35,592 nucleotides of DNA. Origin: a virus. Made by a program: the position numbers and the translations under genes. This document shows, piece by piece, positions 1 to 35,592 of the stretch. The stretch's first letter is position 1. Every line of letters starts with the position of its first letter. A model generated the notes under the pieces. It saw only the letters and a list, made by a program, of their open reading frames with translations, was not told the origin of the DNA and made no database searches. The stretch spans positions 1-35,592 of the IMG/VR virus record IMGVR_UViG_3300028394_000187. One strand, 5' to 3'.

Positions 1-606
1 CAAGCGGGCTTGCCCGCAGTTTCCTCCCTCGCATCTTCCCTGCGGGCTATCCAATCCGATGTCGGCCCAGCCGGTACGGTCATCCTGAAAATGGACAAGA
101 CCGGCCACTGGGTGTTTGGTGCAGACCAAACCGAAATCGAAGATGACAGCACTTGGGCGGTCAACCCTTTCTCCTTTGTCCACGGCTTTATTGCTTGGGG
201 TGACGGCGAGGTGTTGGGCGAGAAGATGGTGCCCGTGTCCCAGCCCCTGCCGGACTTGGACGGCGCGCCCCCAGCAGCCAAGAAGGGCTGGGAGACTCAA
301 GTGGGTATGAGTCTGAAGTGTCTGACTGGCGAAGACAAGGGCATGGAAGCCCGCTTTACGACCACTTCGGTGGGCGGCAAGCGCAGCGTCCAGACCTTGG
401 CCGTGGCCTTGGCAGATCAGGTCGATAAAGACCAAACCAAACCAGTGCCAGTGGTGCGCCTCAAAAAGGAGCATTACCAGCACAAGTCGTATGGCCGGAT
501 TTTCACGCCGGTCTTCGAGGTGGTGGAATGGTTGACTTTGGAAGGCGAAGCTGAGAAGCCCGCCGAGGTTGCAGCACCTAGTCGTCGTCGTCGCGTAGCG
601 GCCTGA
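1..606 (+). CDS. Unknown phage protein next to DNA polymerase (5' partial)
   Basis: The reading frame is open to the left edge (Gln-Ala-Gly-Leu precede the TTG at 10), so the true start is probably outside the window and this is a C-terminal fragment of about 200 residues. It has no motif I recognise. The middle is a mixed, beta-rich-looking sequence with a conserved-looking KKEHYQHKSYGRIFTPVF segment, followed by an acidic linker and a basic RRRR tail near the C-terminus. The stop overlaps the polymerase start (TGATG), so it is the first visible member of the replication operon. A role as a single-strand-binding or other replication accessory protein is a guess from position only. Confidence 0.75.
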   Translation, partial: QAGLPAVSSLASSLRAIQSDVGPAGTVILKMDKTGHWVFGADQTEIEDDSTWAVNPFSFVHGFIAWGDGEVLGEKMVPVSQPLPDLDGAPPAAKKGWETQVGMSLKCLTGEDKGMEARFTTTSVGGKRSVQTLAVALADQVDKDQTKPVPVVRLKKEHYQHKSYGRIFTPVFEVVEWLTLEGEAEKPAEVAAPSRRRRVAA

Positions 607-2498
607 TGACTCTCTGGGTTGACTTTGAAACCCGTAGCGCCTGCGACCTAAAAGTCGCGGGCGTTTACAACTACGCCCAGCACGGCAGCACCGAAGTGCT
701 GTGTATGTCCTACGCCTTCGACGATGAAGACGTACAGACTTGGTTGCCGGGGCAGTCACTGCCCGACCTGACCGGCCACCGCATCATGGCGCATAACGCC
801 GCTTTCGAGCGTTTAATTTTTTGGTACGTCTTGCAGCTTGACATCCCGCTGGAGTCGTTTTACTGCACCGCAGCGCAGGCCCGCGCCAATTGCGCGCCTG
901 GTTCGCTGGAGGACGTGGGGCGCTTCGCTGGCGCGTCCATGAAGAAAGACCATCGCGGCGCGCAGCTAATCCGCAAGATGAGCGTGCCGCCTTACGAAGA
1001 GTCGCCCGAGTTGACCGCCGAAATGGTGGCCTATTGTGAGCAGGACGTACGGGCCATGCGGGCTATCAGCAAGGCTATGCGGCCACTGTCAGACCAAGAG
1101 TTGCAGGACTACCACGTCAACGAGCGCATCAACGACCGGGGCGTGCTAGTGGACGTGCCCCTGTGCCATGCTGCGGTCAAGTACGCCAGCACTGAGTTGG
1201 CCGAGATTCAAGATATTGTGGCCGAGGTGACCGGCGGCGAGATCACCAGCGTGCGCTCCCCCAAGATGCGTGAGTGGGTGCTGGCCCGTGTCGGCCCGCA
1301 GGCCAAGAAGTTGATGGAGAAGGACGGCAAGTATTCGATTGACAAAACTGTCAGGGCTAACTTGCTGCTGATGGACAACTCCGACGAGGTGCCTTATGAC
1401 GTTCAAGAAGTTATCCAATGCGCCGACGACCTATGGGCGTCGTCGGTTGCGAAGTTCAGCCGCCTTGCACAGCTATCAGATGAAGAAGATGGCCGAGTCC
1501 GAGGCGCGTTTGTCTTTGCAGGCGGCAGCGCTACTGGACGCGCTTCGTCTTATGGAGCACAAGTCCATAATTTCACCCGAAAATGTGCGGATGCGCCTGA
1601 ACAAGTTAGAACAGCAATGGTTCGAGGGCACGCCATCGTCCCCAAGTACGGCAAGCGAGTCACCGACGTCCTCAGAGGAATGCTCAGGCCCGCCCTTGTA
1701 CCTAGTAAGGGTAAATACCTAGTCGTTGCCGATTGGTCGGCCATTGAAGCTAGGGTAAACCCTTGGTTGTCCGGCAGAGGCGATGACAAGCTGGCGATCT
1801 TTGCGTCCGGCGAGGATGTGTACAAGGTCAACGCATCCGCAACGTTCGGCGTCAGTGTAAGCCAGGTCAACAAAGACCAGCGTCAAATTGGTAAGGTGCA
1901 GGAGTTAGCTTGCGGCTTTGCCGGTGGCGTCGGTGCCTTTGCAGCGATGGGCCGCGCCTACGGCATCTTACTGCCCGAGTCCGACGCGCGGCGCATGGTT
2001 GATGCTTGGCGTAGGGCAAACCCTTGGTCTGTTTTGTACTGGCAAGACCTAGAATCAGCGTACACCCGAGCGATGCGAAACAAAGGTAAAGAGTTCAACG
2101 CCGGACGGGTGACCTATATGTTCGACGGCTTGCACCTATGGTATGTGCTGCCCTCTGGCCGCATCCTGTGCTACCCCTACGCCCGATTGGAATCCGAAGG
2201 TGTGACTTACGCCAAAGCTGCATGGAAACCCGCCGCTGATGCCAAGGAGTGGCCCCGCGCCCGTTTGTGGAAGGGGCTGGCCTGCGAGAACATCACCCAG
2301 GCCGTGGCTAACGACTTGCTGCGCCACTCGCTGCGCCAACTTGATGACGTGGTGCTGCACGTCCACGATGAAATTGTGATCGAGACCGCAACGCCCGACC
2401 CCGAGGCGCTGCGCTTGGTCATGTGTACCCCGCCCGATTGGGCTAAGGGTTTACCCCTAGACGCTGAAGTCTCAATTATGGAGCGATACGGAAAATGA
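606..2498 (+). CDS. Family A DNA polymerase with 3'-5' exonuclease
   Basis: Replicates phage DNA. The 630-residue protein has a proofreading exonuclease at the N-terminus: Exo I DFE at residues 6-8, Exo II HNAAFE at 63-68, Exo III Y143-x3-D147. The polymerase domain carries motif A DWSAIEARV (catalytic D376), motif B RQIGK followed by CGFAGGVGAF (R426, K430), and motif C HVHDE (D588). All expected catalytic residues are present. The length fits the short phage PolA type that lacks the 5' nuclease domain of bacterial Pol I. The start ATG overlaps the previous stop, and the end overlaps the primase-helicase start as ATGA, so translation of the three genes is probably coupled. Confidence 0.95.
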   Translation: MTLWVDFETRSACDLKVAGVYNYAQHGSTEVLCMSYAFDDEDVQTWLPGQSLPDLTGHRIMAHNAAFERLIFWYVLQLDIPLESFYCTAAQARANCAPGSLEDVGRFAGASMKKDHRGAQLIRKMSVPPYEESPELTAEMVAYCEQDVRAMRAISKAMRPLSDQELQDYHVNERINDRGVLVDVPLCHAAVKYASTELAEIQDIVAEVTGGEITSVRSPKMREWVLARVGPQAKKLMEKDGKYSIDKTVRANLLLMDNSDEVPYDVQEVIQCADDLWASSVAKFSRLAQLSDEEDGRVRGAFVFAGGSATGRASSYGAQVHNFTRKCADAPEQVRTAMVRGHAIVPKYGKRVTDVLRGMLRPALVPSKGKYLVVADWSAIEARVNPWLSGRGDDKLAIFASGEDVYKVNASATFGVSVSQVNKDQRQIGKVQELACGFAGGVGAFAAMGRAYGILLPESDARRMVDAWRRANPWSVLYWQDLESAYTRAMRNKGKEFNAGRVTYMFDGLHLWYVLPSGRILCYPYARLESEGVTYAKAAWKPAADAKEWPRARLWKGLACENITQAVANDLLRHSLRQLDDVVLHVHDEIVIETATPDPEALRLVMCTPPDWAKGLPLDAEVSIMERYGK

Positions 2499-4774
2499 AT
2501 TTCTTAACTTATCTCGAAAACATTGCGCCCGAGGGCGAGGTTATTTTGTTCGTGCGGCAGAAGCCTATCCTCAAGGACGGCGAAGTGCAGCACCACGCCG
2601 ATGGCGCAGTCAAGTGCGCTTGGCCTGCGTTCCTGCCTAAGAAATGGAAGCCCGACCAAGCGTGGTACTGCAACACCGGCTGTTTCATCATCGACCGATT
2701 CGACGAGGGCAAGCCCGCAGCCAAGGCCGATGCCTGCGAGCGTGTGGCGTTCCTCGTGCTGGACGACGTGGGCACCAAGGCCAAGGTGCCACCCATCGCC
2801 CCGACGTGGATTATGGAGACCAGCCCCAACAACTACCAGTACGGCTACACCTTCGCGCTGGACGATCAGCCTATGAAGGGCGAGTTCAGCGCGGCCATTG
2901 TCGCCATCGCCGAGGCAGGCTACACCGATGGCGGCGCGATCAACCCCGTCCGCAATTTCAGACTGCCGGGGTCGATCAACCTCAAGCCTGGGCGTGACCG
3001 CTTTGCGTCTGCCTTGGTCGAGTTTCACCCAGAGCGTGAGTTCAGCCTTGCAGAGATATGCACCGCCTTGGGTGTGGTGCCCAACCCAGCCGACACGGCC
3101 ACAGTGCGCCCGATCCGGCTCACAGACGACGGCGGCGACGACGTACTGGCGTGGGCCGCAGCGCGTGGCGACTTGCTGGAAAAAGGCAACAGCAGCGGCT
3201 GGTGGGGCATCGTGTGCCCGAACAGCGGTGAGCATAGCGACGGCAACCCCATGGGCCGATATCACCCCGTCAACCGCGCCTACTGCTGCCTGCATGAGCA
3301 TTGCTCCGAGTGGGATAGCGTTGCCTACCTTGCGTGGGTTGAAGAGCAGGGTGGGCCTAAACGCTCGCATGGCCTGCGTGATGAGTTGCTGGCAGCGGTG
3401 ATGGAGAATACCCTTGCCAAATTATCCCCGACACCTTCATATCCCGACGAGGCCGCAGCGGTCATCGCAGAGGTCGAGCAACGCGAACTAGGCCGCGTCG
3501 AGATGTCCGGCTGGTTTGAGCGGTTTGCGTACATCCAAGACGATGACGCATATTTTGATATGCAAGACCGGCGCGAGTTGATGCGTAAGACTTTCAACGC
3601 CATGTTCCGGCACATCGACTGCAAGTCGCGGCATAACAAACGCAAGATAGAAGCATCCAACGCATACGACGAGTACCGCCAAGACAAGGGCGCTCGTGCC
3701 TTAGTCGGCATCACCTACGCAGCAGGCGAGACCGTACTGGTCGCCCGTGAGGGGCTGGTCTACGGCAACCGCTGGCGTAACGCGCGCCCCGCTCCCGCAG
3801 CGGGTGACGTTAGCTTGTGGATGCGTCATGTTGAGCGCATGGTGCCGATTGAGTTCGAGCGTGAGCATTTGCTTAACGCCCTGGCACACAAGGTGCAGTT
3901 TCCAAGCCACAAGATCAATCACGCTATCCTACTAGGTGGCAATCATGGTAGCGGAAAAGACACCTTATTTGCGCCTTTCTTTTGGAGCATAGGCGGCAAG
4001 GCCAAACTCAATTGCTCATTGGTCAAGAATGAAGAGTTAACATCACAATGGGGCTACGCCCTTGAGTGCGAGGTAATGGAGATAGCAGAACTGCGCCAAG
4101 CAGAGGCCAAAGACCGCCGCGCGCTAGAGAACACCCTCAAGCCCATTATTGCAGCGCCCCCCGAACTGCTTACAGTCAACCGCAAGGGCTTGCACCCTTA
4201 CCAAGCGCTTAATCGCGTGTTCGTGGTCGCGTTCAGTAATGAGCGCGTGGCGATCAGTCTCCCTTCAGAGGATCGCCGCTGGTTTGTCCTATGGTCAGAT
4301 GCTACCAAACTGCCCGAATCGGATGCCGTGGCCCTTTGGAATTGGTACGAACACCGAGGCGGCTTTGCAGCCGTGTCGGCGTATCTGCACACCCGTGATG
4401 TTTCGGCCTGGAATCCTAACGCACCCCCGCCAATGACTGAAGCAAAAATGATCATGGTCGAACATGGTATGAGCGGGGCGGAGTCTTTCCTAATGACCAT
4501 GATTAAAGGCCGTCAACGCGCCTTTGCATCTGGCGTAATCGGCGCGCCGTTCTACGCCGTTTGCGACGAATTGCAGCTATACGCCCCCGCAGGGATTAAG
4601 ATTGTCCCTCCAGCCCTGCTACACGCCCTCAAAGAGGCTGGATGGGCCGATATGGGCCGCCTGGCCTCGCGTGAGTTCCAAACTAAGAAACACATCTTTT
4701 GCGCGCCTGAGTTAGCCAAAAGCAACAAGTCCGATCTGCGCCGGGCCATAGAAAAAGCCCCCGAAGGGGCTTAG
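2495..4774 (+). CDS. Primase-helicase (SF3/D5-like ATPase with N-terminal primase-like region)
   Basis: Predicted replication primase-helicase of 759 residues. Residues 1-200 resemble an archaeo-eukaryotic-type or RepB-like primase (VLDD near 90, a conserved VRNFRLPGSIN segment near 155); the primase assignment is moderate. A zinc-ribbon-like cluster follows (C241, H247, C264, C265, H267, H269, C270). The helicase has Walker A GGNHGSGKDT at 481-490, Walker B-like VMEIAEL near 527, and a sensor region FSNER...LPSEDRRWFVLWSD typical of phage VirE/D5-type superfamily 3 ATPases. It overlaps the polymerase gene by 4 bp. The last codons (APEGA) are the plus-strand reading of a terminator hairpin that serves the convergent leftward operon. 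Confidence 0.88.
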   Translation: MNFLTYLENIAPEGEVILFVRQKPILKDGEVQHHADGAVKCAWPAFLPKKWKPDQAWYCNTGCFIIDRFDEGKPAAKADACERVAFLVLDDVGTKAKVPPIAPTWIMETSPNNYQYGYTFALDDQPMKGEFSAAIVAIAEAGYTDGGAINPVRNFRLPGSINLKPGRDRFASALVEFHPEREFSLAEICTALGVVPNPADTATVRPIRLTDDGGDDVLAWAAARGDLLEKGNSSGWWGIVCPNSGEHSDGNPMGRYHPVNRAYCCLHEHCSEWDSVAYLAWVEEQGGPKRSHGLRDELLAAVMENTLAKLSPTPSYPDEAAAVIAEVEQRELGRVEMSGWFERFAYIQDDDAYFDMQDRRELMRKTFNAMFRHIDCKSRHNKRKIEASNAYDEYRQDKGARALVGITYAAGETVLVAREGLVYGNRWRNARPAPAAGDVSLWMRHVERMVPIEFEREHLLNALAHKVQFPSHKINHAILLGGNHGSGKDTLFAPFFWSIGGKAKLNCSLVKNEELTSQWGYALECEVMEIAELRQAEAKDRRALENTLKPIIAAPPELLTVNRKGLHPYQALNRVFVVAFSNERVAISLPSEDRRWFVLWSDATKLPESDAVALWNWYEHRGGFAAVSAYLHTRDVSAWNPNAPPPMTEAKMIMVEHGMSGAESFLMTMIKGRQRAFASGVIGAPFYAVCDELQLYAPAGIKIVPPALLHALKEAGWADMGRLASREFQTKKHIFCAPELAKSNKSDLRRAIEKAPEGA
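4751..4772 (-). terminator. Intrinsic terminator of the leftward small-gene operon
   Basis: Read leftward the sequence forms AAGCCCC-TTCG-GGGGCTT followed at once by a T run, a textbook Rho-independent terminator with a UUCG-type tetraloop. It starts right after the stop of the 20-aa leftward gene and lies inside the coding end of the rightward primase-helicase. Read rightward there is no U tract, so it should act mainly on the leftward transcripts. Confidence 0.82.
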
Positions 4775-4833
4775 TCAAGGTCAAAAAGGATCGCCAGAAT
4801 GGCGGCGGCTATTGCCGCTGCAAGAATGATCAT
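4771..4833 (-). CDS. 20-residue hydrophobic membrane micro-protein
   Basis: The frame encodes MIILAAAIAAAILAILFDLD: one short hydrophobic helix rich in Ala and Ile with an acidic tail, long enough to cross a membrane once. Its ATG overlaps the upstream gene's stop as ATGA (4830-4833), the coupling used across this operon, and its stop abuts the terminator. No separate strong ribosome binding site is seen, so it would depend on coupling. Function unknown. Its size makes a chance frame possible; position and overlap are the evidence for it. Confidence 0.5.
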   Translation of the reverse strand: MIILAAAIAAAILAILFDLD

Positions 4834-4979
4834 TCAAGCGCCATTTCTGCGCGGATGCGCGTGTTTTCGTTGTCGTCGTCCAGCAAGGCGCGCAGCGCGT
4901 CTTCCAATTCGTTGATGCGGTGCAGCAGGGCGGCGGTTTGGGTGTCGCCGTTGATGTATGCCTGGTGTTCTGTAATCAT
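4830..4979 (-). CDS. Small helical acidic protein, 49 aa
   Basis: A 49-residue frame starting MITEHQAYINGDTQ, with an amphipathic central helix (ALLHRINELEDALRALLDDD) and an acidic run. A strong Shine-Dalgarno (GGAGGT) sits 7 bp upstream of the ATG, and the start overlaps the stop of the 99-aa gene by 3 bp (ATGA). It is probably a small coiled-coil or adaptor protein; no family is recognised. The good ribosome site and coupled overlap argue that it is real. Confidence 0.75.
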   Translation of the reverse strand: MITEHQAYINGDTQTAALLHRINELEDALRALLDDDNENTRIRAEMALE

Positions 4980-5275
4980 GTTTGCACCTCCAATTCAGGC
5001 CATATATTCATCTCACAATTTCTTATTAAATCAGCGTCCGCATAATTGTTAAAGCCGCCCGCTATCCACCATTGGGCGCATTCATCATCTAAACATTCAG
5101 GGTTGTCGATTAAATACCGCAGCTCAAATTTAGTCAGCGCGTAGATCATGGCTTGCCGTTGTAACGCTGCGGCTTCGGCGCGGTCGTTAAAGCAGTTATC
5201 GCCTTTTGCATCCGTCAAATATTCGCCTTCAGCGTTTATAACCATCCACCCATCATAAGTTTTAATAATTTTCAT
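4976..5275 (-). CDS. Hypothetical protein, 99 aa
   Basis: The protein starts MKIIKTYDGWMVINAEGEYLT and runs 99 residues. I chose the ATG at 5275, rather than the longer frame to 5344, because GGAG lies at the right distance upstream and because the longer frame would cover the 36-aa gene that overlaps this start by 4 bp. The N-terminus looks like a small beta sheet (a modifiable-residue or display-type fold common in phage early proteins), followed by a helix with AEAAALQRQAMIYAL. Several Cys and Trp residues occur in the C-terminal half. Function unknown; operon position suggests an early host-takeover protein. Confidence 0.8.
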   Translation of the reverse strand: MKIIKTYDGWMVINAEGEYLTDAKGDNCFNDRAEAAALQRQAMIYALTKFELRYLIDNPECLDDECAQWWIAGGFNNYADADLIRNCEMNIWPELEVQT

Positions 5276-5382
5276 GCTAAATACTCCAAAAGAATAGCGG
5301 CCAAAATTAAGCCAATTGAGACTGCAAGCAGGGCATCCGCCCAAGGGCGGGGGATAGGGGCGGGTTTGTAGTGTTGCCTCAT
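5272..5382 (-). CDS. Small single-pass membrane protein, 36 aa
   Basis: A short frame starting MRQHYKPAPIPRPW, followed by a hydrophobic helix (ADALLAVSIGLILAAILLEYLA). The basic N-terminus and single membrane segment suggest an N-in membrane micro-protein. It overlaps both neighbours by 4 bp: its ATG lies in the stop of the 57-aa gene and its TGA in the start of the 99-aa gene. The ribosome site GAGGTGACG is encoded in the tail of the upstream gene. Function unknown. Confidence 0.68.
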   Translation of the reverse strand: MRQHYKPAPIPRPWADALLAVSIGLILAAILLEYLA

Positions 5383-5552
5383 GCCGTCACCTCTTCAATG
5401 CTTTCTAAGTCCCATGACGCATTACCCTCGCCCCATGACTTGTCAGAGGCTAATTCATCCCATGCAAGTTGTTCTGCTTCATCTTGACTTTGCGCCTCGA
5501 CGTACATATTGACATAAGACACGCGCTTCAGTTCTACTTGGTAGCTTTTCAT
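5379..5552 (-). CDS. Hypothetical small protein ending EEVTA, 57 aa
   Basis: A 57-residue acidic protein starting MKSYQVELKRVSYVNMYVEA, with a helix containing QSQDEAEQLAWDELA. The pattern of an N-terminal strand followed by a helix rich in A/E resembles small phage DUF proteins that share a Q-A-x-S-x-x-E-A core, but I cannot name a family. It ends EEVTA because its last codons also serve as the GAGGTGACG ribosome site of the next gene. The same arrangement is seen at its own start. Confidence 0.75.
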   Translation of the reverse strand: MKSYQVELKRVSYVNMYVEAQSQDEAEQLAWDELASDKSWGEGNASWDLESIEEVTA

Positions 5553-5719
5553 ATCGTCACCTCTTCCAGTTGTTCTAAAAATGCAATTGCGTCATTTAAC
5601 GCCTCGCCTATAGTTTCGTCGCTTCCGTCACTTTTCTTTCTTGCTTTGGTTGCGCTAAACAATGCGTTACGCACGTCGTAAAGGTCAAAAAGGACAATTT
5701 GCAGTTGTTCTAAAGTCAT
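5549..5719 (-). CDS. Hypothetical small helical protein ending EEVTI, 56 aa
   Basis: A 56-residue, largely helical protein starting MTLEQLQIVLFDLYDVRNAL, with a basic patch KARKKS in the middle. It ends LEEVTI; the codons for this tail form the ribosome binding site of the following gene, whose ATG overlaps the TGA stop. Its own start is preceded by the same GAGGTGACG element. No family recognised. Confidence 0.75.
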   Translation of the reverse strand: MTLEQLQIVLFDLYDVRNALFSATKARKKSDGSDETIGEALNDAIAFLEQLEEVTI

Positions 5720-6090
5720 GCCGTCACCTCTTCAAAAATAGCGTCCAGGCGGCTTTGCGAATCGGCGCAAAGTCTGGCTAAGTTTGACTTGGCCTCGGTA
5801 ATGGCGTTGTAAACCATGTCTTCATAATAGTCACCAGTTAAAAAGTCTTTTTGGCTTTCATATAGGCAACAACCTAGAAAGTCTGTACCTAGCAAGATGC
5901 CTTGTTGGTACGCCTCAACCCTTACGGCAAACCATTCATAAGTTCCATTGTCAATCTTGCGGTGAATTTCTGATATATCTTCAACGCTAGCGTCGAACAT
6001 ATCTTGAGGCGGCGTGTCTTCCCATGTGGTGCTGCACACGATATGGAAGCCTTGCGTGTCTTCCGTGTGGATGATGTCGTAATGTCTCAT
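5716..6090 (-). CDS. Hypothetical early protein, 124 aa
   Basis: The largest protein of the leftward operon, starting MRHYDIIHTEDTQGFHIVCSTTWED. It is acidic and rich in aromatic residues; a central stretch (WFAVRVEAYQQGILLGTDFLG) looks like two beta strands, and a helix at the C-terminus ends FEEVTA. This layout is common in conserved small phage proteins of unknown function. Start and stop both overlap neighbours by 4 bp as ATGA. Its C-terminal codons provide the ribosome site of the next gene. Confidence 0.85.
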   Translation of the reverse strand: MRHYDIIHTEDTQGFHIVCSTTWEDTPPQDMFDASVEDISEIHRKIDNGTYEWFAVRVEAYQQGILLGTDFLGCCLYESQKDFLTGDYYEDMVYNAITEAKSNLARLCADSQSRLDAIFEEVTA

Positions 6091-6284
6091 GCTGCTACCC
6101 CTTCAATCGAAGGTATATCGGTGCAGATGCACAATATTTGTTCAAAGCGCGGCGCGCCTAGTAGGCTTTGCACGATCACGTTTCGGCCCGTGTGGGTGTA
6201 AGAAACCACGCGCATGGTCTTGCCATGCACAGAGATGTATTGGCCTATTTTGTAATTGGCCTTGGGGATGAATGCGAATGTCAT
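6087..6284 (-). CDS. Hypothetical small beta-rich protein, 65 aa
   Basis: A 65-residue protein with alternating hydrophobic and polar residues (KIGQYISVHGKTMRVVSYTHTGRNVIVQSL), suggesting a small beta barrel. The ATG at 6284 has AAGG about 8 bp upstream. It overlaps the 124-aa gene by 4 bp. About 90 bp separate it from the next upstream gene, and this gap carries three dyads that may control it separately from the first gene of the operon. Function unknown. Confidence 0.78.
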   Translation of the reverse strand: MTFAFIPKANYKIGQYISVHGKTMRVVSYTHTGRNVIVQSLLGAPRFEQILCICTDIPSIEGVAA

Positions 6285-6312
6285 TTTGTAGCCTTTACTG
6301 TAGTTGATAAGT

Positions 6313-6328
6313 AAGCGCCAGGGCGCTT
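6313..6328. repeat. Small GC-rich hairpin in the operon gap
   Basis: AAGCGC-CAGG-GCGCTT can form a 6 bp stem with a 4-nt loop upstream of the 65-aa leftward gene. There is no U tract after it in either direction, so a terminator role is weak; it may be a leader-RNA hairpin. Confidence 0.4.
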
Positions 6329-6335
6329 GGTTGAT

Positions 6336-6358
6336 AGTGTAAGGGAATTCCTTACACT
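6336..6358. promoter_or_regulatory. Operator-like palindrome AGTGTAAGG-5-CCTTACACT
   Basis: A perfect 9 bp dyad with a 5 bp centre. On the leftward strand it covers the spacer and -10 of a possible promoter (-35 TTGCAA at 6358-6363, -10 TACACT at 6336-6341, 16 bp spacer) in front of the 65-aa gene. Its half-site with the flanking T (TAGTGTAA) recurs in the larger dyad at 6773-6817. A repressor site is the simplest reading; the promoter itself is weak. Confidence 0.5.
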
Positions 6359-6361
6359 TGC

Positions 6362-6392
6362 AAGGGTGTCAATTTACAAAATTGACACCTTT
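6362..6392 (-). terminator. Long hairpin over the stop of the 81-aa gene
   Basis: The arms GGTGTCAATTT and AAATTGACACC pair perfectly over 11 bp around a 3-nt loop, extended by G-U and A-T pairs. It overlaps the TAA of the 81-aa leftward gene. The flanking T tract is short on both strands, so this may be an attenuating terminator, an RNA-processing or stability hairpin, or a second operator. The position at the gene end favours an RNA role. Confidence 0.45.
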
Positions 6393-6619
6393 GATCGATT
6401 GTTGACGATATACGTAGGCGCGCCGTCAATTGATAAGTAAACAGTGCTTTTAGGTGTGCGCTGCTCAAGCGCAAAGGTTGCAGGCCGCCAGGTTGCAAGG
6501 ATAGCGATAGTCTGATTATGCGTTAAAAGGCCGCGCACTTCATAGATAGCAAGCGCGGATTCTAAGTAGTCGCGGGTTGGGCAATAGATAGGGGGCATAA
6601 GGGGGGATTTTGAGGGCAT
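6374..6619 (-). CDS. First gene of the leftward operon, hypothetical 81 aa
   Basis: An 81-residue basic protein starting MPSKSPLMPPIYCPTRDYLESAL. The middle contains a possible helical pair (ESALAIYEVRGLLTHNQTIAILATWRP), which could be a small helix-turn-helix-like or adaptor fold, but no family is recognised. A good ribosome site (GGAGA) and a strong promoter lie directly upstream, so it is the first and probably most expressed gene of the operon. The stop is inside a long hairpin. Confidence 0.78.
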   Translation of the reverse strand: MPSKSPLMPPIYCPTRDYLESALAIYEVRGLLTHNQTIAILATWRPATFALEQRTPKSTVYLSIDGAPTYIVNNRSKVSIL

Positions 6620-6641
6620 GGTGTAGTCTCCGTAAAATTAC

Positions 6642-6670
6642 AGTATAGCGTAAAAATGTAGGGTTGTAAA
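6642..6670 (-). promoter_or_regulatory. Sigma70-like promoter of the leftward operon
   Basis: On the minus strand, TTTACA (plus 6665-6670) and TATACT (plus 6642-6647) are separated by exactly 17 bp; each matches consensus at 5 of 6 positions. The predicted start falls in TGTAATTTTACG (plus 6631-6642), which is nearly the same as an arm of the dyad at 6773-6817. It lies about 15 bp before the 81-aa gene's ribosome site. Confidence 0.75.
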
Positions 6671-6772
6671 TAGTGGCGTATGGCTATGTGTTTGGCTATG
6701 CTTTTTTGCGTGTCTCATAGGGGGAAATCAATTGTAGGCTATGTTGGTAGTTAGTTATCTTTGGATTTTGAA

Positions 6773-6817
6773 TAGTGTAATATTACGTTATAGTTATGGT
6801 AACGTAAAATTACACTA
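6773..6817. promoter_or_regulatory. 18 bp operator-like inverted repeat
   Basis: TAGTGTAATATTACGTTA (6773-6790) and TAACGTAAAATTACACTA (6800-6817) match at 17 of 18 positions around a 9 bp centre. The right arm repeats the CGTAAAATTACA present at the leftward promoter start. A weak rightward promoter (TTTGAA, 16 bp, TATAGT at 6789-6794) lies across it. Probably a repressor or activator site; a cruciform or RNA hairpin is also possible. Confidence 0.6.
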
Positions 6818-6936
6818 AACCCTTAGACAAACTGAAAACGCGAAAAAAAGTGCCTACATGACCCACACCGCAAACTCCGCGCAAAAATTGACCGCCGCAT
6901 GATGTAGGCAATGTAAGTCAACAAAAAATTACACCT

Positions 6937-6971
6937 AGCCCCAACTGTCCAGCCCCAACTGTCCAGCCCCA
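6937..6971. repeat. 14 bp tandem repeat, 2.5 copies
   Basis: AGCCCCAACTGTCC occurs at 6937-6950 and again at 6951-6964, followed by a half copy. Copies are identical. It may be slippage or a binding site; too few copies to decide. Confidence 0.85.
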
Positions 6972-7020
6972 TGCAACATGGTTGGCATAGCCCACATGAC
7001 CCACATCCGCCAGGGAATAC

Positions 7021-7103
7021 GCTTGTCATTCTGCTAACTATATGCTTGTCATTCTGACTAGCATATCCCTTGCCTTTTTGCCTAGGGATTGCTTGCCATT
7101 TTG
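7021..7103 (+). repeat. Iteron-like array: four 13 bp repeats at 23-24 bp spacing
   Basis: GCTTGTCATTCTG at 7021 and 7044 is identical; CCTTGCCTTTTTG at 7068 matches at 9 of 13 positions; GCTTGCCATTTTG at 7091 matches at 11 of 13. The starts are 23, 24 and 23 bp apart, just over two helical turns. It lies about 130 bp before the terminase small-subunit gene. Such arrays are usual for replication initiator or terminase small-subunit binding. Confidence 0.7.
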
Positions 7104-7230
7104 CGTAAAGTTTTAGCCAGGGGGGAGGGGGTAGGGCCGACGCGATGGGCCAACGTAAACGGAGGGGCCACAAACAAAATTTTTTTTAATGTAAACTTCC
7201 AGCACACGCCTCCCAGGCGCAGGAGAACAA

Positions 7231-7641
7231 ATGTTCAAATCACTGCCGCTCACTGTTCGACACGTCCAAGCAACTGAATCGCGCTTGCAGGCGATATACG
7301 ACGCTGCCAAGCTGGGGCTCAAAGGCGACACGCTGGCGTTGGCCTCTGGGATGCGGCCTGAAGAGTACCGGCACCTATGCCAATTTGACGCACTGGCCGA
7401 GATGGCCGCAATCAAAGGCAAAGCCGACGGCGAGCGCGAGATGGCCGACATCCTGCACAAAGCGGCCCGCGAGGGCGATGCCAAGGCAGCGCTTGAAATA
7501 CTCAAGCATCAGCACGGCTGGGTCGCCAAACAGTCCATCACGGTGGACATCGACCAGCGCATATCCATCACGCAGGCACTGCAAGAAGCAGAGATGCGGG
7601 TCATTGAGGTTGTAGATGCAGTCAACCAGATACAGCGCTGA
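7231..7641 (+). CDS. Terminase small subunit
   Basis: Recognises phage DNA and starts packaging with the large subunit. The 136-residue protein has an N-terminal helical region with a possible helix-turn-helix (IYDAAKLGLKGDTLALASGM, residues about 23-42), then GKADGEREMADILHKAAREGDAKAALEILKHQHGW, a pattern I associate with terminase small subunits (a helix pair ending in a KHxxGW motif). The start has AGGAGA at 6 bp. It overlaps the large-subunit gene by 26 bp. A phased repeat array upstream is a candidate binding site. Confidence 0.82.
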   Translation: MFKSLPLTVRHVQATESRLQAIYDAAKLGLKGDTLALASGMRPEEYRHLCQFDALAEMAAIKGKADGEREMADILHKAAREGDAKAALEILKHQHGWVAKQSITVDIDQRISITQALQEAEMRVIEVVDAVNQIQR

Positions 7642-9139
7642 AGACGAACAAGCCCTGATGGCGCGTCTGTGGACGCCGCGCATCAAGGACAACCCGCTTA
7701 ATTTTGTGGCGTTGGTATTTCCGTGGGGCGTCAAGGGCACGCCGCTTGAGAATTTCAAAGGGCCGCGCAAGTGGCAGCGCGAGGTGCTGCAAGACATTGC
7801 AGACCACATCGAAGCGAACAAAGGCCTGCTGGACTACAACGTACTGCAAGCTGCCATCTCGTCTGGGCGCGGTATTGGCAAGTCGGCCTTGGTCAGTTGG
7901 ATCACAATCTGGATGCTGGCGACCCGCATTGGGTCTACGACCATCATCTCGGCCAACAGTGAGTCCCAACTACGCAGCATCACATGGGCCGAGATTACCA
8001 AGTGGCTGGCGATGGCGATTAACAGCCACTGGTTTGAAGTCAGCGCCACGCGGGTGATGCCAGCCAAATGGCTTACCGAACTGGTCGAACGGGACTTGAA
8101 GAAGGGCACCAGGTACTGGGGCGTCGAGGGGCGGCTGTGGTCAGCGGAGAACCCCGACGCCTACGCGGGTGTGCATAACTACGACGGCGTGCTGGTGGTG
8201 TTCGACGAGGCAAGCGGTATCGATGACACGATCTGGGCGGTGACTGCGGGTTTCTTTACTGAGAACACACCCAACCGTTTCTGGCTGGCGTTCTCCAATC
8301 CGCGCCGCAACACAGGGTACTTCTACGAAGCGTTTAACTCCAAGCGGGCGTTTTGGAAAACCAAGGTGGTGGACGCGCGCACGGTAGAGGGTACGGACAA
8401 ACAGGTCTACGAGCGGATCATCCAAGAGTACGGGCCAGACTCATCGCAGTCGCACGTTGAGGTCTACGGGATGTTCCCAAGCGCGGGGGATGACCAGTTC
8501 ATCGGCTCGGACATAGTGGACGAGGCCATGAAGCGGGAGAAGTATAAAGACCTGTCCGCGCCCATTATTATCGGCGTCGATCCGGCGCGCTACGGCGCGG
8601 ACGCCACGGTCATCGCGGTGCGCCAAGGACGGGATATTGTTAACATAACGCGGCACCGAGGCGACGACACTATGACGGTGGTGGGGTATGTGATCGACGC
8701 GATTGACGAATACAAGCCGACCTTGGTGGTAATCGACGAGGGTGGGTTGGGCGCTGGGATTGTGGACAGGCTCAAAGAGCAGCGGTACAAGATTAAGGGT
8801 GTGAACTTTGGAAATAAGTCCAAAAACCCGATAATGTACGGAAATATGCGCGCGCAGATGTGGGGTGAGATGCGGGAGTGGTTGAAATCTGCTAGTATCC
8901 CGACCGACAGGTTCTTGAAGACGGATTTGATTTCGCCTAAGATGAAGCCTGATTCACGTGGAACAATCTTCTTGGAGAGCAAGAAAGAAATGAAAGCACG
9001 GGGTTTAGCATCACCAGACGCAGCGGACGCTATATGCGTGACGTTTGCTTTTCCTGTGGCTCACCGCGAGTATACTGAGCCCACACGCCGCTATAACGCT
9101 CAAGACGGCGCAATGCACACATCATGGATGGGGTCTTAA
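7616..9139 (+). CDS. Terminase large subunit
   Basis: DNA-packaging motor ATPase and headful or cos nuclease, 507 residues. The ATPase domain has Walker A SGRGIGKSA (83-91) and Walker B VLVVFDEAS (D197, E198). The RNase H-like nuclease has its first Asp in GVDPARYGAD (D322), the second in VVIDEGG (D374) and a third acidic site in SPDAADAI (about 468-471). All expected catalytic groups are present. GAGG 7 bp upstream supports the ATG at 7616 within the end of the small-subunit gene; an in-frame ATG at 7658 is an alternative. Confidence 0.95.
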   Translation: MQSTRYSAEDEQALMARLWTPRIKDNPLNFVALVFPWGVKGTPLENFKGPRKWQREVLQDIADHIEANKGLLDYNVLQAAISSGRGIGKSALVSWITIWMLATRIGSTTIISANSESQLRSITWAEITKWLAMAINSHWFEVSATRVMPAKWLTELVERDLKKGTRYWGVEGRLWSAENPDAYAGVHNYDGVLVVFDEASGIDDTIWAVTAGFFTENTPNRFWLAFSNPRRNTGYFYEAFNSKRAFWKTKVVDARTVEGTDKQVYERIIQEYGPDSSQSHVEVYGMFPSAGDDQFIGSDIVDEAMKREKYKDLSAPIIIGVDPARYGADATVIAVRQGRDIVNITRHRGDDTMTVVGYVIDAIDEYKPTLVVIDEGGLGAGIVDRLKEQRYKIKGVNFGNKSKNPIMYGNMRAQMWGEMREWLKSASIPTDRFLKTDLISPKMKPDSRGTIFLESKKEMKARGLASPDAADAICVTFAFPVAHREYTEPTRRYNAQDGAMHTSWMGS

Positions 9140-9140
9140 T

Positions 9141-9284
9141 ATGCCACTCGTCAAATCATCATCCCCCAAAGCCTTTCGTGAAAACGTAAAGGCTGAAGTC
9201 AAAGCTGGCAAGCCGGTCAAACAAGCCGTGGCAATTGCTTACGCAGTCAAGCGCAGCGCGCCAGCCCCAAAAGGTAAGAAATAA
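9141..9284 (+). CDS. Small basic conserved phage protein with KQAVAIAY motif, 47 aa
   Basis: A 47-residue, strongly basic protein starting MPLVKSSSPKAFRENVKAE, with KPVKQAVAIAYAVKR and a lysine tail. Similar short proteins with a KQAVAIA core are common between terminase and portal genes in short-tailed phages; function unknown. The ATG at 9141 follows the terminase stop by 1 bp; the longer frame from 9045 only overlaps the terminase. Its stop overlaps the portal start (TAATG). A nucleic-acid-binding or packaging-related role is inference from charge and position. Confidence 0.85.
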   Translation: MPLVKSSSPKAFRENVKAEVKAGKPVKQAVAIAYAVKRSAPAPKGKK

Positions 9285-11458
9285 TGGCTGATTACACCGG
9301 CATGGTGGCGGTAGGAAATGTCGCCAACGGCGGTGGCAAAAAGGACGACGACTCCGACATACTGGCGACAGCGCGCAGCCGCTTGGACATGGCAATATCG
9401 GCGCTGTCTGAGTCCCGCGAGGACGAGATAGACGACTTGAAGTTCTACGCTGGGTCACCTGACAACCACTGGCAGTGGCCTGCTGATGTGCTGGCGACTC
9501 GTGGCGCGGTGCAAGGGCAGACGATCAACGCCCGCCCGTGCCTTACGATTAACAAACTGCCGCAGCACGTTCGGCAAGTCACCAATGACCAACGACAAAA
9601 CCGCCCAACAGGCAAAGTTATTCCAGCCGACGACAAGGCCGACATTGACGTTGCCGAAATCTTCAACGGCATGGTCAGGCATATTGAATACATCTCGGAT
9701 GCAGATGTTGCTTACGACACCGCCTGCGAAAACCAAGTCTCCTACGGAGAAGGCTACATCCGAATCCTGACCGAGTATTGCGATGACAATACCTTTGACC
9801 AAGACATCAAAATTGGCCGAGTTCGCAACTCATTTTCGGTCTACATGGATCCAACCATCCAAGACCCGTGCGGTGCGGACGCCAAGTGGTGTTTTGTGAC
9901 CGAGGACATTTCCAAAGCTGATTACCAGCGGATGTACCCCGACTCAGCGCCCATTACCACCTTGCAAACGCTCGGTGTGGGGGATCAAAACCTGTCGCAG
10001 TGGCTCAATGAAGACACGATCCGCATCGCGGACTACTATTACGTCGATTACGACAAGGGCACGCTCAATTTGTACCCTGGCAACGCCACGGCCTTTGAGG
10101 GGACGCCTGAAGACAAGCAGTTGCGCGCTATTTACGGCAAGCCTAAGAAATCTAGGCAGTCTGACCGCCCCCGAATCAAGTATTGCAAGATAAACGGTTA
10201 CGAAATCTTAGAAGAACGCGAGTGGGCGGGCAAATACATCCCGATTGTCCGCATTGTGGGTAACGAATTTGAGGTTGATGGCCGCCTATACGTGTCTGGC
10301 TTGGTGCGAAACGCCAAGGATGCCCAGCGGATGTACAACTATTGGGTATCCCAAGAGGCAGAGATGCTGGCCTTGGCCCCCAAAGCGCCATTTATCGGCT
10401 ACGGCGGGCAGTTTGAAGGTTATGAAAACCAATGGAAGACTGCCAACACGACCAACTGGCCGTATTTGGAGGTCAATCCAGACGTTACAGACGGCGCGGG
10501 CGCTACGCTGCCACTACCCCAGCGGGCGCAGCCGCCAATGGCCTCCAGCGGGCTATTGCAGGCCAAAGCAGGCGCTTCTGAAGACATCAAAGCAGCCACC
10601 GGCCAATATAACGCATCTTTGGGCATGACATCCAACGAACGCTCAGGAAAAGCGATTCTTGCGCGTCAGCGCGAGGGTGATGTTGGGACGTACCACTTTG
10701 GCGACAACTTGGCCCGTGGTGTGCGGTATTTGACCCGCCAACTGATTGATCTAGTCCCCAAAATCTACGACACCCAGCGTATTGCCCGCATCATTGGCGA
10801 AGACGGCGAGACCAGCATGGTCAAGATTGACCCGATGCAGGCCGAGCCGGTCAAGAAGATCATGGATCAGCAAGGCATCGTGATTGACAAGATTTACAAC
10901 CCTGGCGTGGGCAAGTACGACGTGGTGGCTACCACCGGCCCAGGCTACGCGACCAAGCGGCAAGAGGCGCTGGAGGCGATGGGCCAACTGTTGCAAGGCA
11001 ACCCCCAACTATGGCAAGTGGCCGGTGACTTGTTTGTCAAAAATATGGATTGGCCGGGTGCCCAAGAGATGGCAAAGCGCTTTGCCAAAACTATTGACCC
11101 CAAACTCATGCAAGACGGCGACAAACCGCCCGAGTTGCAGGCCGCAGAGCAGCAGATTCAAGCGATGGGCCAAGAAATGGAGCAAATGCACCAAATGATC
11201 ATCAATGCTGGCAAGTCGATTGAGGCGCAAGATATGCACCGCAAAGACTTTGAGGCAACGGTCAAAGCGTACCAAGCCGAGACCCAGCGGATTTCCGCTG
11301 TGCAAGCATCCATGTCACCAGAGCAGATTCAAGACATTGTGCTGGGCACTGTGCATGGCATGATTACTTCTGGCGACTTGGTTACCGAAATGCCTGGGCG
11401 TGATATGGATACCGGCCCTGAAACGCCGCAAGAGAACATGATGGAGCAACCACAATGA
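9284..11458 (+). CDS. Portal protein, P22 gp1-like
   Basis: Forms the dodecameric portal ring for DNA entry and exit. The 724 residues and the sequence style (LKFYAGSPDNHWQWP near 50; RPCLTINKLPQHVRQVTNDQRQNRP near 80-105; YGEGYIRI near 155) fit the P22-type portal family. The C-terminal 120 residues are Gln- and Met-rich and helical (QQIQAMGQEMEQMHQMI), matching the long helical barrel of the P22 portal. It sits after the terminase genes and its start overlaps the previous stop. The terminal region ends in a GPETPQENMMEQPQ tail. Confidence 0.92.
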   Translation: MADYTGMVAVGNVANGGGKKDDDSDILATARSRLDMAISALSESREDEIDDLKFYAGSPDNHWQWPADVLATRGAVQGQTINARPCLTINKLPQHVRQVTNDQRQNRPTGKVIPADDKADIDVAEIFNGMVRHIEYISDADVAYDTACENQVSYGEGYIRILTEYCDDNTFDQDIKIGRVRNSFSVYMDPTIQDPCGADAKWCFVTEDISKADYQRMYPDSAPITTLQTLGVGDQNLSQWLNEDTIRIADYYYVDYDKGTLNLYPGNATAFEGTPEDKQLRAIYGKPKKSRQSDRPRIKYCKINGYEILEEREWAGKYIPIVRIVGNEFEVDGRLYVSGLVRNAKDAQRMYNYWVSQEAEMLALAPKAPFIGYGGQFEGYENQWKTANTTNWPYLEVNPDVTDGAGATLPLPQRAQPPMASSGLLQAKAGASEDIKAATGQYNASLGMTSNERSGKAILARQREGDVGTYHFGDNLARGVRYLTRQLIDLVPKIYDTQRIARIIGEDGETSMVKIDPMQAEPVKKIMDQQGIVIDKIYNPGVGKYDVVATTGPGYATKRQEALEAMGQLLQGNPQLWQVAGDLFVKNMDWPGAQEMAKRFAKTIDPKLMQDGDKPPELQAAEQQIQAMGQEMEQMHQMIINAGKSIEAQDMHRKDFEATVKAYQAETQRISAVQASMSPEQIQDIVLGTVHGMITSGDLVTEMPGRDMDTGPETPQENMMEQPQ

Positions 11459-11823
11459 TGTACAAAGCCGCCGATTTTGTTGGGATGCTATTTTTGGCCC
11501 GTGATGTGGCCCACAGCGTCCATCTGAACACCCGCAGCTACTCCAAGCACGTTGCCCTCAATATTTTTTACGAACGCATTGTTGGCGCTGCGGATGACTT
11601 TGCCGAAGCCTATCAAGGCCGTCATGGTCTGATGGGGCCAATTACGCTGCATTCGGCTACCAAGACGGCCAACATCATCGACTTTTTGCAAAACCAGTTG
11701 GATGAGATTGAAAAGTGCCGTTATGACGTAGTGGACAAAACCGATATGTCGCTGCAACAATTGATTGACAATATCATTGAAATTTATCTGCGTACACTTT
11801 ATAAACTGCGCTTCTTAGCATGA
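11455..11823 (+). CDS. Small helical phage protein (possibly DUF5856-like), 122 aa
   Basis: A mostly alpha-helical protein with HLNTRSYSKHVALNIFYERIVGAADDFAEAYQGRHGL near residues 23-60, a pattern that recalls ferritin-like or DUF5856 phage proteins (an H-x-x-T-x-S-x-x-x-H helix and E/D helices). Family assignment is from memory. It overlaps the portal end by 4 bp and the next gene by 4 bp. Placement after the portal suggests a virion-linked or assembly role, but nothing in the sequence shows one. Confidence 0.8.
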   Translation: MMYKAADFVGMLFLARDVAHSVHLNTRSYSKHVALNIFYERIVGAADDFAEAYQGRHGLMGPITLHSATKTANIIDFLQNQLDEIEKCRYDVVDKTDMSLQQLIDNIIEIYLRTLYKLRFLA

Positions 11824-12932
11824 CGCTATCCATTAACCACAGCACAGCAGCGGACGCTAGTTTTACCGCTACAGGCGCTGCGGCGTGGGATAGCGCACAC
11901 TCGCTGTCTGGCACTTTGCCAATTGGTTCTGGTGGCACAGGCCAAACGACTGCCGCAGCGGCCATTACGGCTTTGGCTGGAACTCAGGTTTCTGGCCGGT
12001 ACTTGCGTTCTGATGGTGTAAATACATCCTTGGCGGCTATTGTTGCTGCTGATGTGCCTACACTCAATCAGAACACCACAGGCACTGCAACCAATGTGAC
12101 CGGCACGGTGGCTGTGGCAAACGGCGGCACAGGCACAGCCACTCCGGCCCTTGTGGCAGGAACCAACGTAACTATTACTGGCACTTGGCCCAATCAGACG
12201 GTTAATTCGTCTGGCACGGTTACTTCTGTATCTGCCACCGTCCCAGCGTTTTTGTCTATCGCCGGTTCACCCATAACCACTTCTGGCACGTTAGCAATTA
12301 CCTATTCAGGAACGGCGCTTCCAATTGCCAATGGTGGTACGGGTCAAACAACGGCTGCTGCGGCTATTACAGCTTTAGCAGGCACCCAAACATCTGGCTA
12401 TTATTTGCGTTCTAATGGCACAAATACAGCTTTGGCAGCTATCGTTGCAACTGATGTACCTACACTAAATCAAAATACTACCGGAACTGCATCTAACGTC
12501 ACAGGTACTGTTGCGATTGCCAACGGTGGTACAGGCCAAACCACAGCCAGCGCGGCCTTTAATGCTTTATCGCCAGTCACCAGCACGGGCGACTTGATTA
12601 TTGGCAACGGCACAAACAGCGCGGCCCGCCTAGCTATTGGCGCAAATGGGTATGTTTTAACTTCTGACGGCACCACGGCGTCTTGGGTAGCGGCTGGCAG
12701 CGGGTCAGGTACGGTAACGTCAATCATTGCCGGAACAGGTCTAACTGGCGGAACAATCACTACTACTGGCACAATTGCATTGGCTACTACTGCGGTAACT
12801 GCGTCCAGTTACACAAGCGCAAACATTACGGTTGACGCTTATGGACGTATCACAGCAGCTTCTAACGGCAGCGGTGGTAGCGGCATTACAACTGGCAAAA
12901 GTATTGCAATGGCGATGATTTTTGGATATTAA
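11820..12932 (+). CDS. Repeat-rich tail fibre-like protein with internal duplication
   Basis: A 370-residue Gly/Thr/Ala-rich protein with repeated NGGTGQTTA and GTVTSV segments, typical of trimeric phage fibre shafts. A block of about 75 residues (LPIxxGGTGQTTAAAAITALAGT...) occurs at about 33-108 and again at about 167-243 with strong protein identity but many silent changes. The C-terminus (GGSGITTGKSIAMAMIFGY) is short and hydrophobic. It starts inside the end of the previous gene. Probably a surface fibre or a linker in the adhesion apparatus; no enzymatic motif. Confidence 0.8.
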   Translation: MTLSINHSTAADASFTATGAAAWDSAHSLSGTLPIGSGGTGQTTAAAAITALAGTQVSGRYLRSDGVNTSLAAIVAADVPTLNQNTTGTATNVTGTVAVANGGTGTATPALVAGTNVTITGTWPNQTVNSSGTVTSVSATVPAFLSIAGSPITTSGTLAITYSGTALPIANGGTGQTTAAAAITALAGTQTSGYYLRSNGTNTALAAIVATDVPTLNQNTTGTASNVTGTVAIANGGTGQTTASAAFNALSPVTSTGDLIIGNGTNSAARLAIGANGYVLTSDGTTASWVAAGSGSGTVTSIIAGTGLTGGTITTTGTIALATTAVTASSYTSANITVDAYGRITAASNGSGGSGITTGKSIAMAMIFGY

Positions 12933-12934
12933 TT

Positions 12935-13306
12935 ATGGCAAACCCAAACATAGTCAACGTAACTTCTATTTATGGTAGTACGTCTTATTTGATTCCAAGT
13001 ACAACATCGGCTACAACTTGGACTGCGCTTACGCCTGCTACTGGCACAGTCAATAAAATTGACAACATTGTTGCGTCAAACGTTACCGCCAGTAATGCCA
13101 CGGTTACTGTTGCTATCAATAGCGCTGCGGCTGGCGCGGGTACAAACTATCGCGTAATTTATCAAGTGCCAGTGCCAGTAAATGCTTCAATTGTTATTGT
13201 GGACAAAAGCACGGCGTTTTACTTAGGCGAGGCGCAGTCTGTTGTGGTGACTGTTGGGACTGCAAGCGCAATTGAATTAACGTCATCGTTTGAAGCAATT
13301 ACCTAA
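12935..13306 (+). CDS. Beta-rich virion-associated protein, 123 aa
   Basis: A 123-residue protein starting MANPNIVNVTSIYGSTSYLI, with regular alternating beta strands and a segment on pyridine-free polar residues (VDKSTAFYLGEAQSVVVTVG) that resembles small proteins common in aquatic phage tail regions. Predicted jelly-roll or Ig-like sandwich. The stop overlaps the start of the first glycine-rich protein (TAATG). Its place in the adhesion block suggests a tail appendage component; function not shown. Confidence 0.8.
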   Translation: MANPNIVNVTSIYGSTSYLIPSTTSATTWTALTPATGTVNKIDNIVASNVTASNATVTVAINSAAAGAGTNYRVIYQVPVPVNASIVIVDKSTAFYLGEAQSVVVTVGTASAIELTSSFEAIT

Positions 13307-14472
13307 TGTCCACCCAATACAAGGGGTCTGTTCTTTCATCGACAGAACAGCCTACATCAACTTCTAGTGCCACAGGAATTTGGACTACTAGTGATGTGAT
13401 GCAAGCACAAAAAGCATCCACATGGGTTACGTTGTCTTTTCCAACTGAATTTTTATTGATTGCTGGTGGTGGGCCTGGAGGATGGAATTATTGCGGAGGC
13501 GGCGGCGCGGGTGGTGTAGTCTTATCTTCTGCATTAACTGTCACCCCGTCTACAAGCTATACGGTAACAATTGGTGCTGGTGGAACCCCGCCTGCTGGAA
13601 CTGGTACAGTACCTGGAACTGGGAACGATTCAGTGTTTACGGCGTCAGCTTCAAGCCCCGCAAAAGGCGGCGGTGGTGGGGATGTAGACAGCACCAGCAC
13701 TAAATACGGCGGCAATGGTGGTTCTGGTGGTGGTGCAGGCTATTTGGCAGGATCGGTTGCCGGAACTGGGTCAGGGACACAAGGTAAAAACGGCGGTGCT
13801 GGAGACTCAAACAGCAACTTCGGTGGCGGCGGTGGTGGGTATTCTGCTGTAGGCGTAGGCGGCACTGCGTCTACTGGCGTTGGCGGTGCTGGCCTATTAA
13901 GCACAATCACTACAAACTTTGCCGGTACTGCTAATACGAGCACTAGCGCAAGTATAAATATCACCGCAGTTTCTGCTGGGGTTATAGGCATTGGAACTCA
14001 AATTACAGGGTCAGGTGTCCCAGCAGGCACAGTAGTAATTGCGCTTGGTACAGGCACAGGCGGTACTGGCACATACACGTTAAATAAGGCCACCACTACA
14101 ACTTTAACTGGAACGGCAATCACAAGCACTGGCGTTTACTATGCGGGTGGTGGCGGCGGTTGGACGCGCAGCACAAGTACAACCCTTGGCGGTTTAGGTG
14201 GTGGGGCGGGTGGAGTAACCGGTACTAATACGGCCGCAGGCGGCGTTAACCAAGGTGGTGGCGGCGGTGGTGGTGGATCACTTGCAATAGGTGGGGCTGG
14301 CGGCTCTGGCATATTAATCATTGCTTACCCTAATTCATACGGTGATCTTGTTTCTGTATCCGCAGGTTTGACTTGCAATGGAAGCGCAGGAAATACCACG
14401 CCGAATACAACGTATCGAACAGGCTACAAAGTGTATAGATTTACCGCTGGCACTGGCTCTATATCTTGGTAA
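13306..14472 (+). CDS. Glycine-rich adhesin-like protein 1, with inserted domain
   Basis: A 388-residue protein with a short non-glycine N-terminus (MSTQYKGSVLSSTEQ..., residues 1-45), then LLIAGGG at 50 and long poly-Gly stretches that fit a polyglycine II sandwich like that of phage adhesin tips. Residues about 198-275 form an insertion with the pattern GTQITGSGVPAGTVV...GTGTGGTGTYTLN, a module seen in other phage surface proteins (recall, not searched). It ends in a Tyr-rich YKVYRF strand. The next gene is a paralogue without the insertion. Likely receptor binding. Confidence 0.82.
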   Translation: MSTQYKGSVLSSTEQPTSTSSATGIWTTSDVMQAQKASTWVTLSFPTEFLLIAGGGPGGWNYCGGGGAGGVVLSSALTVTPSTSYTVTIGAGGTPPAGTGTVPGTGNDSVFTASASSPAKGGGGGDVDSTSTKYGGNGGSGGGAGYLAGSVAGTGSGTQGKNGGAGDSNSNFGGGGGGYSAVGVGGTASTGVGGAGLLSTITTNFAGTANTSTSASINITAVSAGVIGIGTQITGSGVPAGTVVIALGTGTGGTGTYTLNKATTTTLTGTAITSTGVYYAGGGGGWTRSTSTTLGGLGGGAGGVTGTNTAAGGVNQGGGGGGGGSLAIGGAGGSGILIIAYPNSYGDLVSVSAGLTCNGSAGNTTPNTTYRTGYKVYRFTAGTGSISW

Positions 14473-14478
14473 GAAAAA

Positions 14479-15462
14479 ATGGCTACAAGATATAAAGGCT
14501 CCATCATGTCGTCCACGGCGCAAACGCCAACGACTGCTAGTGCCAAAGGCGTATGGAAAATAGCCACTGTTTTGCAGGCATTAAAAGCTGGGATATGGCC
14601 CCCTATAACGGTTCCGGTAGATTACTTAGTTGTTGCTGGTGGCGGAGGCGGTGGCGGTGTAGGGCTTAACGTTGGGGCATCAGGTGGCGGCGGTGGTGCT
14701 GGTGGTTTATTAACATCGACTAATCTTTTGTTACTTCCAGCAACCACATACACTATTACTGTAGGCGCATTGGGGGCAGGAGGGACACCCGCAAGTACGC
14801 GAGGTACGAGTGGCGGTAACTCTGTTATTAGTGGAACAGGCATAACGACAATTACTGCAACTGGCGGTGGTGGTGGAGGTGGTTCAACAGCCGCTGGATT
14901 AGCCGGTTTAACTGGTGGCTCTGGTGGTGGAGGCCCCGGCGGTAGTAGCGCACGCACAGCAGGCACTGGTACGTCAGGACAAGGAAATACGGGTGGCCTT
15001 GGTTTTAACACGGCGACATCAACTTTTGCTTATGGTGGAGGAGGTGGTGGTGGAGCTAGTGCTGTAGGTGCAGCAGGAACTGCGTCTATTGGCGGTAATG
15101 GTGGCGGCGGGACATCTAGTACATACAGCGGTGCAACGGTAACTTACGCTGGCGGTGGTGGCGGCGGGGCGTATAACGGGCAAACAGCAGGAACTGCAAC
15201 AGGCGGTGGTGGTGCTGGAGGTAACACTGCAACAAGTTTTAATGGTGCTGCTGCAACTGTAAATACAGGCGGCGGTGGCGGGGGTGCTGGAACTACGGGG
15301 TCAAACAACTCTGGAACTGGCGGCGCTGGTGGAAAAGGAATTGTGTGCATTCGTTGCCTTCTTGCTTATACGGCTTCAGCAACTACTGGATCACCTACTG
15401 TAACTACAGATGCAACATATCGCTACTACAAATTTACTGATTCTGGAACAATTACTTTCTAA
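14479..15462 (+). CDS. Glycine-rich adhesin-like protein 2
   Basis: A 327-residue paralogue of the preceding protein. The N-terminal 45 residues align without gaps (MxTxYKGSxxSSTxQ...), and the Gly-rich body begins at the same residue (DYLVVAGGG at 48-55), with the same YTITVGA and C-terminal YRYYKFTDSGTI pattern. It lacks the 75-residue insertion of copy 1. A conserved anchor plus variable Gly-rich body suggests both copies attach to the same site on the tail while showing different tips. The start follows the upstream stop by 6 bp. Confidence 0.82.
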   Translation: MATRYKGSIMSSTAQTPTTASAKGVWKIATVLQALKAGIWPPITVPVDYLVVAGGGGGGGVGLNVGASGGGGGAGGLLTSTNLLLLPATTYTITVGALGAGGTPASTRGTSGGNSVISGTGITTITATGGGGGGGSTAAGLAGLTGGSGGGGPGGSSARTAGTGTSGQGNTGGLGFNTATSTFAYGGGGGGGASAVGAAGTASIGGNGGGGTSSTYSGATVTYAGGGGGGAYNGQTAGTATGGGGAGGNTATSFNGAAATVNTGGGGGGAGTTGSNNSGTGGAGGKGIVCIRCLLAYTASATTGSPTVTTDATYRYYKFTDSGTITF

Positions 15463-15464
15463 TC

Positions 15465-15818
15465 ATGGCACATTTTGCAGAACTTGATGAGAACAATGTA
15501 GTCCTACAAGTGATTGTGGGTGTGGACGAGCCGCTTGATGGGGAAGCTATCTATGCGGAGACAACCGGAACCGTTTGGAAAAAGACCAGCTACAACACTA
15601 GGGCGGGAGAACATCTCCTTGGTGGAACGCCGTTTCGTAAGAATTACGCTGGCATTGGTTACACCTATGACTCAGACAGGGATGCGTTTATCCCCTCGCA
15701 GCCGTTCCCTAGCTGGACGCTAAACGAGCAGACTTGCCAATGGGATTCTCCCGTTCCCATGCCTGTAGACGACAAAAGGTATGTTTGGGATGAACAAACT
15801 TGTCAATGGGTGGAGTAA
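15465..15818 (+). CDS. Small tail-region protein with TCQW repeats, 117 aa
   Basis: A 117-residue acidic protein starting MAHFAELDENNVVLQVIVG, with a GTPFRKNYAGIGYTYD core and two copies of EQTCQW near the C-terminus. Proteins of this kind accompany fibre genes in many aquatic phages and are usually called hypothetical; some annotators use fibre assembly. It starts 2 bp after the glycine-rich protein. Whether it is a chaperone or a virion part cannot be told here. Confidence 0.82.
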   Translation: MAHFAELDENNVVLQVIVGVDEPLDGEAIYAETTGTVWKKTSYNTRAGEHLLGGTPFRKNYAGIGYTYDSDRDAFIPSQPFPSWTLNEQTCQWDSPVPMPVDDKRYVWDEQTCQWVE

Positions 15819-15824
15819 AATTCC

Positions 15825-15992
15825 ATGAACAAGTTTTTTGGGGGTAGTTTTTTTAGCGGCGGGTTTTTCTCCCCGTTGACTGATTTTTTTGGTGGTAGTT
15901 TTTTTAGCGGTGGGTTTTTTGAATCAGCACCCGTTTACGTCACGCAACTTTTTATCGAGTTAAGATCATTTACTGAAAGAAGGAGATTCTAA
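15825..15992 (+). CDS. FF-GG repeat micro-protein, 55 aa
   Basis: A 55-residue frame that begins MNKFFGGSFFSGGFFS and carries a second FFGGSFFSGGFF copy at residues 21-32, then a charged C-terminal segment (ELRSFTERRRF). The two copies are 51 bp apart at DNA level and nearly identical over 35 bp. The stop overlaps the next start (TAATG), and the last codons contain the AGGAG ribosome site for that gene. Its own start has no strong ribosome site. Short Phe/Gly repeat proteins occur near fibre genes in other phages, but function is unknown. Confidence 0.65.
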   Translation: MNKFFGGSFFSGGFFSPLTDFFGGSFFSGGFFESAPVYVTQLFIELRSFTERRRF

Positions 15993-16297
15993 TGGCGCTC
16001 AATCTCAAGGCTATCACTTCTGTCCTGGGCTACCAGCAGATCACCAGCTTGTCCGCAGCTACGGCCCTGACCGTACCCCAGAAAAACATTGGCGGCCTTG
16101 CGGGGTCGCCCCGTATTGCTATCATTACGCCAGAGACTCAAGCTGTTCGCTGGCGAGATGATGGCGTGGCTCCAACCGCTTCAGTTGGAATGCCCCTTGC
16201 TGCCGGTGTCACTTTGCAATACGATGGCGACTTGACTCAAATCAAGTTCATTGAGCAAAGCGCCAGCGCGAAGCTGAACATTACTTATTACTCGTAA
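15992..16297 (+). CDS. Small beta-rich structural-type protein, 101 aa
   Basis: A 101-residue protein starting MALNLKAITSVLGYQQITSL, with a central RIAIITPETQAVRWRDDGVAP and C-terminal SASAKLNITYYS. The strand pattern and lack of charge clusters fit a virion surface or decoration-type protein (several phages have small jelly-roll proteins with a WRDDGVAPT motif). The ribosome site AAGGAG is encoded inside the preceding F/G micro-protein. Assigned by pattern only. Confidence 0.8.
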   Translation: MALNLKAITSVLGYQQITSLSAATALTVPQKNIGGLAGSPRIAIITPETQAVRWRDDGVAPTASVGMPLAAGVTLQYDGDLTQIKFIEQSASAKLNITYYS

Positions 16298-16306
16298 GGA
16301 GCCGTT

Positions 16307-16804
16307 ATGGACTTTCATGGCGAAGGTGGCTCAATGAGCCCCGCAAATTTAATTGAGTACATCCAAAAGCAGCTTCCTACTGACTTGACCACCTTGGTCA
16401 ATTTGCAAGCTGAATTGGCCCAGCGCCAAGGCGCAATGTCTGCGGTTCAAGATGCTGCCGCAGATCGGGCCAAGGCTGCTGAAGAATTGGCTACCGCCAA
16501 AGACCAAGCTGCGGCTATGGTTGCGTCTGCCAAAGATATGGAAACTGCGGCTAAAGCCAAGACTGCTGACCTCAAAGCGCGTGAAGCTGCTTTGGCCGAT
16601 AGCGCTAAAGCATTTGAAACAGCCAGCGCAGCGCGTGAAACGGCCCTAAATGCGCGTGAAAAGACATCTGACACCCGTGAGATGCACCAGCAACAAACGC
16701 AAGCCAATTTAGATGCTTTAAGCGCGTCCTTGGAAGCACAAGAAGCTGCATTGCAAACTCGCGTTAAAGCCTTCCAAGATAAAGTTGCTGCAATTAGCGC
16801 GTAA
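16307..16804 (+). CDS. Ala-rich coiled-coil protein, 165 aa
   Basis: Residues 25-160 form a near-continuous alpha helix rich in Ala, Glu, Lys and Gln with heptad spacing (KAAEELATAKDQAAAM, AREAALADSAKAFETA), so a long coiled coil is likely. The ATG at 16307 has AAGGAG; an internal ATG at 16334 (MSPANLIEY) is an alternative. It could be a fibre shaft, a tape-like spacer or an assembly factor. It lies between small tail proteins and the fibre head-binding gene. Confidence 0.8.
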   Translation: MDFHGEGGSMSPANLIEYIQKQLPTDLTTLVNLQAELAQRQGAMSAVQDAAADRAKAAEELATAKDQAAAMVASAKDMETAAKAKTADLKAREAALADSAKAFETASAARETALNAREKTSDTREMHQQQTQANLDALSASLEAQEAALQTRVKAFQDKVAAISA

Positions 16805-16815
16805 GGACATAAATT

Positions 16816-17313
16816 ATGGCCGTCTTTCTCTCCCCCGTGGGCGGCGTTGCGGCCCAATTTTTTACCAATAGCGGCGTGCCCCTTTCGGGCGGCAAGCTGT
16901 ACACCTACGCTGCGGGAACGACGACTCCACAGGCCAGCTACACCAGTTCGTCTGGCGTGACTGCACACACCAATCCGATCATTTTAGATTCGGCTGGGCG
17001 CGTGCCTGGGGGTGAGATTTGGTTAAGCGCACCACCGTACAAGTTTGTGCTGAAAGATAGCACAGACGTACTTATTGCTACTTATGACAATGTGACAGGT
17101 ATTGGGGCAGCAAGCTATCAAGTAGACAATTTTACTGGGACAGGATCACAAACCATATTTACGTTAAGCGTGGCTTCGCTGGGTGAGAATTTTACGTTTG
17201 TGTACATCAACGGCGTGTACCAAAACAAAAACACTTACACAGTGTCAAGCGCAACGCTTACATTTTCAGCCGCGCCGCCTTTGACTTCTTTGATTGAAGT
17301 AATGTACAACTAA
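16816..17313 (+). CDS. Tail fibre/tailspike head-binding protein
   Basis: A 165-residue protein with the pattern GGKLYTYAAGTTTPQASYT, NPIILDSAGRVPGGEIWL and YKFVLKD, which I recognise from the N-terminal virion-binding domain of phage tailspikes and fibres. The rest (TIFTLSVASLGENFTFVYINGVYQ) is another beta domain. Here the domain is a separate short protein rather than the start of a long tailspike, so it may be an adaptor onto which the next proteins assemble. The stop overlaps the following start (TAATG). Confidence 0.85.
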   Translation: MAVFLSPVGGVAAQFFTNSGVPLSGGKLYTYAAGTTTPQASYTSSSGVTAHTNPIILDSAGRVPGGEIWLSAPPYKFVLKDSTDVLIATYDNVTGIGAASYQVDNFTGTGSQTIFTLSVASLGENFTFVYINGVYQNKNTYTVSSATLTFSAAPPLTSLIEVMYN

Positions 17314-17876
17314 TGGCTAACACCAAAATTTCCGCACTTACAGCGGCAACCACGCCGGTTGCTGGTACGGAAGTTTTGCCTATTGTTCAAAGTAGCACGA
17401 CCAAACAAGTAAGCATTGCAAATTTAACTGCGGGCCGTGCAATCAGCGCAACTCAAATAACTTTGACCGCAGGAAATTTAATTGTTGCAAATGGGTACGG
17501 CGTTGATTTTTCTGCAACACCAGGCACTGGCACAAGTGAATTGTTTGCTGACTATGAAGAAGGTTCATGGACGCCAGTTCAAGGCTCTGGGCTAACGGTT
17601 GTGGGCGCTTTTAGTTCTAGCGGTGCGTACACAAAAATTGGCAATATGGTTTACGTAAAAGGACTGCTTGCGGCGGCAACTTCTATTACGAGCGGAGCTG
17701 GCGGAGAATTTTGTTCTGGGCTTCCATATTCGGCTTTAAGCAATTCTGTTGGCGGTGTTGCTAACGCAGGGTATACGGTTTTGACGGGCATAAGAGCAAT
17801 TGCAGCATCTTTGTATTCTGTAAATTCTCAAGCTGCAACAACATCTTTAGCGTTTTCAATTTCTTATCAGGTGTAA
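17313..17876 (+). CDS. Tail fibre-like protein, 187 aa
   Basis: N-terminal MANTKISALTAATTPVAGTEVLPIVQ is a common fibre-stem start. The C-terminal half (DYEEGSWTPVQGS...YTKIGNMVYVKGLL) is a widespread beta-rich fibre domain. Too short for a full receptor-binding fibre, so it may be a tip or adaptor. The DNA becomes more AT-rich toward its end, as in the next gene. The gap to the next gene is 3 bp. Confidence 0.82.
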   Translation: MANTKISALTAATTPVAGTEVLPIVQSSTTKQVSIANLTAGRAISATQITLTAGNLIVANGYGVDFSATPGTGTSELFADYEEGSWTPVQGSGLTVVGAFSSSGAYTKIGNMVYVKGLLAAATSITSGAGGEFCSGLPYSALSNSVGGVANAGYTVLTGIRAIAASLYSVNSQAATTSLAFSISYQV

Positions 17877-17879
17877 ATT

Positions 17880-19634
17880 ATGGCACTTACTAAAGTTTCT
17901 TATTCAATGATTCAAGGTGCGGTAATTAACGCGCTTGATTATGGCGTTGTTACCGATGGAACAAACACTACCGCAAGTTTGCAATTAGCCATAACTGCCG
18001 CTGCGGGTAAAGCACTTTATTTGCCTTCTGGTACATACTCAACAACAACGGCGCTTACATTGCCTGCAAACATTACGATCTTTGGTGATGGGCCTACTAA
18101 ATCAATTGTCAAAAGAATTGGGTCTGGTACTGATAACTTATTTGTTGCTACTGACATTTCAAATATTAGTTTTAAACAAATGGGATTTTATGGCAATAGC
18201 CAAGCAAGCACAGCTCTTAACGGCGATGCAATTTTTTACACTCAAACTATATCTTCTACAGTTGCAAATAAAAATATTTACATAGATTATTGCAACTTTG
18301 ATAATTTTAAAGGTGACAATTGGGTTTACATTGCAAATGCAAACACTACTTATACAATAAATAATATTCGCATTACAAATTGTAATTTTACCTCTTATAC
18401 AGGGAATTGCCGAGATGGGACAAGTATTGGTGTAGCTTCAAACTGTATTACTATAACTGGTACTAATGTTGTTGGCGGCGCAAAAGTTGTTGATATTTGG
18501 GTTGAAAACAATGTTGCTAATAACTATTACATAAAAATGTTTTTTGCTATGTACTACGGTTGCGAAAGGGCGCACGTTGTAAGCAATACCGTTCTTAGCA
18601 ATGGCCTTGACCCTGCTATTGCAAACGATACCGGCGCGTATGCGTTTTTAGCTTATGGTGGCACGGCAAAATGCAACAATGTTTCGTACATCGATAATAT
18701 TGTAGAAGGCGTTAAGTCTTGCGGTTTTTACAATGCAGGAACTACTAATTTAAGAATTATTGGCAATCGTGTTTATAGCCAAACTGATACCATTGTATCA
18801 ACTTTGCCTAAAGGCGCTTACATTTGTAACAGCACACAAAATGTAATTATTGCAAATAATCAAGCAGAAGCAATTTTAGCTTATGGTGTTTACTTTATAC
18901 CACCAAGTAATCCTAGCGATGGTAATATGGATATACATATCTCTGGCAATAATTTAAAAACTTGTGCTACGGGTATATACATTTTTCAAGGAAATGGAGA
19001 ATCAAGAAATATTAATGTTGATAACAACACCATTACAAATTTTACCGCTTTTGGAATTCGTTTAGCATCTTCTGGCGCATACACCATGCAGGAAGTGTAC
19101 ATCCACGATAATTTAATTACAACAACTACTGCGTCAACGTATGGAATTATTTATGCTTCATTAGACGCAAACTATGTTATTTATACGGTAGATATTTCAA
19201 ATAACACAGTTGCAACGCCATCAACAGGCATTCAATACAATAGTGTAACGGCGGGATATATATCCATTGACAACAATAAATTTTTAGGTGATTTTTCTGC
19301 GTATGCTTTGGATATAGCTGGCTGCACAAAAATGATTGTTGCAGATAATTCATTTATAAATCAATCTACTGGTTATTGTTTTAATTCTACCGGCGCTCAA
19401 GGTTCGTTAAAAAATACTATTTTTGAAAATTGCGCTACAAGTAGAATTGTTGTATCTACTGGGTCAAATGATTTTGGTCTTGATGCACCTAATTGGACAC
19501 CAATAGGCATCGGCCCTTTTATGCAAAATTTGGTGGCTGTAGAAGCTGGATCAGCCGCTTCAAAGTATGTTAATAATGGATGGTATTACACTGGCACAGC
19601 GTGGCTTGAGCAACGTACATTAACTGGAAACTAA
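17880..19634 (+). CDS. Beta-helix tailspike (pectate-lyase-like fold)
   Basis: A 584-residue protein with DYGVVTDGTNTTASLQLAI and ALYLPSGTYSTTTAL at the N-terminus, the standard start of phage right-handed beta-helix tailspikes. Residues 100-500 show regular coils with repeated short N-rich, I/V-rich units (NIxIxxxNN), as expected for the helix. It lacks a virion-binding domain of its own (that sits on separate upstream genes). Its body uses AT-ending codons much more than the neighbouring genes. It probably binds and may cleave a surface polysaccharide; no catalytic residues can be assigned by eye. Confidence 0.85.
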   Translation: MALTKVSYSMIQGAVINALDYGVVTDGTNTTASLQLAITAAAGKALYLPSGTYSTTTALTLPANITIFGDGPTKSIVKRIGSGTDNLFVATDISNISFKQMGFYGNSQASTALNGDAIFYTQTISSTVANKNIYIDYCNFDNFKGDNWVYIANANTTYTINNIRITNCNFTSYTGNCRDGTSIGVASNCITITGTNVVGGAKVVDIWVENNVANNYYIKMFFAMYYGCERAHVVSNTVLSNGLDPAIANDTGAYAFLAYGGTAKCNNVSYIDNIVEGVKSCGFYNAGTTNLRIIGNRVYSQTDTIVSTLPKGAYICNSTQNVIIANNQAEAILAYGVYFIPPSNPSDGNMDIHISGNNLKTCATGIYIFQGNGESRNINVDNNTITNFTAFGIRLASSGAYTMQEVYIHDNLITTTTASTYGIIYASLDANYVIYTVDISNNTVATPSTGIQYNSVTAGYISIDNNKFLGDFSAYALDIAGCTKMIVADNSFINQSTGYCFNSTGAQGSLKNTIFENCATSRIVVSTGSNDFGLDAPNWTPIGIGPFMQNLVAVEAGSAASKYVNNGWYYTGTAWLEQRTLTGN

Positions 19635-19638
19635 CATC

Positions 19639-19881
19639 ATGGCTCTTGAAAAAGTTATTTCTGTTGATCTAATTGAAATTGTTGAAAACGGCTGCATTCA
19701 AGTTCGTACCAAAACAGCTATTTTTGAAGATGGCAAACAGATCAGTGGGTCATTCCACCGCCACGTCATCGGGCCTGGGGATGATTACAGCGCTGAAGAT
19801 GCCAAAGTGCAAACTATTTGCGCTGCTATGCATACGCCGGAAGTTATTGCTGCTTACCAAGCGTCCCAAATTCCAGCATAA
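19639..19881 (+). CDS. Small conserved-type phage protein, 80 aa
   Basis: An 80-residue protein starting MALEKVISVDLIEIVENGCIQVRT, with SFHRHVIGPGDDYSAEDAKVQ. This layout is common for small proteins next to fibre genes in aquatic phages (the HRHVxxPGDD motif is typical of a family I cannot name). It starts 4 bp after the tailspike. Function unknown, perhaps assembly or chaperone. Confidence 0.8.
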   Translation: MALEKVISVDLIEIVENGCIQVRTKTAIFEDGKQISGSFHRHVIGPGDDYSAEDAKVQTICAAMHTPEVIAAYQASQIPA

Positions 19882-19997
19882 TGCTGAAAACACGTACTGG
19901 TGCGTTCACCAGGGATTCTATGGAATCGAAAAATGTCAGAAGAAGACCTAGCGGTAGTAGACCCCGCGCCGGAACAGGAAGCAACGGCTGCACCTGA
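19881..19997 (+). CDS. Possible overlapping basic micro-protein, 38 aa
   Basis: ATG overlaps the previous stop (TAATG), and the frame runs 38 residues (MLKTRTGAFTRDSMESKNV..., then RRRPSGSRPRAG), very basic and glycine-rich. It overlaps the first 65 bp of the scaffold gene in another frame. It could be a real basic peptide or only a coupling leader that brings ribosomes to the scaffold start at 19933. Evidence is the start/stop overlap alone. Confidence 0.35.
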   Translation: MLKTRTGAFTRDSMESKNVRRRPSGSRPRAGTGSNGCT

Positions 19998-20694
19998 ACC
20001 CGAAGTTAAAGCGCCGGAAGCAGAAGCACCCAAGACATTCTCGCAAGAGGAACTTGATGCAGCTATTGGAAAACGCCTCGCAAGAGAGCAACGAAAGTGG
20101 GAACGGGAACAAGCACAGAGGGTTGCGGAAACGCAGACCTTGAGGGCTCCGGCAGCACAGTCTGTCGATCAGTTTGAAACGCCAGAGGCTTACGCCGATG
20201 CGTTGGCCTATCAAAAGGCCGAGCAACTGATCGCGCAGCGCGAAGCGGCCAAGCAGCACTCGCAAGTTCTTGAGAGTTATCACGATCTGGAAGAGGAAGC
20301 CCGCGCTAAGTACGATGACTTTGAACAAGTCGCGTACAACCCCAAGCTGCCAATTACGGACGTGATGGCCGATACGATTCGGTCTTCGGATGTTGGGCCT
20401 GAGTTAGCTTACTACCTCGGAACTAACCCCAAAGACGCAGAGCGTATATCTCGCCTAGCCCCGCTTGCACAGGCAAAGGAAATTGGGAAGATTGAGGCCA
20501 AATTGGCGTCTGACCCCCCAATGAAACGTACGACATCCGCGCCAGCGCCGATTTCGCCTGTCACTGCCCGATCCACTGGATCACCGGCTTATGACACTAC
20601 TGATCCCCGGTCTACCAAGACCATGACGGATTCGCAGTGGATTGAAGCCGAAAGGGCACGCCAGCGTAAGAAGTGGGAAGCGCAAAACCGCTAA
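19933..20694 (+). CDS. Scaffolding protein
   Basis: Directs coat assembly and is lost before maturation. The protein (253 residues from the ATG at 19933, MSEEDLAVVDPAPEQ) has an acidic, Pro/Glu-rich N-terminus, a long charged coiled coil (DAAIGKRLAREQRKWEREQAQRVAE at about 40-65) and a basic C-terminus (RARQRKKWEAQNR), the layout of P22- and T7-type scaffolds whose basic tail binds coat. It lies directly before coat. A GTG at 19900 would add 11 residues; the ATG is preferred for its acidic start. Confidence 0.85.
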   Translation: MSEEDLAVVDPAPEQEATAAPEPEVKAPEAEAPKTFSQEELDAAIGKRLAREQRKWEREQAQRVAETQTLRAPAAQSVDQFETPEAYADALAYQKAEQLIAQREAAKQHSQVLESYHDLEEEARAKYDDFEQVAYNPKLPITDVMADTIRSSDVGPELAYYLGTNPKDAERISRLAPLAQAKEIGKIEAKLASDPPMKRTTSAPAPISPVTARSTGSPAYDTTDPRSTKTMTDSQWIEAERARQRKKWEAQNR

Positions 20695-20715
20695 CTTTTT
20701 TTAAGGACTTTTTTC

Positions 20716-21924
20716 ATGGCTAATAGTATCCTAACCATTGATATGATTACCCGGAAGGCTCTGGAGATTCTAGAGAACAACCTGGTACTCACCCGTAACG
20801 TAAACCGTCAGTACGACGACAGCTTCGCTGTTGAAGGTGCCAAGATCGGTTCTACTCTGCGTATTCGTCTGCCCGACCGCGCTCTGGTCACTGACGGTGC
20901 CGCCCTGCAAGTTCAGGACGACAACGAACAGTTTACCACTTTGTCTGTCGCCAACCAAAAGCATATCGGCGTGAACTTCACTTCTGCCGAATTGACCATG
21001 CAGTTGGATGACTTCGCAGAGCGTGTGTTGAAGCCTCGTATCAGCCAGTTGGCCTCCAGCATTGACGCTGACGTTGCCAATGCTTATAAAACCATCGGTA
21101 ACACTGTTGGCACTCCTGGCACTACGCCAGCTACTTCTTTGGTGCTTTTGCAAGCCCAGCAGAAGCTGAACGAGAACGCCGCTGTAATGTCGCCCCGCTA
21201 TGCAACGGTTAACCCTGCTGCAAACGCTGGCTTGGTTGAAGGCATGAAAGGCTTGTTCAATCCTACCGACACCATCAGCAAGCAATTTCGCAACGGCATG
21301 ATGGGCACCGGCGTGTTGGGCTTTGAAGAAGTCAATATGTCTCAGTCGATCAAACAACACACCACTGGTTCGCGTGATGCCTCGGCTTCCACGACTACTG
21401 GCGCTGCTGTGACTTCTGAAGGTTCGTCTACCCTGACCTTGGCTCAAGGTTCGGTGACTACGACTATTGCTGCTGGCGACGTGTTTACCATTGCTGACTG
21501 CTTTGCTGTAAATCCGCAAACCCGTGAAACCACTGGTTCGTTGTTCCAGTTTGTGGCTCTGGCTGCGGCTACCGCTGTGTCTGGCACTTGGACTGTGACT
21601 GTGGCTCCTATGTACTCGGCTAACCATGCTTTGGCTACCGTGAACATCCTTCCGCAAAACAGCAAAGCTGTGACTTTTGTTGGAGCTGCTTCTACTGCTT
21701 ATGCACAAAACTTGGTCTATCACAAGGACGCCATTACGTTTGCTACCGCTGACTTGTTGCTGCCCCAAGGTGTTGACATGGCTTCGCGTGCAGTTCACAA
21801 CGGGATCAGCTTGCGCGTTGTCCGTCAATACGACATCAACAACGACCGTATGCCTTGCCGTATTGACGTACTGTATGGCTTTAGCACCATTCGTCCACAG
21901 ATGGCTTGCCGCATCTGGGGTTAA
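20716..21924 (+). CDS. Major capsid protein, P22 gp5-like
   Basis: The main shell protein, 402 residues, HK97 fold of the P22 coat type. The N-terminus (MANSILTIDMITRKALEILENNLVL) and the RNVNRQYDDSFA...GSTLRIRLP region are typical of this family, as is the GVNFTSAELTMQLDDFAERVL segment. A less conserved central part (residues about 215-290) rich in Ser, Thr and Gly probably holds the insertion domain of P22 coat. The leader is U-rich with AAGGA 10 bp upstream, which fits high expression. Confidence 0.93.
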   Translation: MANSILTIDMITRKALEILENNLVLTRNVNRQYDDSFAVEGAKIGSTLRIRLPDRALVTDGAALQVQDDNEQFTTLSVANQKHIGVNFTSAELTMQLDDFAERVLKPRISQLASSIDADVANAYKTIGNTVGTPGTTPATSLVLLQAQQKLNENAAVMSPRYATVNPAANAGLVEGMKGLFNPTDTISKQFRNGMMGTGVLGFEEVNMSQSIKQHTTGSRDASASTTTGAAVTSEGSSTLTLAQGSVTTTIAAGDVFTIADCFAVNPQTRETTGSLFQFVALAAATAVSGTWTVTVAPMYSANHALATVNILPQNSKAVTFVGAASTAYAQNLVYHKDAITFATADLLLPQGVDMASRAVHNGISLRVVRQYDINNDRMPCRIDVLYGFSTIRPQMACRIWG

Positions 21925-21950
21925 TCAATTCTTTCTAAAGGAAATTTATC

Positions 21951-22373
21951 ATGGCTCTACCTAATGGCGCAGGCGGTTACCAACTTGGTGACGGCAATCT
22001 CAATGAAATGCAAATTGAGACTCAGGCTACTCCAGCAACTGCAACTGTCACAGCAACGCTGACAACTGCTCAATTGCTGAACGGTATCATTTTGGGTACT
22101 CCCACCACCACCGCAGCGGCTTACACTTTACCTTTGGCTACTGATCTGGACGCAGCCTTGTCCAGCGCTAAAGTCAATAGCAGCTTTGACTTTGTTGTGG
22201 TTAACACCAATGGTTCTGGTAGCGGCGTGATTACGATCACCACCAATACCGGCTGGTCTATTGGTTCGTCTGGCTCACAAGGCTTGATGACTGTCACGAC
22301 TGCTGGTACATCTCAAATGTACCGCGCAGTTAAGACTGGTGACGGTGCCTGGTCTTTATACCGCATTGCCTAA
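21951..22373 (+). CDS. Decoration-like or head-associated protein, 140 aa
   Basis: A 140-residue beta-rich protein starting MALPNGAGGYQLGDGNLNEMQ. A central ITITTNTGWSIGSS and the C-terminal TSQMYRAVKTGDGAWSLYRIA repeat strand-turn-strand units seen in small capsid decoration proteins that follow coat genes. AAGGAAA precedes the ATG. Function as a shell-binding protein is inferred from place and fold type. Confidence 0.75.
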   Translation: MALPNGAGGYQLGDGNLNEMQIETQATPATATVTATLTTAQLLNGIILGTPTTTAAAYTLPLATDLDAALSSAKVNSSFDFVVVNTNGSGSGVITITTNTGWSIGSSGSQGLMTVTTAGTSQMYRAVKTGDGAWSLYRIA

Positions 22374-22381
22374 ATCTGAAT

Positions 22382-22395
22382 GGGGCTTCGGCCCC
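22382..22395 (+). terminator. GC-rich UUCG hairpin after the head protein gene
   Basis: GGGGC-TTCG-GCCCC is a strong stem with a stable tetraloop 9 bp after the stop. The following GTTCTCT is a poor U tract, so it may lower downstream expression or protect the coat messages more than stop transcription. Confidence 0.5.
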
Positions 22396-22414
22396 GTTCT
22401 CTAAAGGAAACATC

Positions 22415-22831
22415 ATGCCAAATACTCAAGCGGTAGGTGTCGCGTATAGCGACCCCGAATTTACTACCTGCTACGCAAGCCAAGAACTTGGTTACAGCGC
22501 AGCAGCACAAGGCGCTGTGACACAGTTGACAGACAAGTCCACAGGGGTAACTCTGAACAAGTCTGCTGGCCGCATCACAATGAACAATGCAGCATTGGCC
22601 GGAGCCACTGCTGTGTCGTTTGTTTTGACCAATAGCTCAATCTCCATCAATGACACAATCATTGTGTGCGTTTCTAGCAATACCACTGGTAGCGCGGCGG
22701 GTGCATACACCACCTACGTTTCCTATCTGGCTGCTGGTTCTGCTTTAATCACATTGCGGAATTTGACTGCTGCAACTTCTTACTCTGAAGCTGTAATTAT
22801 CAATTTCAGCATCATCCACGGCGCAAGCTAA
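22415..22831 (+). CDS. Second decoration-like protein, 138 aa
   Basis: A 138-residue protein starting MPNTQAVGVAYSDPEFTTCYA. The pattern VTQLTDKSTGVTLNKSAGRITMNNAALA followed by VSFVLTNSSI is one I recall from small head-region proteins in many phages. Beta-sandwich type with a Ser/Thr/Ala-rich surface. AAGGAAA precedes the ATG. It is flanked by hairpins on both sides, so the coat plus two decoration-type genes may be kept at higher message levels than the next genes. Confidence 0.75.
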   Translation: MPNTQAVGVAYSDPEFTTCYASQELGYSAAAQGAVTQLTDKSTGVTLNKSAGRITMNNAALAGATAVSFVLTNSSISINDTIIVCVSSNTTGSAAGAYTTYVSYLAAGSALITLRNLTAATSYSEAVIINFSIIHGAS

Positions 22832-22833
22832 AA

Positions 22834-22860
22834 GGGAGGGGGCCACAAGCCCCCTTTCCC
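22834..22860 (+). terminator. Intrinsic terminator before the 61-aa gene
   Basis: A perfect GGGGGC stem (22838-22843) and GCCCCC (22849-22854) with a CACAA loop, followed by TTT then C residues. It ends 3 bp before the next start. The U run is short, so partial readthrough is likely, which suits the lower copy needs of the tail adaptor genes that follow. Confidence 0.6.
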
Positions 22861-22863
22861 CCT

Positions 22864-23049
22864 ATGAACATTTATCTCAAGCACCCTGTTCATGGCCGCA
22901 AAGTGGCGACTATGGAACTTGAAGCCGAATACGATGAACAAAACGGCTGGACACGATATACTCAGGATACGCCCGAAGTCTCTGAGGCGGCTCCTGTTAA
23001 CGCACTGGAAGTAAAGCGCCGTCGTAGAACCGAAACTGAAGGAGCCTAG
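22864..23049 (+). CDS. Small basic-tailed head-tail region protein, 61 aa
   Basis: Starts MNIYLKHPVHGRKVATMELEAEYD and ends VKRRRRTETEGA. Proteins with this KHPxHGxKVA start occur next to head completion genes in several phage families. Likely a small structural or assembly part; function not known. The start sits within the terminator loop region with a weak ribosome site (CCCCCT upstream), so translation may depend on the upstream context. Confidence 0.75.
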   Translation: MNIYLKHPVHGRKVATMELEAEYDEQNGWTRYTQDTPEVSEAAPVNALEVKRRRRTETEGA

Positions 23050-23051
23050 TC

Positions 23052-23768
23052 ATGGCCGTTTACACCGCTGGCGATCAGATCAACCGAGCCCTTCGATTGC
23101 TTGGCGTCCTTGCTGAAGGCGAGACTACTTCTGCTTCAGTGTCGCAAGACAGTTTGATGGCGCTCAATCAAATGATTGATAGCTGGAATACCGAGCGGCT
23201 GTCGGTGTTCAGCACTCAGGATCAGGTGTTTACTTGGCCTGCGGGTTTTATTAACCGCACCCTTGGCCCAACAGGCGACTTTGTAGGCAACCGGCCCATC
23301 TTGCTGGATGACGCGACCTACTACCGCGACCCAAGCACCAACGTCAGCTTTGGCATAAAAATGATCAATCAGCAGCAGTACGATGGTATTGCTGTTAAGA
23401 CGGTTACGTCTACTTACCCGCAAGTGCTGTTTATCAATATGACGTATCCTGATGTGGATATGTACATCTACCCCAAGCCAACACGGGACTTGGAGTGGCA
23501 CTTTATTAGCGTTGAAGAGTTGACGCAGCCCGCCAACTTGGCAACCAACATCTTGTTCCCGCCGGGTTACTTGCGGGCTTTCACTTACAACTTGGCTTGC
23601 GAGATCGCACCTGAGTTTGGTGTAGAGCCCAGCCCCCAGGTGCAGCGCATTGCTATGACCAGCAAGCGCAATCTGAAGCGCATCAACAACCCTGACGATG
23701 TGATGTCGATGCCCTACGCCATTGTGGCAACTCGGCAGCGGTTCAACATCTACGCTGGGAACTACTGA
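23052..23768 (+). CDS. Head-tail adaptor, P22 gp4-like
   Basis: Closes the portal after packaging. The 238-residue protein begins MAVYTAGDQINRALRLLGVLAEGE, then SLMALNQMIDSWNTERLSVF, the recognised N-terminal helix pattern of P22 gp4-type tail accessory factors. The middle contains DVDMYIYPKPT, the C-terminal part NLACEIAPEFG...RNLKRINN. Length and order (gp4-like then gp10-like) agree with P22. The stop overlaps the start of the next gene (TGATG). Confidence 0.88.
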   Translation: MAVYTAGDQINRALRLLGVLAEGETTSASVSQDSLMALNQMIDSWNTERLSVFSTQDQVFTWPAGFINRTLGPTGDFVGNRPILLDDATYYRDPSTNVSFGIKMINQQQYDGIAVKTVTSTYPQVLFINMTYPDVDMYIYPKPTRDLEWHFISVEELTQPANLATNILFPPGYLRAFTYNLACEIAPEFGVEPSPQVQRIAMTSKRNLKRINNPDDVMSMPYAIVATRQRFNIYAGNY

Positions 23769-25213
23769 TGAAAACGCCGATTCTTGGATCGGCCTACGTT
23801 GCCCGCAGTATCAACGCTGCGGACAACCGCATGGTCAACCTGTTCCCCGAGGCCATCCCCGAAGGCGGCAAAGAGCCCGGCTTTCTAAACCGCGCTCCTG
23901 GCTTAGAGTTCCTACAAACTGTGGGCACCGGCCCAATTCGAGCGTTGTGGGCGCACCAAACCAACGGCAGCGACTTCTACGTGGTTTCTGGCGCTGGCGT
24001 CTACAAGCTGACCGGCCTGACTGCTACGCCGCAGTTGCTGGGCACGCTTACCACCAGCGCTGGGCCGGTATCTATCGCGGACAACGGTACACAAATATTT
24101 TTTGCCACCAACCCAGATGGATTTATCTACAACGAAACCACAGGCGCGTTTGGGCAGATTACTGACCCTGACTTTGCTGGCGCGGTAACGGTCACTTATT
24201 TGGATGGGTACTTTGTTTTTAACCAGCCCAATAGTCAGATTATTTGGGTAACCCAATTATTGGATGGCACTTCAATTGACCCGCTGGACTTTGCCAGCGC
24301 CGAGGGTTCGCCAGATGGTGTGGTGGGGCTTATTTCCGACCACCGCGAGTTGTGGGTGTTTGGCACCGACTCTGTGGAAGTTTGGTATGACACGGGCGGT
24401 ACAGATTTTCCATTGCAACGCATCCAAGGCGCGTTTAACGAGATTGGCTGCGTGGCCGCGTTCTCAATCGCCAAGCTGGACAACGGCCTGTTCTGGCTGG
24501 GTACAGACGCCCGTGGGCAGGGTATTGTCTACCGCGCCAACGGTTATACCGGCGTTAGGATTTCTACCCACGCTATTGAGTACGCTATTGCCCAATACGG
24601 CAACATTGCGGACGCTATTGCGTACACTTACCAGCAAGAGGGCCACGCTTTCTATGTGCTGACGTTTCCCACCGGCAACGCTACTTGGGTTTACGATGTG
24701 TCCACCCAAGTCTGGCATGAACGGGCTGGCTTTGACAACGGCGACTTTATGCGGCACCGCAGCAATTGCCAGTGCAACTTTGGCGGTAACATTATTGTGG
24801 GCGATTTTGAAAGCGGCAACATCTATAGGTTTGACTTGGATGTGTACGCTGACAACGGCGGCATTCAAAAGTGGCTGCGCTCATGGCGGGCGCTGCCAAC
24901 CGGCCAGAACAATTTAAAACGCACGGCGCACCATAGTTTGCAACTGGATTGTGAAACAGGTGTGGGGCTTAACGACGGCCAGGGCAGCGATCCGCAAGTG
25001 ATGCTGCGTTGGTCAGATGACGGCGGTCATACTTGGAGCAATGAACACTGGTCGCCAGTTGGCAAAATTGGTGCGTATGGTCACCGAACTTTTTGGCGTC
25101 GGCTGGGCATGACTTTGAAGTTGCGCGACCGAGTGTATGAACTGTCAGGCACTGATCCTAACAAGATAGCCATCATGGGCGCAGAATTAATACTTAGCCC
25201 AACCAACGCATGA
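23768..25213 (+). CDS. Tail hub / packaged DNA stabilisation protein, P22 gp10-like
   Basis: A 481-residue protein of the P22 gp10 type that binds the gp4-like adaptor and the tailspikes. It has MVNLFPEAIPEGGKEPGFLNRAPG, repeated beta-propeller-like blades (YVVSGAGVYKL, IFFATNPDGFIY, WLGTDARGQGIVY), and ends in VMLRWSDDGGHTWSNEHW. It follows gp4-like directly with a one-base overlap. The full length and the conserved order make the assignment good. Confidence 0.88.
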   Translation: MKTPILGSAYVARSINAADNRMVNLFPEAIPEGGKEPGFLNRAPGLEFLQTVGTGPIRALWAHQTNGSDFYVVSGAGVYKLTGLTATPQLLGTLTTSAGPVSIADNGTQIFFATNPDGFIYNETTGAFGQITDPDFAGAVTVTYLDGYFVFNQPNSQIIWVTQLLDGTSIDPLDFASAEGSPDGVVGLISDHRELWVFGTDSVEVWYDTGGTDFPLQRIQGAFNEIGCVAAFSIAKLDNGLFWLGTDARGQGIVYRANGYTGVRISTHAIEYAIAQYGNIADAIAYTYQQEGHAFYVLTFPTGNATWVYDVSTQVWHERAGFDNGDFMRHRSNCQCNFGGNIIVGDFESGNIYRFDLDVYADNGGIQKWLRSWRALPTGQNNLKRTAHHSLQLDCETGVGLNDGQGSDPQVMLRWSDDGGHTWSNEHWSPVGKIGAYGHRTFWRRLGMTLKLRDRVYELSGTDPNKIAIMGAELILSPTNA

Positions 25214-26301
25214 CCATTGGCAACGAAACCAATATTACGCCGCCGCGAGTGCCGTTAATTGACGAGCGCACGGGCGCGGTCTCGCGTGAATGGTATCGTT
25301 GGTTTTATAGCTTGTTCACTACTGTTGGGTCAGGCACGGGAATTATTCCCGTTGATTCAGGCGGTACTGGCTTGGGCACAATCCCAACCAACGGCCAACT
25401 ATTGATTGGCAATGGTACAGGGTATACCCTTAACACGCTAGGCTACGGTGCGGGCATTTCAGTTACCAACGGGCTAGGCACAATTACCGTTGCCAATACG
25501 GGCGTCTTGTCCAATATTGCGGGCACGGGCATTTCGGTATCTAGCGCTACGGGCAATGTCACAATTGCCAATACTGGCGTGCTGTCCTTTTCGGCGGGCA
25601 CTACAGGGCTTACCCCCGCCACGGCCACTACGGGCGCGGTAACGCTGGCTGGCAAGCTAGTAATTGCTAACGGCGGCACAAATAGCGTATCTATACCAAC
25701 AGCAGGCGCTGTCCCTTACGGCACGGGTACGGCCTACGCATTCACCGCCGCTGGCACGGCAGGCCAAGTATTAACCAGCGCGGGCGCGGGCACACCAACA
25801 TGGACGACTGTAGGAACCGGCACGGTCACCAGCGTGTCTGTTGTCTCGGCCAATGGCTTTGCCGGTACGGTGGCGACGGCCACCACCACACCAGCCATTA
25901 CGATCAGCACATCAATTACGGGCGTCCTAAAAGGCAACGGCACGGCCATCTCGGCTGCGGTGGCAAATACGGACTATGTGCCGCTGTCCACGGTCATAAC
26001 CAAGACGGCTGACTACACCATTACAGGCACGGACACTTGGATCATCAACAACAAGACCGGCTCGGCCTTGACGTTGACGTTCCCTGCGGCCTCAAGCTGG
26101 ACGGGCCGGTACATCACGGTTAAGAATATGCAAGCCCAAGCGGTCAACTCGGCGTCCAGCAACATCGTGCCGATTGACAGCACGACCGCTGGCACGGCGA
26201 TATTGCTGGGTGTGGTGGGAAATTGGGCGACAATGGTGTCAGACGGCACCAATTGGATTATTATGCAGGCTGCGTCTAACAACAACCTGCTTTTGGAATA
26301 G
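25210..26301 (+). CDS. Repeat-rich fibre/needle-position protein, 363 aa
   Basis: Starts with PPRVPLIDERTGAVSREWYRWFYSLF, an anchor segment seen in many phage tail proteins. The body is Gly/Thr/Ala/Val-rich with repeats (GTGISVSSATGNVTIANTG, VTSVSVVSANG) like a trimeric beta shaft. The C-terminus (ITKTADYTITGTDTWIINNKTG) is a beta domain common at fibre ends. In P22 the tail needle gene gp26 follows gp10, and this protein occupies the same place but without the needle's coiled-coil signature. Overlaps the previous gene by 4 bp. Confidence 0.78.
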   Translation: MTIGNETNITPPRVPLIDERTGAVSREWYRWFYSLFTTVGSGTGIIPVDSGGTGLGTIPTNGQLLIGNGTGYTLNTLGYGAGISVTNGLGTITVANTGVLSNIAGTGISVSSATGNVTIANTGVLSFSAGTTGLTPATATTGAVTLAGKLVIANGGTNSVSIPTAGAVPYGTGTAYAFTAAGTAGQVLTSAGAGTPTWTTVGTGTVTSVSVVSANGFAGTVATATTTPAITISTSITGVLKGNGTAISAAVANTDYVPLSTVITKTADYTITGTDTWIINNKTGSALTLTFPAASSWTGRYITVKNMQAQAVNSASSNIVPIDSTTAGTAILLGVVGNWATMVSDGTNWIIMQAASNNNLLLE

Positions 26302-26316
26302 ATACAGGAGCGTATT

Positions 26317-27054
26317 ATGTCTTTGATGTCATTACTTGGCGGAGCAGCCGGATTTTTTCTTACCGGAGGCAACCCCGCAGGCGCAGCGTTAGGTGCAACT
26401 TTGGGCGGAGGCTTTGACCAGTCAAATGCCGCTACTGAAGCGGCTAATACTTCTGCCGCCGCCAATGACAGGGCGCTTGCATTGCAACAGCGGATGTACG
26501 AAGAGAATGTTGCGCGGCAAGCACCTTTTCTTGAAGCTGGAAGAGGCGCGCTCAATAAACTAACGGCAGCGGTTGATTACACGCCGTTTGGTATGAAACA
26601 ATTTCAAGCAGACCCAGGGTATGCATTCCGATTGGGCGAAGGTCAAAAAGCACTTGAGCGGTCTGCGGCTGCTCGGGGCGGTTTGATTTCGGGCGGGGCT
26701 TTGAAAGCCGCGACTCGTTACGGCCAAGAGATGGGCTCACAAGAATATCAAAACGCATTTAATCGGTATGGCACTGAGCGCGACCGTATGCTGCAACCGT
26801 TGCAAAGTCTGGCCGGTGTGGGGCAAACCACCGCTAATAATTTAGGCAGCGCCGGTCAATCGTACGGCACAAGCGCGGGCGGCTTGTACAGCGCTACAGG
26901 CGAAAATCAAGGCAACGCGCTTATGGCTGGCGCAAACGCAAGGTCTTCTGCATATGGCGCTGCTGCGCGGCTATTGCCGCAAATGAAGTTTACCAATCCG
27001 TTTGCGTCAGATGTTTCTGGATCGTGGAACTCAGCAACCGGCACGTTTCAGTAA
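26317..27054 (+). CDS. Ejection protein candidate, P22 gp7-type
   Basis: A 245-residue protein with a hydrophobic Gly/Ala-rich N-terminus (LLGGAAGFFLTGGNPAGAALGATLGGGF) and then long polar helices (NDRALALQQRMYEEN). The segment DPGYAFRLGEGQKALERSAAARGGLISGGALKA is a hallmark of phage DNA transfer or injection proteins. It would be packaged in the head and enter the cell envelope during infection. It is the first of three consecutive candidates, as in P22 (gp7, gp20, gp16). Confidence 0.82.
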   Translation: MSLMSLLGGAAGFFLTGGNPAGAALGATLGGGFDQSNAATEAANTSAAANDRALALQQRMYEENVARQAPFLEAGRGALNKLTAAVDYTPFGMKQFQADPGYAFRLGEGQKALERSAAARGGLISGGALKAATRYGQEMGSQEYQNAFNRYGTERDRMLQPLQSLAGVGQTTANNLGSAGQSYGTSAGGLYSATGENQGNALMAGANARSSAYGAAARLLPQMKFTNPFASDVSGSWNSATGTFQ

Positions 27055-27063
27055 GGAATAGCT

Positions 27064-28494
27064 ATGGCACTTAATTTTGGACTTTTAGGCGACGCTGGCG
27101 CACCAGCTATGGGCTACATACAAGGCCAGCAAGATGTTGCCCGCAATCAATTGGCGCAGCAACAAGTTGAAACAGGCCGCATGACGCAAGACAAAATGCG
27201 TATGGAGATGGACTCAATGCGCCGCCGCCAAGCTGGCCTTGACCAATTTATGCAAAAGGCAAAAGAATTAGGTGTTGACGGTGACCCTGAACAACTAACT
27301 CAAGTCTTCTACGAACACGCCATATCAACTGGCGATATGCAACAAGTGCAAGCCGCGCAAATTGCAAGGCAGGCTGCCAAAGAACGCAAAGAGTACATGG
27401 CGAGCCAACCTGGTGCGGGCGGCGCGGTGCCTACGCCTGTGCCTGCGCCAAATATTTCTTCTGCTGCTTTGCCTGCACAAGTTAATGCTATGACACCTCC
27501 CGCTGCTGCGCCGCCGCAAGGCAATGCTCTTGCGGGAAACAGGCTAGCTCAAATTGAAAATAGATTGCGTGAACTGCGGCGGTTTCCTACCGCAGGTAAA
27601 CAAGAACGCGATGAATTAATTAAAGAGCGCGACAGGCTAATGACACCTCATGTTGTGGGCGATAGTCTTGTTACTTTGGGCGGCGGCGCGGCGTTTACCG
27701 CTCCAGCTAAAACTGGCGGCGAATCTCCTTTGGCTAAATTACAAAGGGAGATGGCTGCATTGCCCCCAGGTGACTCACGCCGCGCGCAATACGTGGCGGC
27801 GATTAACAAAGAAACTACTCGCGCGCCTGGAACGGTGGTTAACATTGACCAAAAACAAGAGGGGGCGTTTGCAACTGGGCTTGGCAAAGGTCAATCAGAT
27901 CGAATTCTTGCTAATCAAGTAGTAGCGCAAGATGCAGCTGCAATTTTAGAGACTAACCAAGTTGGTCGTAATCTTCTTAAAGCTGGCGCGATTACGGGCA
28001 CAGGCGCTGAATTTTTTGTGGGCTTTAACAACGCGCTTAAACAAGCTGGCGTTGATTTTGGCTACGCAGATGCGGCGTCTAATTCGCAAGCCTACGCGGC
28101 TGCAATGGGTGCTAACGTAGGCCGGATCATTAAACAATTTGGTGCGGGCACTGGTTTGTCTGATGCTGACCGCGAATACGCAGCGCAAATAGCGGGCGGA
28201 AAAATTGCGCTTACTGAAGCCTCATTGCGTAAAATTCTTGATATTAACGACAGAGCGGCAAATCGCGTAATTGATTTGCATAACAAAAATGTAGGCGGCA
28301 TTAAAACTAACATCCCGCTTACCGTAGAAAAACCAACTTTTGCCGCGCCCCCGCCATCTGGCGCAAGTTTGATTCCTGGCTCAACACCGGCTGCTGCGGG
28401 AGGCGGTGCGACCGTCACGCTACCTGATGGCCGTATCAAAACATTTCCAAATGCGGCAGCAGCCAATCAATTTAAGAAAGCTGCGGGGCTTTAA
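27064..28494 (+). CDS. Ejection protein candidate, P22 gp20-type
   Basis: A 476-residue protein with a Gln-rich helical N-terminus (QQDVARNQLAQQQVETGRM), a Pro/Ala-rich linker at about 115-155, a coiled-coil segment (IENRLRELRRFPTAGKQERDELIKERDRL) and a Gly/Ala-rich C-terminal domain ending VTLPDGRIKTFPNAAAANQF. This last motif is widespread in phage internal virion proteins. Position between the gp7-type and the large ejection protein supports the call; there is no enzymatic motif. Confidence 0.72.
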   Translation: MALNFGLLGDAGAPAMGYIQGQQDVARNQLAQQQVETGRMTQDKMRMEMDSMRRRQAGLDQFMQKAKELGVDGDPEQLTQVFYEHAISTGDMQQVQAAQIARQAAKERKEYMASQPGAGGAVPTPVPAPNISSAALPAQVNAMTPPAAAPPQGNALAGNRLAQIENRLRELRRFPTAGKQERDELIKERDRLMTPHVVGDSLVTLGGGAAFTAPAKTGGESPLAKLQREMAALPPGDSRRAQYVAAINKETTRAPGTVVNIDQKQEGAFATGLGKGQSDRILANQVVAQDAAAILETNQVGRNLLKAGAITGTGAEFFVGFNNALKQAGVDFGYADAASNSQAYAAAMGANVGRIIKQFGAGTGLSDADREYAAQIAGGKIALTEASLRKILDINDRAANRVIDLHNKNVGGIKTNIPLTVEKPTFAAPPPSGASLIPGSTPAAAGGGATVTLPDGRIKTFPNAAAANQFKKAAGL

Positions 28495-31010
28495 TGGACT
28501 ACGATGCACTCGCTAAAAAATACGGCGGGGCAGACGCTCCAGCCGTTGTTGATTACGACGCGCTTGCCAAACAATATGGTGGTGCTGATGTAGCTGCGCC
28601 GCAATCTACAAAAGCACCCCAATCTACAAGCGCGTTAACGCAGTTTGGCCGTTCTGCCGCATCGTTGGCTGACGTGACCTTGGGTGGCGTTATACCTGGC
28701 GCTGTCCAGTATTTGATGCCGCCTATGCTTCGCGCGGCTGGCCGCAGTCCAGAGCAAGCCACGGCGTCTACGCAAGCCCTTGTAAGCGCGGTGGACAGGC
28801 CGTTTGGAAAGACTTTTGGCGTGGCTGAAACACCTGAATACCAGCAAGAGGCTGGCCGTCAGGTAATGGACTTTATCGGCCAAAATTTCCAAAAAGGCGC
28901 TAAATTTATTTCCGACAAAACAGGCTTGCCGGTTAGCGATGTTGAGAACATGATGGCATCGTTGACAATAGCTGCACCAAAGATCGCGCCGCCAGTTGTT
29001 CGTGCGGTTAGAGAAGTTGCCGCGCCGGTAGTACAGCAAATTAAAACGGGCGCTCAACTGCCGTTTGAGCCAATGCTCCAAGCCAAACGTGAGCGTTTGT
29101 CCGCAGAGTCTTACACCAAAGGCCCGCAGTTAGACGCGGCCGCAGAGGCGCAGCGGTTAAAACTTGTGCTTAACCCAACAGATATTGAAAATTCTGTTGG
29201 AGCCAGACTTTACTCAGCGGCGGCTGGCCCTCGTGGCCCTGAAGCATTGGCAGCGGCTAACCGCCCTCGCGTCAATGAGATTGCAAAAAATGAGTTGGGC
29301 CTTGACCCATCTGCATCGCTGACTAGCCCCGCGCCTTTTAAACAGGCGCGCGCCAACTTAGCTGGGCCGTATGATGACGTAAGCAAATTGCCAACGTTAA
29401 CGGCTGATGAAACAATTATTGCAAACTTAAACGGCCTTCGTAAAAACGAAAAATTAATTGGTGGGGAAGGCGTTGCCAAGAAAGTAGACAAACTGGTAGA
29501 CGACGCCATAGCCAAAACACAAGCTGGTTTAAATGGTGCTGAACTGCTTAACAACGTGCGGACGTTGCGCGCTGACGCCAAAAAGATTTACAACAACCAA
29601 AGTGCTACACCAAAACAACTGTCTATTGCCGATGCTAATTTAGCCATAGCCAACCAGCTAGAGTCAATGATTGACTCTAATATCTCCAACCCCAAACTGC
29701 TGGGTGAGTGGCGTGACGCCCGCCAAAAGATGGCGCGCACCTATGCTTACGAGAGCGCAACCAATTTCAATACTGGCATGGTTGACGTGTCCAAGCTGGC
29801 GCGGCTTACCTCTAAAGACAACGCGCTTACGGGAGATATTGCATCGCTTGGCAAAATTGCGGGTAACTTTCCTGAAGTATTTACTACCGAGCCAACATCT
29901 AAATTTTTTAGCGCGCCGCGTCTTACCCGCTCTGGCGTACCTGGCGGCGCAGGTGCGTTAATCGGGTCAAACTTTGGACTGACGGGCTCTATTCTTGGTG
30001 GCCTAGCTGGCGGCGCGGTAGGTGAGTTTGGCGGTGCAATTGCGGCCAACCGTTTGGCATCTCCTGCATACCAAGCAAGCTTAAAATTACAAGACTTTCG
30101 TATCCCCGTTAATCAAATGGCAGTCGCTGCCGCGCCCATACCGCAAAACCGTGCAGTTGTGCCGTTTGACCCTCGCAACGCGCTAGTTCAGCCTACTGAT
30201 GTCGTGGGCTATGCACCAGATGGTACGCCCATTACCGCCGAGCAGGCGTTCTCCCGCCCCAACTTTGTACCTGGGCGTCCTGAAGCGCAAGTCAATGTCG
30301 GCACGCAATACGCGCCCAACCAACTGCCCGCGCCCAGCGCTGAAAGCACAATGGCTGGGGTTGCCGCAGAGCGCGCCCGCGCTGCTCAAATGTCTCGCAC
30401 GTTGGGCCAGCAGACAGAAGCCCAGCAAGCGGCGGCTGAAGCGGCTGCACGCAGGCCCACAAGCGGCGGCAGCGTGTTGGAATTTGACCCGATTACAGGT
30501 CGGTACAAAGTTGGCGGCGAGGGTCTTAAAGGCGCAACTCCAGACGTTTTGGAAGCTACAGGTAAAGCTGCTATTACCGCCGCTGAAAAAGTGCGAACAA
30601 ATCAACAATTTTTAATGTCCGCCGAAGAGAAAATTCAATGGGGTAAAAGTTTGTTAGAGGGGATGCCTGTTGACCAAGGTGAGTTAATGTTTGGTAAATT
30701 GTCCCCTCAACAGATCACCAACAAAATGGCAGATCGTGAATGGGTAGCGGGTAAAGTTACCAAGGCCCGCCAGCAAGCGCAGGCGTTTGACGAGATCGCC
30801 GCCCGTGCTACAACCGATCAAGCCCGCCGTATGGCCGAAATGAAGCGTGAGCAAATGCTGGATGTGCTGAACACGTTGGAAGAACAACTGCGCGCGCCGC
30901 GCCCGACATCTTTAGGTGGGCAGGGGCCAAAGACCCGCGCTGCAATCCGCAATAAACTAGCCCCGCAAGACACCGGCAACGCCCAATTTAATTTTTTGAG
31001 CCCTGAATAA
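28494..31010 (+). CDS. Large ejection/internal virion protein candidate, 838 aa
   Basis: The largest protein of the window. It begins with two copies of DYDALAK(K/Q)YGGAD (residues 2-14 and 20-32). Helical regions rich in Ala and Lys follow. A Gly-rich hydrophobic segment near residues 480-520 (GALIGSNFGLTGSILGGLAGG) looks able to insert in membranes. The C-terminus is a long helix (KREQMLDVLNTLEEQLRAP). Order and size match the P22 gp16-type ejection protein; no peptidase or transglycosylase motif is evident. Start overlaps the previous stop (TAATG). Confidence 0.75.
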   Translation: MDYDALAKKYGGADAPAVVDYDALAKQYGGADVAAPQSTKAPQSTSALTQFGRSAASLADVTLGGVIPGAVQYLMPPMLRAAGRSPEQATASTQALVSAVDRPFGKTFGVAETPEYQQEAGRQVMDFIGQNFQKGAKFISDKTGLPVSDVENMMASLTIAAPKIAPPVVRAVREVAAPVVQQIKTGAQLPFEPMLQAKRERLSAESYTKGPQLDAAAEAQRLKLVLNPTDIENSVGARLYSAAAGPRGPEALAAANRPRVNEIAKNELGLDPSASLTSPAPFKQARANLAGPYDDVSKLPTLTADETIIANLNGLRKNEKLIGGEGVAKKVDKLVDDAIAKTQAGLNGAELLNNVRTLRADAKKIYNNQSATPKQLSIADANLAIANQLESMIDSNISNPKLLGEWRDARQKMARTYAYESATNFNTGMVDVSKLARLTSKDNALTGDIASLGKIAGNFPEVFTTEPTSKFFSAPRLTRSGVPGGAGALIGSNFGLTGSILGGLAGGAVGEFGGAIAANRLASPAYQASLKLQDFRIPVNQMAVAAAPIPQNRAVVPFDPRNALVQPTDVVGYAPDGTPITAEQAFSRPNFVPGRPEAQVNVGTQYAPNQLPAPSAESTMAGVAAERARAAQMSRTLGQQTEAQQAAAEAAARRPTSGGSVLEFDPITGRYKVGGEGLKGATPDVLEATGKAAITAAEKVRTNQQFLMSAEEKIQWGKSLLEGMPVDQGELMFGKLSPQQITNKMADREWVAGKVTKARQQAQAFDEIAARATTDQARRMAEMKREQMLDVLNTLEEQLRAPRPTSLGGQGPKTRAAIRNKLAPQDTGNAQFNFLSPE

Positions 31011-31228
31011 TGGATCAGCAAACAATCAACCTCATCCTGGGCGCGTGCATGGCCGTGGCCGGATGGTTCGCCCGTGAGTTGTGGACAGCAGTGCAAGACC
31101 TTAAAACTGACCTTGCCAAGCTGCCAACGATCTACGTTGTTCGTCAAGACTACAAAGACGATATGCGCGAGGTCAAAGAGATGCTGAGCAAGATTTTCGA
31201 CCGGCTGGATAACAAAGCAGACAAATGA
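31010..31228 (+). CDS. Membrane-anchored coiled-coil protein, lysis region
   Basis: A 72-residue protein with one N-terminal membrane helix (INLILGACMAVAGWFARELW) and a charged C-terminal helix (DMREVKEMLSKIFDRLDNKADK). The pattern TIYVVRQDYKDDMREVK... resembles XhlA-type hemolysin or spanin-like phage proteins that sit beside holins. Start overlaps the ejection gene stop (TAATG). Probably a lysis accessory protein, but a spanin role is not shown. Confidence 0.75.
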   Translation: MDQQTINLILGACMAVAGWFARELWTAVQDLKTDLAKLPTIYVVRQDYKDDMREVKEMLSKIFDRLDNKADK

Positions 31229-31231
31229 CTA

Positions 31232-31540
31232 ATGCGTGGCGTCATACTCTTTTTGGCGCTGGTCACGGTATCGGTCGCCCAGGACAAGCTGATTCTGAGT
31301 GCGGAGCCGCCGCTGGTCAGGAAGCCACCCAAGCAGCCAAGCTGCGCGGTGCAGGAGCTATACGCCATAGCCTGGTCAACGCACGACCCAGCAGAGCGGC
31401 ACAAGGCCATGCTGGCATGGCTGGATAAGACATCATGCAGTTCGGACGACTACGTGAATATTTGGAACGCCTTGCCCGAATGGGCAGGCACATCAGACAG
31501 TCCTTTGCTTCGCGCAAAGATCATGGAGAAATCAAAGTGA
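31232..31540 (+). CDS. Exported protein of the lysis cassette, 102 aa
   Basis: Starts MRGVILFLALVTVSVAQDKL: a clear signal peptide with cleavage likely after VSVA. There is no lipobox Cys, so it is probably periplasmic rather than an outer-membrane spanin lipoprotein. Two Cys residues in the mature part (PSCAV and TSCSS) may form a disulfide. Its stop overlaps the GTG start of the next gene (GTGA). A frame from 31225 overlapping the N-terminus looks spurious. Confidence 0.75.
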   Translation: MRGVILFLALVTVSVAQDKLILSAEPPLVRKPPKQPSCAVQELYAIAWSTHDPAERHKAMLAWLDKTSCSSDDYVNIWNALPEWAGTSDSPLLRAKIMEKSK

Positions 31541-31779
31541 ACGACAACATTAAAGCACGGTTAACTTTTGCAGTAACGCTCATGGTCAGCGCAACCCTTT
31601 GTCTATCTGTAATTGGCATGGTTTCAGCATTTCTGCTTGGCCTGTGGTCAAAAGAAGTGGACAACGCCGAAATCTTTAAACTACTGTCGCCAGCATTCCA
31701 AACCATCATTGGCGGTTTTATCGGCTTGCTTGCTGGTGTGAAGCTGTCGCACGACGAGGAGATCAAGCATGGCCCTTGA
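31537..31779 (+). CDS. Two-TM holin-like protein, 80 aa (GTG start)
   Basis: From the GTG at 31537 (GGAG about 10 bp upstream, GTGA overlap with the previous stop), the protein has two hydrophobic helices (LTFAVTLMVSATLCLSVIGMVSAFLLGLW and FQTIIGGFIGLLAGVKL) and a charged short tail (SHDEEIKHGP). A class II holin or holin-like protein is likely. The longer frame starting at 31435 overlaps the exported gene and lacks a good ribosome site, so I reject that start. Confidence 0.75.
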   Translation: MNDNIKARLTFAVTLMVSATLCLSVIGMVSAFLLGLWSKEVDNAEIFKLLSPAFQTIIGGFIGLLAGVKLSHDEEIKHGP

Positions 31780-32176
31780 CCCCGTAACCGCCCTATTTGA
31801 AGTCGGCAGCAAAGTCCTAGACCGAGTTCTCCCTGACCCAGCGCAGCAAGCCGCTGCCAAGCTGGAGTTGATGAAACTCCAACAAAACGGTGAACTGGCC
31901 CAGATCACCGGGCAGATGGACATCAACAAAATTGAAGCGGCCAGCAGCAGCGTTTTTGTCTCCGGCTGGCGACCCGCCATCGGCTGGGTGTGCGGCGCTG
32001 GGTTCGCCGTGCAGTTCGTCGTCGGCCCGCTGGCCGAATGGGGCTCGGCCTTGGCCGGTCACCCGGTCAAGTTCCCCACGATGGACACAGGCACCATGAT
32101 GCCGCTGCTGCTGGGTATGCTTGGCCTGGGCGGTATGCGTACCGCTGAAAAGATGCAAGGCGTGGCTGCAAAATGA
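31769..32176 (+). CDS. Three-TM holin (GTA-type holin family)
   Basis: A 135-residue protein starting MALDPVTALFEVGSKVLDRVLPDP, then a helical part (AAAKLELMKLQQNGELAQI), and the conserved WRPAIGWVCGAGFAVQFVVGPL, the signature of the three-TM holin family first described in gene transfer agents (PF11351 by memory). The C-terminal LLLGMLGLGGMRTAEKMQG gives a further membrane segment. It overlaps the two-TM gene by 11 bp and the endolysin by 4 bp. Makes inner-membrane holes that let the endolysin out. Confidence 0.88.
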   Translation: MALDPVTALFEVGSKVLDRVLPDPAQQAAAKLELMKLQQNGELAQITGQMDINKIEAASSSVFVSGWRPAIGWVCGAGFAVQFVVGPLAEWGSALAGHPVKFPTMDTGTMMPLLLGMLGLGGMRTAEKMQGVAAK

Positions 32177-32592
32177 CCCCCAATTTTACGTTGGCAGAAT
32201 TAACTGTCACCGATCACCGAGAATTTAAAAATGAACCTAACCCTAGTGAGATTGCAAATCTACAGCGCTTGGCTGAGTTGCTGGAACAAGTTAAAGTCGC
32301 TATTGGCGGCAAGCCGGTCATGGTTAACAGCGCGTTTCGGAGCAAACAAGTAAATGACGCTGTAGGCAGCAAGGACACCAGCCAGCACCGGCTCGGCTGC
32401 GCTGCGGACATCCGCGTGCCAGGTATGACGCCAGATCAAGTGGTCAAAGCGGTCATTGCGGCCAAGCTGCCTTTTGACCAACTGATCCGCGAGTTCGACC
32501 GCTGGACGCACATCTCGGTGCCCAATGACCCCAAGGGCAAGCCTCGGGGCCAAGTGCTAATCATCGACGCTAAAGGTACTCGCCCGTACTAA
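32173..32592 (+). CDS. Endolysin, M15-type peptidase
   Basis: A 139-residue D-Ala-D-Ala or L,D-type carboxypeptidase/endopeptidase that cuts peptidoglycan peptides. Zinc ligands are visible: H72 and D79 in SQHRLGCAAD (SxHxxGxAxD pattern) and H113 in WTHIS; R56 in SAFRS is the usual substrate-binding Arg. Complete with no signal peptide, so it depends on the holin. Its 3' end overlaps the leftward 56-aa gene by 36 bp in tail-to-tail orientation. Confidence 0.93.
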   Translation: MTPNFTLAELTVTDHREFKNEPNPSEIANLQRLAELLEQVKVAIGGKPVMVNSAFRSKQVNDAVGSKDTSQHRLGCAADIRVPGMTPDQVVKAVIAAKLPFDQLIREFDRWTHISVPNDPKGKPRGQVLIIDAKGTRPY

Positions 32593-32727
32593 CTGCATGG
32601 CGTCCTTCAGGTCGCCGCGCAGTTGCTCAATGGCGTCCTGTTGGGCTTGCATTCGTAAATACGAATCCAAAGCGAATTTCGCTAAGGTTTCGTGGTTCCA
32701 CGCGGCGAAGTTGGGTAGGTCTGACAT
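32557..32727 (-). CDS. Small helical leftward protein, 56 aa
   Basis: Starts MSDLPNFAAWNHETLAKFALDSYL and continues as a coiled coil (RMQAQQDAIEQLRGDLKDAM). Proteins with this MSDLPNFA start are common in phages of Proteobacteria (recall). It is the last gene of the right-hand leftward chain, overlapping the end of the 111-aa gene in another frame, and its 3' end is inside the endolysin gene. The ribosome site (GAG 11 bp upstream) is weak. Confidence 0.72.
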   Translation of the reverse strand: MSDLPNFAAWNHETLAKFALDSYLRMQAQQDAIEQLRGDLKDAMQLVRASTFSVDD

Positions 32728-32962
32728 TTGGTTTCTCAGTTGGTTTGGGGCAGTTCTCTGGCGCGACGATAACGCACCACACCGCAGTCCATTGTTTACG
32801 GTGGGCTATCCAGCGGTCAATGTAGGCGTCAGGCATTTCAGTTAACGCACGCCGCATGGGGGGAGGTTCTTTTTCCAACCGCTCAGCTATGTCAGCAACG
32901 GTCAAGCCGTCGTGATACTGCTGGAGCAACATCCGTATGGCGTGGTGGTTTGACTTATGCAT
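32627..32962 (-). CDS. HTH-type small protein, 111 aa
   Basis: The N-terminal part (MHKSNHHAIRMLLQQYHDGLTVADIAERLEKEPPPMRRALTEMP) is a winged or simple helix-turn-helix pattern, LTVADIAERL followed by VRRAL-type helix, and WTAVWCVIVAPENCPKP follows. The last 35 residues overlap the next gene in another frame and look like read-through of a shorter ancestral end. A DNA-binding regulator is plausible and could read the TAGTGTAA sites, but that is inference. Its start overlaps the upstream stop by 8 bp. Confidence 0.72.
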   Translation of the reverse strand: MHKSNHHAIRMLLQQYHDGLTVADIAERLEKEPPPMRRALTEMPDAYIDRWIAHRKQWTAVWCVIVAPENCPKPTEKPNVRPTQLRRVEPRNLSEIRFGFVFTNASPTGRH

Positions 32963-33224
32963 TACGCTCTTTCAACTTGGCTTCAATAGCTCTCCACAAC
33001 TGCCACAGCGCCAACCCAGACGCGCTAAGTTCAGCCAACTCATCATCCGTCAGGTCTATCCATGCGCGCTGTGTTGCGGGTGCGTAATACAAATTAACGT
33101 CACCACTTCCTTTCGGTGGCGGGTTAAGCGTTGTCCATGTGTGTGAGTCGCAGTGCATTACTACATCCGGCTCCTGCGTCAGCTTGTCCCGCGCCATAGC
33201 GCGTTTTGATTCATAGCCTGTCAT
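32955..33224 (-). CDS. Hypothetical protein, 89 aa
   Basis: From the ATG at 33224 (MTGYESKRAMARDKL) the protein is 89 residues with a good ribosome site (AGGGGAA). The upstream 35 residues of the longer frame overlap another gene and are rejected. It has LTDDELAELSASGLALWQLWRAIEAKL at the C-terminus, a typical helical pair. The first half includes VVMHCDSHTWTTL. Function unknown. Confidence 0.75.
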   Translation of the reverse strand: MTGYESKRAMARDKLTQEPDVVMHCDSHTWTTLNPPPKGSGDVNLYYAPATQRAWIDLTDDELAELSASGLALWQLWRAIEAKLKERNA

Positions 33225-33466
33225 GTTGTTCCCCTTGCGCGGATGGTGGTCGCTACTCTGCTTCCATATATTTTTGTGCCGGTGGGTAAATGAACGTCGC
33301 AGACAGTTTCCGCTGCTATCTTTGCACATTCATCACGCTCATCAGCACGGGTTGCTGCTTCTACCAATGCGGCAAAGTTTTCCAAGTGATGTATAAACCT
33401 AGCGCGGTCTTTGCCCATGCCGTAATAAACAAGGCCCGAATCGTTTGCCATTTCAATGATGTTCAT
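33221..33466 (-). CDS. Hypothetical protein, 81 aa
   Basis: From ATG 33466 (MNIIEMANDSGLVYYGMGKDRARFIHHLENFAALVEA) the protein is 81 residues. The GGGGGAA ribosome site is encoded at the end of the upstream gene, and start and stop both overlap neighbours. It contains ADERDECAKIAAETVCDVH, seen in many small phage proteins, and ends basic. Function unknown. A longer start at 33505 overlaps the upstream gene. Confidence 0.75.
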   Translation of the reverse strand: MNIIEMANDSGLVYYGMGKDRARFIHHLENFAALVEAATRADERDECAKIAAETVCDVHLPTGTKIYGSRVATTIRARGTT

Positions 33467-33687
33467 CACTTCCCCCAAAAAAGTAAGAAAGCAATCCACC
33501 CGCACAGCACCACAGCCATCATGGTGAGCAAGGCTTTGAAGGTATCGGCAAGGTCGTCTATCGGGTCGCTTAACTGTGCATCGTTGTATCCGTTTGCGTA
33601 GGCGTCGTTGATTTCTTTAAGGCGCTTTTGACGTACTGGACAGTCAGGGCCGTTTGTACACTTCCCGTAGTCACAACAGGTATTCAT
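33466..33687 (-). CDS. Cys-rich N-terminus, C-terminal membrane helix, 73 aa
   Basis: Starts MNTCCDYGKCTNGPDCPVRQKR, five Cys in 16 residues that could hold a metal ion, then a polar helix and a C-terminal hydrophobic segment (LLTMMAVVLCGWIAFLLFWGK). Membrane-anchored zinc-ribbon-like small protein. GGAGAG at 6 bp supports the start, and ATGA overlaps the upstream stop. Function unknown. Confidence 0.8.
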   Translation of the reverse strand: MNTCCDYGKCTNGPDCPVRQKRLKEINDAYANGYNDAQLSDPIDDLADTFKALLTMMAVVLCGWIAFLLFWGK

Positions 33688-33875
33688 TTGTACTCTCCTA
33701 AACGTGTATTCAAACGTTCAATGCGGGTCATATTCATGTCTAGCACCGCTTGGGCGTACTCACACGCTGCCTCTGCTTCAAGGCGGTCAAGATGGGCCTG
33801 CGCCAGTTCACGCTGGATGACTTCGGCTGGCGTCAGGTCGCGGTAATAGTCTTTCAAAAATTTAATAAATTTCAT
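33684..33875 (-). CDS. Small coiled-coil protein, 63 aa
   Basis: Starts MKFIKFLKDYYRDLTPAEVIQREL and continues as a long amphipathic helix (AQAHLDRLEAEAACEYAQAVLDM). The DLTPAEVIQRELAQAHLDRLEAE pattern is one I recall from many small phage proteins. GAGG precedes the start. Overlaps both neighbours by 4 bp (ATGA). Function unknown. Confidence 0.8.
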   Translation of the reverse strand: MKFIKFLKDYYRDLTPAEVIQRELAQAHLDRLEAEAACEYAQAVLDMNMTRIERLNTRLGEYK

Positions 33876-34063
33876 GGTAATTTAGCCTCTTTTAGTAGTT
33901 CAAGTCTCTCCCGCGCGACGCGCAGGGTGTTGTACCGCTGGTGCAGACGCTCCAGCATGGATACTCTTTTGAGCGTGTTGCGCTCGTTGTTCAGCATACC
34001 CAGCACTTCCTCTTCGGTCAGTGTGGGCAAACGGTCATTTAGACTTCGCCAAGTGTTTTTCAA
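33872..34063 (-). CDS. Small helical protein with TTG start, 63 aa
   Basis: The protein starts at TTG 34063 with GGAG 8 bp upstream: MKNTWRSLNDRLPTLTEEEVLGMLNNER..., then MLERLHQRYNTLRVARERLELLKEAKLP. This pair of helices is typical for small phage proteins of unknown function (often near the coiled-coil gene that follows). It overlaps the 50-aa gene by 29 bp. No ATG in the frame near the start, so the TTG is needed. Confidence 0.78.
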   Translation of the reverse strand: MKNTWRSLNDRLPTLTEEEVLGMLNNERNTLKRVSMLERLHQRYNTLRVARERLELLKEAKLP

Positions 34064-34187
34064 TTCGTGTCTCCAGTTTGGCTATCAGATTAACGCAGCG
34101 GTCATACGCCCTGTAGGTGGCGTTTAACTGGCGCGCGCGGGCTTTGAGTTCGGCCTTGGCCGCTTTGAGTTGTGCTTTCAATAACAT
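34035..34187 (-). CDS. Small basic helical protein, 50 aa
   Basis: Starts MLLKAQLKAAKAELKARARQLN with a very strong ribosome site (GGAGG) at 6 bp, encoded in the end of the helicase gene. Strongly basic coiled coil with one Cys, ending RIEKHLAKSK. It overlaps the helicase end by 10 bp and the next gene by 29 bp. Function unknown; a nucleic-acid-binding or helicase partner role is possible from charge and place. Confidence 0.68.
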   Translation of the reverse strand: MLLKAQLKAAKAELKARARQLNATYRAYDRCVNLIAKLETRIEKHLAKSK

Positions 34188-35488
34188 AATTCCTCCATTG
34201 CAATATCAGAAATAGCGCGCTTGTCGTGTAGCGCGGCCCAGATGCGTTCGTCCACCGTCTTGTTGGTCAGCATCACGTAGCACCACACGTCATGCCGCTG
34301 GCCGCTACGATGCAAGCGCCCGATGGTCTGTTCATACAACTCAAGCGACCAAGGCAGGGACAAGAAAACGATCCGGCACCCGCCGTACTGAAGATTAAGC
34401 CCGTGGCCTGCTGACTTGGGGTGGACAAGCAGTAACTCAATGGTGCCTGCGTTCCACCGCTCAATTGCCCGGTCGTCGTCAAGTGTCTGAGCATGGGGGT
34501 AACGCCGCTTGAGTTCGGCCAGTTCCTCTTGATAGTTGTAAACAATAAGCGTGTTAGCACGTTGGTTCTCCTCCAGTAACTCATGCAGCCGGTCAAACTT
34601 GGCCGTGTCAAACCACACTGGCGTCTGCACCGTCACCCACTTGCCTGGTATCTCTGATGGCGTCTGTACGGTGTGGTACACAAACCCGCTGGCAAGCTGC
34701 TGCAACTTGCCGGTCACCACAGCCGCGTTGATGGCCGTAATGTCTTGCAACTTGAAATCTTTTTTCATGGTGTCGTAAGGCTTGCGGTCGTACAGATCGC
34801 AGCGCACTTCTACCGTATGGAGCGGGGGCAACTTGTCGCTATACTCACCCGCGTCCAACACAAAAGTGGCAGGCTTAATCACGGCCATGACCTTCTCAAG
34901 ACTGCCCTTACGGGGCATCCACTCACCAAAGTCGGGGTTGATTAGCACGAAATACTGCTGCTGGAATGCGCCCTTGCTGCGGCCCAACAGGCTCTGGTCA
35001 ACGATCTTGCACTGTCCAAACACATCCTCCAAGCCGTTGCTGGTGAACGAGCCGGTCAGCCCCCAGCGAATCTCGATGGGCGCAAGAAACTTGAGCAAAT
35101 CTTTAAAGCGCTTGCCGCTGGGATTCTTGAGCCGCGTCAGTTCGTCAAACACCACGGCGTCAAAGGTGCCCGTGGGCAGGTTCTCGTAATTGGTCACCAC
35201 CACCTGGGCGTTGGACGCCAGCGCAGCGGCCCGTTGCTTGGGCGTGCCCACAGCGACGGCCAGCGTCACATCGGGTGCCCACTTGGGCTGCTCGACCGGC
35301 CAGACGCTGACGGCGACCCGCTTGGGGGCCAGCACGAGGAAGCGCTTGGCGTGGCCGTCCTTGAGCATGGCCTGCATGGCAGTCAGCGTGATGGCTGTCT
35401 TGCCCGCACCCACAGGGGCGAGGATCATCGCCCTGTCGCGCTCGTACAGGAAGTCAGCCGCCTGCTCTTGATAGGGTCTAAGTTTCAA
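34178..35488 (-). CDS. SNF2-type superfamily 2 helicase
   Basis: A 436-residue helicase. Motif I APVGAGKT (24-31), motif II DELT (D115, E116), motif III LTGSFTS (144-150) and motif VI QTIGRLHRSGQ (about 386-396) are all present. The SNF2/Rad54-type spacing (two RecA folds, no extra domains) is common in phage replication/recombination helicases. It uses a TTG start at 35488 (AGAGG 9 bp upstream) that overlaps the methyltransferase end by 11 bp. It may move on DNA during replication or repair; the methyltransferase next to it also fits DNA protection. Confidence 0.9.
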   Translation of the reverse strand: MKLRPYQEQAADFLYERDRAMILAPVGAGKTAITLTAMQAMLKDGHAKRFLVLAPKRVAVSVWPVEQPKWAPDVTLAVAVGTPKQRAAALASNAQVVVTNYENLPTGTFDAVVFDELTRLKNPSGKRFKDLLKFLAPIEIRWGLTGSFTSNGLEDVFGQCKIVDQSLLGRSKGAFQQQYFVLINPDFGEWMPRKGSLEKVMAVIKPATFVLDAGEYSDKLPPLHTVEVRCDLYDRKPYDTMKKDFKLQDITAINAAVVTGKLQQLASGFVYHTVQTPSEIPGKWVTVQTPVWFDTAKFDRLHELLEENQRANTLIVYNYQEELAELKRRYPHAQTLDDDRAIERWNAGTIELLLVHPKSAGHGLNLQYGGCRIVFLSLPWSLELYEQTIGRLHRSGQRHDVWCYVMLTNKTVDERIWAALHDKRAISDIAMEELCY

Positions 35489-35592
35489 GGTAAGCCTCTA
35501 TGAGTGCTTGCGCTGCTTGCGGGACGATGGCGTTGCCGTAGGCGCGCAGGCGTCCCACTCTGGCGGTAGACCCATGAGCCAACGGGAATGTG
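35478..35592 (-). CDS. DNA cytosine methyltransferase C-terminus (5' partial)
   Basis: The frame is open to the right edge. The visible 37 residues end [13 protein letters not shown]...[10 protein letters not shown], the typical C-terminal helix after motif X of phage cytosine-5 methyltransferases (the GNAIVPQ sequence is characteristic). The start and catalytic PC motif lie outside the window. It would modify phage DNA against host restriction. It is the first visible gene of the leftward chain and overlaps the helicase start. Confidence 0.8.

Follow-up and report, generated by a model that had tools for sequence, protein, structure and literature searches.

An orphan phage gene and three symmetric sites as a candidate autoregulated cassette upstream of the terminase genes of freshwater podoviruses

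The CI repressor of phage lambda acts through three-site operators, with looping and autorepression (PMC4557085), and the stoperators of mycobacteriophage repressors are asymmetric, numerous and spread genome-wide (PMC9283540). The locus studied here lies on a 35,592-base contig of a lake-water virus of bacteria (hereafter the window, meaning the whole stretch of DNA analysed). It resembles the lambda CI/Cro type in that a small phage gene lies by several short dyads, one over its own promoter and the others distant. Unlike that type, it encodes a member of an orphan family of 81-84 aa without a recognised helix-turn-helix, has three sites only, and is located in a window in which no lysogeny genes were noticed. 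With the stoperator systems it shares the presence of several site copies outside the main promoter; its sites, however, are symmetric and restricted to a single gap, and the 35.6 kb scanned contain a single further exact copy of their core outside 6632-6813, at 18382 within coding sequence.

Another likeness is to the HicAB type II toxin-antitoxin systems. Paired CGTAATATTACG palindromes, of the same sequence as in the window, occur 28-30 bp apart in two unrelated contigs (L126, 12942-12979; L134, 4384-4421), where they adjoin genes that were named HicA/HicB-like by eye, and similar pairs are found in L124, L127, L128 and L136. The pairs in L126 and L134 are probably an antitoxin operator. 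The window differs from them in having a single gene without a Pfam or PHROG family, no such gene pair beside the sites, and three sites instead of two, and the resemblance between its sites and the HicAB operators is probably convergent. The TyrR box, in turn, has the consensus TGTAAA-N6-TTTACA. Its TGTAA/TTACA half-sites recur in the dyad of a second promoter of the locus, P2, but the spacing there (TGTAA-N9-TTACA) is one base longer, and in the phage promoter the dyad covers both spacer and -10.

The left part of the window contains genes for PolA and a DUF5906 primase-helicase followed by a set of small leftward genes, and TerS, TerL and a P22-like coat gene are read rightward. The named phages closest to the window, DSL-LC05 and ctNMl277, come from lakes or springs, and DSL-LC05 is virulent by prediction (PMC10611076). 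The window was compared with 80 loci that have a related TerL. The group is a widespread one of freshwater podoviruses, among which the gene content of the leftward operon differs from relative to relative. The features discussed below are listed in Table 1.

Table 1. Coordinates in the window of the predicted genes, promoters and sites of the locus
Feature	Position	Strand	Remarks
Leftward small-gene operon, predicted to be driven by P2	4976..6284	-	ORFs 6087-6284, 5716-6090, 5549-5719, 5379-5552, 4976-5344; ORF calls
Hairpin at predicted 5' end of P2 transcript, stem AAGCGC/GCGCTT	6309..6328	-	Followed by first gene of leftward operon
P2, predicted promoter of the remainder of the leftward operon, TTGCAA-16-TACACT	6328..6363	-	Includes 19-bp dyad TGTAAGGGAATTCCTTACA (6338-6356), which is the 6335/6352 pair
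Palindrome GGTGTCAATTTACAAAATTGACACC	6365..6389	.	Just upstream of P2 -35; overlaps stop codon of 81-codon gene
81-codon gene, proposed autoregulator	6374..6619	-	Orphan family; two helices and beta meander predicted
O1, GTAAAATTAC	6632..6641	.	Adjoins -10, over predicted start of P1; core invariant in gene-bearing phages
P1, predicted promoter of 81-codon gene, TTTACA-17-TATACT	6642..6670	-	Consensus match
Half-operator GCGTAAAA	6646..6655	.	Upstream of O1, between promoter hexamers; kept in alignment of relatives
O2, GTAATATTAC	6777..6786	.	145 bp upstream of O1; core intact except for one mismatch in L115
O3, GTAAAATTAC	6804..6813	.	27 bp from O2

The initial annotation had drawn attention to this gap as the place of a family of TAGTGTAA sites. 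Exact copies of the string or its complement are present at 6335, 6773 and 6810, as it had reported, and so are the one-mismatch copies at 6352 (AAGTGTAA) and 6638 (TACTGTAA); further one-mismatch copies lie at 6646 (TAGCGTAA) and 7187. With up to one mismatch, the string shows no enrichment over the window as a whole (23 copies versus 19.3 expected). Between 6284 and 7230, there are seven such copies versus 1.1 expected and three exact ones versus 0.05 expected, and none of 5000 Markov simulations reached either count. A copy with two mismatches is also present at 6929, where it had been placed, but that site is not conserved in the relatives. The same is true of the long arms of one of the two palindromes that had been described: the 18-nt arms at 6773-6790 and 6800-6817 and the smaller dyad at 6331-6363 do both exist in the sequence, but the arms are lost in relatives.

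When relatives are compared, the natural unit of the copies at 6638, 6773 and 6810 is not TAGTGTAA, which spans merely the outer half of each conserved block, but GTAAWWTTAC, each copy being itself a dyad. In close relatives, where a lack of conservation of the half-sites had been named beforehand as refuting the one-regulator reading, the sites are strongly kept if the 81-codon gene is present. The 18-nt inverted repeat at 6773-6817 was rejected as a unit, as it is not conserved and consists of two inverted operators; 13 contigs contain a match to the long-dyad pattern TAGTGTAATN{20,34}ATTACACTA. We also rejected a rolling-circle nick-site string, TAATATTAC, within O2, because the remaining copies have TAAAATTAC or a similar sequence there, and the assignment of all sites to one family, as their distribution and half-site spacing differ.

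The three operators, O1, O2 and O3, share the 10-bp core GTAAWWTTAC, which is usually CGTAAWWTTACG. In the exact copies (n = 17, from six phages) the core is preceded by C or T and mostly followed by G. That a copy falls on the start of a predicted leftward promoter had been pointed out in the initial annotation and holds for O1 and P1; the -10 and predicted start are a classical place for a repressor. Within the region, P1 is the closest match to a promoter, in a scan whose total (5 versus 4.0 in shuffles) is about that of chance. In close gene-bearing relatives, its -10 region is TATACT or TACAAT and its -35 hexamer is not kept, so the assignment of P1 rests mainly on the -10 region and on position. 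In the window and in the same relatives, which have the three sites in the same positions, O1 precedes the start codon by 22 bp (20 in L115). The distance between O2 and O3 is 38-44 bp in relatives, and the 18-nt arms occur in the window only. The spacing of O1 and O2 is 144-147 bp in five phages versus 162 bp in a sixth (L130), and a fixed helical phasing is therefore unsupported. An element similar to GCGTAAAA is also found ahead of the O1-like site of L130. Between O1 and O2, a stretch around TTTTTTGCGTGTCTCATAGGGGGAA (6692-6747) is conserved among the gene-bearing phages and, in part, in the gene-less L105, L112, L012 and L015.

Close relatives of the 81-codon gene, with 73-95% identity, were found at five viral loci (L111, L113/L114, L115 and L116), which represent four further phages; L113 and L114 are identical over the stretch. 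The differences among the copies are mostly in third positions, which indicates coding constraint. No family for the 81-aa protein was found in Pfam, PHROG or the PDB, and no relatives of it in the bacterial genomes and annotated phages in which they were sought. AlphaFold gave two models of moderate confidence (pLDDT 79) with two helices and a three-stranded meander and no clear helix-turn-helix, and fold searches with the model returned no significant match. The 81-84 aa proteins would constitute a new orphan family, undescribed in the libraries searched.

The gene and the operators travel together. All three sites are present in each of the six distinct phages that carry the gene, five of which are closely related, with a single core mismatch among them (Table 1). 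Whereas the gap of the window contains three GTAAWWTTAC cores, none was found in 71 distinct terminase-upstream regions (196 kb) of gene-less relatives. Three of the gene-less phages (L002, L004 and L006) have a TerS 100% identical to that of the window and no cores, and the pattern therefore goes beyond what phage kinship alone would give. When 2.9 million viral contigs were scanned without regard to the gene, with only the operator pair, i.e., two cores in a row, as the pattern, the matches were known carriers, unrelated contigs and, in addition, L130, a distant member of the phage group (TerS 62%, TerL 76%). Its cassette is inverted relative to TerS and comprises the pair, 162 bp, the single site and a rightward gene 54 bp downstream. 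The 84-aa product of this gene aligns end-to-end with the 81-aa family, with an hhalign probability of 90% (E 1.7e-6) and 25% identity, and it ranks first among the non-members when 16,051 ORFs are searched with a profile (E 0.0013). The presence of a homologue in an inverted cassette argues that gene and sites move jointly despite inversion and large divergence.

We consider it fairly probable, at roughly 70%, that O1-O3 and the 81-codon gene form a cassette that regulates itself and encodes a member of an undescribed protein family. As relatives have the sites only where they have the gene, the 81-aa product is the probable binder of the O sites. From the conservation of the sites, their co-occurrence with the gene, the inverted cassette and the coding constraint, we infer DNA binding, the direction of its effect and the part played by O2 and O3. 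The 81-aa protein, probably as a dimer, would bind O1 across the -10 and start of its own promoter P1 and thereby repress transcription of its own gene. O2 and O3, about 145-190 bp upstream, may serve as auxiliary sites that raise occupancy through cooperativity or looping; alternatively, they may control a further promoter in the interval that precedes the terminase genes. The gene would move together with its operators as one cassette. This provides a function hypothesis with exact predicted sites for a phage protein family undescribed in the libraries searched, and the hypothesis came from the co-variation of DNA sites and not from protein similarity.

The co-occurrence could also be explained if the binder is encoded at another place and gene and sites were simply inherited together on one segment of DNA. 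In such a case, a host protein or another phage protein would bind the O sites and the 81-aa protein would be merely cargo under that control. This is consistent with the lack of a recognisable DNA-binding domain in the 81-aa protein and with the ability of cassettes to carry operators for a resident regulator. We nevertheless regard it as unlikely, given that gene-less phages with a nearly identical TerS are also without O2 and O3, although some gene-less relatives share a portion of the O1-O2 interval (6692-6747), and that all three sites accompany the gene even in the inverted cassette of a distant phage. Far less probable is a different role for the palindromes, as cruciforms, terminators of transcription, or iterons for replication or partition. 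The long inverted repeat of the window and the proximity of the gap to replication genes (PolA, DUF5906 helicase) would suit such a role, but the 18-nt arms are confined to the window while relatives keep the short dyads, no T-run follows the palindromes, and one site falls exactly on the predicted promoter start.

The proposal that one regulator acts on all TAGTGTAA copies, including the 6335/6352 pair, and that the HTH-type protein encoded at 32627-32962 is a candidate for it, has in its favour the string GTGTAA/TTACAC, which or a near match of which is common to all copies, their clustering far beyond chance, and the half-site common to the dyad of P2 (TGTAA-N9-TTACA) and the core of the O sites (GTAA-N2-TTAC). 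We find it quite improbable. The half-sites are 9 bp apart in P2 but 2 bp apart in the O core, and P2 dyads occur in dozens of phages without O sites. Moreover, the P2 -10 in relatives is TACAAT or TACATT besides TACACT, and because of this variation the TAGTGTAA match at 6335 is partly accidental. The HTH-type protein is encoded in L001, L004, L012 and L105, which are without O sites, and in no other near-complete relative searched, those with the 6335/6352 element included; in the gene-bearing relatives, which are partial contigs, its absence is uninformative. As this distribution fits neither class of site, the protein is an unlikely binder of the O sites or of the P2 dyad. What stands of the proposal is that O1, O2 and O3 very probably share one regulator, with the 6335/6352 pair separate and the site at 6929 not conserved.

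In the autoregulated-cassette reading, the 6335/6352 pair would lie outside the circuit, as the dyad of promoter P2, and it is probably the site of a different regulator than O1-O3. With an nhmmer profile, the P2 element was found in about 40 relatives, where it immediately precedes the first leftward gene; nearly all of these phages are without the 81-codon gene. Its consensus on the minus strand is of the sigma-70 type, with TTGNNA or similar, 16-17 bp and TACA(A/C/T)T, and the dyad, whose family consensus is TGTAAR-N7-YTTRCA (also given as TGYAAR-N7-YTTACA), lies over the spacer and -10. In L002, L003, L007, L054 and L081 the same 19-bp dyad is found also, or instead, at the place of O2, and a real operator with its own binder is therefore favoured. 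The palindrome upstream of P2 differs by lineage; GGTGTCAATTTACAAAATTGACACC is present in the gene-less L009, L016, L105, L109 and L112 as well, degenerate in L019-L021 and altered in L113. In L037, L039, L061 and L066, two P2 dyads lie exactly 38 bp apart upstream of TerS.

A few nucleotides after the -10, most of 39 leaders have a hairpin, the stem sequences of which differ between phages. In an equal-length subset of 14 sequences, two of the seven pairs change on both sides, and one of 500 shuffles, a control that ignores kinship, reaches the covariation score. RNAalifold predicted no pairs for the whole P2 alignment, because the hairpins differ in length, and a search of Rfam gave nothing near the gathering score. 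The hairpin would lie at the extreme 5' end of the mRNA, a place at which such structures are known to slow decay. The main leftward promoter of a widespread freshwater podovirus group is thus defined, including a covarying hairpin at the predicted mRNA start.

Other dyads occupy the same gap in other members of the group. Seventeen gene-less relatives (L001, L004, L006, L008, L009, L011, L012, L013, L015, L016, L019, L020, L021, L078, L105, L109 and L112) carry ATTTCACATTATGAAAT at the place of O2 and O3, about -390 to -640 from TerS. About twenty relatives with another, more distant type of TerS (63-72% identity), among them L032, L033, L037, L044, L047, L053, L055, L056, L060-L062, L064, L066, L072-L074, L077 and L079, carry TAGTGGCCACTA in one to four copies, frequently with a spacing of 24 or 33 bp. 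These lie 180-470 bp upstream of TerS, nearer to it than the O2/O3 place, and could be late-promoter operators or packaging-related sites. No gene cluster was found in every carrier of a dyad class and in no other phage. The presence of different dyads in different members suggests that regulator-operator modules may be exchanged at the position upstream of the terminase, and it makes this gap a testable case of such exchange. As a more speculative extension, which we think rather unlikely, the 81-84 aa proteins would represent a new fold or family of DNA-binding proteins with CGTAAWWTTACG as its recognition sequence, one of several interchangeable regulator-operator modules (GTAAWWTTAC, ATTTCACATTATGAAAT, TGTAAGGAATTCCTTACA and TAGTGGCCACTA) swapped in this gap among otherwise similar lytic phages, as an immunity-like specificity switch without evident lysogeny.

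Several further elements were seen in the region before TerS. A stretch just ahead of it in the window (7092-7200), GGGGGAGGGGGTAGGGCC...AAAATTTTTTTTAAT, is conserved and common to both TerS types, and is a candidate packaging site or late promoter. In L091 (MW202483), six to seven copies of GTTTACRTAAAC lie among small leftward genes within 1 kb upstream of TerS. Short repeats, GTTGGCTAT and CCCACATGACCCACA, are found 190-450 bp upstream of TerS in L003, L012, L021, L026, L081 and others; they form inverted repeats, with arms of up to 22 bp in some relatives, and similar sequences are present in the window at 6852-6867 and 6990-7005.
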